Translations under genes and position numbers: made by a program
Assembly (NCBI RefSeq): GCF_020832325.1
Contig: NZ_JAFIEU010000047.1
Span: 62,001 to 126,000, forward strand
Direction: 5' to 3'
DNA from: Lunatimonas sp.
GTDB taxonomy: Bacteria > Bacteroidota > Bacteroidia > Cytophagales > Cyclobacteriaceae
Length of the DNA stretch: 64,000 nt
Shown here: piece by piece, positions 1 through 64,000 of the stretch
Layout of the letters: each line of letters opens with the position of its first letter
Numbering within the stretch: the stretch's first letter is position 1
Notes under the pieces: generated by a model
The model's input: only the letters and a program-made list of their open reading frames with translations
The model's database searches: none
What the model was told of the DNA's origin: nothing

Positions 1-355
1 TCTCCGGAACCCACCCCCCAAACACCAAGGATCGGGTTCTATTTTCCCTTGCGTCGTAGTACAACAAATACCCAACACCCGCTACCCCTGACATGTACGG
101 CTCCACGGCATTTAGGGCAGCAGCCGCAGCTACTATGGCATCCATGGCGTTGCCTCCATGGATCAACATCTCCTGTCCGGCCAAAGTAGCCAACGGATTG
201 GCGGTCGCAACCATTCCCCGCTTACCCATAGCGGCGGGGCGGAGGTTTTCTTTGGCAACTTGGGCGTTTACCTTTGAAATCAGCAAAACACTCACTATCG
301 TAAGAGATATAAGGAAAGTCCTTTTGGGTAAAAAGGTTGTGATCGGGTGACTCAT
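1..355 (-). CDS. ggt: Gamma-glutamyltransferase, N-terminal part (cut by window edge)
   Basis: The gene starts at the ATG whose complement is 353-355 and runs out of the window at base 1, leaving about 118 codons. Residues 1-32 form a Sec-type signal peptide ending near VNAQ. The sequence GMVATANPLAT followed by GGNAMDA and a long alanine-rich helix is the usual start of the large subunit of gamma-glutamyltranspeptidase, an exported enzyme that transfers or hydrolyses gamma-glutamyl groups and cuts itself into two subunits. The self-processing Thr and the small subunit lie outside the window. It is the last visible gene of the minus-strand series led by the sigma/FecR/SusC/SusD genes, 203 bp after the PLP enzyme, so it may belong to the same uptake locus. 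Confidence 0.85.
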   Translation of the reverse strand, partial: MSHPITTFLPKRTFLISLTIVSVLLISKVNAQVAKENLRPAAMGKRGMVATANPLATLAGQEMLIHGGNAMDAIVAAAAALNAVEPYMSGVAGVGYLLYYDARENRTRSLVFGGWVPE

Positions 356-558
356 CTATTTAAATTCTTTTTTGGTCCTAGGAATTAGTGGATACATAAA
401 ACCCTGTCTCAAATAGATTTAGAGTTTCATACCTGCACAAGGTAGGGACCTGGATTGCCAAATCAATATGACTTTGTTTCCCTTAAGTTTTTTACTTTAT
501 GAGTAGCAGTCTGTATTCGTTGGAATATGTTCCTTCTTCAATTTTACAGAAAATCATC

Positions 559-1785
559 CTAAATAACTGCTTTGAGTAGGGTATCTCTAAGCTTTTTGGC
601 GACTATCTTTTCTTCACCGTTCTGCAACATAAAGACTCCAATCCGGATATAATCTTCACTTTCCCATGAAATGGTCTCTATAGAGGGAGTGCCAATTCGC
701 ATTTTTTCTCCCAAAAGTTTACCTGTAAGGTTGAATTTATCCTTTTCCCAAGAAATTTTGAGTGTGGGGTTTTCGTTCGCAATCTCGGGCACGAAAGTCT
801 CCGTCACAATTCCAGGAATGTCTCCGACGGCGTTGGCGATATGGGAAACCTTTTTTTCCCAGGTAGCCCAAGTTTTAGAATGGTCCCGATTTATAAATGT
901 CTCTAAGGCCACATACATTCCCAGAATTTCCTCCTTATTCACCTTATTGCCTCTACCAATATTTCCTCCCCTAGGTGGTGCATTTAGCCTGGCTGCATCT
1001 ATTAGATCCTTTTTTCCCATGAGTATCCCTGCACTCTGTGGTCCACAGAGTGCTTTTCCTCCGGAAATTGCCACTAGGTCATATCCCATTTCGTTGTACT
1101 TCCATAAATTCTCCACTGGAGGAACATCTGCTGCAATATCGTTCATGGTAGGTATGTGGTGTTTTTTTGCTACCTCTAACCACTCTGAGTGCTTTATCAA
1201 ACCTTGAGGTTCTTCTCTATTTAGAAACCACATCATAGCCGTTTGATCATTTATTGATTCCTCCAATTGTTCTCGTGTTTCGATCAGGACCAACGTGGCT
1301 CCAGTATTGGTAAGTGCGTGATGATACCCATTTGCATGAGATTTTTGGAGAATGATCTCAGACTTCATGCCGCTTCCTTGCAAAAAAGGAAGCAACGCAG
1401 CTTTTTTAGAATCCTTTCCAGTTAAAACACCGGCAGTTCCCAAAACCAACGCAGACCAACAGCCTGCGGTGACCATCGCTGCTTCCGACCGGCATAAAGA
1501 AGCTATTTTTTCACCTACCGCATCCTGCACATCATCTAACATGACGTAATATTTGGAGGATTCATTGATGGTTTCCATTACCTCGGCGGGCATCAGCGAC
1601 GCAGTCATGGTGGTATAATTCCCTGCTGCATTGATAAACGTTCGTAGTCCCAACTCTTTAATAAGGTTTCGGGCCGGGATGACAGAGGCTGTTGCTTTTT
1701 CCGGCAGCAAAAAGCTACCTCCAAATACCCCTCCCAATAAGGGAAGGGCCGAGATTTTCTTTAACAGTTTTCTTCTTGAAATCAT
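559..1785 (-). CDS. Tat-exported SelA-like PLP-dependent enzyme
   Basis: This 408-residue protein begins with SRRKLLKK and a hydrophobic stretch ending near residue 33, a good twin-arginine (Tat) signal. The rest is a fold-type I PLP enzyme of the selenocysteine synthase-like/class V aminotransferase group. Lys244 in AISGGKALCGPQSAG is the expected Schiff-base lysine, and Asp216 or Asp220 in NDIAAD may hold the pyridine nitrogen. Relatives include SelA and D-glucosaminate-6-phosphate ammonia lyase, but selenocysteine synthesis is unlikely for an exported protein. It starts 11 bp after the CocE-type hydrolase and lies upstream of ggt, so it probably acts on an amino acid or amide released in the periplasm. 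The exact reaction is unknown. Confidence 0.75.
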   Translation of the reverse strand: MISRRKLLKKISALPLLGGVFGGSFLLPEKATASVIPARNLIKELGLRTFINAAGNYTTMTASLMPAEVMETINESSKYYVMLDDVQDAVGEKIASLCRSEAAMVTAGCWSALVLGTAGVLTGKDSKKAALLPFLQGSGMKSEIILQKSHANGYHHALTNTGATLVLIETREQLEESINDQTAMMWFLNREEPQGLIKHSEWLEVAKKHHIPTMNDIAADVPPVENLWKYNEMGYDLVAISGGKALCGPQSAGILMGKKDLIDAARLNAPPRGGNIGRGNKVNKEEILGMYVALETFINRDHSKTWATWEKKVSHIANAVGDIPGIVTETFVPEIANENPTLKISWEKDKFNLTGKLLGEKMRIGTPSIETISWESEDYIRIGVFMLQNGEEKIVAKKLRDTLLKAVI

Positions 1786-1796
1786 TGGATGTAGAT

Positions 1797-3638
1797 TTAA
1801 AAACCTTTGACAATAGGAAGTACGATATGACTCGGAGTGGCTCCACCATGCCTGACGGTTTGTTTGGCAATTCTTATTTCGGCATCACTTCCCAAAGGTT
1901 TTCCGGTGTTAGGATTGCGATCAAACTGCGGAAAATTACTGGATGTAATATCTATTCGAATTCGATGTCCGGGCAGAAAGACATTTGCTGTACCCATCAT
2001 TTCAATCTCAAATTCATAGACTTGATTGGGGACTAGAAAATTGATTTTGTCTAATCCATCTTTGAAGCGTGCGCGAAGAATTCCCTCAGAAACCGGATAC
2101 GATTTACCATCCGGATACACATCTATCAGCTTAATCATCCAATCGGTATCTGGACCGTCCGTTGCTGCATGTAGCTTCATGGTTATAGGTCCCGCGACGG
2201 TAATAGGTTCCGTCAAATATTCCGAAGTGTATACCAAGACATCGTGTCTCCGTTCAATTGTTCGTTGATCTTTTGGTCCGGCTACTGTGGGTGTACCGCA
2301 ACAGTTATTACCTCCATAGGTCATAACAGGTTGATTTGGATCGTACATGTACGTATCACTACCAGTTTGGGACGGTTTTTCAAAAGACAGTTTGCCGCCA
2401 CCACGCAAGGTATTGGCGGGACCGTCTGCTGAAAGATACATCTCTTTATACTCGGTACCTGGAATCGGCCAATTGTCCTCTTGGCGCCACTGATTTTCTC
2501 CCATGTAAAAAATCTTCACTGGCTTTTCGGTATCTAGTCCGTTTTTCACTCCTTTAAGATGAAAATCATAATAACGCAGCTCCTCCTCAAAAAGGTCTAT
2601 AAAGGCATGGTCTCCAAATTCAAGATCTCCAAACTTAGTCCCCGGTCCATGGCCCCAAGGCCCTACGAGCAGTTTGGTGCCCTGCCGGGCTACCGCTGTA
2701 CCACCTCGGTTTTTCATACCAACATACCCGTTTAAAGTTCCCATAAGGAAAATATCAAACCAGCCTCCAGTATTATACGCAGGGACCAATACCTTTTCAA
2801 ATCGCTCCTCATCACTTATCGACCTCCAGTATTCATCATAGCTCTCATGCTGCACCCAATCCCGGTAATGTTGAACGGCGTAATTTCCACTCTCCAAATC
2901 CCCATTATGCAGTGGAAGGTGCATCAAGATATTGTCATAAGTCAGCTCTTCAGGGGTATAGGTAGCTGTGTGCCAATACTGCGGCAGCATGATTCTATTT
3001 GGCATGCGCACTACCCCCCAGCCATAATTAAAACTCAACCTGAATGCACCTCCCATGGTAATCCAGTTTGCATACAAATTTGTAGAGGCAACAGATGGAA
3101 AGATTGCATCCAAGCTAGGAGGACTTTGAGTTGCCGCCGCCCATTGATTGTGTCCTAAATAGGACCCACCCTGCGTGGCAATTTTTCCGTTAGAGAAGTC
3201 TTGCTTTGCAATCCACTCAATCGTGTCAAATCCATCATTCGCTTCGTCACGAAAAGGCTCCCACTTTCCATCACTTTCGTAGCGGCCCCTAACATCCTGT
3301 ACGATTCCGATATATCCTCGCTGAGCAAACTTTGTCATTCTTTCATGATGGACGTTTTCACGTTGTAGGCCGTAAGGGGTCCGTGTTACTATCACAGGAT
3401 ATTTTCCTGGCTTGGCTGGTCTGTAGATATCCGCATAAAGAATGGTGCCGTCTCGCATAGGTATAGCTACCTGACGGGTAATCCGTATCTCATTGAGAAC
3501 CGTTCCTGGATCAGGTACATAAGTTGGAGTACTCCCATTTAGCCCAGCCGAATAGAAGAAGAAAATAACTATTAGGATTAGATTGGTATTGGCGTGGTTT
3601 CCCCACAGGTTGATATTCTTTGACTTTAGCATGTTCAA
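1797..3638 (-). CDS. CocE/NonD family hydrolase (X-Pro dipeptidyl-peptidase S15 type)
   Basis: This 613-residue exported protein has an N-terminal hydrophobic segment at residues 19-36. The alpha/beta hydrolase core shows the family marker DVRGRYESDGKW (near residue 115) and the nucleophile elbow GGSYLG with Ser159; a later WGHGPG probably carries the catalytic His. The last ~200 residues are the jelly-roll domain of X-Pro dipeptidyl peptidases and cocaine esterase. Family members cleave amide or ester bonds, including acyl-Pro peptides and beta-lactam side chains. It lies 24 bp after the susD-like gene and 11 bp before the PLP enzyme, which fits an operon for a peptide- or amide-like substrate. 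The substrate cannot be read from the sequence. Confidence 0.88.
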   Translation of the reverse strand: MNMLKSKNINLWGNHANTNLILIVIFFFYSAGLNGSTPTYVPDPGTVLNEIRITRQVAIPMRDGTILYADIYRPAKPGKYPVIVTRTPYGLQRENVHHERMTKFAQRGYIGIVQDVRGRYESDGKWEPFRDEANDGFDTIEWIAKQDFSNGKIATQGGSYLGHNQWAAATQSPPSLDAIFPSVASTNLYANWITMGGAFRLSFNYGWGVVRMPNRIMLPQYWHTATYTPEELTYDNILMHLPLHNGDLESGNYAVQHYRDWVQHESYDEYWRSISDEERFEKVLVPAYNTGGWFDIFLMGTLNGYVGMKNRGGTAVARQGTKLLVGPWGHGPGTKFGDLEFGDHAFIDLFEEELRYYDFHLKGVKNGLDTEKPVKIFYMGENQWRQEDNWPIPGTEYKEMYLSADGPANTLRGGGKLSFEKPSQTGSDTYMYDPNQPVMTYGGNNCCGTPTVAGPKDQRTIERRHDVLVYTSEYLTEPITVAGPITMKLHAATDGPDTDWMIKLIDVYPDGKSYPVSEGILRARFKDGLDKINFLVPNQVYEFEIEMMGTANVFLPGHRIRIDITSSNFPQFDRNPNTGKPLGSDAEIRIAKQTVRHGGATPSHIVLPIVKGF

Positions 3639-3662
3639 TTGAGTTTAAATTAAATGCAGGGA

Positions 3663-5237
3663 CTATTTTTGATATTGGGGATCCCACCAAACAGTACTTG
3701 TTAATAGATTCCCTACATTTTGGCGATTATATGCAGCGTAAAAAGCGTCCTGGTTGAGTTCGATTTCAGAATCTGGGATGATAAGTCGACGGGGAATAGT
3801 ACCTCCGGTTATATTACCAGGATAATTGGTGGGAATAAGCCTGGGGTAGTTTGTTCTCCTCCAGTTGGCGAATATCTCGTAATTATCTAACAATAAAGAT
3901 ACCCATTTTTGAGTGCTTATTTGTTCCAGTTTCTCTTCAAAGGTTCCGTTTGATAAGTAGGGGTTTCGTCTAACATAAGACTCGATCTTATCACCGGAGA
4001 TAAATCCCTCATCACCAAATAAGGCCCATTGCCTCATTCCAGCTCGGACAGCATCCTCGTATGCCGCCTTTGCATCCCCCGAATACCATCCTCTTAAGGA
4101 TGCCTCCGCAAGAAGTAAATGGGTTTCAGCATTAGTCATCGTCAAAATGGGGCTGGCAAAATTTAAAATTGTATTGGGATGGGGTTCTGAATAAGTTTGA
4201 AAATCATCAGGCTCTCCAAAGAAAGCTCCGTTTTTCATACCTCTCTGCAAAACTGTGGTTGTATCATACACATACCCGGTACCTCCTGGGGCATCAAGCC
4301 AAACAACTGCAATAACGTTTAACCTTGGATCTCCAGTATTTTTAAGGTGGTCAATGAGCGTTTCTGCATACTTTCCACCTTGGGTGTTGCTAATTCCGGC
4401 CTGTGGGTTTTGGTAGTCCTGCTGCAATAATACGGCAGCCTTTGGATTTCGGCTGTGGGGGATTGGGCCATCCTCAAAAGAAAGCTTTGCGATCTCATTA
4501 TCCGCTAGGATTACACCTCCAGTGATGGCTTTCTTGACCCAGGCTTCAGCAATATCAGGTCTTACCTCTGTTAATCGCATAGCAAGTCTTAGCATCAAAG
4601 AGTACGAAAACTTCCTCCACTTAACAATATCACCTGCATAGAACAAGTCGGAATTACCAAACGTTGGCAACGCTGGATTAAAGGCTAGTGCTGCCTCCTC
4701 GAGTTCTTGCAGCATATTCAGGTAAATATCCTCCTGCGTATCATAAACGGGTCGTATGTTACCGTCGAGAACTTTCAGAGCTTGCGAATAAGGAACATCT
4801 CCATGCACATCGGTTACGATATGAAACATATAAGTCTTCCAGATTCTCGCGGCAGATAGCATATTAACTTTATTTGGATCATCCTTTACTGTCTCTATGA
4901 CCCTTTCATTGTCCATAAGCGAAGTACTATAGATCGCCCAATGGCTTCGCGCCATACTCTCATTAAAGTACTTGTCCCCTGTACCTCGGACCTCACTATG
5001 GGTGGCGAAATGTTGCATCGCCTGTGCCAAAATAAAATGTTGTCCGTCTGCTCCGTTCGTAAAATTAAATGCTGCTCCTATTAGCTGTGAATTCGTAAAC
5101 AAGAACTCTGGAACTACTTCTTCGAAAGCATCTGGATTCCTATTTAACTCTGCGAGGTCGGTCAAATCGCTACATCCAATGAAGCAGATATTAGATGATA
5201 GTATCAGAATGACACTAAATTTATATATGATTTTCAT
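3663..5237 (-). CDS. SusD/RagB-family surface lipoprotein
   Basis: The gene encodes 524 residues with a lipoprotein signal ending in FIGC (Cys22), followed by a helix-rich TPR-type body typical of the second SusD-like family (SusD/RagB, PF12771 type). Such proteins sit on the outer membrane as the lid of a SusC transporter and bind the substrate. It follows the susC gene after 45 bp on the same strand, the standard pair arrangement. The downstream neighbours are peptide- or amide-active enzymes rather than glycosidases, so the ligand is probably not a sugar polymer. Start chosen at MKIIYKF because it gives a complete signal. Confidence 0.93.
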   Translation of the reverse strand: MKIIYKFSVILILSSNICFIGCSDLTDLAELNRNPDAFEEVVPEFLFTNSQLIGAAFNFTNGADGQHFILAQAMQHFATHSEVRGTGDKYFNESMARSHWAIYSTSLMDNERVIETVKDDPNKVNMLSAARIWKTYMFHIVTDVHGDVPYSQALKVLDGNIRPVYDTQEDIYLNMLQELEEAALAFNPALPTFGNSDLFYAGDIVKWRKFSYSLMLRLAMRLTEVRPDIAEAWVKKAITGGVILADNEIAKLSFEDGPIPHSRNPKAAVLLQQDYQNPQAGISNTQGGKYAETLIDHLKNTGDPRLNVIAVVWLDAPGGTGYVYDTTTVLQRGMKNGAFFGEPDDFQTYSEPHPNTILNFASPILTMTNAETHLLLAEASLRGWYSGDAKAAYEDAVRAGMRQWALFGDEGFISGDKIESYVRRNPYLSNGTFEEKLEQISTQKWVSLLLDNYEIFANWRRTNYPRLIPTNYPGNITGGTIPRRLIIPDSEIELNQDAFYAAYNRQNVGNLLTSTVWWDPQYQK

Positions 5238-5282
5238 GATTTTTTTCTTATTTGGTTATGACAAGTAGGCTTATAGGCTGTC

Positions 5283-8200
5283 TTAGAAACTAACCTTTAT
5301 ATTTACACCAATCTCTCTGGTTCTAGGAAGCATCACACCTGCAAAATTCTGGTTATTGCTATTCGGGTCAAATCCCTGTTCTGGGTCAAAATGATCAGAA
5401 TTCCTATATAGAATTGCGAGATTTCTGGCTACTAGCGATATTTGAGCCGAATTTAAGCCCAATGCTTGAACCGCACTTGGTGCGAAGTTATAGTTGAGAA
5501 TTAGGTTCCTCAGTTTTACAAAGCTTCCGTCAATCATAAAGTTCTCTGCATACTGACCATCGTTATTATAATAAGTCGACATAAAGCTAGCAGGCCATGT
5601 TTGAGTAAATTCATCCCCATTCTCATTAACACCAGAATATGTAAGCCCGTTTTCTCTACCCGGTAGGGTTTCCTTAAGCAGCCCAAAACGCCACATATAT
5701 TGTTTGTTTTGAGAAAAGAAGTGATTCCCAAATTTTCCATCCAATAGGATATTTAAGGAGACCCTTTTATACGAAAATGTATTTTCAAAACCCATGGTAT
5801 ATGGAGGAACTCCGACGCCAAGTGCTTGAATTGGACCCAACATCGCATAACGACTTCGGCTATTGTAAACTTTCACCCCTTCCTCGTTATACATGTAGCT
5901 TCTTCCAAAGCGGGTACTCAAATCCTTGCCCAACAAGCTGCTGGCACCGGTCGCTTGACCTTCGGCTAGCGTAATTACTCTATTTTCATTGTAACCGAGG
6001 TTATAACTGGTATTCCATGTAAAATCACCTGACCTAACGGGTACACCAGTAATTAGGAGTTCAATTCCTCTGTTTCTGATTTTGCCAACATTTAATAGAA
6101 TAGAAGTAGCCCCAGATGAAGGAGCGATTCCTGTAGGGACAATATCATCGGTGTTCATCCTACGATAGTAGGTAAGGTCAATGCCCAACCTGCCTTCTAA
6201 AAAATTTGCATCCAACCCTACTTCAAATGTTGTCGAAGTTAACGGACGCAAATCAGGGTTTGAAATCGCTGTGGACGAAGTCTGTACAGGTACTCCCATA
6301 TGCCCCCCTTGCCGAAATCCAAACAGTTGGTTTATGGCATAAGGAGCTACGGTGGCACTACCGACCTCTGCCCAAGAACTGCGAAATTTGGCAAACTCAA
6401 TACCTCGCGGCATTTTAAACAAGCTGGATAAAATAACATTTCCTCCTATGGATGGATAGAAAATCCGGTTATTACCCGTACTTAACGTAGAAAACCAGTC
6501 TTGTCTAGCAGTTAAGCTCAAATAGATTGCCTCTTTGTAATTAAAGTCTGTCGATGCAAAAAGAGAATTAGTGCCAGACCGTACCAATGCCTTATCTGGG
6601 ACCAAGATAGCCAAATTAGCATGGCTGATCCAATCAGGAATAATGAATTCCGATCCAATCAGTGAGGTCGAAAATGCGTTGTCTCTCTCTAGATTAGCAC
6701 CGCCCATAGCGGCAAAATTAAAATGCTCCAAAAAATCCGTGCTATAATTAGCAATCACCCTGGCGTTCGTCCTGGATTGCTCATCACTAACGGATCTGTA
6801 TGTACCTAGAGGTCGAAATGCAGTTCCTTTTGGGTAATAATCTTCTCCATTCCAGCTACTGAAATCTCTCATGAAGTCGGCTTTTAAGAAAAGATTTGGG
6901 AGAATATCATAAGTCAAGGCAGCCTGTGAAATTACACGGTTCCTATAATCGGAATTTCTCATTCTATCTCGCGCAAAGTATGGGTTCGTTGCCTGGTTCA
7001 CGTGTTGCCATTCAGTTTCCTGACCGGTTTCTGGATCATATCCAGGAGCAAGACTCCTTACATCTACCGTATTTGCCAAAAGATAAACGCCCCATGCTGA
7101 ATTCGTACCAACATATCCTACACCGGGACGGTTTACTCCCGATTCGTAGTTGTATTGAATTTGGGTGTCGAAGCTCAGTTTATCACTTAAAAATGTCTTT
7201 AAATTTAGGTTAGCGGTTTGCCTACTAAAGCTCGATCCATGCACAATGGCCTGAGAACGAAGATCAGACATAGAAAAGCGGTAAATAACCCCTTCATTAC
7301 CACCCGAAATTGCTACCGTATTTACCAAATTGGTACTAGATCGATAGAAATTCTTGATGTTATCTTTTACGTAAACAGGTGAATACGGTCGCATGACTCC
7401 ATCAAATTGAACATAGGGCTGTCCGTCCATCCGCTCTCCAAAAGATAACCGCCCTGTACTTATGGCTTGTCCTTGGTTTTGGGGCCGAACCCCTAAACTC
7501 CCCTGACCGTATTCGTATTGATAATCCGGGAAAATATTGATGGTTCCGACCGTCAGGTTGGTATTGATCTCAACCCCCATACCCTTTTTTCCGCGTGTAC
7601 CTTGTTTTGTGGTAATCAAAATAACTCCGTTTGCGGCCTGGCTTCCGTAAAGTGCAGCGGCAGCACCACCCTTTAACACAGAAATGGACTCAATATCATC
7701 CGGATTAATACTTTGAATTCCGTCCCCCAAATCAGTGGTTGCCCCATCTGCCTGATCCAAAATGGTAGTTGGATTATTTGAAATAGGCATACCGTTTACA
7801 ACGTACAGTGGTTGGTTATTACCGTTCAATGAACCGTTTCCGCGAATTACTACACGACTAGAACTACCTGGACCACTTGCCATACTTGTAGCATTCACTC
7901 CAGCAATTTTTCCGGTTAAGGCATTTGCAATGTTGGTTTCTCTTGCCTGAGTGAACTCCTCACCTCTAACTTCGGTCACTGAATAAACCAATGACTCCTT
8001 TTTTCTTTCTAATCCGAAGGCGGTTACGACTACTTCACCCAAAGCCTGAGATTCATCGTCCAAAGTGATTATAAACGAAGTTTGACTTCCTACAACTACT
8101 TCTTTGGTTGCGTACCCGATAAACGAGACTACTAAAACCGCCCCTTCAGACACATCTAGGACAAAACTGCCAGATAGATCCGTAACGGTCCCGGTAGTTG

Positions 8201-8693
8201 TTCCTTTTACCAATACTGACGCACCGGGAATGGGCTCGCCATTTCCGTCTTGAATAATACCTGATACCTGAGGCGCTGATTCACTAGTTAAATCATTTCC
8301 CCCTGACTCAGTAACTTGCTTTGAACTTGATACCGATGAGTTTGTAGTAACGTAAATTGTATTATTTACGCGTTTAAACTCGAAACCCGCCGTCTCTGAA
8401 AGATATTCCAATACTTCCCTTAGGTTGCTATTCGCAAAATCTAAGCTGAACGACTTTCTTACACTCGAAATACTCTGATTGTAGGTGAAACGGAAGGATG
8501 TTTTCTGTTCTATTTGATCTAGTACCTCTTTAAATGACCTCGCCTCAACTTTAATGTTGATTGCAACATCCTCTAGGTTTTGGCTGTTAGAAGGCGTTGC
8601 AGTTAATAGTTGCATTGCCATTATTTGAACAAAGAAGGCATAGAAGAGCCTTTTTGATGCCATGATCAATAGTTTTAGTAGATTAATTTTCAT
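5283..8693 (-). CDS. SusC/RagA TonB-dependent outer-membrane transporter with STN domain
   Basis: This 1136-residue protein imports ligand through the outer membrane using TonB energy. Domains in order: signal peptide (1-38); STN signalling domain (about 45-115, starting near VAINIKVEARSFKEV); carboxypeptidase-regulatory-like beta sandwich (about 142-222, GIIQDGNGEPIPGASV); TonB-dependent plug (from about 228, with the usual LNGNNQPLYVVNG and ISVLKGGAAAALYG segments); and the barrel to the C-terminal aromatic residue (VSF). The STN domain is the part that contacts FecR in trans-envelope signalling, matching the fecR and ECF genes immediately upstream. A 117-bp gap with a strong hairpin separates it from fecR. 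Confidence 0.95.
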   Translation of the reverse strand: MKINLLKLLIMASKRLFYAFFVQIMAMQLLTATPSNSQNLEDVAINIKVEARSFKEVLDQIEQKTSFRFTYNQSISSVRKSFSLDFANSNLREVLEYLSETAGFEFKRVNNTIYVTTNSSVSSSKQVTESGGNDLTSESAPQVSGIIQDGNGEPIPGASVLVKGTTTGTVTDLSGSFVLDVSEGAVLVVSFIGYATKEVVVGSQTSFIITLDDESQALGEVVVTAFGLERKKESLVYSVTEVRGEEFTQARETNIANALTGKIAGVNATSMASGPGSSSRVVIRGNGSLNGNNQPLYVVNGMPISNNPTTILDQADGATTDLGDGIQSINPDDIESISVLKGGAAAALYGSQAANGVILITTKQGTRGKKGMGVEINTNLTVGTINIFPDYQYEYGQGSLGVRPQNQGQAISTGRLSFGERMDGQPYVQFDGVMRPYSPVYVKDNIKNFYRSSTNLVNTVAISGGNEGVIYRFSMSDLRSQAIVHGSSFSRQTANLNLKTFLSDKLSFDTQIQYNYESGVNRPGVGYVGTNSAWGVYLLANTVDVRSLAPGYDPETGQETEWQHVNQATNPYFARDRMRNSDYRNRVISQAALTYDILPNLFLKADFMRDFSSWNGEDYYPKGTAFRPLGTYRSVSDEQSRTNARVIANYSTDFLEHFNFAAMGGANLERDNAFSTSLIGSEFIIPDWISHANLAILVPDKALVRSGTNSLFASTDFNYKEAIYLSLTARQDWFSTLSTGNNRIFYPSIGGNVILSSLFKMPRGIEFAKFRSSWAEVGSATVAPYAINQLFGFRQGGHMGVPVQTSSTAISNPDLRPLTSTTFEVGLDANFLEGRLGIDLTYYRRMNTDDIVPTGIAPSSGATSILLNVGKIRNRGIELLITGVPVRSGDFTWNTSYNLGYNENRVITLAEGQATGASSLLGKDLSTRFGRSYMYNEEGVKVYNSRSRYAMLGPIQALGVGVPPYTMGFENTFSYKRVSLNILLDGKFGNHFFSQNKQYMWRFGLLKETLPGRENGLTYSGVNENGDEFTQTWPASFMSTYYNNDGQYAENFMIDGSFVKLRNLILNYNFAPSAVQALGLNSAQISLVARNLAILYRNSDHFDPEQGFDPNSNNQNFAGVMLPRTREIGVNIKVSF

Positions 8694-8788
8694 AATTTTG
8701 TTTGCTTTAATCTTCTTAGTGAAGTAGATAATTAATTGGATTCAGGCGTTGATCCAGAGCTGTTGCCGCAGACTCTGGATCTTTTTTT
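8693..8788 (+). ncRNA. Candidate antisense RNA opposite the susC leader
   Basis: On the plus strand an exact TAnnTTTG-type -7 box (TAATTTTG, 8693-8700) lies just outside the susC start codon, with only a weak TTTT at the -33 position. About 50 bases further on is a perfect hairpin (8751-8781) followed by seven T. Together they could produce an RNA of about 80 nt, complementary to the 5' leader of susC. Antisense RNAs at this position are known for polysaccharide-utilisation loci of Bacteroides. No expression evidence is available here, so this is a prediction from two short signals only. Confidence 0.3.
8751..8788 (+). terminator. Rho-independent terminator-like hairpin, plus strand, between fecR and susC
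   Basis: GATCCAGAGCTG pairs with CAG-A-CTCTGGATC (12 bp with one bulged A) around the loop TTGCCG, and seven T follow at 8782-8788 on the plus strand. Both flanking genes are on the minus strand, where the hairpin is preceded by an A run and has no T run after it. It therefore ends plus-strand transcription rather than the fecR message, although it could also act as a leader structure in the susC mRNA. Confidence 0.6.
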
Positions 8789-8810
8789 AGACGTTATATT
8801 TTCATAGGCA

Positions 8811-9767
8811 TTACTGTTTACATTGTTGGATCGTTAATGTGATTGTTTTGGTAGAAACATCTGTCTCGTAGGTAAAATCTAAGATATTCGTTAGTCCTTT
8901 CATGATCGTTTCAATCCTCTCCCCCTCGTACTTCCCGGTTATTTGACAATTTATATGTTTGGAACCACTGCCAAAGTTTATCGTCACTCCGTAGGCCCGT
9001 TCCAATACACGAAAGACTTCCAGAACCGGAAGTTCGTTGAATTGCAGCTTCCTAGTATGCCATCCGATGACAAATGCAGGGTTTACTTCACGCACAGCTA
9101 TTTCTTCATTACCAATTACAGCTTGTTGACCTGGGGACAAAACAACATGCTCTTTTAACAGCGTATCTGCGACCTTAACGGACCCGGAAGCCACAGTTAT
9201 TTCAGGGATTTGAAATGTGTTGATATTAAAGGTGGTTCCAAGTACAGTTACTTCTGTATTATCTGAAATCACCTTGAAAGGTCTTTCCTTATTGGAAACC
9301 ACATCAAAGTAGGCCTCCCCGTATAGCCTAACCACTCGTTCATTAGAAGCAAACACCTCCGGAAATTCCAACCTGCTATTTTCGTTCAACCGAACAACAC
9401 TTCCATCACTCAATGAAATCGTGGACCTCATTCCAATTTCGGTTTTTTTGGTCACCCAATTCGGTTCGTCCGAATTTGACAGGAGATTTAAATAAATAAA
9501 ATAAGAAACTCCAACAGTCAGAATAAAAGAGGCTGCAAATTTCAACGAACCAATGAAAAGACGACGATTTCTCATTCTGGCTTTATTTCTCGAATAAATT
9601 TCAGCTAAGACCTTACTTTTCGCCTGCTCGATATACGAAGGATCTGGCTCTTCGCCGCGCTTTTCGAACTCAGCTAATAATTGTTCGAAGGCTTCCTTGT
9701 CTAAAGAGTCTTCCTTGGCAGATAGAAATCGTTTTGCTAATTCAAAAATATGTTGACTTTTCATCAA
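8811..9767 (-). CDS. FecR-family anti-sigma factor
   Basis: The protein has 318 residues. Residues 1-80 form the cytoplasmic sigma-binding region, residues about 86-108 a single transmembrane helix, then comes the periplasmic FecR domain (from about 130, with STISLSDGSVVRLNENSRL and GEAYFDV) and a C-terminal DUF4974/STN-like domain (about 240-315). Proteins of this type hold the ECF sigma factor until the SusC STN domain reports ligand. The gene sits 76 bp after the sigma gene and upstream of susC, the usual Bacteroidota order. Confidence 0.93.
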   Translation of the reverse strand: MMKSQHIFELAKRFLSAKEDSLDKEAFEQLLAEFEKRGEEPDPSYIEQAKSKVLAEIYSRNKARMRNRRLFIGSLKFAASFILTVGVSYFIYLNLLSNSDEPNWVTKKTEIGMRSTISLSDGSVVRLNENSRLEFPEVFASNERVVRLYGEAYFDVVSNKERPFKVISDNTEVTVLGTTFNINTFQIPEITVASGSVKVADTLLKEHVVLSPGQQAVIGNEEIAVREVNPAFVIGWHTRKLQFNELPVLEVFRVLERAYGVTINFGSGSKHINCQITGKYEGERIETIMKGLTNILDFTYETDVSTKTITLTIQQCKQ

Positions 9768-9843
9768 TCCCTTAATGGTTATATTGTAGTAGTACCAGAA
9801 AGTAATATGATCAGCTACTCAACAAGAAAAAAAACAAAAAAAA

Positions 9844-10410
9844 TTACCGTAGAAAAAGAAAGAATATCCCCAATTGTAGGGACTGCCGCAAATAAAAAAG
9901 TGCCTTTTTGATGTGATTCTCTACCGTAAAAACCGAAATCCCCATTTTAACGGCGATTTCTTTGTTTGAAAGGAAACCAAAACGACTTAATTCAAAAACC
10001 TTCCTACATTTTGACGGAAGTCTTGATACAACAGCTTCAATCGAATTGCGTGTGTCCAAGGCTGCCAAATACTCCTCTGTGTTATGACTCACCTCCCACT
10101 CTTTAGAAAATTCCAATTGAACATTATTAAACCTGTTACGTCGAAAATGTTTGGCAATTTGATTTCTAGCCGCTCCAAAAAAGTATGCCCTCAAATTTTC
10201 TATGGAAGCCTTCTCCTGATTCTTCCAAAACCCGATAAATATATTTTGCACCAAATCCTCAGACGCGCTTCTGTCCTGCATAATCTTATAGGTATACCTA
10301 AAAATGATCGAGAAATACCGATCATAAATAACCTCAAATGCTCGTGAATCTGTCTCATCCTGTAAAAGGAAAAGCAGTTCGGTATCGGAGTACGTGTCTA
10401 TGGCTTTCAA
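9844..10410 (-). CDS. ECF RNA polymerase sigma factor (Bacteroidota FecI-like)
   Basis: Region 2 (AFEVIYDRYFSIIFRYTYKI ... SEDLVQNIFIGFWKN) and region 4 (CRKVFELSRFGFLSNKEIA ... TVENHIKKAL) are both clear. I place the start at the TTG whose complement is 10408-10410, giving 188 residues beginning KAIDTYSDTELLFLLQ, the normal start and length for this family. An in-frame ATG at 10524 would add 38 hydrophobic residues that do not look like a sigma factor. It activates the downstream locus when FecR releases it. The start choice is inference; the family assignment is firm. Confidence 0.9.
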   Translation of the reverse strand: MKAIDTYSDTELLFLLQDETDSRAFEVIYDRYFSIIFRYTYKIMQDRSASEDLVQNIFIGFWKNQEKASIENLRAYFFGAARNQIAKHFRRNRFNNVQLEFSKEWEVSHNTEEYLAALDTRNSIEAVVSRLPSKCRKVFELSRFGFLSNKEIAVKMGISVFTVENHIKKALFYLRQSLQLGIFFLFLR

Positions 10411-10678
10411 GGTGGTTAAAGGTATTAGTAATACAGAAATCAGGAAACTACTTTTAATCGATGAATTAAAAACTCTGTGATTCAAATGCCTAAAAAAAAT
10501 GAAGTTCAAAACAAAAGAATTCACTTGTTAATAAACCATATCAAAATTTAAATCTTTATTTTAAGATTACAAAGTGTTTTGGTACATAATTAAATAAAAA
10601 TCTGATAACTGGATTTCGTTGTTTAAATGGAGGCAATCCATAGGATAAATCAACGCTAGTTGGCTACGTTTTCCGCAA

Positions 10679-12220
10679 CTATTTCCTGTTGGAAAAATAG
10701 CCCTTCGCCTTACTTTCCGATATCAAGCTTTGCATCTCCTTTAAACGCTCCGGATACATCGAAGACAGGTTATTGAATTGCCCGGGGTCATCGCTAAGGT
10801 TAAACAGCAGTTCAGGAGTTCCAAAATGGGTGTATCCCCTACGTTCGAAAAAGGACACCGGCATATTGGTATGCTGACCCGTACTATCAGTAATGTACAG
10901 CCAATCGCCTTCACGAACAGCCCACCTCACCTCATTGGTATTGTGGATTAGGCTGGTACGCTGAGGCAATGGTCTGGCACCGACACTGAGCTCCGTTAAA
11001 AAATGATAACTGTCTGGGGCGGCACCTGTAGGAAGCGCTATCCCCGCCAAATCCAAGAGGGTTGCCATGATATCAATCTGAGATACGAGCTTGTCAGAAA
11101 CCTCCCCGGGGGCAATCCGACCCGGCCACTTGACAATAAAAGGAACCCGGTGCCCTCCTTCCCAGATATCCCGCTTCAGGCCCCTCAACTCCCCCATACT
11201 GAAGTGACCATATGCTTCGGCACGTGGAAAGGCATAGTGCTCAGGCCCATTGTCTGAGGTAAATAGGACAAGCGTATTTTCGTCCAACCCATTCTCACGA
11301 AGCGCATGCAACACCTGCCCTACAATCCAGTCAGATTGATATACGAAATCCCCATAGGCTCCGGCCTGCGATTTCCCGTCAAATTCCTCGTTTGGAATAA
11401 TGGGGGCATGGGGGGAGGTTAACGGAAAATAGAGAAAAAAGGGCTCATCGAAGTCCTGTCCTTTGATCCATTCCACGGCCTTTTCGGCCAACGTGGGCAA
11501 TACCTCGTAAGGATTCCAACCTTTTACTTTTGGACCCGGTCTAAACTCCCACTGCCCTTCCTTTACTTCAAACCCAACGCTGTCCAGGTACATTACCTCG
11601 GTTGGGGCTTCTAGAAACCGATCGTTTTCCATCCATGCATAGGGAGGGAAATTGATGGTTCCATCTCCAAAATAATAATCAAACCCCCGATCTACCGGCC
11701 CGCCGCGCACCGGCAGATCCCAGTTAATGTCTTCCGGATGATATACGGACATCTCCCTACCCCATTGATTGGTTTTGCCGGAAGGCGGATTTTCAAAGAC
11801 CCAGTCCCAACCCAAATGCCATTTACCGATACATGCCGTGCGATAGCCCCCATCTCGTAAAACTTGGGGAAGCGTAATATCCGACTCATTGAAAAAGGGC
11901 TTTCCAAATGAATCGACGATCCCATGCTGTCTCCTCCAGTGGTAGGTGCCCGTAAGCAGGGCATAACGACTCGGTGAACAAACTCCCGAAGAACTATGCG
12001 CATCGGTAAAGCGCATACCCTCCCTTGCCAGCTGATCCAAGTGGGGAGTCGGAATCTTGGAATCGGGGTTTTGTATATGGAGATCCCCGTAGCCCATATC
12101 ATCGGCGTAGATAATGACGATGTTGGGTGGTCTTTCCCTTGGCTTTTTATCGCAGGACGCGATGCTAGCGACCATGACCATCAATAGGAAAAACTTAGAC
12201 AGAGGGTCTTTATAAACCAT
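10679..12220 (-). CDS. Sulfatase, S1 family lipoprotein
   Basis: The 513-residue protein has a lipoprotein signal with Cys23 (SIASC). The metal-binding Asp pair is at YADDMG (40-41), and the formylglycine site is Cys81 in [11 protein letters not shown], matching C-x-P-x-R-x4-TG. GKWHLG and the later TSDNGPE segment complete the alkaline-phosphatase-like core. It removes sulfate esters after the Cys is converted to formylglycine by a maturase not seen in this window. It is one of five sulfatases close to a rhamnosidase and a fucosidase, so it probably acts on a sulfated marine-type polysaccharide. The target position on the sugar cannot be told. Confidence 0.93.
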
Positions 12221-12353
12221 TAATTTATTTCTTAAACATGATTAAGCAATATACAAAATTTGAAACCGGGGAGGACCTAACCCCTTACCTGAAAACAGAT
12301 AAATTATCAAAGCCTGATCAAGGTCTCTATTTCCGGAAAACTCAAAGAAAACG

Positions 12354-14474
12354 CTATCTGACCACTTTCATCACCCCCTGCATCACATAGGCATGGCCCG
12401 GAAAGGTGCATACGTACATGTAGTCCCCAGGTACAGCGGGGGCTTCAAAGTAGATGGTCTCCGTACTTTCGGGCGATAGGATATTGGTGTGAAACAAGAC
12501 CTCTCCCGAATCTGGAATGTAGTTTTTCTGCGACCCTTCCAAGCCCATTTTCAATGCTGCCTCTCCTACCTGCACGGCCATCCCCGGCTTTACAATCACC
12601 AGGTTATGGAGCATGTCATCGTCGTTGTTAAAGGTGAGCTTTACCTTGCTGCCGGCCTTTACCTCTATCGTCTCCACATCAAACTTTAAACCCGGCTTGG
12701 TACTTATAATAATGGTCTTATCCGCGCTTCCCGACCAGGAAGAAGGCATCGTCGTCACCCGCTTAGCCGAACCTGCATCGGAAGAAACGGAGGCAGTAAC
12801 TCTGCCGGGGGGGGCAGTAGTTGGGGCCGCTGCGTGCTGTTGATGGGCAGAGTGATCCATGGCCGGTGGCTTTACCAAGGTGGAAAGGTCTATTTTTTCC
12901 CCGTCGGGAAGCTGATTGAGGGTATAGTATCCAACCGAATGCAGTAGGTCTTTCCCTCCTTCGGATTTGATCCCTTCGGCATTGATCTCGTGAATATACC
13001 CTTCCTTAAGGCCATCTACCACCAGCCTTACCTTTAGGCCATCCTCAGATACCAAGACGCCCTTAATGTCCAGTTCCTCCAGCTCTATAACGGGACTTCC
13101 GTAGTTGTGGTGGTATTTGTAGGTGAACGAGGAGGCTTTGTAGGAAGTCAGTTGTTCCGCGCTGGTTTTGGCAACGGGGAGCGTAAACTCGAGTTCAAAG
13201 CCATCCGGCTGGGCGTTCATCGTCTTGATCTCAAAAGGTGTTTTACCTGTCCAAATCAGCCGCTGCAATCCAAACGGTGCCGAACCGGTAGATCCCCAGC
13301 CCCTGCTGGTCATGCCGACAAACATCGATGCGTCGTTGCCCCATACCATCCGGAGTATGCCTGAAGAAAAACCCTCTCTAAAGGGAAAAGCAGCCCCCTG
13401 ATACACTCCATTGACCTTTTCCAAGGCTACCCGAAAGATCTTGCTGTGCCCCTGATCACCCACAAAGAGTTGACCGCTGAAGGGTCCGAAGTCACCACCT
13501 GATTTATCCACTAAGATATCGGAGGTAGAAATGCCCATCAGTCCATGTGGCAGCCATACGGACGGGGTCTTAAACCCGGGAATATCCGCTGCCACCTTGT
13601 GCATGGGTTCACCGGTGTCCGGAATGTCCTCCATGGTCAATTTCACCGGCGAGCCCTCCAAGTGACTCCATCGCAGCCCCTCGGGATTGCCCACAAAATC
13701 GCCGGTTTCTACATGGGTAATCCGGCCGGATCCTACCCAATCGCCTTGGTTTTCTCCATAAAACACGTCTCCCTCGGCATTGTACCCAAAACCTGCCGGT
13801 GAACGCATTCCGGTAGCTATCGGAACCATCTTCCCATCTGGAGAAACCTTCATCATCCATCCTCTCCACTTGGACTGACTCGCCCCGTGTCCTATCCAGC
13901 CTAGGTTCAGCGTCACCAGCATATCGCCCTCCGGAGTAAAAAGCGGTCCATAGGAATACTCGTGGTAATTGCCGGCAAGCGGCCAGGAGACGATGGTCTC
14001 GTAGGCATCTGCCTTGCCATCGGCGTTTAAATCCGTCAGCTTAGTGATCTCTGACCGCTGGGTGGCGTAAAAACTACCCCGGTGATAGGCCAACCCCAGC
14101 GGTTCATGCAACCCATAGGCAAAACGGCTGAATCTCGGGATCCGAGTGCCTTCCATGTATGGATTTTCAATCACCCAAACCTCCCCCCTGCGGGTAGAAA
14201 CACCTAACCGGCCATCGGGCGTAAAAGCCAGGCCTCCAACTTCCAGCTCAATCCCATCTGGAATAGGTACATCCACAATCGTATAATAGTCCTGTTCCTT
14301 GGCGGTCATTGCCTGCTGTTCAGCAGACTGCGCTAGCAAGGTGCCGGAACCCAGGAGACACACAGCGAACAGTACGTTTGACAAAAAACCAATGCGTCTG
14401 CACGTCACCTCTGACAGCGTTGGCCATGCAATATGGATAGAACCTTTAAACCCTCTTGTCATTTTATATATCAT
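12354..14474 (-). CDS. Six-bladed propeller dehydrogenase-like protein fused to type-1 copper domain
   Basis: This 706-residue protein has an N-terminal signal segment (about residues 28-49). Residues about 60-440 form a beta propeller of the sugar/sorbosone dehydrogenase type, as in large PVC-type proteins (GGLAFTPDGRLGVSTRRGEV; TGMRSPAGFGYNAEGDVFYG). A linker rich in His, Ala, Thr and Pro (about 540-570) leads to an azurin/plastocyanin-like domain. Its copper ligands are complete: His623, Cys689, His694 and Met698, with the azurin spacing in CTFPGH and VM. There is no CxxCH haem site. It starts 7 bp after the DUF1080 gene. Probable role: periplasmic oxidation of a sugar with electrons passed to copper; the propeller may instead only bind ligand. 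Confidence 0.82.
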   Translation of the reverse strand: MIYKMTRGFKGSIHIAWPTLSEVTCRRIGFLSNVLFAVCLLGSGTLLAQSAEQQAMTAKEQDYYTIVDVPIPDGIELEVGGLAFTPDGRLGVSTRRGEVWVIENPYMEGTRIPRFSRFAYGLHEPLGLAYHRGSFYATQRSEITKLTDLNADGKADAYETIVSWPLAGNYHEYSYGPLFTPEGDMLVTLNLGWIGHGASQSKWRGWMMKVSPDGKMVPIATGMRSPAGFGYNAEGDVFYGENQGDWVGSGRITHVETGDFVGNPEGLRWSHLEGSPVKLTMEDIPDTGEPMHKVAADIPGFKTPSVWLPHGLMGISTSDILVDKSGGDFGPFSGQLFVGDQGHSKIFRVALEKVNGVYQGAAFPFREGFSSGILRMVWGNDASMFVGMTSRGWGSTGSAPFGLQRLIWTGKTPFEIKTMNAQPDGFELEFTLPVAKTSAEQLTSYKASSFTYKYHHNYGSPVIELEELDIKGVLVSEDGLKVRLVVDGLKEGYIHEINAEGIKSEGGKDLLHSVGYYTLNQLPDGEKIDLSTLVKPPAMDHSAHQQHAAAPTTAPPGRVTASVSSDAGSAKRVTTMPSSWSGSADKTIIISTKPGLKFDVETIEVKAGSKVKLTFNNDDDMLHNLVIVKPGMAVQVGEAALKMGLEGSQKNYIPDSGEVLFHTNILSPESTETIYFEAPAVPGDYMYVCTFPGHAYVMQGVMKVVR

Positions 14475-14480
14475 TTGTAA

Positions 14481-16316
14481 TCAATAAATCAGGCTATATT
14501 GGATCGTTTGGCCCTCCTCGGAAGTAGACAGCGGCACCATCAGCTCCTGCCCAGCGTCCGTATTCCGGATCACCATACCCGGCAGCTCTGGATGGACCAG
14601 TTTTAAGTAATAGGCTCCCTTGTTCACCAGGTAAGTCCCCTCCCCCATCGGGTCAATGCTTTCCGCACAGAGAATTCTCACCCAAAAGTCGGAAGCCCGG
14701 CCTTGGTTTTTGTAGGTAAGAGTACGGGTAAGTGCCCTGCCGTCCATATCCGGCTCAAAGTAATCCTCAACGGCCACTTGGTCAAATACATACTTGAAGG
14801 TGGGGCGCCGCGTGCGGTTTAACACATATCCCTGTATCTGAAGCAAATCAGCACTCAGGGAATCGGGCCACGCACTTTGCTGACTGGGAAGTTTCGCGAT
14901 GGTAGGTCCACCGGCTAGGGCTACCATTGCACCAGTAGGCACCATCAACTGGGATTCTCCCCGTTGGCGCCACATGGGAGCGGTGTCCAAAAATCCACCT
15001 CGCCAAATACTCAATGGCGTACCTAGCTGCAGATCATAGGCAAAATTTACACCCACTGGCTCGCCTAAAGCGGCGGTATGCGTACGCTTCGTTTCACCGT
15101 GGTTCAAAAAACCCCGTAAAACCACCGGTTCCTGCACCGCCTCTACATACAAAGGCTTCTGAATCACATGCTGAACGTAAGAGTTCGGATCGTGCAAGGG
15201 ACTGGCCTTTATTCCCGGCCCTTCCACAAATAACCCCAACTGTGGTCTTCTACCGGGATAATTGTTTTTGTAAAAAATCAACTTCAAGGGCACCGAACCC
15301 TTCTCTAAGCGGACCGTGGCAGTTCGGGGTGCTTCGGTTGGAAACTGGGCTGAATCTTCTAGCAAGGTTTGTCCATCAATGTATAGACTGGCCTTCCCAA
15401 AGGCACTGAGCGAAAAGGTGTAATCGCCTGCCTCCAAAATCTGTAGGTTGCCCGCATATTCGTAGGCAAAATCCCATATACCATGTCCTAAGTCCCAATT
15501 GATTTTGCCTAACTCGCCAACCTCCGTGGCGCCGCTATCCTGAAACTCCTCCAAGGACTGAAACTTACCCTTGAAATAGCGGTAGGTCAGACCGGTAATC
15601 TCAGGAGCGGGATTGCCGTATAGCTTATATCGAAGGTTTCTTATCGCCACCGGACCGTGGTCACCCTGTATCATTATAGGTCCCATGGGCTTCTCGTCTT
15701 CAAACATGGCCGAAGTGGTAGGTCCCGTTACTTCCACGTTTTCGTGTATAAGCACGTCGTTGTGAAACACCTGCACAAATTTGGCGTTTTTCACCTTTTC
15801 CCCTTGCGTATTAAATTGCGGAGCTTCAAACACTATCTTAAAGTGCTGCCACAGGCCCGGCGCCTTACTTACATTCATTCTGGGTGCCTTTCCCTCGAAT
15901 CCCCGACGGGTTTCCATATCAAAGCGCTGGTAGATTCCACCTGCATCACCCGAATTGACGATAGCCTTGCCCCAGCTATCCAAGATCTGAATCTCGTACC
16001 TTCCCATCAAATACACTCCGGAATTAGAACCCTTTGGCACCATAAACTCCAGTTCCAATTCGATATCACCGTGTTCGAAACCCGAGACCAGATGAGGCCC
16101 GTTTTTCGGTTTGGGAGGATTCACCAATATTCCGGTGCCACGTGCAGTGGACAGAAAGTCATTCTGCTCCCAATGACCCTGCACACCGCCTACCTGCTTC
16201 CAGGTTTTGGGAATGGGGCCAAACTCCTTCCAATCGCTGATTACCTTCACTTCCTGCGCACAAAGGGACCCGCCTAGCAAAAAAGCTATGGGGACAAGAA
16301 AACGCTTCAAATTCAT
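14481..16316 (-). CDS. DUF1080 (3-keto-disaccharide hydrolase-like) and PA14 domain protein
   Basis: Start set at MNLKRFLVPI (complement 16314-16316), which gives a clean signal peptide ending SLCAQ; the open frame extends 18 codons further without one. Residues about 30-235 form a laminin-G-like DUF1080 domain (GSNSGVYLMGRYEIQILDSWG), related to 3-keto-disaccharide hydrolases and glycan-binding lectin folds. Residues about 240-370 form a PA14 domain (GDYTFSLSAFGKASLYIDG), usually carbohydrate-binding. The last ~230 residues resemble the C-terminal part of proteins found next to PVC-type haem proteins. It is 7 bp upstream of the copper-propeller gene and is likely its functional partner, because keto-sugars made by a dehydrogenase are the known substrates of DUF1080 hydrolases. 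Confidence 0.8.
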   Translation of the reverse strand: MNLKRFLVPIAFLLGGSLCAQEVKVISDWKEFGPIPKTWKQVGGVQGHWEQNDFLSTARGTGILVNPPKPKNGPHLVSGFEHGDIELELEFMVPKGSNSGVYLMGRYEIQILDSWGKAIVNSGDAGGIYQRFDMETRRGFEGKAPRMNVSKAPGLWQHFKIVFEAPQFNTQGEKVKNAKFVQVFHNDVLIHENVEVTGPTTSAMFEDEKPMGPIMIQGDHGPVAIRNLRYKLYGNPAPEITGLTYRYFKGKFQSLEEFQDSGATEVGELGKINWDLGHGIWDFAYEYAGNLQILEAGDYTFSLSAFGKASLYIDGQTLLEDSAQFPTEAPRTATVRLEKGSVPLKLIFYKNNYPGRRPQLGLFVEGPGIKASPLHDPNSYVQHVIQKPLYVEAVQEPVVLRGFLNHGETKRTHTAALGEPVGVNFAYDLQLGTPLSIWRGGFLDTAPMWRQRGESQLMVPTGAMVALAGGPTIAKLPSQQSAWPDSLSADLLQIQGYVLNRTRRPTFKYVFDQVAVEDYFEPDMDGRALTRTLTYKNQGRASDFWVRILCAESIDPMGEGTYLVNKGAYYLKLVHPELPGMVIRNTDAGQELMVPLSTSEEGQTIQYSLIY

Positions 16317-16415
16317 AGAAAACATATCATTAGTAACTAATTTTAAATTGAAACTCCAAACTAACTCCACTACTTGACAAGCAACACCATTACTAACTAC
16401 CAGTCTGCCAAGTCA

Positions 16416-17831
16416 TTAGTTACCTACACGTGCATCCAGCAAACGGTGGGTAATGGAATCAACCACCTGCGCATAAAAGCTGACTTTATCCGCAAAGCCA
16501 GGATCCAATGCCAAGTTATGTACCTCATCGGTATCCGTCTTGTGATGGTATAGTTCCAAGTAGTCGTAGTCGTCGTAGCGGATAAACTTATAGGCATCAT
16601 CCCTATACCCCGCCGTTTTGAGCAAAGAGGGGTTATTCTCCAGCCGGTGCTCCAAATAAATACCTGATCGCCATGCTTGAGGCTTACCCCGATAGAAAGC
16701 GGTTAGGCTCTCCCCTTGATACTCTGAGGGAATAGTAACTCCCGCCAAATCCAACAGCGTGGGTGTAATATCCACATTCAACACCATTTCGGAGAAGGTC
16801 TTTCCCCGTTGGGTTTCCGACAGCCTCGGATCGTACACGATCAATGGCACCCGAATAGAAGGCTCATGCAGCAACCACTTACCGGCATAGCCCCGTTCAC
16901 CTAAGAAGTACCCGTTGTCCCCCATCAATACGATCACTGTATTATCTGCAAGACCGGTTTCTTCTAAGGAATGTCTGATTCTGGCCAAGACGCTGTCTAC
17001 GGCACTGATCATCCGGTAATGCCCCTTGACCATTTCCTGGTATTTTTGAGGAGTATCAAAACGCCAATACCAGCGCTCCCGATTCATGGAAGTTTGCAGA
17101 AATTCCGGCAAGGTGTCAAAAAAGGCGGGGTCTGCCGTCCTATGTACCGGTATGTCTACGTCGCGGTATAAATGATCCACGTAATCCGGCCAAAAATACT
17201 GCTCTACCGCCCCATCATCGGCATGAGGCGACCAAAACGAAAGGGAAAGGCAAAAAGGCTCGTCTTTGTTGGCTTGGATAAAATCAATGGCCAGATCACC
17301 GTTGATATCCGCCAAGTGGACCTGCTTCCCATCTATTTCCCTCAGGTAGGGCCAGAACGTCTTTTTGGAATCGTGAAACATGGAATCTTCGATTCCTTCA
17401 TTCACCTTTACCCCAAACTTGCCGACAAACCCGGTGCGATACCCGGCGTCCTTTAGCAGCTTGGGATAACTTAGGTTCATGTACTCATCCCGCAAAGCAG
17501 GCTTACCAAAGGTGAAATCGTGCGTGCGCTCGTACAGACCGGTAAATAGAGACGCTCGGCTAGCGGCACAAATCGCCGTGGTAACGAAGGCATTTTCAAA
17601 ATAAAGCCCCTCCCTCGCCAGCTGATCCATGTGGGGTGTGTGGATGATCTCATTACCCGCATACCCCAATGCATCCCAACGCTGATCGTCTGTCAGAATG
17701 AAAATGATATTGGGCTTAGATACCGGAATCTCCTCCTTCGGAGCCTCACATGCCTGGATTGCAATCAGTACAAGCAGCAGGTATCCGGTAAGCGCCTTCT
17801 TCGCTTGGCAGATTTTCAATTGGAACCGCAT
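16416..17831 (-). CDS. Sulfatase, S1 family lipoprotein (Ala-variant motif)
   Basis: The 471-residue protein has a lipoprotein signal with Cys28 (IQAC). The Asp pair is in LTDDQRWDALGYAGN, and the formylglycine site is Cys88 in CAASRASLFTG, where Ala replaces the commoner Pro; this C-x-A-x-R form is still a recognised sulfatase signature. GKFGVKV stands where most members have GKWHLG, so one of the usual active-site histidines is absent at that point. Arylsulfatase or iduronate-sulfatase relatives are possible. It lies between the DUF1080 gene and another sulfatase on the same strand. Confidence 0.9.
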   Translation of the reverse strand: MRFQLKICQAKKALTGYLLLVLIAIQACEAPKEEIPVSKPNIIFILTDDQRWDALGYAGNEIIHTPHMDQLAREGLYFENAFVTTAICAASRASLFTGLYERTHDFTFGKPALRDEYMNLSYPKLLKDAGYRTGFVGKFGVKVNEGIEDSMFHDSKKTFWPYLREIDGKQVHLADINGDLAIDFIQANKDEPFCLSLSFWSPHADDGAVEQYFWPDYVDHLYRDVDIPVHRTADPAFFDTLPEFLQTSMNRERWYWRFDTPQKYQEMVKGHYRMISAVDSVLARIRHSLEETGLADNTVIVLMGDNGYFLGERGYAGKWLLHEPSIRVPLIVYDPRLSETQRGKTFSEMVLNVDITPTLLDLAGVTIPSEYQGESLTAFYRGKPQAWRSGIYLEHRLENNPSLLKTAGYRDDAYKFIRYDDYDYLELYHHKTDTDEVHNLALDPGFADKVSFYAQVVDSITHRLLDARVGN

Positions 17832-17862
17832 TAAGTTAGGAATTTCGTTTTGTTAGATTGGG

Positions 17863-19452
17863 CTATTGATTCATGAACTGCATTGTCAGCTCATCCGAAT
17901 CCCCGTACTGCGCACGTATCTCTGTCAGTTTTTGGTGCATTGTCTCCTGAACCTGAGCATAGTTGGGATTGCCGTAAAGATTGTTTACTTCTTGCGGGTC
18001 GTTCTGTAGGTCATACATCTCCCACTCGTCGATATCGTGGTAAAAATGGATCAGTTTATACCGGTCGGTCCGTACCCCATAGTGCCTCTTCACGTCGTGC
18101 GGTCCGGGATATTCGTAGTAATGGTAATAGATCGCATCTCTCCAGGGAACCTTTTTTCCGGCCGCGGGCTGACGCCAGGACATTCCCTGCATATCTTCAG
18201 GGATTGGCAAACCTGCATAATCGAGGATGGTAGGGGCATGATCGAGGTTCAGTACCATTTGTTGCACTTCCGTACCTGGCTTGATTTCTTTCGGATACCG
18301 AACCAGCAGGGGGGTGCTAAGGGAAGGTTCGTACATAAACCGCTTGTCGTACCAACCGTGCTCCCCAAGGTAAAATCCCTGATCAGAGGTATAGATGATA
18401 ACCGTATTTTCCAAGAGGCCTTCTTTCTCCAGGTAGTCCAAAACCCTACCTATGCCATCGTCTACCGATTTGACCACTTTGAGGTAATCTCTCAGGTAGC
18501 GATTGTACATGAATCTGGCCAGTCGTTCCCGGTCCGGTGCCTCTCTGAGAGGTCGCTCCCCCGGGGTTCCATCCCCAAATAGCTGCTCGTTGGCTGGTTC
18601 GTACACCGCTCTCCAAGCATCCAATTGTTCCTCACTCATTCGTCCAAAGGGAGCTGGCAAACGGCTGTCTTCTCCGGTGAAAGGGTTCTTTTCAAACTTC
18701 ATATCCCAACCCCAATACATATCATCCACAATGGACATGGCTTGATCTTTGGCAGCTGTACCTCTACCTTGATGGTCGTCAAAGAAAGTATCCGGGAAAT
18801 CAAACTCTCGGTCCTCGTACAGATCCAAATACTTCTCCTCGGGCATCCAGTTGCGGTGAGGGGCCTTCGGATGATAGTTTACCGCAAAAGGCTTGCTTCG
18901 ATCCCAGTCGTTTTCGAGCCAATCGATCACAAACTGCGGAATCAATGCCTCACAGTGGCCCTCGAATTTTTCCTCCACTTCTCCATTTCGGATAAACTCC
19001 GGGTTGTAATAATTCCCCTGTCCGGGAAGTGTGAGCGAAAAATTATAGCCCTGAGGTTTCCCCCCGAGGTGAATTTTACCGATTAGGGCAGTCTCGTATC
19101 CCCCTGCCTGCAAAAGCTTAGGGTAATTCTGCTGATCCCAATTAAAGGGCACCACATTATCAATCTTTCCGTTGATATGGCTGTATTTGCCGGTAAGCAA
19201 CACCGCTCGACTAGGTGCGCAGATCGAATTGGTCACAAAACTATTTCGGAACAGCGCCCCCTCTTTTGCCAGTCGGTCCATATTGGGAAAATAGGTACTG
19301 TCCAGCAGACCGTGACCGTAAGCATAAATCGCTTGCTGGGTATGGTCATCGGTCATGATATATAAAATATTCGGCCGCTGTTCTGTTTCCTCGCTTTGAC
19401 AAGAAGCAAAAAGCCAGCTTAACATCAATGTACTTAAAACAATATTTCTCAT
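17863..19452 (-). CDS. Sulfatase, S1 family lipoprotein, paralogue of the 35198 gene
   Basis: This 529-residue lipoprotein (Cys18 in FASC) has the Asp pair in IMTDDHTQQAIYAYG and formylglycine site Cys78 in CAPSRAVLLTG. It shares the same layout, including [28 protein letters not shown] and FDDHQGRGTAAKDQ, with the plus-strand sulfatase at 35198-36796; the two are clear paralogues. GKIHLGG replaces the usual GKWHLG, but the Lys and His are kept. C-terminal YKLIHFYHDIDEWEMYDL is typical of the subfamily. It starts 80 bp after the upstream sulfatase (19532-21007) and fits one transcription unit. Confidence 0.93.
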   Translation of the reverse strand: MRNIVLSTLMLSWLFASCQSEETEQRPNILYIMTDDHTQQAIYAYGHGLLDSTYFPNMDRLAKEGALFRNSFVTNSICAPSRAVLLTGKYSHINGKIDNVVPFNWDQQNYPKLLQAGGYETALIGKIHLGGKPQGYNFSLTLPGQGNYYNPEFIRNGEVEEKFEGHCEALIPQFVIDWLENDWDRSKPFAVNYHPKAPHRNWMPEEKYLDLYEDREFDFPDTFFDDHQGRGTAAKDQAMSIVDDMYWGWDMKFEKNPFTGEDSRLPAPFGRMSEEQLDAWRAVYEPANEQLFGDGTPGERPLREAPDRERLARFMYNRYLRDYLKVVKSVDDGIGRVLDYLEKEGLLENTVIIYTSDQGFYLGEHGWYDKRFMYEPSLSTPLLVRYPKEIKPGTEVQQMVLNLDHAPTILDYAGLPIPEDMQGMSWRQPAAGKKVPWRDAIYYHYYEYPGPHDVKRHYGVRTDRYKLIHFYHDIDEWEMYDLQNDPQEVNNLYGNPNYAQVQETMHQKLTEIRAQYGDSDELTMQFMNQ

Positions 19453-19531
19453 AGCATTTGGTTTTTTTTCGAAGCGCTCAATTTAACAAACGTTTTAGCG
19501 ATCCCCTATAGATTGTTGCCAAAAGGAAAAC

Positions 19532-21007
19532 TCAGGAAGCCCCTTTTGTCAAAGTTGGTATTTGAGGAGGAAGCGTCCCCTCGTTGTCATACGGTATGCT
19601 TCCGTGACTTCCCGGTTTCAAGTTCCACCGATCCAGGTACCATTGTGCAGGGTGAAACTCGTCCCCAATCTTACCCAGCAGCCGCCATAGCCTGCCATCC
19701 AGCCTATCTACTACCGCTGCATACTCGGGATCTGACACCAAGTTTTTCATTTGAAGCGGATCTTGGTTGTCATCAAACAATAACCAAGGACCGTCCAACG
19801 ACCGCACATAGGTGTATTGCGAGGTTTTGACTGCCCTATATGCTCTTTCGTATTCGCCTCCCACTCCCCATGGAGAAGGATGCATATAAAGTACCGCATG
19901 GTCTTCCACCTCAATGTCGTCTGTAAGCACCTGAGACAGGTCATCTCCCTCGTAGGTATCGGGGACAGACAAACCCAGCAAGCCAAAGATGGTGGGGAAA
20001 ATATCCGGCGTGGTGATGGGCGTTTCAACCACCCTACCGGATGTACCGTGCAGAGCGGGGTAACGAATCAGCATGGGTATCCTTGCAGACTCAGCCAAAG
20101 CCACTTGCTTGGCCTTAGGTCTCACGCCATGAGACCCGAGCATTTCTCCGTGATCAGAAGTAAACACAAAGAGGGTGTTGTCACTGATTCCCAGTTCCTC
20201 CAAAGTAGCGAGCAAGTCTCCGATGCTTTGATCCAAGGCCTCGCAATGGGCATAATAACCCTGAGCCTCCAGCTTTACTTCCTCTGCCATGGATTCCGGC
20301 ACATTGGCGGGAAGAATAATTTGGTCCAAGGGATATCGCTCTTTGAATTCCTCCGGGGCGGTATGATGTGGAAAATGAGGTGTGCCGTAAGAAATGATCA
20401 AAGCAAACGGCTTATCCGACCCTTGCTGATCCTGGATATATTGCTGCGCATCCTTGGTCTGCGCAAAAACGTCGTATCCTTCCCAATGCAGCTTTTCATC
20501 CGATTCGCCCGCATAATAATGGGAATGGTTGTAGTTGTGGTCGCAATTTCCCACCTTCCAATAATCCAAAAACCCTTGACGCCTAGCCGGAGGAATAAAG
20601 GCATGCCTGCCATGACCATCCAAGTGCCACTTGCCTATATACGCCGTACTATATCCTCGGTCAGACAATACTTGGCCCAGACCGTATTCGGATTGGGGCA
20701 GGTGGGCGTCGTTCAAAAACATGCCCGTGGTCGTGGGATACCTACCCGTAATCAACGAGGCACGGTAGGGTGTACAAACCGGAATCACCGAAACGGCATT
20801 TCGGAAGTTGAAGCTCTCCGATGCCAATCTGTCCAAATGAGGCGTTTTTACATTTGGATCTCCCGCATAGCCAAGTGCCGATGCCCGCCACTGATCTGCC
20901 AAAATATACACGATGTTTGGGAGTTTCTCCTCAGGTTCCGGTGCGCAACCCATTGCAAAAAGCATCAGGAAAATACCTGTATATAAGAAAGATAAACGCT
21001 GTCGCAT
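19532..21007 (-). CDS. Sulfatase, S1 family lipoprotein (C-T-P-Y-R motif)
   Basis: This 491-residue lipoprotein carries Cys21 in the signal (FAMGC) and the formylglycine site Cys78 in CTPYRASLITGRYP. The metal site begins YILADQW, with a single Asp where most have DD. GKWHLDG, FVFTSDHGEMLGSHG and TYVRSLDGPWLLFDD are further family markers. The C-T-P-Y-R version separates it from the other sulfatases here and suggests a different sulfate position or sugar. It lies 158 bp downstream of the GH106 gene on the same strand. Confidence 0.92.
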   Translation of the reverse strand: MRQRLSFLYTGIFLMLFAMGCAPEPEEKLPNIVYILADQWRASALGYAGDPNVKTPHLDRLASESFNFRNAVSVIPVCTPYRASLITGRYPTTTGMFLNDAHLPQSEYGLGQVLSDRGYSTAYIGKWHLDGHGRHAFIPPARRQGFLDYWKVGNCDHNYNHSHYYAGESDEKLHWEGYDVFAQTKDAQQYIQDQQGSDKPFALIISYGTPHFPHHTAPEEFKERYPLDQIILPANVPESMAEEVKLEAQGYYAHCEALDQSIGDLLATLEELGISDNTLFVFTSDHGEMLGSHGVRPKAKQVALAESARIPMLIRYPALHGTSGRVVETPITTPDIFPTIFGLLGLSVPDTYEGDDLSQVLTDDIEVEDHAVLYMHPSPWGVGGEYERAYRAVKTSQYTYVRSLDGPWLLFDDNQDPLQMKNLVSDPEYAAVVDRLDGRLWRLLGKIGDEFHPAQWYLDRWNLKPGSHGSIPYDNEGTLPPQIPTLTKGAS

Positions 21008-21165
21008 ACGATAATTATTTTTTATGAATGTATAGTTACTGCCAGACCCAATATCTACACCAGAGGCTCAAAGGCGGAAACCTATGTAAAGGTACCACTC
21101 AACCAATGGGATACTAGTTACGTGACATCTGCGTATTATAGGCTTTGGTTTTGGTGTATTCATTC

Positions 21166-24057
21166 CTATTGGACAAACAACACCTGCGATTTTCCCAACA
21201 GACCTGCACGCAGCAAGGGGGTATTTTTGGTAAATCGAGGCTTGGCATTTGTCCGGGTAAAAGGAGTTTGCTCGGGGTTTCTCAAGTCCCCAACAATGCG
21301 GTTGTTCCAGGTATTTACCGCCTTTACCGTAAGGGTATTATCCCCTTCCCTGAGGTGGGGTGTGATGCGGGCTACGAAAGGTGGCAACCACACGATACCA
21401 CAGTCAACACCATTTACAAACACCTGCGCCATCTCCTGAATGTCCTCAAACTGCACGTAGACCTCCATACCAGACTCCAACTGACTGCTTTCCAGTGTCA
21501 AATCCCGCGTATAAGTAGCCGTACCGGAATAGTACTTCGCTCCCTCCTCTTCCATTTCCGACCAGCTGATAAGCTTGTCTAACTTTGCTGCACTGGGGCC
21601 ACCCATCGTACTGTCAAATGAAAGCGTCCAGTCCGTGGAAATATCGACTACCCTTGCAGGTTTAATATCGGATGAATTTCCGGAAAACCCAAACTGCAAG
21701 TCGTGGTGCAGCCTTTTATCGTTCTTGCCAGAGCTCATAGGCCGAAAAACGACAAAGCGAGAAGCAATGGGCTCCAGTACAAAGTCTATTTGTATCCCGT
21801 TGGCTACCTTGGTGTAGGCTACCTTCCGTTGAACCAGCCCTGACTCGGCATCCCAAATCTCCGGTTCCATGTCAGTGTCTACCCGAAAAACCAAGCTCAC
21901 CCTCTCCTGCCGCTCACTGCTGTTGGAAATGAAGTAGATCTCCTCCGAATCGGTACGTCTGTGCACGAAATCTATATGCCTGTCCTTGTTGTCGACACCC
22001 TTCACCTCTACATCCGGCCCCACACCCAACTCCTTCAGGACTTCCTGTATGGATCTTCCCCAGTATACGGCTCCTTTTCCGTAGGTATGCGAAAAGACGG
22101 TTTTGCCATCACAATCTCCCCAGATCTTAGCTGCCAACTCCTTTATCTCCTGATCAACCGCAGGGTATCCTTTCAGGGACGTGGACCGCGTAGGCTTCCG
22201 TCCCAGCACCACGGCTCCTTCGGCTATCAACTGCTCCAATTTTTTCAGCACCGCAAGGGATATATCCTCCCTATCCGGCAACACCAACAGTCTGTAGGAG
22301 GATCCGTGAGGCAACATTAGTCTGCCATCCTGTGCTTCCAGCCTCGTGGTGATTACCTCTTCGTTTACGTAGTCGTACTCGTACCCAGGCAGCTCCCCTG
22401 TAATAATGGGTCTGTCCATACCACAATGCGGGCACTTGGTTTCATCGTAAAAATAGGAAGGAAAGAGTCCCGGCATATCCGGTGTATAGTTGGGATCCAT
22501 GCGCTTGGGCGGTACCAGGTTGGGCGCATCGTCCCCGTAATAAAGCAGCACATCTGCCACAAAATTACCCTGCCGCAATAAGTAGGAAGCACGTGCGATA
22601 TAGTCCATAAAAGGACGGGAGTATTCCCACCAAGTGGCGTTTACATTGATATGCTCGCCTGCATGGTAGACAAATCCTGGCTTCCCGGCGATCTCCGGAT
22701 TATGGGAAAAGGTATGAAAAACCACCTGGTTTAACCCTTCACAAAAAGCCACATCCACCAACTGCTTAAAATCGGTGGGCCCATGCTGCCAATGATTCCA
22801 CCCGGTGAGGGACTCGGAAGCCACAACCTGCTTCCCGTAGATGTGGGCCGCACTGGCAGCTTCCTTGGTGACCCAATGCCGCTGCCGGTTCCAAAATTCA
22901 CCCATCGGCATGTGAGAGCTTCCCAGTGCCTTTAAGGGTTCCACCCGGGGGTGACCGCCATGGCCGGCTTCGGTGATCATTTGGATGCCGTGTTTATCGC
23001 CAATCTCCACCGCTTGGGCGTAGTGATTTTCAATCAACAGGTCACTTACCAAGCGCCTGTAATCTCCCTCAAACCGCTTCTGAATAGTGAGATCCTTTAC
23101 CTGATATCCCTGTAAGATCGGCAGAAATGGAAGAGGATCGTAACCGTAGCGGTTTTCAAACTCCTTGATGAAAACAGGAGTCCAGTCCACCATCTCCCAC
23201 ACCTCATAGCTGTCTAAAAAGATAAATTTCAATTGCTTCTCGGCCGTACTGATTTGATCCAATCGGGAGATCATCTCACCAAGATGCCGGTCCGTTGCTT
23301 GTTGGCTCAAATGATCAATGATCAAACCCGATGAATTTGGGCTGGGCACCACCAAGGGCTGCATCGTATTGCAGGTGAAAAAGGATAGGACTTTCCATTG
23401 CCCCTCGGGCACCTCCCAGTCCAAGACATTTCCGGCAGTAACCTTGTCCTTCAAGTCAATGATATCTGTAGGTTCATAGGACTTGTCTTGTGTTTGGGGA
23501 ATAGCCAATACCGTGATTAATTCACAATGCTCGGCCATTCCCCTGGGTGATTCAGGATTTTGCAATGTTCGCTGAATACGAGCTGGACCTTCCGTCAACA
23601 AGTTGCTGTGTAGCAATTCCTTGCTTCCGTCTTCCAGCGGCGTCCAATCTCCTCCGGAATTCCAGCTACTTGCTGCACTGATCCCCAAATCCAGCCCCAA
23701 CTCGTGACTGGTATCCAAGGCCAGGGACAGGTAGCGAAGCGATTCAGTACCTAAAAAGGACGGCCCGGCGGGAATCATGCCGTCCGGATTGATCAACGCA
23801 CCCAGATCCCAGACAATGGCCCCCCGCATCCCCTTTTCCTTCATCTGTTCCAGCTCATATACCAACTTCACGGTATCTATGTACCCGTTCATCCAAGTCC
23901 AAAGGGCCATGGGACGGTTTTCGGTTGAAGGGTTCAAAAACTCCTCCTCTGAGAGCATTGAAGCTAGTTCGTGGTCATTTTTGGCCGGGCTGCATGCGGC
24001 TAAGTATAGAAAAAATAGCCCTAAGACTACAGCAAAAAACTGAGTTGCTGACGGCAT
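21166..24057 (-). CDS. GH106-type alpha-L-rhamnosidase-like glycoside hydrolase, lipoprotein
   Basis: Start set at MPSATQFF (complement 24055-24057), giving a lipoprotein signal ending YLAAC; the open frame begins 10 codons earlier. The ~963-residue protein opens with RPMALWTWMNGY and KGMRGAIVWDLG, then a long TIM-barrel region with ASSWNSGGDWT, a linker and a C-terminal jelly roll with GMEVYVQFEDIQEMAQVFVNG and WNNRIVGD, as in GH2/GH106 proteins. GH106 enzymes release L-rhamnose from plant and algal glycans. Together with sulfatases and a GH29 fucosidase it points to a sulfated deoxy-sugar polysaccharide such as ulvan or a fucan. The specificity is inferred, not seen. Confidence 0.85.
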   Translation of the reverse strand: MPSATQFFAVVLGLFFLYLAACSPAKNDHELASMLSEEEFLNPSTENRPMALWTWMNGYIDTVKLVYELEQMKEKGMRGAIVWDLGALINPDGMIPAGPSFLGTESLRYLSLALDTSHELGLDLGISAASSWNSGGDWTPLEDGSKELLHSNLLTEGPARIQRTLQNPESPRGMAEHCELITVLAIPQTQDKSYEPTDIIDLKDKVTAGNVLDWEVPEGQWKVLSFFTCNTMQPLVVPSPNSSGLIIDHLSQQATDRHLGEMISRLDQISTAEKQLKFIFLDSYEVWEMVDWTPVFIKEFENRYGYDPLPFLPILQGYQVKDLTIQKRFEGDYRRLVSDLLIENHYAQAVEIGDKHGIQMITEAGHGGHPRVEPLKALGSSHMPMGEFWNRQRHWVTKEAASAAHIYGKQVVASESLTGWNHWQHGPTDFKQLVDVAFCEGLNQVVFHTFSHNPEIAGKPGFVYHAGEHINVNATWWEYSRPFMDYIARASYLLRQGNFVADVLLYYGDDAPNLVPPKRMDPNYTPDMPGLFPSYFYDETKCPHCGMDRPIITGELPGYEYDYVNEEVITTRLEAQDGRLMLPHGSSYRLLVLPDREDISLAVLKKLEQLIAEGAVVLGRKPTRSTSLKGYPAVDQEIKELAAKIWGDCDGKTVFSHTYGKGAVYWGRSIQEVLKELGVGPDVEVKGVDNKDRHIDFVHRRTDSEEIYFISNSSERQERVSLVFRVDTDMEPEIWDAESGLVQRKVAYTKVANGIQIDFVLEPIASRFVVFRPMSSGKNDKRLHHDLQFGFSGNSSDIKPARVVDISTDWTLSFDSTMGGPSAAKLDKLISWSEMEEEGAKYYSGTATYTRDLTLESSQLESGMEVYVQFEDIQEMAQVFVNGVDCGIVWLPPFVARITPHLREGDNTLTVKAVNTWNNRIVGDLRNPEQTPFTRTNAKPRFTKNTPLLRAGLLGKSQVLFVQ

Positions 24058-24242
24058 GATTCTACAAAAGGGTACATTTCTTCCCATACAAAGGTTTGAA
24101 GCAAACTGTATTTTACTAGGACTGGTAAAGGTAGCCCGAACGCCGTCCTTATGCTTCCATCATGTTAACGAAAAAGTGTAGTATTTTAACCCAATTGAAC
24201 GAGACGCAAACAACCCACTGCGCGGCACTCGAAGTACCTGCT

Positions 24243-25166
24243 TTACCGGGTCACTCTCACTTTCTTCAGGAGGTTCTCCAAATCAATAACCCGTTGGACC
24301 AACGTATCCGTCGTCTTTTGGTGTTGGGCATCAAAAGGAATCGAAGCATGTCGGACCAGGTCGGAAGGATAGATTCCTTGTCGAAACAGCAGCCGCTTAA
24401 AAAAATGAATGGAAACCTCCAGGTGCTGATTGGAAAAGGCCAACACGGGCAGAATTTCATAGAAAAGCGTCTCGGCTTCGGTTCTGTTGCCCTGCATCCA
24501 ACGATTGTATATCTCGGTATAGATCCAGTTCATACCGGTAGGCATAAAGGCATGCACTCCCCGCTCCAGGCCATCTATCAGTTGGGTTACTGCCCAGCCT
24601 CCACTCACATGCAGCCGCCCCTCCGTAAGGGCTAGCATACGAGAATACTTGTAGCCAGCCATGACCGTTTCGATCTTGAGACACCTAAACGCCGGCACCG
24701 TTTCAAACAAGGTACAAATAAGGTCTTCCGGCAACCCAAAGCCGGAGGCATCCCAATCCTGCAACATGATCATATCCACATCGAACTCCACCAAGCTGTA
24801 AAAATCTGCCTTAAACTGCTCCTCATTTTGATAAGGTATCTGGAAAAGCACCTGTCTGCAACCAAGATCCATGTAGGATTTTAGTAGCAATTTACTCCTA
24901 GCAAGATCGTTTTCGGCTGCGCCGGCAATGACAGGAACCTGCTGATTTACCTCCTCCAGCACGGTTTGGACCATACTTAAACGTTCTTGATGGGAAAGTC
25001 TATGTACCTCCGCAGCCATGGCAGGTACCAAAAAACCGGCTACACCAGCCTGCAATGCCTCCCGTACATTTTTCCTTACAGCGGTATAATCAATCATTCC
25101 CACTGGGGTAAAGGGAGTGTTAAGCACGGTCACGATGCCGAAAAGCGGGTAACAGGTTTTGTTCAT
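24243..25166 (-). CDS. DapA/NanA-family aldolase-like protein with altered carboxylate motif
   Basis: Start set at MNKTCYPLFG (complement 25164-25166), since 9 extra upstream codons do not match the family. The ~307-residue TIM barrel resembles dihydrodipicolinate synthase/N-acetylneuraminate lyase proteins. The Schiff-base lysine is in RCLKIET and the catalytic Tyr in QIPYQNE. The normal GTTGE loop that binds the carboxylate of pyruvate is changed to PAMAAEV. In this setting it could split 2-keto-3-deoxy sugar acids from rhamnose or fucose, but the altered loop makes a different substrate quite possible. It is the first gene of the long minus-strand series down to 10679. Confidence 0.78.
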   Translation of the reverse strand: MNKTCYPLFGIVTVLNTPFTPVGMIDYTAVRKNVREALQAGVAGFLVPAMAAEVHRLSHQERLSMVQTVLEEVNQQVPVIAGAAENDLARSKLLLKSYMDLGCRQVLFQIPYQNEEQFKADFYSLVEFDVDMIMLQDWDASGFGLPEDLICTLFETVPAFRCLKIETVMAGYKYSRMLALTEGRLHVSGGWAVTQLIDGLERGVHAFMPTGMNWIYTEIYNRWMQGNRTEAETLFYEILPVLAFSNQHLEVSIHFFKRLLFRQGIYPSDLVRHASIPFDAQHQKTTDTLVQRVIDLENLLKKVRVTR

Positions 25167-25407
25167 ATTACCGGAAATCAAATTTAATGTCACTTAGCAA
25201 TATTTCTAGGTGATTTTTTCATCTCTCCTAGCAAAATAAATGTTTTGTAAATGATATTGCAAATCCCCTATTTTACCAGTTAGAGTATTATAGGAGATGC
25301 TAACAGGTTTGAAACCAACTTTGAAAATAGAATGGAATATTTAGGTTAAAACAAAAAACATCACCCTCGCGGGGTAGTTAGATTCGAATCAGATCAACCA
25401 ATGTAAA

Positions 25408-25443
25408 ACAAAAAAGTCCATATGGAAATACCACATGGACTTA
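25408..25443 (-). terminator. Rho-independent terminator after the 147-residue secreted protein gene
   Basis: On the minus strand AGTCCATGTGG and CCATATGGACT form an 11-bp stem (one mismatch) around TATTT, followed directly by a T run (A run at 25411-25415 on the plus strand). It lies 18 bp past the stop codon of the gene ending at 25462, so it closes that gene's transcript. Confidence 0.75.
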
Positions 25444-25461
25444 TCACGGATAATCGACTTA

Positions 25462-25905
25462 TTAATTAATAGATCTGAGCCAATTGAGAGGGAAACGATC
25501 TTCTTGCCCAATATCTTTTTTGAGCGATATTACTTCCCTCACGGCGACTTCGTTCCAGCGAATATCCAAGTATTTTCTAACGACATCGTCATCTCCCCGA
25601 AGAACATTCAAAGAGTAAGTACCCGGCATAAGGCGATTGAAATCTACCAGCACATGTTTTTGGCCTGTGTTTTTTACTTTAAAGGTATACACCAACCGAT
25701 CAATCTCATCCCTTACCCGTATAGTAACCTCCTTATCCATGGGAAGTGAGCGAACATCCAGCTTTGCATATTTGCCCTCCTTCTCAGCAGGAAGCAAAAG
25801 CATATCTTCAGGATTGGCGGTACTTGCATGTGCAACGGTAGAAAAGGCGAAAATCATCAGTAGTGCAACAAATAAGGAAGCGAACTTTTCAAATAACGTT
25901 TTCAT
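25462..25905 (-). CDS. Small secreted protein of unknown function
   Basis: The 147-residue protein has a clear signal peptide (residues 1-28, ending AHAS) and then a compact region of predicted beta strands with VTIRVRDEIDRLVYTFKVKN and GTYSLNVLRGDDDVVRK. This resembles short Ig-like or T9SS-sorting-like folds that pass force or bind partners, but I do not recognise a named family. The tail (DRFPLNWLRSIN) is not a type IX secretion sorting sequence. It has its own terminator and an isolated position between the polysaccharide cluster and the serpin. Its function is unknown. Confidence 0.75.
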   Translation of the reverse strand: MKTLFEKFASLFVALLMIFAFSTVAHASTANPEDMLLLPAEKEGKYAKLDVRSLPMDKEVTIRVRDEIDRLVYTFKVKNTGQKHVLVDFNRLMPGTYSLNVLRGDDDVVRKYLDIRWNEVAVREVISLKKDIGQEDRFPLNWLRSIN

Positions 25906-26233
25906 GATTCAAAGCAGTTAGGTAGTTAAACATAGTTGGTTATAGTAAAAAATACGAAAACAGAAGCATTATTGTTTCATTAGAATGTATTTAAAATTAA
26001 AAATTTGTTATACATTTTTAATGTAAGTATTACTTACTAAGATCAGAAAACCTTTTGCACGATCGTACAGGCATCCAGGCACAACGTGGTTCAGATCTCC
26101 ACGGTTCATCGATCATCCCCACTATAGTCCTAAAATACACAGACAACCCTAAAATAAAATTGGTGTTCCAGCCTGTGGTTGATAACAAAACCTACGAACC
26201 CATGCATCGCAAGCACACCAGTTCGGCAACCTC
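25906..26233. other. Intergenic region with two adjacent palindromes
   Basis: No gene is supported here. The stretch lies upstream of the small secreted protein and downstream of the serpin, both on the minus strand. It contains TACATT-TTT-AATGTA (26011-26025) overlapping the perfect palindrome GTAAGTATTACTTAC (26023-26037), which look like operator sites about 110-130 bp before the secreted-protein start. No exact -7 box was found at a suitable distance. Confidence 0.4.
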
Positions 26234-27490
26234 TTAGAGCGGATTTTCCAACTTGCCCATAAAGAGTATGGCACCACTGTGCTTCTCCTGGATAAAAAAC
26301 ACGAAAGGCTTATCCAAAACCAATGTCGGCGGTGTACTGGGTGGTAAATTGACGCGTTCAATAACTTCTACAATGGTAGCTGCTGCGGCCTCGGTTCCTT
26401 TCTCGTCTACTTCAATCAGCGCCTCATGGATCACCCTACTGATTTTGAGCTGCTCGGTCGGGTTGGAAAAAAGCTTGGTGAAGTTATCCGGATGAAAACC
26501 AAATGGCTGCACCAAACCCAAGGCCATCAGATCATCTGCCATATTGGGGATTTTGTGGCTGAATTTGAATTTCGGCATTTTCAGGATCAAATTACCTTCC
26601 CTAGCCTGTTCCCTCCACTGTAGTAGGTTTTCCATGGTAAGTTTCTCCGCCAACGCCTCTGTGTTTCCATTCTCGCCGTAAAGAATACCCATCGTGAATT
26701 GCCCGGAACTGTAGGGAATCTCGATATAGCCATAGTCCGCTGTATTGAAAACTTTAAAGGCGGCCGGCTCACCCAAATCCATCATATCTACCACCACTTC
26801 CTGACCTGCCTTGGGAAAGAATTTTTCTTTTTTTGTATTCGCTCTGGGGAAGTTATAGGTCCAGTCTCCTTTAAAATAAATCGCGTTTACCAAATACATG
26901 ACCGCATTGGCAGGAATATGATCTAGCATGTCCTTAATCAGATTATTTGTCTGCTTCGCAATCCAATTATTGATGATATTGACAGAGTTCGGGTTAAGCA
27001 TATCTAAGGAAGCGATTTCCGCTTTGTAGTATTCCTGCGCTGTCTGCCTTAGCGGAGGCTGGACTTGGTACCCTTCCCGATACCAGATCGCATTGGCAAT
27101 CGCGAGCTTGACTTTTGGATCCAATTGCAAAAGAAAAGCCGTTAGGTCCCTAGCCGCCTGATTGGCTTCCTCCAAGGTAAGATGCTCTACTTCCAACAAA
27201 TTTTGAAATTGCTCCAAAACTGCGCCTTCGTTTCCGTTCATGGTCATAGAAAGTGCCTGATGTATGCTATAAGGACTAATAAACAGGTTTTTACCTGCAT
27301 TGTCTTTGATAATTTGTTCGAAAAGCTTCAGCGCAAACCTGGTATTTGCATCAGACAATTGCTGTTCCTTTATCGCTAGCTCCCTGATATTGGCAGTAAC
27401 AGGACCGACCAGCATATCTTCTTTCGGAACACAGGAAAATAGGCTATTACTAATAATTGCAATCAAAAGAAAAACGATGTAGCTCTTCAT
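26234..27490 (-). CDS. Serpin-family protease inhibitor, lipoprotein
   Basis: Start set at MKSYIVFLLI (complement 27488-27490), giving a lipoprotein signal ending LFSC; nine upstream codons are open but lack signal character. The ~418-residue body has serpin landmarks throughout, including NAIYFKGDW, the hinge GTEAAAAT, and the C-terminal PFVFFIQEKHSGAILFMG. The hinge is intact, so it should inhibit by inserting its loop into the sheet. Counting from the hinge Gly as P15 puts Arg at P1 (IER before VNLPP), which suggests trypsin-like targets. The stretch after P1 is about five residues longer than in human alpha-1-antitrypsin. Its likely role is protection of the cell surface against foreign or self proteases. 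Confidence 0.92.
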   Translation of the reverse strand: MKSYIVFLLIAIISNSLFSCVPKEDMLVGPVTANIRELAIKEQQLSDANTRFALKLFEQIIKDNAGKNLFISPYSIHQALSMTMNGNEGAVLEQFQNLLEVEHLTLEEANQAARDLTAFLLQLDPKVKLAIANAIWYREGYQVQPPLRQTAQEYYKAEIASLDMLNPNSVNIINNWIAKQTNNLIKDMLDHIPANAVMYLVNAIYFKGDWTYNFPRANTKKEKFFPKAGQEVVVDMMDLGEPAAFKVFNTADYGYIEIPYSSGQFTMGILYGENGNTEALAEKLTMENLLQWREQAREGNLILKMPKFKFSHKIPNMADDLMALGLVQPFGFHPDNFTKLFSNPTEQLKISRVIHEALIEVDEKGTEAAAATIVEVIERVNLPPSTPPTLVLDKPFVFFIQEKHSGAILFMGKLENPL

Positions 27491-27628
27491 AGTCATTTCA
27501 GTTAACGTGGAGGGCACTTCAAATGGATCCTACAAGGTTGCAGCGGAATGCCACCATATTGTTGGATTGAAGCAGTACTACAGTTAGGACGGAATCTTTG
27601 TTAAAAACGCTACAAGGACCACAAAAAT

Positions 27629-28468
27629 TTATTCGATCGCCACAATGGGCTCTGCTCCCAAATAGCCGATGGACTGCAAAAAACGGTCGCTTTCCAAGAC
27701 GGTCTGTGTATAGTAGTCAAAGTTCCGGTAGTTGAAAAACCCATGGTCCGCACCCTCGTATAAAAACAATTCACATCGGCTGCCCACCCGCTCCATCACT
27801 TTCTGATAATACCGGGCAGTTTCCACCGGAATAAGTCGGTCATTCGTCCCTAGAAACATCACTGCGGGAGGTGCCCCCGACCTGATATTATGAAGCGGAG
27901 AAAAATCCGGAAAAGCTTCTCCGATCCGCTCGTACCCATAACCTCCAGGTCCATTGTCTATGACCGGATTAAAAAGTACCAACGCATTCGGTCTACAGCT
28001 AATTTCCCTATCATCCGTATCCTCCTGATAGGCATCTACCATTGCTGCCGCAGCGGCCAATTGACCGCCAGCCGATCCACCCGCTGCAACCAATCGGGCG
28101 GTATCGATTCCCCATTCTTCTGCATGGGCCCTAATGTACCGAATGGCTGATTTTGCATCCTTCAGGGACTCAAAAGGCGTCGTCTGCTGCCTAGAGCTTA
28201 CCCTGTAGTCGGCCAGAAAACAAGTTATCCCGCGTTTTGAAAAATACTTGGCATGCGGCTCGAACTGATCGATGCTACCACTGGTCCATCCCCCACCGAA
28301 AAAAAATACCATCGCAGGTTTTTTTTCACTTCCCTCAGTCTGCACCGATTGATACACTTTTAGATACAGAGAAGTCGTGTCGACCTGCTTGTAAAGGATC
28401 TCCTGCTGGGAATATGCAGTGTTCCAACAAATGGTCACAAGCCCAACCAAATAAATTATTTTTTGCAT
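27629..28468 (-). CDS. Secreted alpha/beta hydrolase (esterase-like)
   Basis: Start set at MQKIIYLVGL (complement 28466-28468) because it gives a signal peptide ending AYSQ; the frame is open 12 codons further. The ~279-residue protein has an oxyanion-hole segment (FFFGGGWTSGS), the nucleophile elbow AAGGSAGGQLA and the catalytic His in GADHGFFNY, as in alpha/beta-hydrolase-3 and BD-FAE-type esterases acting on acetylated or feruloylated sugars. It is 187 bp downstream of the polyketide operon and 138 bp upstream of the serpin gene on the same strand; a link to either is not certain. Confidence 0.88.
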   Translation of the reverse strand: MQKIIYLVGLVTICWNTAYSQQEILYKQVDTTSLYLKVYQSVQTEGSEKKPAMVFFFGGGWTSGSIDQFEPHAKYFSKRGITCFLADYRVSSRQQTTPFESLKDAKSAIRYIRAHAEEWGIDTARLVAAGGSAGGQLAAAAAMVDAYQEDTDDREISCRPNALVLFNPVIDNGPGGYGYERIGEAFPDFSPLHNIRSGAPPAVMFLGTNDRLIPVETARYYQKVMERVGSRCELFLYEGADHGFFNYRNFDYYTQTVLESDRFLQSIGYLGAEPIVAIE

Positions 28469-28655
28469 AAAAAGGGGATTATTCCAGCCTAGAATTCTTT
28501 CCAATGGAATAAACGACGTAACTCCTTGGAACCGTTAACTGGTTTCAGCGGTCAATATCGTCAAAATCTCTCTACTAAAAAATCGTCATTGCAGACGAAT
28601 GCCATCGCGGGTAAATACTCAGACTGCATGGGAACTCATGCGTTCTGCATTGATG

Positions 28656-29762
28656 CTAATTTTTGGCAGAAATATCATCTCCCACTGCGGACATCGCCAG
28701 GTGGCGCCCTACCGCCGGAATGAGACGCAAGGCACCAAACAGCAGGGCATCGCTGAAAACGTTTTGACGAAGAAGAAGCTTTTGCAAAAAAACACCTTTG
28801 CGAATTCTGCTACGAAGGTACAGATTTACGTACTCGCCCTGAGCACGGTACAGTGATTCCCGGCTTCGTTTCCCCAACCAAGCTTCGGCCAATATCGGCG
28901 CTAGCTGTGCTCCGGAACGTAACGCCAGACTCATACCATTTCCGGTGATCGGGGGAATAAACCCGGATGCATCCCCCAATAACAATTGATCTTGGTATAC
29001 ACCTCCATAGGTGGAAAAGTGAAACTGAGACGTTGTCACCCGATCACCCAACAACTTCACTTCGGAGAAACGCTCCTTTAAATGGGGGTTTTGAAACAAA
29101 TGCATCCGCTCAAAGTCGTCCAAGTTGCCACCAAGAGCTTTTAATGGGGCCGCATTGGCTAGGTAACAAAGACAGTACTTTTCTCCCTCCACTTTGGAAA
29201 ACCCACAATACCCACCACGGAACACATGCATTTCAATGGTGTCAGATGGCGCAGCACTTGATACGTGATATTTGACGCCGACAAATGCTCCAGAACCCGT
29301 AGGTATCCGTATTCCGCTCAGTCGATTGCTTCTGCCATAGGCAGCTATCACAAACGAAGCCTGTACGGCTCCCGACCGAAGCGTATGCACCACATTCCCT
29401 TCAATCGCACGAACGGTTGTCCCAAATCGTATGTCTACTCCCTTCTCTTGAGCAATCTGGGCCAAACGATGGTCCATCGTCCATCGACTTAGGCCGAAAC
29501 CTCCTCGGGGAAGGGATAGGCGGGCTTGCCTTCCTCCCATTGAGGTAAGTACTAGTGTGTCAATATGTGGAAGTGACTGCGTTTCCACTCCAAGCCAATT
29601 GAGGTAAGATTCAGATTCCCGAGAAATATATTCTCCACACACCTTTTGCCTAGGAAACTGATCTTTTTCCAAAACTATCACTGGAACCCCCAGTCTAGCC
29701 AGCTCGATGGATAGGCTTAAACCAGCCAAACCTGCCCCTACAATGACCACCGGTTGCTTCAT
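28656..29762 (-). CDS. FAD-dependent oxidoreductase (geranylgeranyl reductase/monooxygenase type) of the polyketide operon
   Basis: Start set at MKQPVVIVGAG (complement 29760-29762), two bases after the methyltransferase stop, which places the FAD-binding GAGLAGLSLSIELARLG at the very N-terminus; an open extension of 16 codons lies inside the upstream gene. LEKD follows at the end of strand 2, and LLGDASGFIPPITGNGMSLAL is the second FAD contact near residue 275. The ~368-residue protein fits the geranylgeranyl-reductase/halogenase-like flavoprotein group. As last gene of a UbiA/type III PKS operon it probably hydroxylates or reduces the aromatic or prenyl part of the product. Confidence 0.85.
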   Translation of the reverse strand: MKQPVVIVGAGLAGLSLSIELARLGVPVIVLEKDQFPRQKVCGEYISRESESYLNWLGVETQSLPHIDTLVLTSMGGRQARLSLPRGGFGLSRWTMDHRLAQIAQEKGVDIRFGTTVRAIEGNVVHTLRSGAVQASFVIAAYGRSNRLSGIRIPTGSGAFVGVKYHVSSAAPSDTIEMHVFRGGYCGFSKVEGEKYCLCYLANAAPLKALGGNLDDFERMHLFQNPHLKERFSEVKLLGDRVTTSQFHFSTYGGVYQDQLLLGDASGFIPPITGNGMSLALRSGAQLAPILAEAWLGKRSRESLYRAQGEYVNLYLRSRIRKGVFLQKLLLRQNVFSDALLFGALRLIPAVGRHLAMSAVGDDISAKN

Positions 29763-29764
29763 AA

Positions 29765-30469
29765 CTATTGATTTTTTGGAATTACCAACAAATGCCGAAA
29801 CGCCCAGCACCAGCTAAGGGAATAGGTCGAAATACCTGCAGACCGAAGGTAATCCTGCCACTCAGATCTGGAAAACCCTCGAAGCACCGAAAGCGGGGCA
29901 TCGTGGCGGGTAAAATGAGAGCGCGAAAACCACCTCGTGAGTAAACGAATGCTGTGAAAAGCAAAGGGATGGCGATGCAAGTCATTGATCACTACCCCCA
30001 CTCGGGCATGCCGAAGGGCGCCCTGCAAAAATTCTACCACCGCCGAATCATCTAGGTGATGGCAAAACAAACTAGCCGAAACGATGTCTGTGCCATTTTC
30101 TTCTGCGAATACATGCCGGTAGTCTGAAATATTCCACGCAACCTTTGACTGTACATCAGGAAAAGCCTCCAAGGCGAAGGCCTGTGCCTCGGGCTGAATA
30201 TCCACCGCGGTAAACTCCACGGGAAACTCCCCAAATCGCCTGCTGAGGTAGTCAAACAAATCTCCGGCCCCCGACCCGATATCGGTAACATGCACCCGGC
30301 TGAGTCCTACAAGTCGAACGAGCTGGCTAACACCCTTGAAGGTAACCGATGCACCCCCCAAATACCGGTTGATCAGAACGATTTCTCTCAGGTTGGTATG
30401 AAAATCCTCCTTGCTCAGATAGGGAGCATCCATCAGTTCTTTTTCGTAAGAGCGGTGCTGGAAATTCAT
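29765..30469 (-). CDS. SAM-dependent methyltransferase of the polyketide operon
   Basis: The 234-residue class I methyltransferase has motif I at VTDIGSGAGDLFDYLS (near residue 60), an acidic residue after the next strand (FTAVDIQPEA) and later VSASLFCHHLDD. It overlaps the polyketide synthase gene by 4 bp (ATGA type junction) and is followed by the FAD enzyme after 2 bp, so the genes are translationally coupled. It probably methylates a hydroxyl or ring carbon of the resorcinol or pyrone made by the synthase; the target atom is not known. Confidence 0.87.
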   Translation of the reverse strand: MNFQHRSYEKELMDAPYLSKEDFHTNLREIVLINRYLGGASVTFKGVSQLVRLVGLSRVHVTDIGSGAGDLFDYLSRRFGEFPVEFTAVDIQPEAQAFALEAFPDVQSKVAWNISDYRHVFAEENGTDIVSASLFCHHLDDSAVVEFLQGALRHARVGVVINDLHRHPFAFHSIRLLTRWFSRSHFTRHDAPLSVLRGFSRSEWQDYLRSAGISTYSLSWCWAFRHLLVIPKNQ

Positions 30470-31563
30470 AAGCGCGAAAATAAACCACTCTCCACAGTGA
30501 GCCCTGGGCCAAAAGCTGCCGCGTAAATCGGCCCCTGTTTCGCGGGTCCGTATAAGATACGTTCCAGTACAAAAAGGATTGTGGCGGATGACATGTTGCC
30601 ATGTTCACGCATTACATCGAAGGATTTCTGAAGATCGGATACCTCACAGCCGATGGCGTCAGCAAATGCCATCAATATGTTTTTTCCCCCCGGATGAATG
30701 GCAAAACCAACGATATCATCGGGCGTCAACCCGCACTTGATCAGTAACTGCCGATAGGCTTCCCGCATGTGGGAGCCGATGTATTTCGGTACTGCGCTGC
30801 TTAGGATCATCTCAAAGCCCCTACTACCGATATGCCAACCCATGGCATCCTCTCCGTCTGAAATCAGAGTAGATGCGAACGCGTTCAAGTGTAACTGAGA
30901 ACCTTGATCCCTAGATCCTCTTTCTATCAGCGCTGCTGCGGCACCATCTGAGAATAGTACCGTAGACAACAGGTTGTCGTGTTCTTCACTATTTCGAAAA
31001 TGCAATGAACAGAGCTCCACACTAACAATCAATACCTTGCTACTGGGATTGGCTCGGCATATATAATCCGCTTGCTTCAAGGCATGAAAAACTGCATAAC
31101 AGCCCATGAAGTTGATTGCGCTTCGTTCTGACGATGCCGATAGGTGAAGTGCTCGGTATAGGGCAATTTCAAGACCTGGCGCCTGAACCCCCGTACAACT
31201 AACGGCAATAAGATGGGTGATCTGTTCGGGAACTACCCCTCTTCGTTTTAAGCACGTAGTAGCAGCGGCGGTTCCAAGTTCGGTAGCCAAAGGCAAAAAA
31301 TGGCCTAGGCGCTGGGCAGTGTCGGGGTCCTGGTAACCGGCACCATTCCACCGATAAAGCACGCCATTTCCATTAGAGGAAAAGTCATTGATAGCCATAT
31401 GCTTGACGGCTATTCCTGCATCTTTGGCGATAAACTGCAACTTTCGACGAGCAGCCGGAGAGTCGTGCGTTTGGCCCGCCCAAGCGACAAAATCACTCAG
31501 CGGATACCGGTTTTCCGGGATTGCCGTACCGATGGCGGTTATAGCGCTACTCATTGGCTCCAT
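30466..31563 (-). CDS. Type III polyketide synthase
   Basis: The 365-residue protein has the thiolase-fold triad of the chalcone/stilbene synthase superfamily: Cys155 in NFMGCYAVFHAL, His290 in FAIHPGGKN and Asn323 in HGNMSSAT. The length is typical for bacterial homodimeric type III enzymes, which extend an acyl-CoA starter with malonyl-CoA to make pyrones, resorcinols or acylphloroglucinols. It overlaps the UbiA gene by 13 bp and the methyltransferase gene by 4 bp, showing a tight operon. The starter unit cannot be read from the sequence. Confidence 0.93.
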   Translation of the reverse strand: MEPMSSAITAIGTAIPENRYPLSDFVAWAGQTHDSPAARRKLQFIAKDAGIAVKHMAINDFSSNGNGVLYRWNGAGYQDPDTAQRLGHFLPLATELGTAAATTCLKRRGVVPEQITHLIAVSCTGVQAPGLEIALYRALHLSASSERSAINFMGCYAVFHALKQADYICRANPSSKVLIVSVELCSLHFRNSEEHDNLLSTVLFSDGAAAALIERGSRDQGSQLHLNAFASTLISDGEDAMGWHIGSRGFEMILSSAVPKYIGSHMREAYRQLLIKCGLTPDDIVGFAIHPGGKNILMAFADAIGCEVSDLQKSFDVMREHGNMSSATILFVLERILYGPAKQGPIYAAAFGPGLTVESGLFSRL

Positions 31564-32426
31564 TTTTGGATGATTAATAGGGTGGTAAAAAAAACATTCA
31601 ATGTAATGGTTGAAATGACATTCATCCGCATCGTGTTATCGTAATTTGCAGCTCTCAGATCGCGGCTAATCAGCCTCATCCAATATAAGAAGAAAAAGAC
31701 GGTCGGAGTGGTAACCAAAAGAAAAAGCAACCCAACAAAGCTCGTTTCCCATCGTAAAAGAAAAATAAACGCAGTAAACAGTGCGAACAAGGATGCGGAA
31801 AATAGCAGTGTTCCTTTTTCCCCCAGCCTCATACTCAACGTGTTTACTCCATCCAGTCTATCTTGTTCATGCTGGTATATTTGCGTGATAGGGTAGCCCG
31901 CACCTATCATCACCGTTGCTGCCAGCGCACCCAAAAACGTATCGGTTCCAAGCTCGAAAAAGCTTTGCTGTGACGCTACCATGCTCGTGATAAAATAAAT
32001 AAGCCCACCTTGGAGAGATGCAACCAACGCAAAGCCTCCAAGGGGAAATCTCTTGATACGAATACCCCGGTAGCTATATGCGCGAGAAGCTAGAATATAG
32101 CTTCCGAGAAGCAGGAATACCTCCAATCCAAAAAACCATGCACTACTAACAAGTGCCAGGCTGTCCAAAAAAATGGTTACACCCGAGAGTGTAGTAGGAA
32201 TTGGGGGGGGATGTTTCAATCCGCCAATGCTGCCCGTGTCTCGATCTTGAATACTATTATACGCATTGCTAGACGGGTAAACCAGCAAATGAAGTAACAC
32301 AAACAGGATGGCCGTTTTCCAATGAAAAGGGTCTGCAGCTCGAGACATTGCAAATAGAAAAACAGGCAGCAGAAAAACTGAAAAGTGAAAACGAAGGTGT
32401 TGGATGCTGTATTGTATGGTCTTCAT
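31551..32426 (-). CDS. UbiA-family prenyltransferase
   Basis: The 291-residue membrane protein has about eight or nine hydrophobic helices. The two prenyl-diphosphate/Mg sites are NSIQDRDTG (near residue 57, with Ser instead of the second canonical Asp) and EQDRLDG (near residue 188). UbiA enzymes attach isoprenoid chains to aromatic rings in the membrane. As first gene of the operon with a type III polyketide synthase, methyltransferase and flavoprotein, it probably prenylates the polyketide aromatic ring. It may instead use a phytol- or farnesyl-type chain made elsewhere in the genome. Confidence 0.85.
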   Translation of the reverse strand: MKTIQYSIQHLRFHFSVFLLPVFLFAMSRAADPFHWKTAILFVLLHLLVYPSSNAYNSIQDRDTGSIGGLKHPPPIPTTLSGVTIFLDSLALVSSAWFFGLEVFLLLGSYILASRAYSYRGIRIKRFPLGGFALVASLQGGLIYFITSMVASQQSFFELGTDTFLGALAATVMIGAGYPITQIYQHEQDRLDGVNTLSMRLGEKGTLLFSASLFALFTAFIFLLRWETSFVGLLFLLVTTPTVFFFLYWMRLISRDLRAANYDNTMRMNVISTITLNVFFTTLLIIQKWSQ

Positions 32427-32887
32427 AGATGTGGAAGGCAGTGTATTGGTAAAGTACGAGTCTCACAAGATACTTTAAAGTGCAAGACTTCCCATACCAA
32501 GGACTGTACAAACCTACAACCTTCCCGCGTTTGAATAGTTTATCGCTATTTTTCTAGCTTCCAGTAGTTGACCTTCTGTCCTACCATTCTAATTTAGTGT
32601 CTGCAAAACTAACGGTCAAAACTAGGGTTGGAACAAGTTTCACTTTCAGATGCCGTTTGAAATCACTCTAAATTACGGTAATTCTTGACAATGCTATCTT
32701 AAGTTTCCCGATCTCGGTTTTAACCACGAATTGGAAAATATAATAAATCCAAGTCCTAGTTAACGAAATCATCGAACCGAGAACCAAATAAAGACAATGA
32801 ACGTCCTAATGCGGAAGAACGTCTCAAGTTATTTTTTGGGGTCCAGGATGTCAAGGTCAACCAACCCCTAATCGGTAAGATTCTATT
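32427..32887. other. Intergenic region with promoter candidate for the UbiA/PKS operon
   Basis: No gene is supported. The minus strand contains TAGGTTTG (32509-32516), an exact fit to the Bacteroidota -7 box TAnnTTTG, 83 bp before the UbiA start; no good TTG is seen at -33. The remainder, downstream of the fucosidase stop, has no clear terminator hairpin. Confidence 0.4.
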
Positions 32888-34960
32888 CTATTTAACCGTA
32901 ATCACACCGACCTCCGCAAAGCTTGCCGGATTTCCATCAAGCGTTTCAGTAGCTGAAAACCTGAAAAACCTCGCATCGGTGGGACTAAAGGAAACTCGCT
33001 GCAAGATGGGACTGTTGGCGATGTTCCCGAACTCCCCTTCAGCTACCTGTTGCCAAGAAACCCCATCCCGACTGACTTCAAACACAAAGGTTTTGATCAC
33101 ACCGGACATGTATCGGTTTTGTACCGGCATATACGTGAATCCGCTAAGGGGATAGGTACTTCCCATATCCACCATCAACCGATTCGAATCGGCTGTGTAG
33201 TTTGTCCGATCGTTTTCGTCAATTGCCTGGATGGCATTTTCACTGCCTCCCACCACCTTCCAATTTGCTTTGGGGATGTCCAGTGCAAACACCGCTACCT
33301 CGCTGGATTGCCCACTCTGAGGATCTAAGCTGACTACCCGCAGTTCACTTGGCTCTGATACCATAATGGGCTCTTGATACTTAAGGCTTTCGGCGGTGGG
33401 CTGACTTCCGTCCAGGGTATAGTAAATCACTACCTCGTCGTCAGGTGAGGAAAAACTCACAAGACCCGATTTTTCACGCTGCATTACGGGTTCAATCAAC
33501 AGCTTGGGTGCGTCAAAAAGGGCAAGGTTTGAAATCGTAGGGCTGGCCTTGGCATCCAACACGGTAAAACGTAACGCTTTGGTTTTTACCGAGGGCAATC
33601 TTAAAATACGCTTATACCCCACCGTGGTACCCCGCGCTACTTCTTGCCATTCGCCATCCACCTGCGCCTCCAGCACAAAGGCCTTCACCCGCTGGCCCAA
33701 AGGAATATACTCTTGTGCCATAAAGCGGTTGAAACTGATCTCTTCCTTAAACTCCAACGTGAGGGATCCAGAGACCTCCCCGTCAGGTGTGGACCAAAAA
33801 GTATCAGATTTCCCATCGATGGCTTTGCTTCCCGAATAGGATCTACCCCGATCAACCGACGTACTCACCAAGACCTGCTTACCGACGAGGTTATTGGCAA
33901 AGTCCTCGTTGATTTTAGCGGTTAATTTCTGAAGCTGCGCCACATCGTTTTCGTGGATCAGCCCTCGCTTATCCACCGGAAAATTCAACAACAAGGAGGC
34001 ATTGCGGCCAATACTGTTGTAGTAGATATCCAAAAGCTGTGGCAGGGTTTTGACTTTGTGGTCCTCGTATTCGTGGTAATACCATCCCGGCCGGATGGAT
34101 ACATCTGCTTCTGCCGGTACCCAGTGGGTGCCATTCTCCTGTCCTGGGGAATACATTTCGGAATACTCCGGCATCCCGCCGTAAACCGAATCCCGCATTA
34201 GATTGGACCAGGTAGTCTCGTAGGCAAAACCGTGTTCGTTGCCCACCCAGCGGACATCCGGTCCTGCATCTCCAAAAATCACGGCGTTTGGCTGCAGCTC
34301 GCGAATAATTTTAAAAGTGTTTTCCCAGTCGTAATAGGACTTCTTGTCAACCCTTCTCTCCTCATTGGCGCCGCCATAGTAGCCTGTGCCGCCATTTGCT
34401 CCGTCAAACCATACTTCAAATACCTCTCCATAGTTGGTCAGCAATTCCCGAAGCTGCTCCCGAAAAACGTCTATATATGCGGCCGTGCCATAATGCTCGT
34501 TATTCCGGTCCCAAGGAGACAGGTACACGCCAAACTTTAGGCCGGCTGCCCTGCAGGCCTCGGCAATCTCTTGGATGATATCACCCTTCCCTCCTTTGTA
34601 GGGAGAAGCCTTAATAGAATGCTCAGTGGTAGTGGTGGGCCAAAGACAGAACCCATCGTGGTGTTTTGCGGTGATGATGATACCTTTCATCCCCGCATCT
34701 TTAACCACACGTGCCCATTGCCCGGCATCAAACTCGGTAGGATTAAACAGGGACGGGTCCTCTGCACCGGTACCCCACTCCATGTTCGTAAATGTATTCA
34801 TGTTAAAATGCACAAACCCGTAATATTCCAGGTCCTGCCAAGCCAGTTGCCGTTCGGAAGGTATGGGATACACGGGTTCAGGAGCCGGTTGCCTATCACT
34901 ATTGCAGGAACTAAGTTGAAGGGCTAATAATGCAATCAAAGGTATGCGATACATGTTCAT
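32888..34960 (-). CDS. GH29 alpha-L-fucosidase with discoidin-type domains, lipoprotein
   Basis: The 690-residue lipoprotein (Cys19 in LSSC) has a GH29 TIM barrel at about 30-345 with TAKHHDGFCLWP and the likely nucleophile Asp186 in EVWFDGANGG. It is followed by an F5/8 type C domain (about 355-470), a chitobiase-C-terminal-like Ig domain (about 490-560, VVIYYTLDGSQPT) and a second discoidin-like domain (about 580-690). GH29 enzymes release L-fucose. With GH106 and five sulfatases nearby, the likely substrate is a sulfated fucose- or rhamnose-containing glycan. Its start is 237 bp from the divergent sulfatase gene, so both share the intervening promoter region. Confidence 0.92.
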   Translation of the reverse strand: MNMYRIPLIALLALQLSSCNSDRQPAPEPVYPIPSERQLAWQDLEYYGFVHFNMNTFTNMEWGTGAEDPSLFNPTEFDAGQWARVVKDAGMKGIIITAKHHDGFCLWPTTTTEHSIKASPYKGGKGDIIQEIAEACRAAGLKFGVYLSPWDRNNEHYGTAAYIDVFREQLRELLTNYGEVFEVWFDGANGGTGYYGGANEERRVDKKSYYDWENTFKIIRELQPNAVIFGDAGPDVRWVGNEHGFAYETTWSNLMRDSVYGGMPEYSEMYSPGQENGTHWVPAEADVSIRPGWYYHEYEDHKVKTLPQLLDIYYNSIGRNASLLLNFPVDKRGLIHENDVAQLQKLTAKINEDFANNLVGKQVLVSTSVDRGRSYSGSKAIDGKSDTFWSTPDGEVSGSLTLEFKEEISFNRFMAQEYIPLGQRVKAFVLEAQVDGEWQEVARGTTVGYKRILRLPSVKTKALRFTVLDAKASPTISNLALFDAPKLLIEPVMQREKSGLVSFSSPDDEVVIYYTLDGSQPTAESLKYQEPIMVSEPSELRVVSLDPQSGQSSEVAVFALDIPKANWKVVGGSENAIQAIDENDRTNYTADSNRLMVDMGSTYPLSGFTYMPVQNRYMSGVIKTFVFEVSRDGVSWQQVAEGEFGNIANSPILQRVSFSPTDARFFRFSATETLDGNPASFAEVGVITVK

Positions 34961-35197
34961 TTCATCCGTTAGGTTAACCGGGCTATAGTCTTAAAAGACG
35001 AATAGGCTGCATATCAAGTGCCTGCCAATCTTCTAAGGGATAACAACAGCCCTTTTTTTAAGGAAGTGAGGATTTGATAAACCAAATATAGGACTTGGAG
35101 TCCATTCTTAATGAAAAAATTACTTTTAAATATTTATTTGAATAGTCATTGGGATTGAATATTTTAGACAGTTACAAAAACAAGCAAAATCTTTTCC

Positions 35198-36796
35198 ATG
35201 AAGGCATCTCGTTATTTCTCTACAGCTGGCCTAACCCAGCTTGCTTTACATTCCTCCATTTTTCTGGCAATTGGTACGCTCTCGCTTTTTGGATGCGGGA
35301 AAGAGGAAGCATCCAAGCAGCCTCCCAAGCAACCCAATATCCTCTTTATTTTCACAGATGACCACGCTTTTCAGGCATTGAGTGCCTACCAGGACCGATT
35401 GGCCGAATTGGCCCCTACCCCCAACTTGGACCGCATAGCCCAACGAGGCATTCGGTTTGACAAATGCTACGTTACAAACTCCATCTGCGCACCCTCCCGT
35501 GCATCCATCCTAACCGGCGCACACAGCCATGTAAACGGACACCGTACCAACGCGGATACCTTTGACGGAACACAACCTACTTTTCCCAAGCTATTACGGC
35601 AAGAAGGATACGCCACAGCGCTTATCGGAAAGTGGCACCTTCGATCCGAACCCACGGGGTTTGACCACTGGGAAATCCTACCGGATCAGGGCCATTACTA
35701 CAACCCGACATTTATCGTTCCGGGGGATACGCTCATCGAAGAAGGTTATGTTACAGACATCATTACCGACAAATCCCTAGCCTGGCTAAAGCAACAAGAA
35801 AAATCGGGGAAACCCTTTATGCTGATGCTACAGCACAAAGCACCTCACCGGGAATGGGAAAAAGGGCCCGACCATTTAAGCCTTTACGAAGATGTGGTCT
35901 TCCCCGAGCCTCCCAACCTGTTCGACGATTACAGGACTAGGGGTACTGCCGCGAAAGAGCAGGATATGACCATTTCCGAAACCATGCAATTGGCGTCGGA
36001 CCTAAAAATCTGGACCGCAGAAACCATTGGATCCGGCCCGTACCGTCGCACCTACGGACGCATGAACCCTGAACAACGAGCCGCCTGGGATGCTGTGTAC
36101 AACCCCATCATCGAGGAGTTTCAGCAGGCAAACCTACAAGGTGATGACCTCGTAAGATGGAAATACCAGCGGTATATGCGTGACTACCTCGCCGTCATTC
36201 GCTCCGTAGACGACAACGTAGGGAGGGTATTAGACTACCTAGAGCAGTCCGGTTTGGATGAAAATACGCTGATTGTGTATGCCTCGGATCAGGGGTTTTA
36301 CCTTGGAGAACATGGTTGGTTTGACAAACGGTTTATGTACGAAGAATCCTTCCGAACCCCATTGCTGATGAGCTGGAAAGGAAAAATCACGCCAGGAACG
36401 GTCAATAAAGATCTGGTGTCCAACTTGGACTTCGCCCAAACCTTTCTAGAGGTAGCAGGAGTAGACGCACCGGATGTCATGCAAGGAAGAAGCTTGGTGC
36501 CCGTAATGTTAGGAAACACTCCAGCGGATTGGCGAAGTTACCTATACTACCATTACTACGAATTCCCCGGCGTACACAGCGTGCAGAAGCATGAGGGCGT
36601 CACCTCCCAGCGGTATAAGTTGATGCATTTCTACGAACTCGACGAATGGGAGTTTTATGACTTGGAAACGGACCCCCTAGAAATGAATAACCTATATGGC
36701 CAGGTGGAATATACAGAGCTCGTGGCATCGATGAAGGATCGCCTCAAGCGAATCAAGATCCAATACGGCGTCCTTACACCAAAAAGTAATTACTGA
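35198..36796 (+). CDS. Sulfatase, S1 family lipoprotein (plus-strand paralogue)
   Basis: The 532-residue protein has a long lipoprotein signal with Cys33 (LFGC). The Asp pair is in [14 protein letters not shown] and the formylglycine site is Cys97 in [26 protein letters not shown] and [14 protein letters not shown] match the minus-strand sulfatase at 17863-19452, so the two arose by duplication and probably take similar but distinct sulfated sugars. It is followed by the large PmoA/haem protein after about 100 bp, likely in the same transcript. Confidence 0.93.
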
Positions 36797-36897
36797 TACC
36801 GCCTATTCAACCGATGTTTTCACGACCCGCTATCGCCTTCACTTTACAAAAATCACCAACAAACGTCCATCAAAATCCAATAAACCCAAAATTCACC

Positions 36898-39800
36898 ATG
36901 AATTCATTTTTTGCAACACTTTGTATCTGCGCTGTTTTCTTTGCCTGTGGCAGACAGGCAGGATCCGAAGCGGAGTCTCGATCTGACACTTCCCAACTTA
37001 TTCTCCGCCTGGACGACACCGGCGATAGGTTGCAGGTATTTCGTAGCAACGAATCAGATCCACTGGTAACCCAGGTCGCTTTGGAAGATTTCCGTCCCTA
37101 CCTCCACCCCATGGTATCGCCGGACGGAAAGAGTGAACTGACGGAGTTCAGTCCCGGACACCATAAACACCAAACCGGAATCTATTGGGGATTTACCAGG
37201 GTGAATGGAAGAGATTACTTCCACAATCCCCAGGGTGATTACTGGCGACGTGTCGCATTAAACCCCATCGAACGGGAAGGGGAAGCCGTATCTTGGCAGA
37301 CCGTATACGAGCTATTGGACGAAGGTGGAGCACCGGTAATGCGAGAGACCCAAACCTGGACCATGCGGGAGGAAAACGGGGAGTATCTGATGGATCTGGA
37401 ATGGAAAGGAGAGGCAATAGCAACCACCACCCTCGGCAAATACGACTATGGGGGATTGTTTATCCGAATGCCCTGGAAAGAGGGTATTGACGGGGAGGTC
37501 ATCAATGCAGCGAGGCAACGTAATGAGCGCGCAGAAGGACAGCCCGCGATGTGGGTAAAGGTAGGCATGAAGCTAGAGGGCCGAGAAGACTATGCCCAGA
37601 TCGCGGTATTTGACCACCCCAGTAACAAGGGATACCCTCAGCGATGGCGGGTAGATGGCCAACTGGGTATAGGGCCCTCCTATACCCGCACAGATGATTG
37701 GCTGATTCCCGCGGGCGAAAGTTTGACGCTAAAACACCGCCTGTTGGTATTTACGGGGGAGAAAAGCGACATGGAAATCGGAGAGTCCTGGTCGGCATTT
37801 TCGGGCAAATCAGGTATGTACAGCACCACCGAGCTTTGGGAAATTGCGCAGGCAGAGGGCCGAGCGGCAAAATTTCTGAACCCCGAAGAAGCCGTTGCAG
37901 AAATGAGCCTGAAAAAGGGCTATGTAGCAAACGTCTACGCCGCAGAACCAATGATCACCCAACCCATGGCCTTTTGCTGGGACGATAAGGGCAGGCTATG
38001 GGTGGCGGAAAACCGGGATTACGAGTCGAGAGGCCATGGATTTTCCAATGCAGGAGATAGCCGCATTCTGATATTGGAAGACACCAATGGGGATGGGCAG
38101 GCAGATTCCCGAAAGGTATTTATGGAAGGCATTGCCTTTCCTGCGGCTATTGCGGTGGGGTTTGACGGCCTTTACCTAGGCGCACCACCTAACCTGCTCT
38201 TTGTGCCTGATAAAGATGGCGATGACCAAGCAGACCTAGAGGATATTGAAATCCTGCTGACTGGCTGGGGCATTCGGGATAGACACGAGACGCTTAACAG
38301 TCTGCATTGGGGCCCCGACGGCTGGCTATACGGACTGCAGGGATTTGCCACTCCCTCGAAGATCCGCAAGCCGAATGGTAATACGAAACTATACTATCAC
38401 AAGGACCCCTTTCCCGAAGACCTGTTGGAAGCAGACGGAGTGGATATCAACGGCGGGGTATGGAGGTACCACCCCACGAAGGATGTATTTGAAGTGGTCG
38501 CGCACGGGTTCAGCAATCCTTGGGGCATCGATTACGACACCAAAGGGAATCTTTTCATCACAGCCTGCGTGATACCCCATCTGTGGCATGTGATTCAAGG
38601 GGGCATTTACCATAGGCAGGGAGGGCAGCATTTTAACCCCTACGTATACGAGGACATACAGACAATCGCCGACCACCGCCACCGTTCCGCCCACGGGGGT
38701 GCCCGTATTTATCAGTCGGATGCCTTTCCGGAGGAAGACCGGGGTCGTATTTTCATGGCCAATATTCACGAGCATGCAGTCCTTTCAGACATCCTGGTTC
38801 CCAACGGGTCCGGATTTATCGGGCAAGACGGTGATGACTTGTTAGCCGCAAATAACGCACAATGGGTTGGGTTCAGTCTGGAGATCGGACCTGAAGGAGG
38901 CATGTATGTATTGGACTGGCACGATGCCGATATTTGCGGACAAGAGGTCCTGCTGGGCGAAACGGGCAGAATTTTTCGGATCATGCCGGAAAAGCCTGCC
39001 TCTACCAACTGGGACAAGCGGTACTCCGACCTCAACCTGCTTTCGGACTCCGAGTTAGTTAAGCTGCAATCCAGTCCCAGCGATTGGCATACGCGACGTG
39101 CGCGCGGCATCCTACAAAAACGTGCATCTCAGGGAAAACTAGATCCGAAAACGCGGATAGTGTTGAAGGAACTGTTCGAAAAATCAACGGAGCCGGATCA
39201 CCGCCTAAAGGCCATGTGGTCGCTTCACCTAATCGGTGGGTTTGCCGATAAAGACCTCATCAGCGCATTAAGCGACAAGGATGCTCATATACGTAGCTGG
39301 GCCATCCAGTTACTTTGTGAGGACAAAAACCCACCAAAAGCCGCCTTGGAGGTATTCAAGCGTTTGGCAAAATCGGATCCTTCTCCAGTAGTTCGCCTGT
39401 ACCTGGCCCAAAGCCTACAGCGAATCCCAGTGGCTGCCCAATGGGATATCGCAGCCGAACTCATCCGGCACCACGAGGACGAAAAGGACCACAACCTGCC
39501 TAAGATGATTTGGTATGGTACGGCCCATTTGATCGAAGAGGATGCTGACCGATTTCTCGCATTGGCTGCCCAATCCGAGCTTTCGATGGTCACTAGGTTT
39601 ATGGCCAGGCGCACGGTAGATGCCGACCTGACCGATAAGCTAGTGGCTGCCATGGACAAAAACCCGAAACACCGGGTTTGGATGCTGGAGGGCATGCTGT
39701 CAGGTATAGAAGGCCGAACCGATCTGGTCATGCCCAAAAAGTGGCCCGACCTGGCCCGAAAGCTACAGGATGACGAAAAATCCCGAGAAATGGCGGCGTA

Positions 39801-40713
39801 TATTTCCGAGCTCTTTGGAGATGCCGAAGCCACCCAGCGTGCATTGGCCACCTTGGAAAATCCCAACGCAGCAGCGGGAAACCGGATACAATCCCTAAAA
39901 TCCCTTACCGCACAACAAAATCCTGCACTGGCAAACCGGTTGGTTAGGCTGTATGCAGACGCGACACTGCGGCAAGAAGTTATACGATCCATGGCCGCCT
40001 TTGACCAGGAGGCATTTGGCAGGCACCTGATCCGGGAATATCCCCAAATGGATTCCGATGAAAAAGCCCTGGCCCTTCAGACGCTTTCATCCAGGCCACG
40101 GTACGGAAACATGCTCCTGCGGGAAATCCAATCCGGCCGGGTCGCCAAACGGGAAATACCTGCTACCGTGGCCAGGCAAATGCTCAGGGTGGTAGGCAGC
40201 GGCTTTATCGAAGTATGGGGTCCCATAGAGGAGGTACCCTACGACGAAGCCGCCTATGCCAAGTACCGCAACATACTGACGGCAGAGGCCTTGGGGCAAG
40301 CTGACCTGAAAACAGGGAAGACGCTTTTTCAAGAAAGCTGTGGGGCCTGCCACAAAATGTTTGGGCAGGGAGGTGAACTGGGACCTGACCTCACCGGATC
40401 CAACCGTACCGATGTGAATTACATTTTACTAAATGTGCTGGAGCCCTCTGCGGAAATCCAGGATGCCTATAAGATGGTAGTCATCACCACCAGGGATGGA
40501 AGGACCTACACGGGCAACGTGATTGGGGAAAACCAGCGTCAACTGACCCTGCGAGTAGTGGGTCAAGACCCTGTGATCATCAACAAATCCAGCATTCAGT
40601 CCAAGGAAACGACCGAAGTATCCATGATGCCCTCCGGTCTCTTTGAAAACCTTTCCCAACAGGAAGTGGTAGACTTAGTCGCCTACTTGCAGACTCAAAA
40701 AGTCATCGAATAA
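36898..40713 (+). CDS. PmoA-like/PVC-type propeller, HEAT and cytochrome c fusion protein
   Basis: Start set at MNSFFATLC (36898), which gives a lipoprotein signal with Cys near residue 17; the frame is open 28 codons further upstream. The ~1271-residue protein has in order a DUF6807/PmoA-like domain (about 25-320, PGHHKHQTGIYWGF), a six-bladed propeller of the PVC membrane-bound dehydrogenase type (about 340-710), HEAT-like helical repeats (about 715-1110) and a C-terminal cytochrome c domain with CGACH (haem Cys near residue 1148) and a late Met in SMMPSGLF as possible sixth ligand. It is probably a periplasmic sugar-oxidising or sugar-binding redox protein for products of the nearby sulfatases and fucosidase. 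PmoA is a historical name; methane oxidation is not implied. Confidence 0.83.
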   Translation: MNSFFATLCICAVFFACGRQAGSEAESRSDTSQLILRLDDTGDRLQVFRSNESDPLVTQVALEDFRPYLHPMVSPDGKSELTEFSPGHHKHQTGIYWGFTRVNGRDYFHNPQGDYWRRVALNPIEREGEAVSWQTVYELLDEGGAPVMRETQTWTMREENGEYLMDLEWKGEAIATTTLGKYDYGGLFIRMPWKEGIDGEVINAARQRNERAEGQPAMWVKVGMKLEGREDYAQIAVFDHPSNKGYPQRWRVDGQLGIGPSYTRTDDWLIPAGESLTLKHRLLVFTGEKSDMEIGESWSAFSGKSGMYSTTELWEIAQAEGRAAKFLNPEEAVAEMSLKKGYVANVYAAEPMITQPMAFCWDDKGRLWVAENRDYESRGHGFSNAGDSRILILEDTNGDGQADSRKVFMEGIAFPAAIAVGFDGLYLGAPPNLLFVPDKDGDDQADLEDIEILLTGWGIRDRHETLNSLHWGPDGWLYGLQGFATPSKIRKPNGNTKLYYHKDPFPEDLLEADGVDINGGVWRYHPTKDVFEVVAHGFSNPWGIDYDTKGNLFITACVIPHLWHVIQGGIYHRQGGQHFNPYVYEDIQTIADHRHRSAHGGARIYQSDAFPEEDRGRIFMANIHEHAVLSDILVPNGSGFIGQDGDDLLAANNAQWVGFSLEIGPEGGMYVLDWHDADICGQEVLLGETGRIFRIMPEKPASTNWDKRYSDLNLLSDSELVKLQSSPSDWHTRRARGILQKRASQGKLDPKTRIVLKELFEKSTEPDHRLKAMWSLHLIGGFADKDLISALSDKDAHIRSWAIQLLCEDKNPPKAALEVFKRLAKSDPSPVVRLYLAQSLQRIPVAAQWDIAAELIRHHEDEKDHNLPKMIWYGTAHLIEEDADRFLALAAQSELSMVTRFMARRTVDADLTDKLVAAMDKNPKHRVWMLEGMLSGIEGRTDLVMPKKWPDLARKLQDDEKSREMAAYISELFGDAEATQRALATLENPNAAAGNRIQSLKSLTAQQNPALANRLVRLYADATLRQEVIRSMAAFDQEAFGRHLIREYPQMDSDEKALALQTLSSRPRYGNMLLREIQSGRVAKREIPATVARQMLRVVGSGFIEVWGPIEEVPYDEAAYAKYRNILTAEALGQADLKTGKTLFQESCGACHKMFGQGGELGPDLTGSNRTDVNYILLNVLEPSAEIQDAYKMVVITTRDGRTYTGNVIGENQRQLTLRVVGQDPVIINKSSIQSKETTEVSMMPSGLFENLSQQEVVDLVAYLQTQKVIE

Positions 40714-40763
40714 ACCATTGTAAACCCCGACAGGGGTGGCACGAAACTCTCCAAAATTGAGGT

Positions 40764-40797
40764 CATGGCTACCTATTACTCAGAACAGGTAGCCATG
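40764..40797. terminator. Hairpin between convergent genes
   Basis: CATGGCTACCT (40764-40774) pairs perfectly with AGGTAGCCATG (40787-40797), an 11-bp stem with a 12-base loop. It sits between the convergent haem-protein and branching-enzyme genes, the expected place for a two-way terminator, but neither strand has a strong T run after it. Confidence 0.5.
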
Positions 40798-40813
40798 CGC
40801 ATTGCCCTCTGCC

Positions 40814-42829
40814 TCATCCATCTACCCGAGACAATATCAAGACCGTTCGGTTTGTCAGGTATACGCTCACCCGCTGATTTTGATCGGTGTAGTAATCCAG
40901 TTTCTCATCGATTCGGTGAAACCCACCGAATTTCTTGTTATCGGAGTTTAGAAGCAGCCGGTATTTGCCCATCGTGGGGGCCCTGAATTGATAGTCGAAG
41001 ATCGAGCGACTGGTATTGAAGTTAAAAACAAAAAGCAGCTCGGCTCGCTGAAACACAATGACCTTATTTCCCGGATCCAGATGGATCTGTTCTGCAAAGG
41101 GAGCCAACAACACCTTATGCCGCTTGATCAACTGCACCATGGCGCGGTCCCATTTTAATAAATACTGGTATTTCAGGGATTCATCTTCTGCCAAACTCCA
41201 CTGACGACGGGCGTACTGATAACTCCAATCGTTTCCTTCCCTCGGAAAATCTATCCATTCCGGATGCCCAAACTCATTACCCATAAAGTTTAAATAACCC
41301 TCACCGCCCAAGGCAATGGTAAACATGCGGAATAGCTTGTGGTAAGCAATGCCCCTATCCACTACCAAGTGACTATCGTCTACACCCATGTGAAAGTACA
41401 TCTCCTTATCCATCAGCCAAAAAGCGATGGATTTGTCACCGACCAAGGCCTGATCGTGCGATTCGGCGTAGGCGATGGTTTTCTCCTTATACCTTCGGTC
41501 ACTCAGGGCCTTCCAAAACTCAAACATATCCCATTCCTCATCCCGTTGTTCCTTGAGGATGCGGATAAAGAAATCGGGAATACCCATTGCCATGCGATAG
41601 TCAAATCCAATACCGCCCTCCAGGGGTTCACGGCAAAGCCCTGGCATACCACTAACTTCCTCAGCAATGGAAATGGCATCGGGATTCAGTTCATGGATCA
41701 GGCGGTTTGCCAGTTGCATGTAAATGATCGCATCCCAGTCCACATCCTTTAAAAAATAATTGTCGTAATGGCCAAAGGTAATTAACCCATGATGGAAGTA
41801 CAGCATGGAGGTGACCCCATCAAATCGGAACCCGTCAAAGTGAAACTCCTCCATCCAATAGCGTATATTGGAAAGAAGGAAGCGCTTCACTTCATACTTT
41901 CCGTAATCGAACAACTTGGAATCCCAAACCTCGTGATACCCTCTAGGACCCGGATGAAAGTACTGATGATCGGATCCATCAAACTCGTTCAAACCTTCTG
42001 CCACATTTTGAACCGCGTGGGAGTGCACAATGTCCATGACCACAGCGAGCCCTAGTTCATGGGCCTTATTCACCAAGTATTTCAGATCCTCCGGCGTACC
42101 AAAACGGGAGGAAGGAGCATAGAAATTGGACACGTGATAACCGAATGACCCGTAATAGGGGTGTTCCATTACGGCCATCAGCTGCACCACGGTGTAGCCG
42201 TTTGCCTTTACTTTTGGAAGAATCTTGTCCGCAAACTCCCTGTAAGTTCCCACCCCCTCTTTTTCCTGCCCCATGCCCACATGGCTTTCGTAAATCAACG
42301 GCCCTGTAAAGGATTTCTTAGCAGAAAAGTTGACATCAGTCCATACAAAGTCTTTTTCGGGAAACCATAGCTGCCCGGCGAAATCCTTGGAGTCTTCGTC
42401 CTGAACCACCCGTTTGATATAGGCAGGAATCCGGTCTATCGCCCCCTTTTCGGAGACTACGTGCACCTTCACAAGCCCCCCGTGCACAAAGGTCTCTTCA
42501 TAGTGATCCCTAGGCAGAAAAATCTCCCAACTCCCCCATTCCTTTCGTTGCAAAGGGTGGCTTTCCCTATTCCACCCGTTGAAATCACCAATTAAAAACA
42601 GTGCCTGAGCTTTTGGTGCCCATTCGCGGTAATACCAACCGTCCCGCTCCTCATCAAAATTAATTCCAAAGAAGGTATATCCTTGGGCAAATTCCGTTAA
42701 GCTTCCCTCTGCAAGTTCAATTTCCAACAGCGCCCGTTGAAACCGGACATAACGCTGTAGTATCTCCTCCTTGTAGGATACCAACCAAGGATCTTCCTTT
42801 ATTATGGCTAAATAATTGTCGTCTTTCAC
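40814..42829 (-). CDS. glgB: 1,4-alpha-glucan branching enzyme (GH13, eukaryote-like form)
   Basis: The 671-residue enzyme has an N-terminal CBM48 domain (GINFDEERDGWYYREWAPKA) and a GH13 barrel. The nucleophile Asp is in GFRFDGVTSML, the acid Glu in SIAEEVSGMPG, and the transition-state Asp in YAESHDQALVGDK. Length and the FDGVTSMLY motif fit the GH13_8 group shared with eukaryotes rather than the classic bacterial GH13_9. It makes alpha-1,6 branches in glycogen in the cytoplasm. No other glycogen gene is adjacent. Confidence 0.94.
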   Translation of the reverse strand: MKDDNYLAIIKEDPWLVSYKEEILQRYVRFQRALLEIELAEGSLTEFAQGYTFFGINFDEERDGWYYREWAPKAQALFLIGDFNGWNRESHPLQRKEWGSWEIFLPRDHYEETFVHGGLVKVHVVSEKGAIDRIPAYIKRVVQDEDSKDFAGQLWFPEKDFVWTDVNFSAKKSFTGPLIYESHVGMGQEKEGVGTYREFADKILPKVKANGYTVVQLMAVMEHPYYGSFGYHVSNFYAPSSRFGTPEDLKYLVNKAHELGLAVVMDIVHSHAVQNVAEGLNEFDGSDHQYFHPGPRGYHEVWDSKLFDYGKYEVKRFLLSNIRYWMEEFHFDGFRFDGVTSMLYFHHGLITFGHYDNYFLKDVDWDAIIYMQLANRLIHELNPDAISIAEEVSGMPGLCREPLEGGIGFDYRMAMGIPDFFIRILKEQRDEEWDMFEFWKALSDRRYKEKTIAYAESHDQALVGDKSIAFWLMDKEMYFHMGVDDSHLVVDRGIAYHKLFRMFTIALGGEGYLNFMGNEFGHPEWIDFPREGNDWSYQYARRQWSLAEDESLKYQYLLKWDRAMVQLIKRHKVLLAPFAEQIHLDPGNKVIVFQRAELLFVFNFNTSRSIFDYQFRAPTMGKYRLLLNSDNKKFGGFHRIDEKLDYYTDQNQRVSVYLTNRTVLILSRVDG

Positions 42830-42937
42830 AAAAGTTACTTTTTGAAGTACAAAATAGCTTCTTAAATTACCTACAAACCACTCAAGTGCAGTTTCTCGTA
42901 GTCTACACCTCCTAAAATAGGCAATCTTTCACGAAAT

Positions 42938-43915
42938 CTAGCACTTGGTAGAAAACTCCGCCCAAAGAGGTAAATGGTCAGAGATTCTCCAAGATAATTG
43001 AAAAGGTGTCAAATTCCTGTTTTTCAAGACGTGGGGGCCAAAATTAAACACCCCTCCTCTCAGGTACTTGATCGATAGTTGCGGGATATTTTGCTGATCG
43101 TGAAACCAGGCTATCTGGGTATAGTAACTGGTTCGGTGGTCATACACAGTTCTACCCACCTCGGTTAGGTCATCTGGTACCCGTAATCCCGTAGATACAA
43201 AGGCTTGGTAGCGGGGGTCTCCCCTTCTGTCTATGTTAAAATCCCCCAATACAATCAGGCTTTGATCAAATGAATGCATGTTCATTGCCCAGCGCCTCAG
43301 CCATTGGGCGATTCCTTCCAGTTCACCGGTCCTGTCAGAGGCACGTTTTCCGTAAATTACGTGCAGGGTCACCAACACGAAGGTCTTATCTTCTACTTTG
43401 AACCCGACGGCGTAAGGAGTACGGGCAAATTGCCGGGAAAAAGCCCCATCCTGTATGCGCTCTATTTTTTCGTTTGGCACCACCAGTTCACAGGCCAGGC
43501 CGGACAATTTGACTTTGCGGGAATCAAACAGAAAACCCAGCCGCTCGTCGTTTCCCTCATTTCCCCCACTTACATCCGTCAGAATAAAACTCCAGTGTGG
43601 ACCCAAGACCTTTAGCATGTGACGAAAAGCCTTTAGGTTGCCTTTGATCTCCTGTACGGCAATGATATCAAATCGAGAGATGATCTTCGCAATGCAAAGT
43701 AGTGAGTGTAAATCCCTTTTGGGGGAATCCTGATCCCTGGCCTCCCACCTCTCTGTCAGGCCCCCGAACGCGCGTATATTCCAAGTAGCAATGAGCACGT
43801 TGTGATCGAGTTTCTTAAACGGCAACAACTCGTCCAGCAGGCCTTCCAATTCCTCAAGTTCCCGCTCAATATCAGGCGGCGGGGCTGTTTTTATTTTTGG
43901 AACATGATGTGGCAT
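42938..43915 (-). CDS. Endonuclease/exonuclease/phosphatase-family protein
   Basis: The 325-residue protein shows all EEP-fold metal and catalytic motifs: ATWNIRAFGG, IIAVQEIKG, LVTLHVIYG, LIVLGDFNIDRRGD and SDHLPLWAEF. No signal peptide is seen, so it probably works in the cytoplasm as a Mg-dependent nuclease or phosphodiesterase. The first ~40 residues are charged and Pro-rich. The gene lies between glgB and the ceramidase-like gene with no clear partner; whether the substrate is DNA, RNA or a small phosphoester cannot be told. Confidence 0.88.
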   Translation of the reverse strand: MPHHVPKIKTAPPPDIERELEELEGLLDELLPFKKLDHNVLIATWNIRAFGGLTERWEARDQDSPKRDLHSLLCIAKIISRFDIIAVQEIKGNLKAFRHMLKVLGPHWSFILTDVSGGNEGNDERLGFLFDSRKVKLSGLACELVVPNEKIERIQDGAFSRQFARTPYAVGFKVEDKTFVLVTLHVIYGKRASDRTGELEGIAQWLRRWAMNMHSFDQSLIVLGDFNIDRRGDPRYQAFVSTGLRVPDDLTEVGRTVYDHRTSYYTQIAWFHDQQNIPQLSIKYLRGGVFNFGPHVLKNRNLTPFQLSWRISDHLPLWAEFSTKC

Positions 43916-44044
43916 AGGTTTGAATAAAGATAAAAATAGTAAGGAAATATAGGCATTTGGCGTGAATTCTAAAAGTCAAATGTCGACTATTTACCATGAA
44001 TTCGTTATCTTAAGCAACTTGAATGACCTCCATCCACTTATTCT

Positions 44045-45436
44045 ATGAACACACGTTCCATTTATCTTTCCAAACTTTGTCTAACTGCTGGTATTGGTAT
44101 CATTTTCGTTTTTAGTCTATTCTCGACCCACGCCCAACAGCCTACAAATCCCTCCAGCGTTCGGGTAGGTGTATTTGACGTGGATGCGACTCCACCTGTA
44201 GGCAGCCTACTGGCCTATGATACCATGGCAGGAGCATGGGACTTGGGGCTCCGAGCAAAGGGGATTGTGATCCTTGGCCAAGGGGACCCGATAGTGCTTT
44301 GCGCCGTAGACTGGATAGGCATTGCCAATGAAAGCCACGACCTCTTCCGGGAAAAGCTGGCAAAAGCCGCAGGAACCAGTTCCGAGCGTGTAACCGTCCA
44401 CGCGGTGCATCAGCACGATGCCCCCCGATCCGATTTTGGAGCGGAAAAACTCCTGCTGGATGCGGGGTTTGATCCGGGCAACTTTGAAGGAACCTACCAA
44501 CGGGAACTTCTGGAAAGGCTTTCACTTGAAGTATCCAAAGCTGCAGCACGGAGCGTAGCAGTAACCCATGTGGGGTTTGGAGAAGCAGAAGTCCATCAGG
44601 TAGCCAGCAATCGGAGGGTGCTGGGCGAGGATGGCATGGTTCAGTTTGTCCGGTATTCAGCCACCAAAGATCCGACAGCCATCGCAGCCCCAGAAGGAAC
44701 CATCGACCCCAAGGTGGCAGTGCTGAGTTTTTGGCAAGAGGACAATCCGATCGCAGTGCTCAGCTACTACGCCGTCCATCCGCAAAGTTATTACCGAACC
44801 GGAATCGCCAATCCCGATTTCCCGGGATTAGCACGTTTTATACGTCAAGCGGAGGTTCCTTCGGCTTTGCATATCCATTTTACAGGTGCAGCGGGCAATG
44901 TCACCGCTGGAAAGTACAATGACGGATCGCCGGAAAACCGACTGGCTCTCGCGCAGCGTCTGGCAGATGGCATGCAACGGGCTTACGAAAAAACCGAAAA
45001 ATCACGCCTGTACCCAAACAGTATCCGGTGGATCACCGAGTCCGTAAGATTGGCCCCCAATAGCGAAATACGCCTCAAGCTGGAAAACCCTGAAAACAAC
45101 GCAGTTTGGCTGGCAGAAAATGCCTCCAAATTAGCCTGGTTAAACAGGTACAAAGCAGGCCACCGCACGCTATTAAGCTGCTTAGCGATCAACGATATCC
45201 GAATCCTCCACATGCCTGCGGAGTTGTTTGTTGAATACCAGCTGGCTGCCATACAGATGCAGCCAACCCGGAAAGTGACCATGGCAGCCTATGCCGACTA
45301 TGGACTGGGATACATCGGCACTGCGGAAAGCTACAGTCAGGGCGGCTATGAAGTGCGGGTCAGTCCATTTGATGAACATGCGGAGAAGGTATTGATGACC
45401 GCCATCCGACACATGCTGAATGAAGCGGAAAACTAA
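44045..45436 (+). CDS. Secreted neutral ceramidase-like hydrolase
   Basis: The 463-residue protein has a signal peptide (1-31, ending THAQ). The body begins VGVFDVDATPPVGSLLA and carries HAVHQHDAPRSD, with further conserved His in VHPQSYYRTG and THTG-like HFTGAAGNVTAG, matching the N-terminal domain of neutral/alkaline non-lysosomal ceramidases (zinc amidases). It lacks the C-terminal Ig-like domain of true ceramidases, so the substrate may be another amide. Such genes often sit next to sugar-degradation genes in Bacteroidota and Planctomycetes. Its stop lies 5 bp from the convergent CE15-type gene. Confidence 0.75.
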   Translation: MNTRSIYLSKLCLTAGIGIIFVFSLFSTHAQQPTNPSSVRVGVFDVDATPPVGSLLAYDTMAGAWDLGLRAKGIVILGQGDPIVLCAVDWIGIANESHDLFREKLAKAAGTSSERVTVHAVHQHDAPRSDFGAEKLLLDAGFDPGNFEGTYQRELLERLSLEVSKAAARSVAVTHVGFGEAEVHQVASNRRVLGEDGMVQFVRYSATKDPTAIAAPEGTIDPKVAVLSFWQEDNPIAVLSYYAVHPQSYYRTGIANPDFPGLARFIRQAEVPSALHIHFTGAAGNVTAGKYNDGSPENRLALAQRLADGMQRAYEKTEKSRLYPNSIRWITESVRLAPNSEIRLKLENPENNAVWLAENASKLAWLNRYKAGHRTLLSCLAINDIRILHMPAELFVEYQLAAIQMQPTRKVTMAAYADYGLGYIGTAESYSQGGYEVRVSPFDEHAEKVLMTAIRHMLNEAEN

Positions 45437-45441
45437 ACCAC

Positions 45442-46701
45442 CTATTTCCAATGCTTGTCTGCGAAATCCAAATACTGCATCCAATCATAGTATAACATGC
45501 CGTGGCCACCCGTTCGGACATGATACCCCAAGGTGCCCATCACCGGCACCTCTATACTGGGCCATTCAGACACCGGCATACCCTCTTTTCCTAAAAATTG
45601 GTAAACCGGAGTAGCCGCCACTGCAGATAGAAACTCTCCCTTCGGATCTGCCCATAGGTCATCTGCTGCACTTGCGATATACACCGGATTAGGTGCCAAA
45701 AGGGCGATGAGCTGGTGCTGATCCATGGGGAGTGAATCTTCTTCCTTGTTGTAATACCGAAAACGCTGATTAAACCAATGCGGAAAGGAAGTATTGATGC
45801 GCTCCACCGTTTCTCCAAACCTTCTCCGGGACAGGGCCGCTCCCCCACAGCCGGAGTTATTGGAGATCGCCATCGAAAAACGGGGGTCTACGGCAGCGGC
45901 CCATAACGCAGCTTTTCCCAGCCTCGAATGACCCACAACTGCCAAGCGACCTCGATCTACGCCGGGCACATCTTCCAAATAATCCACTACCCGTGAAATC
46001 CCCCAAGCCCAAGCTGCCACGCTGCCCCAAGAATTCTCGTTTCGCACCTCATCTAGAAATAGCGCATGCACGCCGTTGGCAAAGCCATCATCAAAGTCCG
46101 GGTCTATGTCTCCATAATACAGAGTCGCCAATCCATATCCACGATCTACCATGTCCTGTACGGGCCAATTGGTAACCCTGCTGCCACGATTCCTGTCTGA
46201 GGCCTGATTATTGGTATATCCCATGTCGGCATTGTTTCTGATCCAGCTCTTTGTGACCTGAATTGCTTCGTCCATTGAAATCGTGTGATTGCCGTAAAAA
46301 TTCAGTCCTACAAACATGGGTGCTTTGTCAACTCCTTTTGGCAGGAAGGTCAAAAGTACCAAATCTACGGTCTGCCCTTTTCGCTCCAGAGTAAGTTTCA
46401 CTTCCCGCTGTACGGCCTTGCCTCCCAGGGCCTCTTCGTTGCGAGAAAGTTCCTGAACACGCATCTGACCGTCCCATGCCGGACTGATCCCAAACATTTC
46501 CTCTTCAAATAGGCGAAGGGTCTCTAGTTTCCGGTTTTCCCAATCTGCAGCGGACTCTACCCGCTGTCCATTGGCAAACCGAAGCGGATCAGGTAGAACA
46601 TAATCCGGCACCTTCTCCTCGTCGTAGTTCGGAATAAAATTTTGGGCTAGCGATGGAGCTAGCGGCAAGAAAGCTGCCAAGGCCAATACAAGCTTCTTCA
46701 T
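45442..46701 (-). CDS. CE15-type glucuronoyl esterase-like hydrolase
   Basis: The 419-residue protein has a signal peptide (1-19, ending SLAQ). The serine nucleophile is in VVGHSRLGKAALWAA, matching the CE15 pattern GxSRxGK; the acidic partner is probably in SAADDLWADPKGEF, and the His is in TGGHGMLYYDW. NNSGCGGAALSRR is also a CE15 hallmark. These enzymes cut ester links between glucuronic acid and alcohols in plant or algal polymers. It stands alone on the minus strand and is convergent with the ceramidase-like gene. Confidence 0.87.
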   Translation of the reverse strand: MKKLVLALAAFLPLAPSLAQNFIPNYDEEKVPDYVLPDPLRFANGQRVESAADWENRKLETLRLFEEEMFGISPAWDGQMRVQELSRNEEALGGKAVQREVKLTLERKGQTVDLVLLTFLPKGVDKAPMFVGLNFYGNHTISMDEAIQVTKSWIRNNADMGYTNNQASDRNRGSRVTNWPVQDMVDRGYGLATLYYGDIDPDFDDGFANGVHALFLDEVRNENSWGSVAAWAWGISRVVDYLEDVPGVDRGRLAVVGHSRLGKAALWAAAVDPRFSMAISNNSGCGGAALSRRRFGETVERINTSFPHWFNQRFRYYNKEEDSLPMDQHQLIALLAPNPVYIASAADDLWADPKGEFLSAVAATPVYQFLGKEGMPVSEWPSIEVPVMGTLGYHVRTGGHGMLYYDWMQYLDFADKHWK

Positions 46702-46816
46702 AGGTCCGTTTTGGCCACAAGATAAAGAAGAAACCTTAAAACAGGGAGGATTATGTCTATTTTGGCATCATACGAGCGAAAACGCCGTAAACCTTCCACA
46801 ACTAAGCGACAAACCC

Positions 46817-46824
46817 TATATTTG
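46817..46824 (+). promoter_or_regulatory. -7 box of the tyrS promoter
   Basis: TATATTTG is an exact match to the Bacteroidota -7 consensus TAnnTTTG and lies 26 bp before the tyrS start codon. A clear -33 TTG is not seen. Confidence 0.6.
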
Positions 46825-46849
46825 CAGGCAAAAAAGCGCGTAAGATACC

Positions 46850-48142
46850 ATGGCGGACTTCATTGAAGAATTGAAATGGCGGGGCATGTTACAAGACATG
46901 ACCCCCGGACTGGAAGAGCACCTCAAAAAAGGAATGGCAGCAGCCTATCTGGGATTTGATCCCACGGCAGATTCTCTTCATATAGGACACATGGTGGGCG
47001 TGATGACCTTGGTGCATTTTCAGCGGGCCGGCCACAAACCCTTTGCGTTGGTAGGAGGAGCTACGGGAATGATAGGTGATCCCTCGTTCAAGTCTGCCGA
47101 AAGAAACCTGCTGGATAAGGAGACCCTGGACCACAACGTAGCCTCCATTCAAAATCAATTGGCTAAATTCCTGAACTTCGGGGCAGAAAGCCCCAATAAA
47201 GCCGAACTGGTAAACAATTTCGACTGGATGTCCGGTTTTTCATTTCTGGACTTTATCCGGGATGTAGGCAAATACATCACGGTCAATTACATGATGGCCA
47301 AGGATAGTGTGAAGCGAAGACTGGAAGAAGGGAGCGGGCTCTCCTTTACGGAGTTTTCGTATCAGCTGATCCAAGGCTATGACTTTTTTCACCTATGGAA
47401 AAACCGAAACTGTAGCATTCAGCTAGGCGGATCGGATCAGTGGGGAAATATTGTAACAGGCACCGAACTCATCCGAAAGATGGCCGGTGGTGAGGCCTTT
47501 GCACTTACTGTTCCATTGATCACCAAAGCGGACGGCAGTAAATTCGGTAAAACCGAGGGAGGAAACGTGTGGTTGGATCCGGAAAAAACTTCGCCCTACG
47601 CCTTTTACCAGTTTTGGCTAAACGTTTCGGACGACGATGCAGCCAAATACCTACGCATCTTTACCACCTTGGACAGGGAAAGCATCTTAGCCTTGGAGGA
47701 GGAGCACCGTGCCGCCCCTCACCTACGGGCACTGCAAAAGGAACTTGCCAAACAGGTTACCCTGCTGGTGCATGGAGAGAAGGAATTGGAAACTGCGGTG
47801 AAAGCCTCTGACATATTGTTTGGCAAGACATCCTTGGAAGACTTATCCGGGCTAGACGAACGCACTTTCCTTCAGGTATTTGAAGGGGTCCCAGTCCTCG
47901 AAATCAGCCAGGAAACCTACGACGGACTGGATCAGGTAACCGACCTATTGGCGTTTGATAAATTCGTATTACCCTCCAAAGGCGAAGCACGGAAAATGAT
48001 ACAGGGAGGAGGATTAAGTATCAACAAAGAAAAACTCAGCGATCCCTCTGCATCGGTTTCCTTTTCGCTATTGCAGGGCAAATACCTCCTGATCCAAAAA
48101 GGAAAAAAGAACTACTTCATTGTTAAAGTAACCCCGTCTTAA
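46850..48142 (+). CDS. tyrS: Tyrosyl-tRNA synthetase
   Basis: The 430-residue class I synthetase has the HIGH motif in [10 protein letters not shown] and the KMSKS-type loop SKFGKTEGG, the form used by bacterial Tyr[16 protein letters not shown] binds tyrosine and tRNA. The C-terminal 70 residues ([20 protein letters not shown]) form an S4-like RNA-binding domain. It charges tRNA-Tyr in the cytoplasm. A TetR-type regulator follows after 19 bp, so they may share a transcript. Confidence 0.97.
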
Positions 48143-48161
48143 AAAACAGCACGAACGGCTT

Positions 48162-48866
48162 ATGGGCGTATACGAAAGGCAACAAAGGGAGAAAAAGATT
48201 CTGGAAGCTGCGATTAAGATCTTTTCCGAAAAAGGCATGCAATACACCCGCATAGACGAGGTGGCTACACAGGCCAAGATGAGCAAAGGTCTCACCTATT
48301 TTTACTTCAAGAGCAAGGAAGATCTTTACATGGCTGTGGTAAAAAAGGCCTTCGAAGAATTCCGGGATGTGTTTAATAAAACACTCAGCAAAGGGAAAGA
48401 TCAAACCGGATTTGATAATGTGATTTATTTGGTGGATAATGTTTTGGAATTTTCGGTAGAAAAGCGGTTTTTTTATGAGTCGGTGCTTCACCTAATGGGA
48501 TTGGTAAACATGTACAATGATCCCGAAACCCGCAAGCTAATCCATTCCTCCATCTTGGAAAGCCAGTATTTCCACAAGTTGCTGATCATGCAGCATGACA
48601 TCCCGACCATAGGCGTAAAAATCATCTCCAAAGGCATACGGGATAACAGTATACGGCCAGAGCTCCATCCAGAAACCACCTTTTATTTGGTATGGTCCAT
48701 GCTTACTGGCTACGAGCGCCTCAAAGGTTCCATCGAGTACGAACCCAAGGACCTAAAGATACATGCAGAGGTCTGGAAAAATAGCTTTGTGAAAGTGCTT
48801 ATTGAAATCCTGAAAGGCCCCCAATACACGCCCAAGCAAGCGGCTGTTCAGGGTAGGCTTTTTTGA
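48162..48866 (+). CDS. TetR/AcrR-family transcriptional regulator
   Basis: The 234-residue protein has a TetR DNA-binding N-terminus: KKILEAAIKIFSEKGMQYTR, then IDEVATQAKMSKGLTYFYFK with the HTH and the usual YFYFKSKEDLY end. The rest is helical ligand-binding and dimer region without a recognisable subfamily. It lies 19 bp downstream of tyrS, and its own targets are unknown. No efflux or fatty-acid gene is adjacent in the same operon. Confidence 0.9.
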   Translation: MGVYERQQREKKILEAAIKIFSEKGMQYTRIDEVATQAKMSKGLTYFYFKSKEDLYMAVVKKAFEEFRDVFNKTLSKGKDQTGFDNVIYLVDNVLEFSVEKRFFYESVLHLMGLVNMYNDPETRKLIHSSILESQYFHKLLIMQHDIPTIGVKIISKGIRDNSIRPELHPETTFYLVWSMLTGYERLKGSIEYEPKDLKIHAEVWKNSFVKVLIEILKGPQYTPKQAAVQGRLF

Positions 48867-48985
48867 TCACTCCCGCTTTGATGGTAGGCTTTGCGCACGA
48901 ACCAAAACACTACCCATTTGAAAAAAGGCATTATTCTTGCATTTATTACCCCGTAATTAGTAGTTTCACTTAACAAATATAAGGT

Positions 48986-49174
48986 ATGTCTTTATACATC
49001 GGTGCATTGATTATTTTGGCGATTGTTGTCGCATTGGTATTGATTTTCAAGAAGGTATTCAACCGAAACTCAGATGAAGTATCCACACGACAAGAGATTT
49101 CCTCCAAGGAAGTGATCAAAAAAGAGGTTTCAGAATTTGACCCAAAAACTGGAGAAGAAAAAAAGGAGGCATGA
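48986..49174 (+). CDS. Small single-pass membrane protein
   Basis: This 62-residue reading frame begins MSLYIGALIILAIVVALVLI, one transmembrane helix (about residues 4-23), then FKKVFNRN and a charged, Lys/Glu-rich cytoplasmic tail ending KTGEEKKEA. Such short anchors are common in Bacteroidota, but no family is recognised. The frame has its own gap on each side and coding-like composition. It is a probable real gene with unknown function. Confidence 0.6.
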   Translation: MSLYIGALIILAIVVALVLIFKKVFNRNSDEVSTRQEISSKEVIKKEVSEFDPKTGEEKKEA

Positions 49175-49333
49175 GTAAGGGTGTCGCGGCCCACTAGCCT
49201 TCGTGGGAAAAAAAATTCACATGTGGGTATCTTTTGGGACATTTTTCCGTGAAATACATTATTTTGGCGGTATATTTAATCGCGTTTTTGCCAATCAGAT
49301 TTTTGGTTGAGAAGCGTATCAAAAGAATCAATT

Positions 49334-50101
49334 ATGGATTTAAATACGTTGTTTTCCCTCCAGGATAAGGTAGCCATTATCACAGGTAGCAGCAAAGGGA
49401 TCGGTTTTTCCATCGCACATTTTTTTGCAGCCGCGGGCGCAAAGGTTGTCTTAAATAGTAGGAACCAAGAACACTTGAATGAAGCAGTTGCGACACTCCG
49501 AAACAGAGGTTACGAGGTGACGGGCTTTGCCCATCATATTGGATACCAAGAGCAGCGTAAGCTTTTGATAGAGGGGACTGTGAAGAAGTATGGTCAGATT
49601 GATATCCTGGTAAACAATGCAGCTGTAAGCCCGATCTTTGCCCCTATACACGAATATGAGATGGGTGTGATGGATAAAATTATCGATGTAAATTTAAAGG
49701 CACCCTACGAGCTGTCCCAGCTTTGCTTCCCTCACCTAAAAAAATCCACTACCTCTGCGATTATCAATATCAGTTCCATAGGAGCCATTTCGCCGGAGAG
49801 AGGCCTCGGATTATACAGCATCAGCAAAGCAGCATTAATTTCTATGACCAAGGTATTTGCCAAGGAATGGGGTGATTTTAACATCCGTGTGAATGCTATT
49901 TGCCCTGGGGTAATTAAAACCGAATTCAGTAAAGGATTGTGGTCCGATGAAAAAATTCACGAGCATATCATGAAAAACCTGCCTCTTCAACGCTTGGGAA
50001 ACGAAGAAGAAATTGCCGCAATGGCTCTTTTCTTGGCTTCAGAAGCCTCCTCATATACTACAGGAGCCGTTTTTACCTCCGATGGAGGGTACTCCATTTA
50101 G
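49334..50101 (+). CDS. Short-chain dehydrogenase/reductase
   Basis: Start set at MDLNTLFSLQDK (49334), since the family begins just before the cofactor site and nine upstream codons do not fit. The ~255-residue SDR has the NAD(P) motif TGSSKGIG, NNAAV, catalytic Ser in NISSIGAIS and YSISK. The end, EASSYTTGAVFTSDGGYSI, is the standard classical SDR tail. It reduces or oxidises a small alcohol or ketone, with unknown substrate. It converges with the BrkB gene. Confidence 0.92.
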   Translation: MDLNTLFSLQDKVAIITGSSKGIGFSIAHFFAAAGAKVVLNSRNQEHLNEAVATLRNRGYEVTGFAHHIGYQEQRKLLIEGTVKKYGQIDILVNNAAVSPIFAPIHEYEMGVMDKIIDVNLKAPYELSQLCFPHLKKSTTSAIINISSIGAISPERGLGLYSISKAALISMTKVFAKEWGDFNIRVNAICPGVIKTEFSKGLWSDEKIHEHIMKNLPLQRLGNEEEIAAMALFLASEASSYTTGAVFTSDGGYSI

Positions 50102-50123
50102 AGGTTTTTCAGGTATTTGTCCT

Positions 50124-51071
50124 TTAGTTTTCGCCCTTAACGTATTTTCCATTATCGTCCAGTTCGACCAGTTCTACTTTGACCGCTTGAGACAGTGGAA
50201 TTACACTTCCACCCACATTTTCGGCAATGTAATAGGTGATCTGTGCTCCAAACAGAAAAATCACCACCGAGTAATACACCCAAACTAGGATCACAACCAG
50301 GGATCCTGCTGTCCCGTAATAGCTACCCACCTCGGCATTCCCCAAATACACACCGATGAGGTACTTACCCAACGCAAATAGCACCATGGTTACAAAGGCT
50401 CCTAGCCATACATCCCGCCAGCGTACCTTAGCGTCGGGCAGTATCTTATACATCAAGCCAAAAATCAACACCATCAAGGCTTGGGCTAGGACAAAGTTGG
50501 CAATGCTGGCAAACAGGAGCATATTGCCTTCGATCAGGTACGAGAAATAATTGAACACCACGACGATAATCGCATCCATCACCAAGGAAACCAATAATAG
50601 GAAGCCGATAGTAGCAACCATCGAGAAGCTCAAAACCCGGTTGATAAGAAATTTCAACAACCCTTTTTCGGGCTTGGGCTTAATATGCCAAATATGATTG
50701 ATACTATTTTGTAAACTTACAAATACCGTGGTGGCACTGAATAGCAAAATACCGATACCTATCACCTGAGACCAAAACACTTGGTTTTCAATCGTTACAT
50801 TTTGCATGATCTGATCCAGGGTTTGTATGCTGTCCTCGCCGATCAAGTTTCCCATTTGATCCAGCAACTCTTCCCGTACCTCTGTCTTGCTGTAAAAAGT
50901 CGACGCAATATGCAGGACGATGATAAGCAGGGCAGGCAAACTGAATATCGTATAAAAGGCAGTAGACGCCGCAAAAGTCATGGAGTCACTACTCGCAAAA
51001 TCCTTCACACTATCCTTTAAAATTTGAAAAAAAGTGAGTTTCCTTAACTGATTCAGTTTCCGTTTAATCAT
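50124..51071 (-). CDS. YihY/BrkB-family inner-membrane protein
   Basis: The 315-residue protein has six hydrophobic helices and the family marker ASTAFYTIFSLPALLIIVL near the N-terminus, plus ATTVFVSLQNSINHIWHIKP. It belongs to the YihY/virulence factor BrkB group, whose members sit in the inner membrane with poorly known function (transport suggested). It follows an acyltransferase gene by 54 bp on the same strand, so it may be linked to lipid handling. Confidence 0.92.
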   Translation of the reverse strand: MIKRKLNQLRKLTFFQILKDSVKDFASSDSMTFAASTAFYTIFSLPALLIIVLHIASTFYSKTEVREELLDQMGNLIGEDSIQTLDQIMQNVTIENQVFWSQVIGIGILLFSATTVFVSLQNSINHIWHIKPKPEKGLLKFLINRVLSFSMVATIGFLLLVSLVMDAIIVVVFNYFSYLIEGNMLLFASIANFVLAQALMVLIFGLMYKILPDAKVRWRDVWLGAFVTMVLFALGKYLIGVYLGNAEVGSYYGTAGSLVVILVWVYYSVVIFLFGAQITYYIAENVGGSVIPLSQAVKVELVELDDNGKYVKGEN

Positions 51072-51125
51072 GGCGTGTTTTCGTTAGTGATTGCGATTGT
51101 CGTAAAACCCACCGTTTGTGAGGAC

Positions 51126-51686
51126 TCAACGTATACCCTGTTTGGGATGCTTGCCGGTAATCGTGCGACCAAAAGCTTTTAATTCCTCAATCTGTTCGTC
51201 CATTTGCCCATTAGGCATGATCATGGGGCCTATGCCGGCGGTTTTAGTCTTATAGTCCAAAAACCCTACCAAAATAGGTACTTCCGCTCCCAAGGCTACG
51301 TGATAAAAACCCGACTTCCATTTGGGCGCGTAGCTTCTAGTTCCTTCCGGTGTGACCATTACGACCAATTCATCCCGTTCTTTTAACATCTGCACCATGG
51401 CCTCCGTGTAGGTTTGCTTGCGCTTACCCGAAACTTTTTTGCGGTCAATCGCAATGCCGCCCAAAGATTTGATCAGCCAGCCTAAAGGACCCACCATAAT
51501 TTCCTTTTTTATCGTGAAGCGCACTGGCACATCCATCAGATAAAAAGCTGCCCGAGCATACAGCAAATCCCAATTACTGGTGTGCGGAATCGCAATCAAC
51601 ACGGCTTTTCGAACCCCTGGAGGCATGCCGCCGGAAACTTTCCAGCCAGTAATCCAAAAGACCAATCTAGCCAATAACTTCATCAT
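51126..51686 (-). CDS. 1-acyl-sn-glycerol-3-phosphate acyltransferase-like (PlsC family)
   Basis: The 186-residue protein has the H-x4-D catalytic motif in IPHTSNWDLLYARAAFY and the glycerolipid-binding PEGTRSYAPKW. It is short for the family and lacks extra membrane helices. Its start overlaps the end of the patatin-like gene by 20 bp, showing translational coupling. It transfers acyl chains to lysophospholipid in the inner membrane. Confidence 0.88.
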   Translation of the reverse strand: MMKLLARLVFWITGWKVSGGMPPGVRKAVLIAIPHTSNWDLLYARAAFYLMDVPVRFTIKKEIMVGPLGWLIKSLGGIAIDRKKVSGKRKQTYTEAMVQMLKERDELVVMVTPEGTRSYAPKWKSGFYHVALGAEVPILVGFLDYKTKTAGIGPMIMPNGQMDEQIEELKAFGRTITGKHPKQGIR

Positions 51687-52503
51687 CTTGGTAATTTGTC
51701 TTGGTTTGAAACATCGATAATTTCGGATGCTGTTCGTAAAAAGCCATCATGTATTCGTATCCTCGCTTAAATATTTCCTCCGCTTTTTTTATCTCAAGCA
51801 CCCCATAGGATGCCAGCCCCTTGGGTTCCACAAAGTAATCACATTTATCCATACGACTGTAGACGTTGTAATTCATAGACATAATTACCGTTCGCTCGAT
51901 CAAACTTTTGATGTTACTGATATTGTGCTGATCTGGCAGATGATTGCAGTTTACACCCATCAGCCGATCGCATTTGCCTAAAAGTGGCTCAATCGGCAGG
52001 TTATTTAAGACGCCGCCATCTACGTAATGGTGCCCTTCGATTAAAATCGGGTCAAACATCCCAGGTATACAGGAAGATGCCATTAGTGGGCGGATGATTT
52101 CCCCCTCCGAAAAGAAAACCGTCTTTGCCAAATGCACATCGGTGGCAGCGATGGTTACCGGAACTTCGAGTGATCCGAAATCATCCTCCCTCAAGTATTC
52201 CTTATACAAAGAATAAACTGACTCCATCTTTAGCAGTCCGCGCCAACTAATCGCCGGTCGCAAAAAACGAAAGTAGTTTGTTTTGATAATGATGTCTAAT
52301 ATTTCCTCGGGGGAAAACCCCTTCGCATACATGACTGCCACGATGGCGCCCGCGCTGCTGCCAGACAGCCGGTCAGGGTAGATCCCCTGCTCATTCAGCG
52401 CCTTCAGCACGCCCAGGTGGGCGATTCCACGAACTCCCCCGCCTGACAAAGTAACTGCAAGACTCGGTTTTTTGTCCAAATGTATTTTTTTTTTACAGAC
52501 CAA
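51667..52503 (-). CDS. Patatin-like phospholipase
   Basis: The 278-residue protein has the oxyanion site SGGGVRGIAHLGVLKAL, the nucleophile in SGSSAGAIVAVMYA and the catalytic Asp in VDGGVLNNLPIEPL, all standard patatin signatures. No signal peptide is seen. It hydrolyses acyl chains of phospholipids. The gene overlaps the downstream acyltransferase gene by 20 bp, which makes a deacylation/reacylation pair for membrane remodelling likely (inference). A terminator lies just upstream, after accA. Confidence 0.92.
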   Translation of the reverse strand: MVCKKKIHLDKKPSLAVTLSGGGVRGIAHLGVLKALNEQGIYPDRLSGSSAGAIVAVMYAKGFSPEEILDIIIKTNYFRFLRPAISWRGLLKMESVYSLYKEYLREDDFGSLEVPVTIAATDVHLAKTVFFSEGEIIRPLMASSCIPGMFDPILIEGHHYVDGGVLNNLPIEPLLGKCDRLMGVNCNHLPDQHNISNIKSLIERTVIMSMNYNVYSRMDKCDYFVEPKGLASYGVLEIKKAEEIFKRGYEYMMAFYEQHPKLSMFQTKTNYQDDEVIG

Positions 52504-52514
52504 TCAGCGGCAAA

Positions 52515-52542
52515 TAAAAAACCTCCAATACGCATTGAAGGT
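52515..52542 (-). terminator. Rho-independent terminator of accA
   Basis: On the minus strand ACCTTCAAT and ATTGGAGGT form a 9-bp stem (one G-T pair) around GCGT, followed by TTTTTTA. It lies 27 bp past the accA stop and separates accA from the patatin gene. Confidence 0.8.
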
Positions 52543-52569
52543 CCGTCGGTACCGTGGTCCGGATTCCAA

Positions 52570-53517
52570 TTATTCGTTTACGACACCCATTGAGCAGAAT
52601 TTCTCGATCCGCTTTTCGATCCGCTTTTCCGGCTTCATCTTATCAAGCTCCGCCAGTGCCAGTTTGATGGTGTCTTTGATCTTGGCGGCCATCACCTTCA
52701 TATCCCGGTGCGCACCTCCCAGTGGCTCCTCAATGATGCCATCGATCAATTTATTGCTAAACATATCAGATGCGGTCAGCTTTAGGGCTTCGGCAGCCTG
52801 CTCCTTATAATCCCAACTTCTCCAAAGAATGGAAGAACAAGATTCTGGTGAAATCACCGAATACCAGGTATTTTCAAGCATAAACACCCGATCACCGATG
52901 GCGATCCCAAGTGCTCCGCCCGACGCACCCTCTCCGATAATCAGACAGATTACGGGCACCTTGAGTTTGAACATTTCCCGAAGGTTTCGTGCGATTGCCT
53001 CGCCCTGACCACGCTCCTCGGCTTCCAGCCCTGGAAATGCGCCTGGAGTGTCTATCAGTGTTACGATTGGCTTGTTAAATTTCTCCGCCATTTTCATTAA
53101 GCGTAAAGCCTTGCGGTAGCCTTCTGGGTTAGCCATGCCAAAATTGCGTTCTTGGCGCTGTTTCGTATTTCTACCCTTTTGCTGTCCGATAAACATGACG
53201 GAGCGTCCATCAATATCTCCCAAGCCCCCGATCATCGCTTTGTCATCCTTGACACTACGATCACCATGCAATTCGATAAAATCGTTGGTAATCTCATAGA
53301 TATAGTCCAACGCATAAGGTCTGTCTGCATGTCTGGAAAGCTGTACCCGCTGCCAGCGGGTCAGGTTTTGGAAGGTCTCTTTCTTCAAGGCTTGAATTTT
53401 TTCCTCCAAAGACTGGATATCAGTGGATAAGTCGATGTTTTTTCCTTTTGCCAGATCTTTCATTTCCCGAAGCTTGTTCTCCAGATCAGCAATTGGTTTT
53501 TCAAATTCTAATACCAT
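52570..53517 (-). CDS. accA: Acetyl-CoA carboxylase carboxyltransferase subunit alpha
   Basis: Start set at [14 protein letters not shown] (complement 53515-53517), the usual N-terminus; eight upstream codons are open but fall on the promoter box. The ~315-residue protein shows [28 protein letters not shown] and [15 protein letters not shown], with the C-terminal GGAHRD. With AccD it transfers carboxyl from biotin to acetyl-CoA to make malonyl-CoA for fatty acid synthesis in the cytoplasm. accD is not in the window. Confidence 0.97.
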
Positions 53518-53538
53518 AATTTCAGTTTTTGAACAGTA

Positions 53539-53546
53539 CAAAGATA
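53539..53546 (-). promoter_or_regulatory. -7 box of the accA promoter
   Basis: The minus strand reads TATCTTTG, an exact TAnnTTTG match, 22 bp before the chosen accA start. Its position supports starting accA at 53517 rather than at the upstream open frame, which would overlap the box. Confidence 0.6.
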
Positions 53547-53781
53547 AAGATTTATTTGTGATTATGGGGTTTGATTAACCATTGCTTCGGTGTGGAGCCC
53601 ATAATTTCCAAAATCCAAAACAATATCCCGATGGCTCTGTGAGGGCTGAAAATAAATCTCCTGAATCTGAGAACGATAATGGCCACTAGATATTTTTTTT
53701 ATTTCATATTTTGCATATAAAAATAAAGCGCCTACATTTGCATCACGTTAAACGATAAACGAATCGGAAAACAAAAATATT

Positions 53782-53851
53782 GGATTGGTAGTTCAGCTGG
53801 TTAGAATGCTTGTCCCGACAAGTCGGGAAGGTCGCAAGGTCGAGTCAGATT
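53782..53851 (+). pseudogene. Degenerate tRNA-Asp copy with palindromic insertion
   Basis: The first ~30 bases (GGATTGGTAGTTCAGCTGG onward to GAATGC) match the intact tRNA-Asp 78 bp further on with one change, and the ~8 bases upstream also match. After that, the anticodon arm is replaced by TCCCGACAAGTCGGGA (53813-53828, a 7-bp perfect hairpin), and the T arm and 3' acceptor strand are decayed (GGTCGCAAGGTCGAGTCAG). No intact acceptor stem can form, so it is a tRNA relic. It may be left from an ancestral tandem pair or from an integration event. Confidence 0.75.
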
Positions 53852-53859
53852 AAAATATT

Positions 53860-53933
53860 GGAGTGGTAGTTCAGCTGGTTAGAATGCCTGCCTGTCACGC
53901 AGGAGGTCGCGGGTTCGAGTCCCGTCCATTCCG
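53860..53933 (+). tRNA. tRNA-Asp (anticodon GTC)
   Basis: The 74-base tRNA has a 7-bp acceptor stem (GGAGTGG with CCATTCC, one G-T), a D arm (AGCTGGTTAGAAT), an anticodon stem CCTGC/GCAGG with loop CTGTCAC and anticodon GTC at 53894-53896, and a T arm with GGTTCGAGTCC. The discriminator base is G; CCA is not encoded. A strong terminator follows at once. Confidence 0.97.
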
Positions 53934-53934
53934 C

Positions 53935-53989
53935 AAGAAGAAACCCTAATTGCTTAATATATAAGCGGTTAGGGTTCTTCTTTTTTTAT
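53935..53989 (+). terminator. Strong rho-independent terminator after tRNA-Asp
   Basis: AAGAAG-A-AACCCTAATTGCTT pairs with AAGCGGTTAGGGTT-CTTCTT (20 bp, one bulge, two G-T pairs) around AATATAT, followed by seven T. Confidence 0.92.
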
Positions 53990-54350
53990 ATGGGGCTATC
54001 TGTGGGGCTATTTGGTTGACTTTTTGATAGTGGGAATTAGTAATTTGACTATTCCTTTAATCTACAAGTTTATTTCCCTGCTTTGACAAACAAATAAATT
54101 CCTGCTTACAACCATCGAATCAACTCATCCTGATTCCACGTAAAAGCCTACATCTCCTTCCTTCATCTAAATAATGCGCCCAAGATTTTCTTTGGCACCT
54201 CCTCAAATTTCATATCAAAACTGTAAAAAAATCCGGATTTTCTAACACAGGTATCTAATATTGAGTTATTTATACCATTATTTTTTGCTAGGTTTCTTTC
54301 ATTTCATCCCAAATATTAGTAAATTAAAGTATCCTTAAAACCGTTTGGCT
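53990..54350. other. Gene-free stretch at the start of the accessory island
   Basis: No gene or RNA is supported. The first part holds a short direct repeat, TGGGGCTATctgTGGGGCTAT, straight after the tRNA terminator. The rest is AT-rich and leads to the small membrane-protein gene. No copy of the tRNA 3' end is seen here or further on in the window. Confidence 0.4.
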
Positions 54351-54581
54351 ATGAGATTCCTTATCAAACTTTTCATCATTTCCTTTATTTGTGTCATCGC
54401 TATGTTTGGCGCATTGGCTAGTGAAAACCAATCGCCGGGTTTAATCGTCGCCTTGGTTGTTTGGGTATGGTTTATCTATTCTGTGTCTAGGCCAAGAGAA
54501 TCAAGAACTGAAAGACGAATCAGAGAGCAAGAGCGAAGGATTGAGGAACTTCTGAGAAGATTGGAGCAAAAGGGTCACTGA
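54351..54581 (+). CDS. Small membrane protein with charged coiled-coil tail
   Basis: The ATG at 54351 is preferred to an in-frame TTG two codons earlier. The ~76-residue product has two hydrophobic segments (about 3-20 and 27-44) and then a strongly charged helix, RRIREQERRIEELLRRLEQ, likely a short coiled coil in the cytoplasm. No family is recognised. It stands alone between the tRNA and the island replication genes and might be a phage-shock or toxin-like anchor; the function is unknown. Confidence 0.55.
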   Translation: MRFLIKLFIISFICVIAMFGALASENQSPGLIVALVVWVWFIYSVSRPRESRTERRIREQERRIEELLRRLEQKGH

Positions 54582-55014
54582 CCGTGTTGCCTCTCCGTTT
54601 CCTTATTTCCGGTATCTTTCCCTCCATAACAGCCCCACTCCAGAAAACGACTTTTGTTTTAGAATACTCCCAGACTCATCAGTTTAGTTTTAAACTTGCT
54701 GTTTCCAACTCTTTGATATACATACCAATTCGCATCAGACCCCCTGATTATATGTGGATCCTAGGTTTTATTGAATAGGTTCAAATACCTTTTTCCCTTT
54801 TCCATTCGATCAAACCAAGAGACATCTCGCATGGAGCAGTTAGCTGCTTACTATTTTGCTTGACTTGAAACGTAGAATTCATTTAAAAATTCCCACTCCA
54901 AAAACCCCATCCCAGCCAGTATTGCAGGTTTTTGAAAAGTTGGGGTATTACCCCAGCTAACTACCCCTGAACACTTCTGACCATATTCGGCCATCAATCA
55001 AACACAAACCGAAT
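54582..55014. other. Leader region of the island HTH gene with two inverted repeats
   Basis: No gene is supported. A perfect palindrome TGGGGTA-T-TACCCCA lies at 54941-54955. CATATTCGG (54982-54990) is the exact inverse of CCGAATATG (55009-55017), which includes the ATG of the HTH gene. Both look like operators or, for the second, an mRNA hairpin that hides the start codon. Confidence 0.5.
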
Positions 55015-55296
55015 ATGAACGACATGATCTTTTCACCCATCGACAAGAGGCAGCTGATTCTAGAAATTGCCGAAGAGGTAGCAGCCAGAATAATCCCTGA
55101 ACTTCAACCCCCGATTCCGGAAGACGAACTCATACAGATTCCCGAAGCTATGAAACTACTCGGGCGGTCCCGCACCACCATCAATAACTGGCGGAAGGAA
55201 GGCTTCTTAAAGGAGCAAGTGATCAACACCAGGGTGTATTTCAAAAAGTCGGACATCCTTAACGCCGGGTACCAAAAAAACGGCAGACAAAAATAA
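55015..55296 (+). CDS. Excisionase-like helix-turn-helix protein
   Basis: The 93-residue protein has a winged-helix/MerR-like DNA-binding region: IPEAMKLLGRSRTTINNWRK, then a short wing (INTRVYFKKSDI). Such proteins act as excisionases or as regulators of mobile elements and commonly precede VapE and primase genes in Bacteroidota islands. It begins inside an inverted repeat (55009-55017), suggesting self-control. The VapE-type gene follows after 113 bp. Confidence 0.8.
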   Translation: MNDMIFSPIDKRQLILEIAEEVAARIIPELQPPIPEDELIQIPEAMKLLGRSRTTINNWRKEGFLKEQVINTRVYFKKSDILNAGYQKNGRQK

Positions 55297-55409
55297 AAGC
55301 GGATCATGCCCGACCCGCTTTCAATTTTCTTTTAGGAAATGGTATCCCCTTTTGAATGAGACAAATATACCATTTCTGTATCTATTAACCAACCAAAGCA
55401 TACAGAAAA

Positions 55410-56630
55410 ATGGATGAGGAAAGCCAAACCAAAATAATCGATGAGAAATCTTCCAGCCCCACCATACGGATGATCAGGTACCTAATGACCAAATATGACT
55501 TTAGAAACAACCTGGTGCTCAATGAGGTATTTGCAAGTGAAAAAGAAGAAAATCGGTACAGTCCGGTAAATCCAAACACGCTCTATATCGAGTGCCGACA
55601 GGCAGGCTATCGAACCTCCGTGGCGGAGATCAATACCTTCCTTTGCTCCGACTTTATCCCCAAAACAAATCCCTTCGTCGAATACTTCAACCACGTCAGA
55701 GATACATGGAGTGAAGCTGTCCACGGGGACCACATCCAGGAATTCACGCGCTATATCCACGTACATGGACAGGAGCGCTTTGAAGTACAGTTCAAAAAAT
55801 GGCTGGTCCGCTGTGTGGCCTGCTGCATAAGGGAAGACTTCTTCAACAAGCAGGCACTGATCTTCGTGCAGGAACTGCAGAACAGCGGCAAGACTACCCT
55901 GACACGCTTTCTGGTTCCCGATAGACTGAGGGCCTACCATGCCGAAAACATCTCGGTGGACAAAGACAGTCTCATTGCTCTAAGCCAAAACTTCGGGATT
56001 ATCCAAGATGAGCTTTCTACCCTGTCCAAAACCGAGATCAATGCGCAAAAGACCCTGATGAGCAAATCCTATATCAAAGTCCGTCACCCCTATGATAAGA
56101 AACCCAAAATGGAACCCAGAAGGGCATCCATATGGGGATCAACCAACAAAGCAGAATTTCTGACAGATGTGACCGGCAGCGTCCGCTGGCTTTGCTTCAC
56201 GGTCAAGGAGATCGACTGGAACTATAAAACGGACATCCGGATCGACAGGGTTTGGGCGCAGGCATACCACCTTTTCCTGTCGGGCTTCGCCTACGAGATG
56301 ACCGCAAAGGAAATCGAGGAAAATGAATTGATAAACAACCAGTACAAAACCATTTCGCCGGAAGTGGAGCTGGTCCAGAAGTTTTTCTCCCCCGGCACCA
56401 AGGAAAATCACGACCAGTTTCTGACCGCCACGGAAATCTGCCACCACCTGGTTCTCAACCTTTCCGGAAACCTTAAAATCAGTCCGGTAGAAATCGGGAA
56501 AGCTCTCAAACTTCTGGGCCATACGCAATGCCAAAAACGGAGGTCTGAACATCAAACCTTCCCCGAAAAGGGATACTATATCAAACGAAATCAACCTACT
56601 ACTTACTACAGTCAGGGGTTAAATAAATGA
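55410..56630 (+). CDS. VapE/VirE-type P-loop helicase-like protein of a mobile element
   Basis: The 406-residue protein has a P-loop in VQELQNSGKTTLTRFL, an acidic Walker B-like IIQDELS and sensor-like WGSTNKAEFLTD, with VTGSVRWLCFTV, the pattern of the virulence-associated E family (superfamily 3 like). These proteins work with primases in replication of mobilizable elements and phage satellites. It stands between the HTH protein and the Toprim primase. No strong start alternatives were found. Confidence 0.87.
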   Translation: MDEESQTKIIDEKSSSPTIRMIRYLMTKYDFRNNLVLNEVFASEKEENRYSPVNPNTLYIECRQAGYRTSVAEINTFLCSDFIPKTNPFVEYFNHVRDTWSEAVHGDHIQEFTRYIHVHGQERFEVQFKKWLVRCVACCIREDFFNKQALIFVQELQNSGKTTLTRFLVPDRLRAYHAENISVDKDSLIALSQNFGIIQDELSTLSKTEINAQKTLMSKSYIKVRHPYDKKPKMEPRRASIWGSTNKAEFLTDVTGSVRWLCFTVKEIDWNYKTDIRIDRVWAQAYHLFLSGFAYEMTAKEIEENELINNQYKTISPEVELVQKFFSPGTKENHDQFLTATEICHHLVLNLSGNLKISPVEIGKALKLLGHTQCQKRRSEHQTFPEKGYYIKRNQPTTYYSQGLNK

Positions 56631-56824
56631 ATATCAGCCCATTAAAATGTAGTAAGATACAATAACGAAAGCTACTACAGCCTACTACACAAAGAGAATT
56701 TGTAGTAAGATGGCCATACAAAGTCCGAACACATAACTAATTGAATTTCAATTGACAAAAGACCATATGTAGTAAGGTAGTAAGTGTAGTAGGCACTATT
56801 TGAGAAAAATAAAACATGCATGCC

Positions 56825-57700
56825 ATGAACGCCAAAGAAGCCAACAGCATATCGATCATAACCTATCTGGATCAAATAGGGATCAGACCCAGCAAAGTAA
56901 AAGCAGGATATTGCTTTTACCTCTCCCCCTACCGGGATGAAAAGACACCTTCCTTTAAAGTGGATACCATCAAAAACCTGTGGGTGGATTTTGGTGACGG
57001 AAATACAGGTGGAACTCTTATAGACTTGGTACTCAAACTGAATCCGAGCTATGGAATAGCTGAAGCCATCCGGGAAATATCCTCGGTAAGCGGGTCCTCC
57101 TTTTCTCTTCAACAGCCGACTATCTCCGATGTAAATACTACCCGAAAAGAACCCAGTGGAATCACCATCATCAAAACCAAACCATTGGGAAACAATCAGG
57201 CCATTACGGACTACATTAACAGCAGGGGCATTTCCCTGGAGACTGCGGACAATTTTTGTAGGGAGATCTATTACAGCATCGGTGACAAACGCTATTTTGG
57301 ACTGGGCAACCCCAATGAAAACGGCTGGGCAATCTGGAACAAGTACTGGAAGGGATGTACGGCGCAGGGGGTTTCCCATTATATCAACCATGCAGCCGAT
57401 CTATGCCTCTTTGAGGGAATATTCGACCTGATGAGTTACGCGGAGATAAACCGGAACAAGCAGTGTCGTGAAGATTATATGGTGCTCAACTCTCTGGCAA
57501 ACCTGAAAAGTGCCCTACCTGAAATCCAAAAATACCGCATTGTCAACTTGTTTCTTGATCGGGATAAAGCGGGAATAGCAGCGACGAAAACACTAACGGA
57601 AACCCTCCCAACCTGTCGCGATCAAACCGAGTGCTTCAGTCCCTATAAGGATCTGAATGAGTTTTGGATAGGCAGGGAAAAAATGTGGGTGCGACGATAG
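56825..57700 (+). CDS. Toprim-domain DNA primase of a mobile element
   Basis: Start set at MNAKEANSISIITYLDQIG (56825), the usual family N-terminus; an in-frame ATG lies three codons earlier. The ~291-residue protein has a CHC2-like N-terminal fold without the zinc cysteines (YFLSPYRDEKTPSFKVD type; here FYLSPYRDEKTPSF) and a Toprim domain with LFEGIFDLMSYAE and LFLDRDKAGIAAT. It lays primers for element replication and pairs with the VapE-type protein upstream. No relaxase follows, which is unusual for the complete elements of this type. Confidence 0.88.
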   Translation: MNAKEANSISIITYLDQIGIRPSKVKAGYCFYLSPYRDEKTPSFKVDTIKNLWVDFGDGNTGGTLIDLVLKLNPSYGIAEAIREISSVSGSSFSLQQPTISDVNTTRKEPSGITIIKTKPLGNNQAITDYINSRGISLETADNFCREIYYSIGDKRYFGLGNPNENGWAIWNKYWKGCTAQGVSHYINHAADLCLFEGIFDLMSYAEINRNKQCREDYMVLNSLANLKSALPEIQKYRIVNLFLDRDKAGIAATKTLTETLPTCRDQTECFSPYKDLNEFWIGREKMWVRR

Positions 57701-58282
57701 CGGGACAGTCTGCCATTAAGTTAGATAGGCTACGCTTGCCAGCCACAATAAAAACAAGGGTTCTAAACCCACCGTCCAATGTCCATCTAACCACATATAC
57801 CCATATCCATTTATTCATAAACCTATTTAACCATATATCCAGATACCATGCAGCGGTGAACGGCCAAATTCCAGGAGGCTAAACGGGCAAATTTACGCCC
57901 AGATAGCTGCATACACCGATATCTAAATAACCGGAAATCTACCTATTTGAACATTCAAGTACACAAATAATTTATTACCTATATTTGCGTTTACTTAGAT
58001 ATAAACCTATATTAGTTAACATAAATAGCATTATTATTCTAAAATACTTGTGTAAACCCATACCAATAACAAATCCCCAAAAGCCAAAAGATGGCCTTTG
58101 GTTAACCCTAAGATTCGCTGTGCGCGCTCCTTGCAAGTTGTGTCTTTGTCTGACAAAAACCTATCGGTCTTTCTCTGCCAAAGACTAACTTGCCCCACCC
58201 ATTTCCCAAACGCTATAATCGTTTTTGGATCGGGGTGGGGAGAGCAAAATCCTCGCAACTCGGATTTTTAAACACCTAACCT
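57701..58282. other. AT-rich repeat region with promoter box and long imperfect hairpin
   Basis: No gene is supported. From 57787 to about 58015 the sequence has many degenerate copies of a motif like ACCTATTTAACCATAT, which could be iterons of an element origin. TATATTTG (57980-57987) is an exact -7 box on the plus strand. At 58133-58193 GCAAGTT...TCTTTG pairs with CAAAGA...AACTTGC, with a 3/2 internal mismatch, forming a 61-base imperfect hairpin 90 bp before the acetyltransferase gene. Confidence 0.4.
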
Positions 58283-58846
58283 ATGAGAAAAGCAACCCAA
58301 AATGACCGGGAGAAAGTAGTCACCACCCTCCTGGAAGCTTTCAAAAAAAACAAAAGTGTCAACTACATCGCCGGCAGAAAAGAGAACAAGATCCGATACC
58401 TGATGGAGTATTCCTTTGACACTTGTATGGATTCCGGTGAGGTCTTTATTTCCGACGACGGCAACGCCTGCGCCCTGATTCAGTTTCAGGAACAGAAAAA
58501 GCTTTCTTTAAGGAATACCTATCTGGATATACAGCTAATCCTAAAGACAATTGGGATCGGTAATGTTTTCAAGGCTTTATCGAGGGAATCGTTTATCAAG
58601 AAACACTACCCCAAAGAGCCGTTCACCTACCTCTGGTTTGTAGGGGTCAATCCGGACAAACAACGGAATGGTTTTGGCACGGGAATTCTTAAACAGATAA
58701 TAGAATATTCCAGCACCCTTGATCGACCGGTGTACTTGGAAACATCCACGGAGAGCAACCTCCCTTGGTACCAAAAACACGGCTTCGAAATTTATGACGT
58801 GTCCGAGCGCTTTGGCTTTCCATTTTACTTTCTGAAAAATGCCTGA
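58283..58846 (+). CDS. GNAT-family N-acetyltransferase
   Basis: The 187-residue protein has an acetyl-CoA binding motif in VNPDKQRNGFGTGILKQII and the later LETSTESNLPWYQKHGFEIY, where the last segment is the usual GNAT C-terminal end. It is followed after 5 bp by a membrane LuxR-type gene, a likely two-gene operon. The substrate is unknown; it may acetylate a small amine or a protein. Confidence 0.88.
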   Translation: MRKATQNDREKVVTTLLEAFKKNKSVNYIAGRKENKIRYLMEYSFDTCMDSGEVFISDDGNACALIQFQEQKKLSLRNTYLDIQLILKTIGIGNVFKALSRESFIKKHYPKEPFTYLWFVGVNPDKQRNGFGTGILKQIIEYSSTLDRPVYLETSTESNLPWYQKHGFEIYDVSERFGFPFYFLKNA

Positions 58847-58851
58847 ACGCT

Positions 58852-59781
58852 ATGACAGTCTTCGATACCGAAATCCATATCGTAACCTTGGTTTTTGTGG
58901 TTCTGGAGATATTTATGTTTTCCCATCAACTGGTTTTCTACCTGCAAAAACCTAACGAAAAGAAACGCAAATATTATCTGATCCTACTTTTCCTCCTAAT
59001 CACCTACAATTTAGCAGGGGGTCTGTTCCCTGACGAAAACCTGGCCATCTCTGTCCACCTTCAATACATCTTAGCATACGGTACAGGTTTCTGTATGGGG
59101 GCTTATTTTCCCTACTACTTTTACAGGGCCTACAACATCACCCATCTGGAATTTCATGCCAGATACGGAGTGTTGATCTTCCTGATACTTCCATTTGTTA
59201 TTTTCTTCTGCATACTATTTCCCTTTGGTTTAGACCTAATGACGGTCATCTATGTAGGTATGATTATTCCGTTCTTTTATGCTTTTTACTTGGTTTACAA
59301 TATTTTATGGGGCATCCGGCAACGGTACAAGCACCGAAAAACCTCCTTTGACGCCATTCTATCCTATATCGCCGTAGCACCATGGGCGTTCATGCCGCTG
59401 CTCGCCTATCTGCAGGTTACCCAGCTTACAGAAGTACTGTTAACAAACGGTGGTTTTCTGATCATCACCTTCCTCTTCTTCCGAAACACGATCGAAGAGA
59501 GCAGAAAAGACCTGGAAACGTTGAATATGATTAAGACAAAGGATGTGGAAGAAATTTTCACCATAAGGTGTGAACAAATGGGCCTCACGAAAAGGGAAAT
59601 TGAAATATGCAAATTGGTAAGAGATGGCCGCATCTACAAAGAAATCGGCGAATCCCTATTCATTTCAGAAAGAACTGTCAACAAACACATGCAGAATATC
59701 TTCAAGAAAGCAAAAAGCAAAAACAAGGTTGACCTGCTTAACAAAATCAGCAAGGGTGAAGGAACAACGGAGATAGGTTAA
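58852..59781 (+). CDS. Membrane-bound LuxR-type transcriptional regulator
   Basis: The 309-residue protein has seven hydrophobic segments at about 10-27, 40-57, 70-88, 102-124, 132-153, 169-185 and 196-211. These are followed by a short helix linker and a LuxR-type HTH: GLTKREIEICKLVRDGRIYK and IGESLFISERTVNKHMQNIF. The combination suggests that a signal sensed in the membrane controls DNA binding without a kinase. It shares a transcript with the GNAT gene, so acetylation may be part of the output or of the signal. Its target genes are not evident. Confidence 0.85.
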   Translation: MTVFDTEIHIVTLVFVVLEIFMFSHQLVFYLQKPNEKKRKYYLILLFLLITYNLAGGLFPDENLAISVHLQYILAYGTGFCMGAYFPYYFYRAYNITHLEFHARYGVLIFLILPFVIFFCILFPFGLDLMTVIYVGMIIPFFYAFYLVYNILWGIRQRYKHRKTSFDAILSYIAVAPWAFMPLLAYLQVTQLTEVLLTNGGFLIITFLFFRNTIEESRKDLETLNMIKTKDVEEIFTIRCEQMGLTKREIEICKLVRDGRIYKEIGESLFISERTVNKHMQNIFKKAKSKNKVDLLNKISKGEGTTEIG

Positions 59782-61015
59782 CACCACAAAATCCCTTTAA
59801 CTGTCTGACATCATTCAAATATCAGGGAAGAAGGTCGAAATTTTGCTCGGAGATTATTTATATTAAAGGCACTTTCGCTAAATTTATTAATTGAGTGACC
59901 GGGATGGAACCTAGAACCCCTTCTTGTCCCTATTGTAGATTAGTCTAAGCAAAGATTTGTCTCGATGCTAATGGCGCTTTCGCTGGGGCATGCGGATCAA
60001 CAGCCAAGCATAAGGGCATTAGCTGGCACAAAAAAGCCAATTTAGGTGACCCGATATGTAAGTGAGTTTAGAAATGCCGGCCGGCGGCACTGGGGTAATA
60101 TGTTTCCCGGAAATTAATTTTTGTAAGACGGAACATCCTCAAAAACGCCAATCCAAAGCTTAGAAATCTTAACCGTAACTTTTCAATCGGTCCTACCCCC
60201 GACGGAAACGTTCTGCTCCAGCTTCAGTTTTTTGCTTTTTCGTAACCACGGTTTTTCCATTTCATATTTATATAATATTATATAAATTATTTATTGACTT
60301 TTATTAATTTTTTTTTAAATGTAAATTTAAAATTACCGTTATTGATAAAAATATGAAGTCTTTGTTTTCGTATTTTAGAGATCCTAGCGTAAAAAAAATA
60401 AGTTATCACTATTTGTTTTAAAATATTTTCCATTTATATTTCGTACAAATAATCATGGAGCTGCCAAGGTATAGAAGCATCATCATTTTATTTTTGATAG
60501 TGACCTTTTAAATCGTATCTGCTTCAATAGTTATGTAAGAAATTTTTACTCACTTTTAATTTTCAAGGGTATGGTTCATTGTTTGTATTTGTTAGGCAGT
60601 GTCCTAACCCAACTAAAAGATTTTGGATCGATTTCGCTCCTAAACATGGAATCGGGATCCTTTTCACGTAGAGCATGTATATATCATACTTCTGGAGAAA
60701 CCTATTGGCCTCCGGGAGATTAGTAGCAAGATTCGAAGTGTTCTAAAAAAAGTGCAGCTTTTTTTGCATCTAGTGAATAGCAAGTGAGTTAAACACAATC
60801 TCCTTTGGGTTCTGGCTAGGGAATTTAAAAACTCGTAGAAGGTCAACCAGAGGTGTTTTTTACGCTTGACCGGTATCCTGTATCTATATATTAACAATTC
60901 AACATTTTCTGTCAACGCAATCTTCTTTAGCATCCTTGCTACCCAATTTTAATTGGTAGGGTACACTATATGAGATGGTTGAAAATGACACCATAACCAT
61001 TTACAAAAAACGTAT
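59782..61015. other. 1.2-kb gene-poor AT-rich gap
   Basis: No coding frame or RNA could be supported. The segment holds a 22-bp perfect palindrome ATTTATATAATATTATATAAAT (60266-60287) in a very AT-rich tract, and a repeated GGC[A/G]CTTTCGCT. The plus-strand reading near 60690-60780 vaguely resembles the end of a response-regulator receiver domain but is closed by stops upstream. It may be decayed island DNA. Confidence 0.45.
60266..60287. repeat. 22-bp perfect AT palindrome
   Basis: Positions 60266-60287 read the same on both strands. The tract is almost pure A/T and lies in the gene-poor gap after the LuxR-type gene. It could extrude as a cruciform or bind a regulator; chance occurrence is possible given the composition. 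Confidence 0.7.
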
Positions 61016-61975
61016 ATGAGCAATCGCAACCACGCTAAGAGATCACTTATTTTTAGTATTATTTTTATGGCCATTGGGTTTTCCTCGTTTTCTCAGACAT
61101 CCTCGGTTATCATTCCCTCAAATAGCTCAACGGGGAGCCTCGAGAAGAACCTGTTGTTTTATGCGCAAACCCGATATACCGTTTCTCAACAGGGTGCAGC
61201 CACCGTATCGCTCCCCATGATGTTTGACGGGAGATTTTTAGCGTCAGGCACCACCGTAGGTGTAAATGAGTCCAATCCAACCATAATTTTAATAGAAGAT
61301 CTGCCAAATACCCACACCCAACAGGCTGCCTGGCTGGGCTGGAGTAGTCGCGCGTGGAACCCATCAAAATTCAAAATCGAAGTATTTGATACACACAACG
61401 GCGCGAATCAATGGTTCGAGGTAGCAAATGTATTCGGCCATACAGCAAAGCATTATATGGTTTCAGTGTCAGCAAGAAATATTTCAAAAATAAGGTATAC
61501 CTTTTATCTGGCTACGGGAACTAATGGCAGAATGCAGCTGAGCGAGTTGTTTTTTATCCACCCGGAGGCTGTACATGCCTATGATGGACTCCTCCTACAG
61601 CAAAACGCAAATGGGAATGTGGGAATTGGCGTTCCCAATCCCTCACACAGGTTGGAGGTCAATGGGACTGTCAGGGCCAAGGAGGTGAGGCTGGAAGCCA
61701 ACAACTGGCCGGATTATGTATTTCGGGACGAATATCGCCTGATGCCGCTTGATGAGCTTAGAGGTTTCATAAGCCGGTACGGCCATCTTCCCGGTGTTCC
61801 AAGTGAGGCCGAGGTGGTCGAACATGGCGTTCAGGTTGGCTATTTAAATACCGTTTTGTTAAAGAAAATCGAAGAGCTCACCTTGTATACAATCTCCCAA
61901 GAGAAACGGTTGGAACAACAGGAAAAAACCATCGACGTGTTGGTTAAGAGGTTGGAACGTTTAGAAAACAAATAA
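61016..61975 (+). CDS. Secreted fibre-like protein with Bacteroidota C-terminal WPDYVF domain
   Basis: The 319-residue protein has a signal peptide (about 1-27, ending SSFSQ). The N-terminal ~170 residues form a beta-rich domain without a clear family. NGNVGIGVPNPSHRLEVNG is the solenoid-like repeat seen in tail-fibre and adhesin proteins. The end (WPDYVFRDEY, LMPLDELRGFI, HLPGVPSEAEV) followed by a long coiled coil to residue 319 is a domain widespread in secreted Bacteroidota proteins that resembles the phage tail-fibre/endosialidase region. The next gene starts one base after its stop and has the same C-terminal domain. Confidence 0.82.
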   Translation: MSNRNHAKRSLIFSIIFMAIGFSSFSQTSSVIIPSNSSTGSLEKNLLFYAQTRYTVSQQGAATVSLPMMFDGRFLASGTTVGVNESNPTIILIEDLPNTHTQQAAWLGWSSRAWNPSKFKIEVFDTHNGANQWFEVANVFGHTAKHYMVSVSARNISKIRYTFYLATGTNGRMQLSELFFIHPEAVHAYDGLLLQQNANGNVGIGVPNPSHRLEVNGTVRAKEVRLEANNWPDYVFRDEYRLMPLDELRGFISRYGHLPGVPSEAEVVEHGVQVGYLNTVLLKKIEELTLYTISQEKRLEQQEKTIDVLVKRLERLENK

Positions 61976-61976
61976 A

Positions 61977-62858
61977 ATGAAGAAAAAATTACTGGCAACC
62001 GCACTTTTGTGGGGTTTGATATGGACTATAGTAGGAGCTCAGACAAACGTGTTTCCCTCCAGCGGAAACGTCGGAATAGGAACGACTTCACCTACCTCAA
62101 CTTTGTTCGTTCGAGGAGACGTTATTTTCCGCCGAGGAGACACTGGCGGTGGAAATTTCATCCAGTTTCATTCTGATGCGGGCGGATCCTATATAACGAG
62201 CGATGACCCTGCGTCTAATCAGAAAAACCTATATATAATAGCTTCTCCAACGGGACCAAATAACTTAGATAGAAGCATCATATTTCAGGCAGGCAAATCA
62301 AATGGAGCACCCCAGTCCAGAATGATAGTTATGGGTTCGGGGAATGTCGGAATCGGCACAACTAACCCCACCCATCGTCTTCAAGTTTCAGGTTCCGGTA
62401 AGTGGACCGGCAATTCCTCAAGCTATACTGAGATCCATTCCAATACCAGCGGCCAATACCTTAGACAATTTGCGAATAACGGCACAACAGAGAGCTGGAT
62501 TATCCGAGGGTATGCGACTGGCGGTGTCCAGGCTATGTTCAACAATGGTGGTATTAACGTCAACGGAACCGTTAAGGCCAAAGAAGTAAACATAACCACC
62601 GCAGGATGGCCGGACTATGTGTTCAAATCGGACTATAACCTAATGCCCCTAAGTGAAGTAGAAGGGTTCATCCGTCAAAATGGCCACCTTCCCAATATCC
62701 CCAACGAAGCAGAGGTGATGGCCAACGGGGTCAATCTCGGGGAGATAAATGTATTGCTGCTCAAGAAGATCGAAGAGCTTACACTATATATTATATCTCA
62801 GAACCAAAAAATGGACATGCTGATTGAGAGATTGGAACATGTTGAAAACAACCGATAG
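61977..62858 (+). CDS. Second secreted fibre-like protein with WPDYVF domain
   Basis: The 293-residue protein has a signal peptide (about 1-21, ending VGAQ). It holds repeated solenoid strands (SSGNVGIGTTSPTSTLFVRG and GNVGIGTTNPTHRLQVSG) and the C-terminal WPDYVFKSDY, LMPLSEVEGFI, HLPNIPNEAEV domain with a terminal coiled coil. Only the C-terminal ~100 residues are close to the upstream protein; the N-terminal parts differ, so the two probably present different binding regions on one shared base. Confidence 0.85.
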   Translation: MKKKLLATALLWGLIWTIVGAQTNVFPSSGNVGIGTTSPTSTLFVRGDVIFRRGDTGGGNFIQFHSDAGGSYITSDDPASNQKNLYIIASPTGPNNLDRSIIFQAGKSNGAPQSRMIVMGSGNVGIGTTNPTHRLQVSGSGKWTGNSSSYTEIHSNTSGQYLRQFANNGTTESWIIRGYATGGVQAMFNNGGINVNGTVKAKEVNITTAGWPDYVFKSDYNLMPLSEVEGFIRQNGHLPNIPNEAEVMANGVNLGEINVLLLKKIEELTLYIISQNQKMDMLIERLEHVENNR

Positions 62859-63037
62859 TATCGTATCCCGTGAAGCTAACATTTCTACGGTAATTAGGGA
62901 GGCATCTACTACTGATCCAACTAAAATTATACAATATATAAATATTCCAATATTTCTTAAAATAGGAAATTTAATTAGTATGAAGAGTCATGTTCTGAGA
63001 GTAATAATTATATACGCTGATGGTAAGTAAAACCACA

Positions 63038-64000
63038 ATGAAACTAAATGTTTCTTTAATGTTGTTTCTTTGCACTTTTTTTTATTGTCAAGCGCAGCAC
63101 TATGACACCAAGCTTTTTGACAAAAGACTGGTTAGTATGAAAAATAAGGTTAGTGAATCAATTCGCAAATACAATCATATCCAAAAGGAATATAGGCAGT
63201 ACATCAAAGATAGAAAAAAAGAATTTAGGCAAAAAAAGGACAGTGTTAATTCAGAATCCTTAGGGGATTTAGAGCGTGGGTTTTCCAAAGACTCGCTGAG
63301 GCAATTGGTTCGATCACAGCAGGAATATTTTGTGTATACTGATTCGCTTTACAGCCTTAGGGAAATTGCCGGTTGGAATCTCACCCAAATTGAGACAAAA
63401 AAACGTACTGTTTCCCATGTAAAAAATGACTGCAATTCACGTGAATATTTCTTAAGTTATCTAGGTCTTAAACGCGAATTAAGTTCTTATAGAAGTACCC
63501 TTAGGATTTACAGAGATAGCTTGAGGTCTTTAGATACGCTAGGGAGGAATGAAATCCGGTTCTTGGTCTCTCGTAGGAAAAAAGAACTTACAGTAGAGTA
63601 CGAAAACAGTTGGGAAGAAATCACTAGGGATTTTGTAAATGACGAAATCCCCCCCCTAACCCGTGGTTTTCAGAGTAAGGAGTTGTTAGATTTTCAGCAA
63701 GCGAACCGATATCTGAAAAAAGGAGCCGTTAAAGACGGAATGTCCAATCTATCTCGGGTGCAGACAATAGACCATTTTAAAGAAAAACAGGAGCTTTTAA
63801 AAATTGCAGCCGATGAAATGGCGGAATTGAAAAAAAAGTTCAGTGAGGTAGCAGATTCCCAAGACCTCTCGTCGGCCAAAAAAAGTAACAGTCTTAAGGG
63901 GAAGCCAATTAAGAGGCGTATAGTTTATGGTAGCAATTTTCAGTTACATGTCGTCGGGCAAACGAAAATTGATTTTAACCCTGAACTGGGATATAGATTA
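63038..64000 (+). CDS. Secreted coiled-coil protein, possible outer-membrane barrel (cut by window edge)
   Basis: The frame opens at ATG 63038 and is still open at base 64000 (321 codons seen). Residues 1-20 are a signal peptide ending CQAQ. Residues about 25-275 are very rich in Lys, Glu, Arg and Ser with heptad-like spacing, likely a long coiled coil (KNKVSESIRKYNHIQKEY and similar). The last visible part, GSNFQLHVVGQTKIDFNPEL, resembles the first strands of an outer-membrane beta barrel in Bacteroidota. It lies 179 bp after the fibre-like pair and may anchor them. The family is not recognised. Confidence 0.8.
   Translation, partial: MKLNVSLMLFLCTFFYCQAQHYDTKLFDKRLVSMKNKVSESIRKYNHIQKEYRQYIKDRKKEFRQKKDSVNSESLGDLERGFSKDSLRQLVRSQQEYFVYTDSLYSLREIAGWNLTQIETKKRTVSHVKNDCNSREYFLSYLGLKRELSSYRSTLRIYRDSLRSLDTLGRNEIRFLVSRRKKELTVEYENSWEEITRDFVNDEIPPLTRGFQSKELLDFQQANRYLKKGAVKDGMSNLSRVQTIDHFKEKQELLKIAADEMAELKKKFSEVADSQDLSSAKKSNSLKGKPIKRRIVYGSNFQLHVVGQTKIDFNPELGYRL

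Follow-up and report, generated by a model that had tools for sequence, protein, structure and literature searches.

Within the agq gene set, agqB and agqC supply methyltransferase and oxidative functions, and the agqABCD cluster of Actinoplanes missouriensis is reportedly that of Awakawa et al. from 2011. As described in the available parts of citing papers, this cluster combines the type III polyketide synthase (PKS) AgqA with agqB-D (the gene set being agqA-D; PMC7692728) and leads to alkyl-O-dihydrogeranyl-methoxyhydroquinones, with AgqA making alkylresorcinols that are then prenylated and hydroxylated (PMC10896814) and the membrane-bound prenyltransferase O-prenylating a small polyketide in vitro (PMC4044012). 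The polyketide quinone operons srs of Streptomyces griseus and pkqABC of M. smegmatis likewise group genes for a type III PKS, a methyltransferase, and an FAD oxidoreductase or hydroxylase, a likeness by description, and a word search of the available text of the two sources (PMC9927152 and PMC5916927) found no mention of UbiA or prenyl. With the agq cluster as precedent, we rejected the reading that the gene combination reported here was undescribed: because that cluster makes a prenylated alkyl-methoxyhydroquinone from a similar set, the kind of pathway is already known, and the present operon looks like the apparent Bacteroidota counterpart of the actinomycete pathway for isoprenoid-bearing fatty phenols. 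The label "uncharacterised" given by the initial annotation thus fits Bacteroidota in the literature searched and does not fit this type of pathway in general; the search did not find the pathway in this phylum, and it covered subscription literature thinly, so a report may exist. What is unusual, judged from the sequence, is the active site of the UbiA protein.

The operon lies in a 64,000-nucleotide stretch of Lunatimonas sp. DNA (the window), and its four genes were confirmed at the place first noted, all on the minus strand. The first encodes a UbiA-superfamily membrane protein of 291 amino acids (31551..32426; Pfam PF01040, 67.9 bits against a cut-off of 34.2) and is followed by genes for a type III PKS of 365 amino acids, or 362 from its second ATG (30466..31563; PF00195 and PF02797, with Chal_sti_synt_N at 91.3 and Chal_sti_synt_C at 63.2 bits), a SAM-dependent methyltransferase of 234 amino acids (29765..30469; PF13649, Methyltransf_25, 40.2 bits), and an FAD-dependent oxidoreductase of 368 amino acids from its ATG, with a GTG at 29810 as alternative start (28656..29762; PF01494, FAD_binding_3, 63.8 bits). 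The overlaps of 13 and 4 bp and the subsequent gap of 2 bp given by the initial annotation are borne out by the coordinates. The 13-bp overlap presupposes the first ATG as the PKS start; a second in-frame ATG (31554) yields a 4-bp ATGA overlap and agrees with the N-termini of the relatives inspected. No match to the Bacteroidota promoter pattern was found upstream of the operon, and the whole window held 2 matches against 2.47 expected.

The PKS carries the catalytic residues Cys155 (31099..31101), His290 (30694..30696), and Asn323 (30595..30597, all minus strand), and this triad, already recognized in the initial annotation, is intact in each of the 149 PKSs compared (148 distinct). Its closest solved relatives, Steely1 and a PKS18-type enzyme, score 146.8 and 139.4 bits, and the assignment to the type III synthases is supported as one of long-chain (resorcinol/pyrone) type. 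The active-site position Trp243 (30835..30837, minus strand), Trp in 144 of the 149 PKSs, is possibly equivalent to the resorcinol-directing Trp281 of ArsB; because the PKS clade associated with ICMT methyltransferases also has Trp in this column, the residue does not separate the clades. The methyltransferase matches NCBIfam PRK06202 at 127.2 bits, under the cut-off of 243. The FAD protein likewise falls under the cut-off for GG-red-SF (100.7 bits against 158.8) and is nearest to the geranylgeranyl-reductase subfamily, which makes reduction of a prenyl chain a possible role in place of ring hydroxylation. Its structural model matches flavin halogenases and aromatic hydroxylases with Z scores of 31-35, the top rows holding halogenases (PltA, Z 35.2), aromatic hydroxylases (about 31-33), and the geranylgeranyl-reductase-like 3oz2 (Z 30.9), a list that does not separate hydroxylase from reductase.

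The identical gene set recurs throughout the phylum Bacteroidota and is therefore not a chance assembly; the phylum-wide search proposed in the initial annotation showed that many Bacteroidota carry the set, which is not peculiar to this genome. Among 196 sampled genomes of the window's own family, 152 have both UbiA and PKS, 38 have neither, 5 have the PKS only, and 1 has UbiA only (Fisher P 7e-34, kinship ignored), and in the phylum sample a PKS is present in all 26 genomes with a UbiA match above 340 bits. In the PKS tree, the UbiA-associated enzymes form a single clade of 90, and for the 22 members picked by PKS alone, the window's own included, UbiA is found in 22 of 22 source genomes. 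The pair is kept in same-strand and divergent arrangements, at 5 of 7 Dyadobacter loci the two share a single open frame, and where UbiA loci are without a PKS, 7 of 8 such genomes have one elsewhere. The UbiA-PKS partnership is strongly supported as a close one, in line with the earlier view of the operon as a single functional unit. Co-occurrence in another family (f24) was dropped as evidence; it is uninformative there because the PKS is nearly universal (84 of 92 genomes, of which 73 carry the second UbiA subclade counted over the same 92), and four genomes of that family (G589, G608, G610, and G619) have UbiA without a PKS match at E 1e-40. Distance correlation was also set aside, since the UbiA-PKS value (r 0.76, 75 loci) is not above that for PKS and methyltransferase (0.79) and therefore shows shared descent only.

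The AlphaFold model of the UbiA protein (pLDDT 94.8) aligns with Archaeoglobus fulgidus UbiA (AfUbiA, 4tq4) over 272 residues (Z 22.6, rmsd 3.7), which together with the Pfam match places it in the UbiA-superfamily fold with nine transmembrane helices. Residues were counted over 115 distinct sequences from two subclades, the columns of motif 1 being scored on the 114 that are ungapped there, and conserved positions include Arg12, Asn57, Asp61, Tyr117, and Lys125. Motif 1 (N57-S-I-Q-D61-R-D63; 32238..32258, minus strand) retains the Asn and Asp that hold Mg2+ in AfUbiA (N68 and D72, numbering from PMC4106721), N57 and D61 being present in 114 of 114 sequences and S58 in 112; the third Asp is replaced by Gly65 in the window protein, and the Asp76-type residue is kept in only 6 of the 114. 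The canonical second motif DxxxD (AfUbiA D198 and D202) is absent: in its place stands Q182-I-Y-Q185-H-E-Q-D189 (31860..31883, minus strand), in which Q185 aligns with Asp198 and a further Gln, Q182, lies three residues earlier, with Q182, Q185, and D189 found in 115 of 115 sequences and H186 in 96. Membership of the UbiA fold thus holds, and the canonical active site does not. The Ser for Asp that the initial annotation saw in the first motif is real (Ser58), but the larger departures are the Q-H-x-x-D of the second site and Gly65.

In our view the operon probably makes an agq-like phenolic membrane lipid, a prenylated, methylated, and oxidised alkylresorcinol, and by analogy with the known clusters we give this reading a probability of about 0.58. 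Starting from a fatty acyl group, the PKS would add malonyl units and close the ring of an alkylresorcinol or a resorcylic acid, and the methyltransferase would then methylate this product; the FAD enzyme may hydroxylate the ring, giving a hydroquinone, or reduce the prenyl chain, and the UbiA protein in the membrane would attach an isoprenoid, either at a carbon of the ring or at a phenol oxygen, by means of a first Mg/diphosphate site that is intact and a second one that has been rebuilt (Gln185, Asp189). The basis for the proposal, namely the gene set, the PKS triad, the UbiA fold, the conserved first site, and the UbiA-PKS partnership, is observed; each chemical step, the step order, and a redox or protective role as a membrane lipid are what we infer from it. 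The methylated, oxidised, and prenylated product foreseen earlier is upheld by analogy with agq, with prenylation its conjectural part given the altered second metal site. Observations that count against the proposal are the nearness of the FAD protein to the geranylgeranyl-reductase subfamily, the shared Dyadobacter frame, in which a normal UbiA topology would leave the PKS outside the cell, and the numerous PKS-methyltransferase-FAD operons with no UbiA nearby. A broader idea is possible and is offered tentatively: that this UbiA subfamily has a rebuilt, probably single-metal site marked by the invariant Gln pair and works only with type III PKSs, the two together giving a widespread Bacteroidota class of isoprenoid-bearing polyketide hydroquinones beside menaquinone that quinone surveys have missed.

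The same altered site could mean that the protein has ceased to work as an ordinary prenyltransferase, and that it moves another group from a diphosphate or binds and presents a lipid, the product being an unprenylated alkylquinone. Such a loss of prenylation, which the invariant Gln at the Asp198-type position and the Gln three residues earlier (115 of 115 distinct sequences) would suit, seems quite unlikely: the first-site residues are conserved, and chlorophyll synthase, an accepted prenyltransferase, also has no Asp at the Gln185 column of our alignment (it has Ser), yet it does have Asp at the column of the first Gln. A phosphoribosyltransferase of UbiA fold exists, according to the available part of its description (8j8j; PMC10994848), but the agq precedent, as given in citing papers, pairs a type III PKS with a working membrane prenyltransferase. 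A further alternative, that the protein is the menaquinone or haem enzyme of the organism and lies beside the PKS by accident, has its membership of the UbiA family in its favor and is nonetheless improbable in the extreme. The initial annotation had named this identity as fatal to its reading; it is contradicted and was rejected, since the genome encodes both enzymes separately (MenA, TIGR00751, 279.2 bits; haem o synthase, TIGR01473, 260.9 bits), and the window protein, at 17.4 bits, stays below the menA cut-off of 102.15 and gave no match to cyoE_ctaB (cut-off 210.3) at E 0.1. The phylum-wide partnership with the PKS also argues against it.

The pathway might, on the other hand, end not in a quinone or electron carrier but in a phenol or pyrone, methylated and perhaps prenylated, that serves in structure or signalling. 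We regard this as rather unlikely: hidABC does yield O-methylated alkylresorcinols (PMC8086630), and in the accessible text of the sources the role of the Planctomycetota FAD gene is left unsettled, with a natural function that seemed unlike that in other producers (PMC10896814), and the function of the agq lipid is termed enigmatic, but the FAD slot at three other tested loci holds clear aromatic monooxygenases of the PHBH/UbiH type, as formation of a hydroquinone predicts. Should an agq-like lipid be the product, many Bacteroidota would have a second quinone or phenolic lipid in their membranes that falls outside the standard surveys; a 2026 survey of bacterial isoprenoid quinones does not use the word "polyketide" in its main text (PMC13386864, word search). 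The set occurs in named strains, e.g. of Dyadobacter and Pinibacter species, and being small it allows the product to be sought directly. If our reading is true, the UbiA subfamily would also be a test of how much of the second metal site these enzymes need.

Among type III PKS systems, pairs of a PKS with an ICMT-type methyltransferase (one confirmed by Pfam) also occur in Bacteroidota and are presumably BpsAB-like; they differ from the operon in belonging to a separate PKS clade and having no UbiA nearby. The UbiA superfamily at large (AfUbiA, ApUbiA, UBIAD1, MenA) shares with the operon's protein the nine-helix fold and the first Mg/diphosphate site, whereas its second motif is DxxxD and that of the operon's UbiA is Q-x-x-x-D. 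Like the srs, pkq, and hid operons, the operon has genes for a type III PKS, a methyltransferase, and an FAD oxidoreductase side by side, with the PKS triad intact; the hidABC (hierridin) and Planctomycetota operons share this three-gene core and, in the available descriptions, PKS products that are alkylresorcinols (PMC8086630, PMC10896814), but their gene order is mostly different, and one Raphidiopsis hierridin-like cluster is reported with a prenyltransferase (PMC8086630). The loseolamycin locus of Micromonospora endolithica, as partly described in PMC7587189, has genes for a UbiA family prenyltransferase, a methyltransferase, an acyl-CoA dehydrogenase, and a type III PKS in a row, the dehydrogenase replacing the FAD enzyme, and its reported products are alkylresorcinols. 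The Bacteroidota operon has genes of every agq type, for a type III PKS, a methyltransferase, an oxidative enzyme, and a membrane prenyltransferase, and resembles the four-gene agqABCD cluster, known here through citing papers, in gene content; the agq system, on the other hand, is from an actinomycete, and its prenyltransferase is described, in the available part of PMC4044012, among those with typical Asp-rich motifs, in contrast to the altered second motif of the Bacteroidota UbiA.

The initial annotation described four genes, and their positions, junctions, and synthase triad are all borne out by the sequence. On the minus strand lie a UbiA-fold membrane protein (31551-32426), a type III PKS (30466-31563), a SAM methyltransferase (29765-30469), and an FAD protein (28656-29762). 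The UbiA and PKS genes overlap by 13 bp if the PKS begins at its first ATG, or by 4 bp (ATGA) if at the second; the PKS and methyltransferase genes share a 4-bp ATGA, and 2 bp separate the methyltransferase from the FAD gene. The PKS carries Cys155, His290, and Asn323. Pfam assigns all four proteins to their families, and among the NCBIfam matches listed (for the FAD protein, the best 25 of 121) none of the four reaches a curated cut-off. The closest such model to the PKS is DpgA (145.6 bits, far under the cut-off of 425), its closest solved structures being Steely1 and PKS18-type enzymes. An alpha/beta hydrolase gene lies downstream of the operon and an alpha-L-fucosidase gene upstream, and neither belongs to any gene cluster common to at least three compared loci. 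The flanks (21166-24087 and 32888-36796) encode a GH106 rhamnosidase, an F5/8-domain alpha-L-fucosidase, and a sulfatase, pointing to a region for polysaccharide degradation; a bacterial serpin is encoded nearby at 26234-27517 (Pfam, 330.1 bits).

The initial annotation had proposed a search for the same gene order across Bacteroidota. Of 395 sampled genomes of the phylum, 177 encode a PKS relative at E 1e-20, and among 80 loci picked from these matches by PKS similarity, a profile search found UbiA adjoining the PKS in 15 and none nearby in 65; the order UbiA-PKS-methyltransferase-FAD on one strand recurs in 7, and a divergent UbiA/PKS arrangement is seen in 8. In the best 80 of at least 574 loci picked by UbiA similarity, a PKS adjoins in 72 and all four genes are present in 63, but these loci, being selected by UbiA, are uninformative about the share of PKS loci with a UbiA partner. 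Many PKS loci contain the PKS, methyltransferase, and FAD genes without UbiA, and in another PKS clade the gene after the PKS encodes an ICMT-type methyltransferase (a cluster of 11 loci, one of them Pfam-tested). In one sampled locus (L106, 3855-9569), a UbiA-less PKS-methyltransferase-FAD operon adjoins genes for a ketosynthase, a FabA-like dehydratase, an acyl carrier protein, and a phosphopantetheinyl transferase, which looks like local supply of a dedicated fatty starter; ketosynthases of the same cluster adjoin UbiA-less operons in four further loci (L091, L092, L102, and L103). The PKS of a Niabella hibiscisoli locus (L126, 7868-9036) and the methyltransferase of a Sediminibacterium locus (L136, 4328-5021) are each divided over two open frames, through decay or sequencing error.

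A profile built from 16 UbiA proteins scored above 340 bits in 26 genomes of the phylum sample, and a PKS is present in all 26. A second UbiA subclade comprises 34 genomes scoring 120-159 bits and a single fragment, all from one sampled family (f24). It too occurs in genomes with a PKS, but this co-occurrence carries little weight because the PKS is nearly universal in that family, and no PKS was found in the 16 stretches examined around this UbiA. All 16 (L198-L213) have an uncharacterised gene of about 300 codons near UbiA in opposite orientation, with an extra open frame between the two in L205 and L213. Within the window's own family, 196 genomes sampled from a larger group include 152 with both genes, 5 with PKS only (two of these weak PKS matches), 1 with UbiA only, and 38 with neither (Fisher P 7e-34, kinship ignored). 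In a FastTree phylogeny of 149 PKSs, those associated with UbiA form a single clade of 90 (support 0.86), of which 68 were UbiA-chosen and hence associated by construction; the other 22, including that of the window, were PKS-chosen, and UbiA is linked in 16 and elsewhere in the genome in 6. This UbiA is absent from the examined stretch of all 59 PKS-chosen sequences outside the clade. Eight loci have UbiA with no PKS nearby, and seven of these genomes encode a PKS elsewhere; the sole exception (L158, from a MAG labelled Syntrophaceae bacterium UBA7544) has a Bacteroidota-type UbiA and no PKS match, its UbiA contig perhaps being misplaced. Five Dyadobacter loci (L166, L168, L172, L178, and L183) have UbiA and PKS joined in a single open frame, 652-655 codons long and lying at about 6980-8960 (in L166, UbiA at 19-271 and PKS at 294-650), and two others (L171 and L190) keep the UbiA stop. 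We do not read this frame as a fusion enzyme, because the UbiA C terminus faces outside according to PMC4106721, so that a real fusion would misplace the PKS across the membrane, and because translation could restart at an in-frame TTG codon at the junction; the frame is counted instead as a sign of coupling. Beside the operon in L166 (10.7-11.5 kb), L168, L171, L178, L183, and L190 are carotenoid-like genes, named by eye as lycopene cyclase, carotene hydroxylase, IPP isomerase, phytoene synthase, and desaturase.

It had been feared that the UbiA protein was the menaquinone or haem enzyme of the organism. The 5.34-Mb genome has seven UbiA-family genes. Besides that of the window, these include a haem o synthase, a MenA, a PRK12872-type protein, and an EboC UbiA-like gene (417.6 bits, cut-off 250); because separate genes pass the MenA and haem o synthase cut-offs, both identities are ruled out. 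In AfUbiA, PMC4106721 reports Mg2+ and diphosphate binding via N68, D72, D198, D202, R22, and K146, with Y139 also important. The aligned window protein has N57, D61, R12, K125, Y117, and D189, with Gln185 at the place of Asp198. Gln182, Gln185, and Asp189 are invariant in the alignment of 115 distinct sequences (the first subclade, which is that of the window, including the Dyadobacter frames, plus 16 of the second), the His following Gln185 is present in 96 of the 115, and an Asp76-type residue is retained in only 6 of 114. The AfUbiA D198A change weakens binding 45-fold, an effect its authors term comparatively mild (PMC4106721). Chlorophyll synthase has Ser at the Asp198 column and Asp three residues before, whereas the window protein has Gln at both; an altered second site is thus, by analogy, no proof that activity is lost. 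The structural model of the window protein (pLDDT 94.8) aligns best with AfUbiA plus DMAPP (Z 22.6, rmsd 3.7, 272 residues).

Among the best 25 of 121 NCBIfam matches, the FAD protein comes nearest to the geranylgeranyl-reductase superfamily (100.7 bits against a cut-off of 158.8). In its modeled fold it is similar to flavin halogenases and aromatic hydroxylases, a likeness compatible with more than one function. In three other loci tested, two from a sister PKS clade and one from Bacteroidales, the FAD slot is, by score, occupied by a much clearer PF01494 monooxygenase (L060, 204.7 bits; L063, 186.2; L125, 273.7) than the geranylgeranyl-reductase-like flavoprotein of the window (63.8), and more loci of these groups score similarly low against the window's FAD profile. 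The differing subfamilies in this slot suggest ring hydroxylation, and the resemblance to prenyl reductases would allow chain reduction. In the pathway we propose, the PKS would convert an acyl starter and malonyl units to an alkylresorcinol, methylation and then ring hydroxylation would follow, and the UbiA protein would transfer a prenyl group in the membrane, onto carbon or oxygen. A Trp occupies the Trp243 column in 144 of 149 PKSs, a column provisionally taken to be that of ArsB Trp281, which directs toward resorcinols according to PMC6274091.

The literature searched for the Bacteroidota form of the pathway and for this UbiA subfamily with Gln182 and Gln185 yielded no report of either. 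Known operons mirror the core steps (PMC10896814, PMC9927152, PMC5916927, PMC8086630), and the whole four-gene set has a precedent in agq of Actinoplanes missouriensis, a likeness drawn from descriptions in citing papers. These papers (PMC10896814, PMC4044012, PMC7692728) report that agq yields alkyl-O-dihydrogeranyl-methoxyhydroquinones, a type of product that would need chain reduction, and that its membrane prenyltransferase O-prenylates in vitro. The type of pathway is already known.
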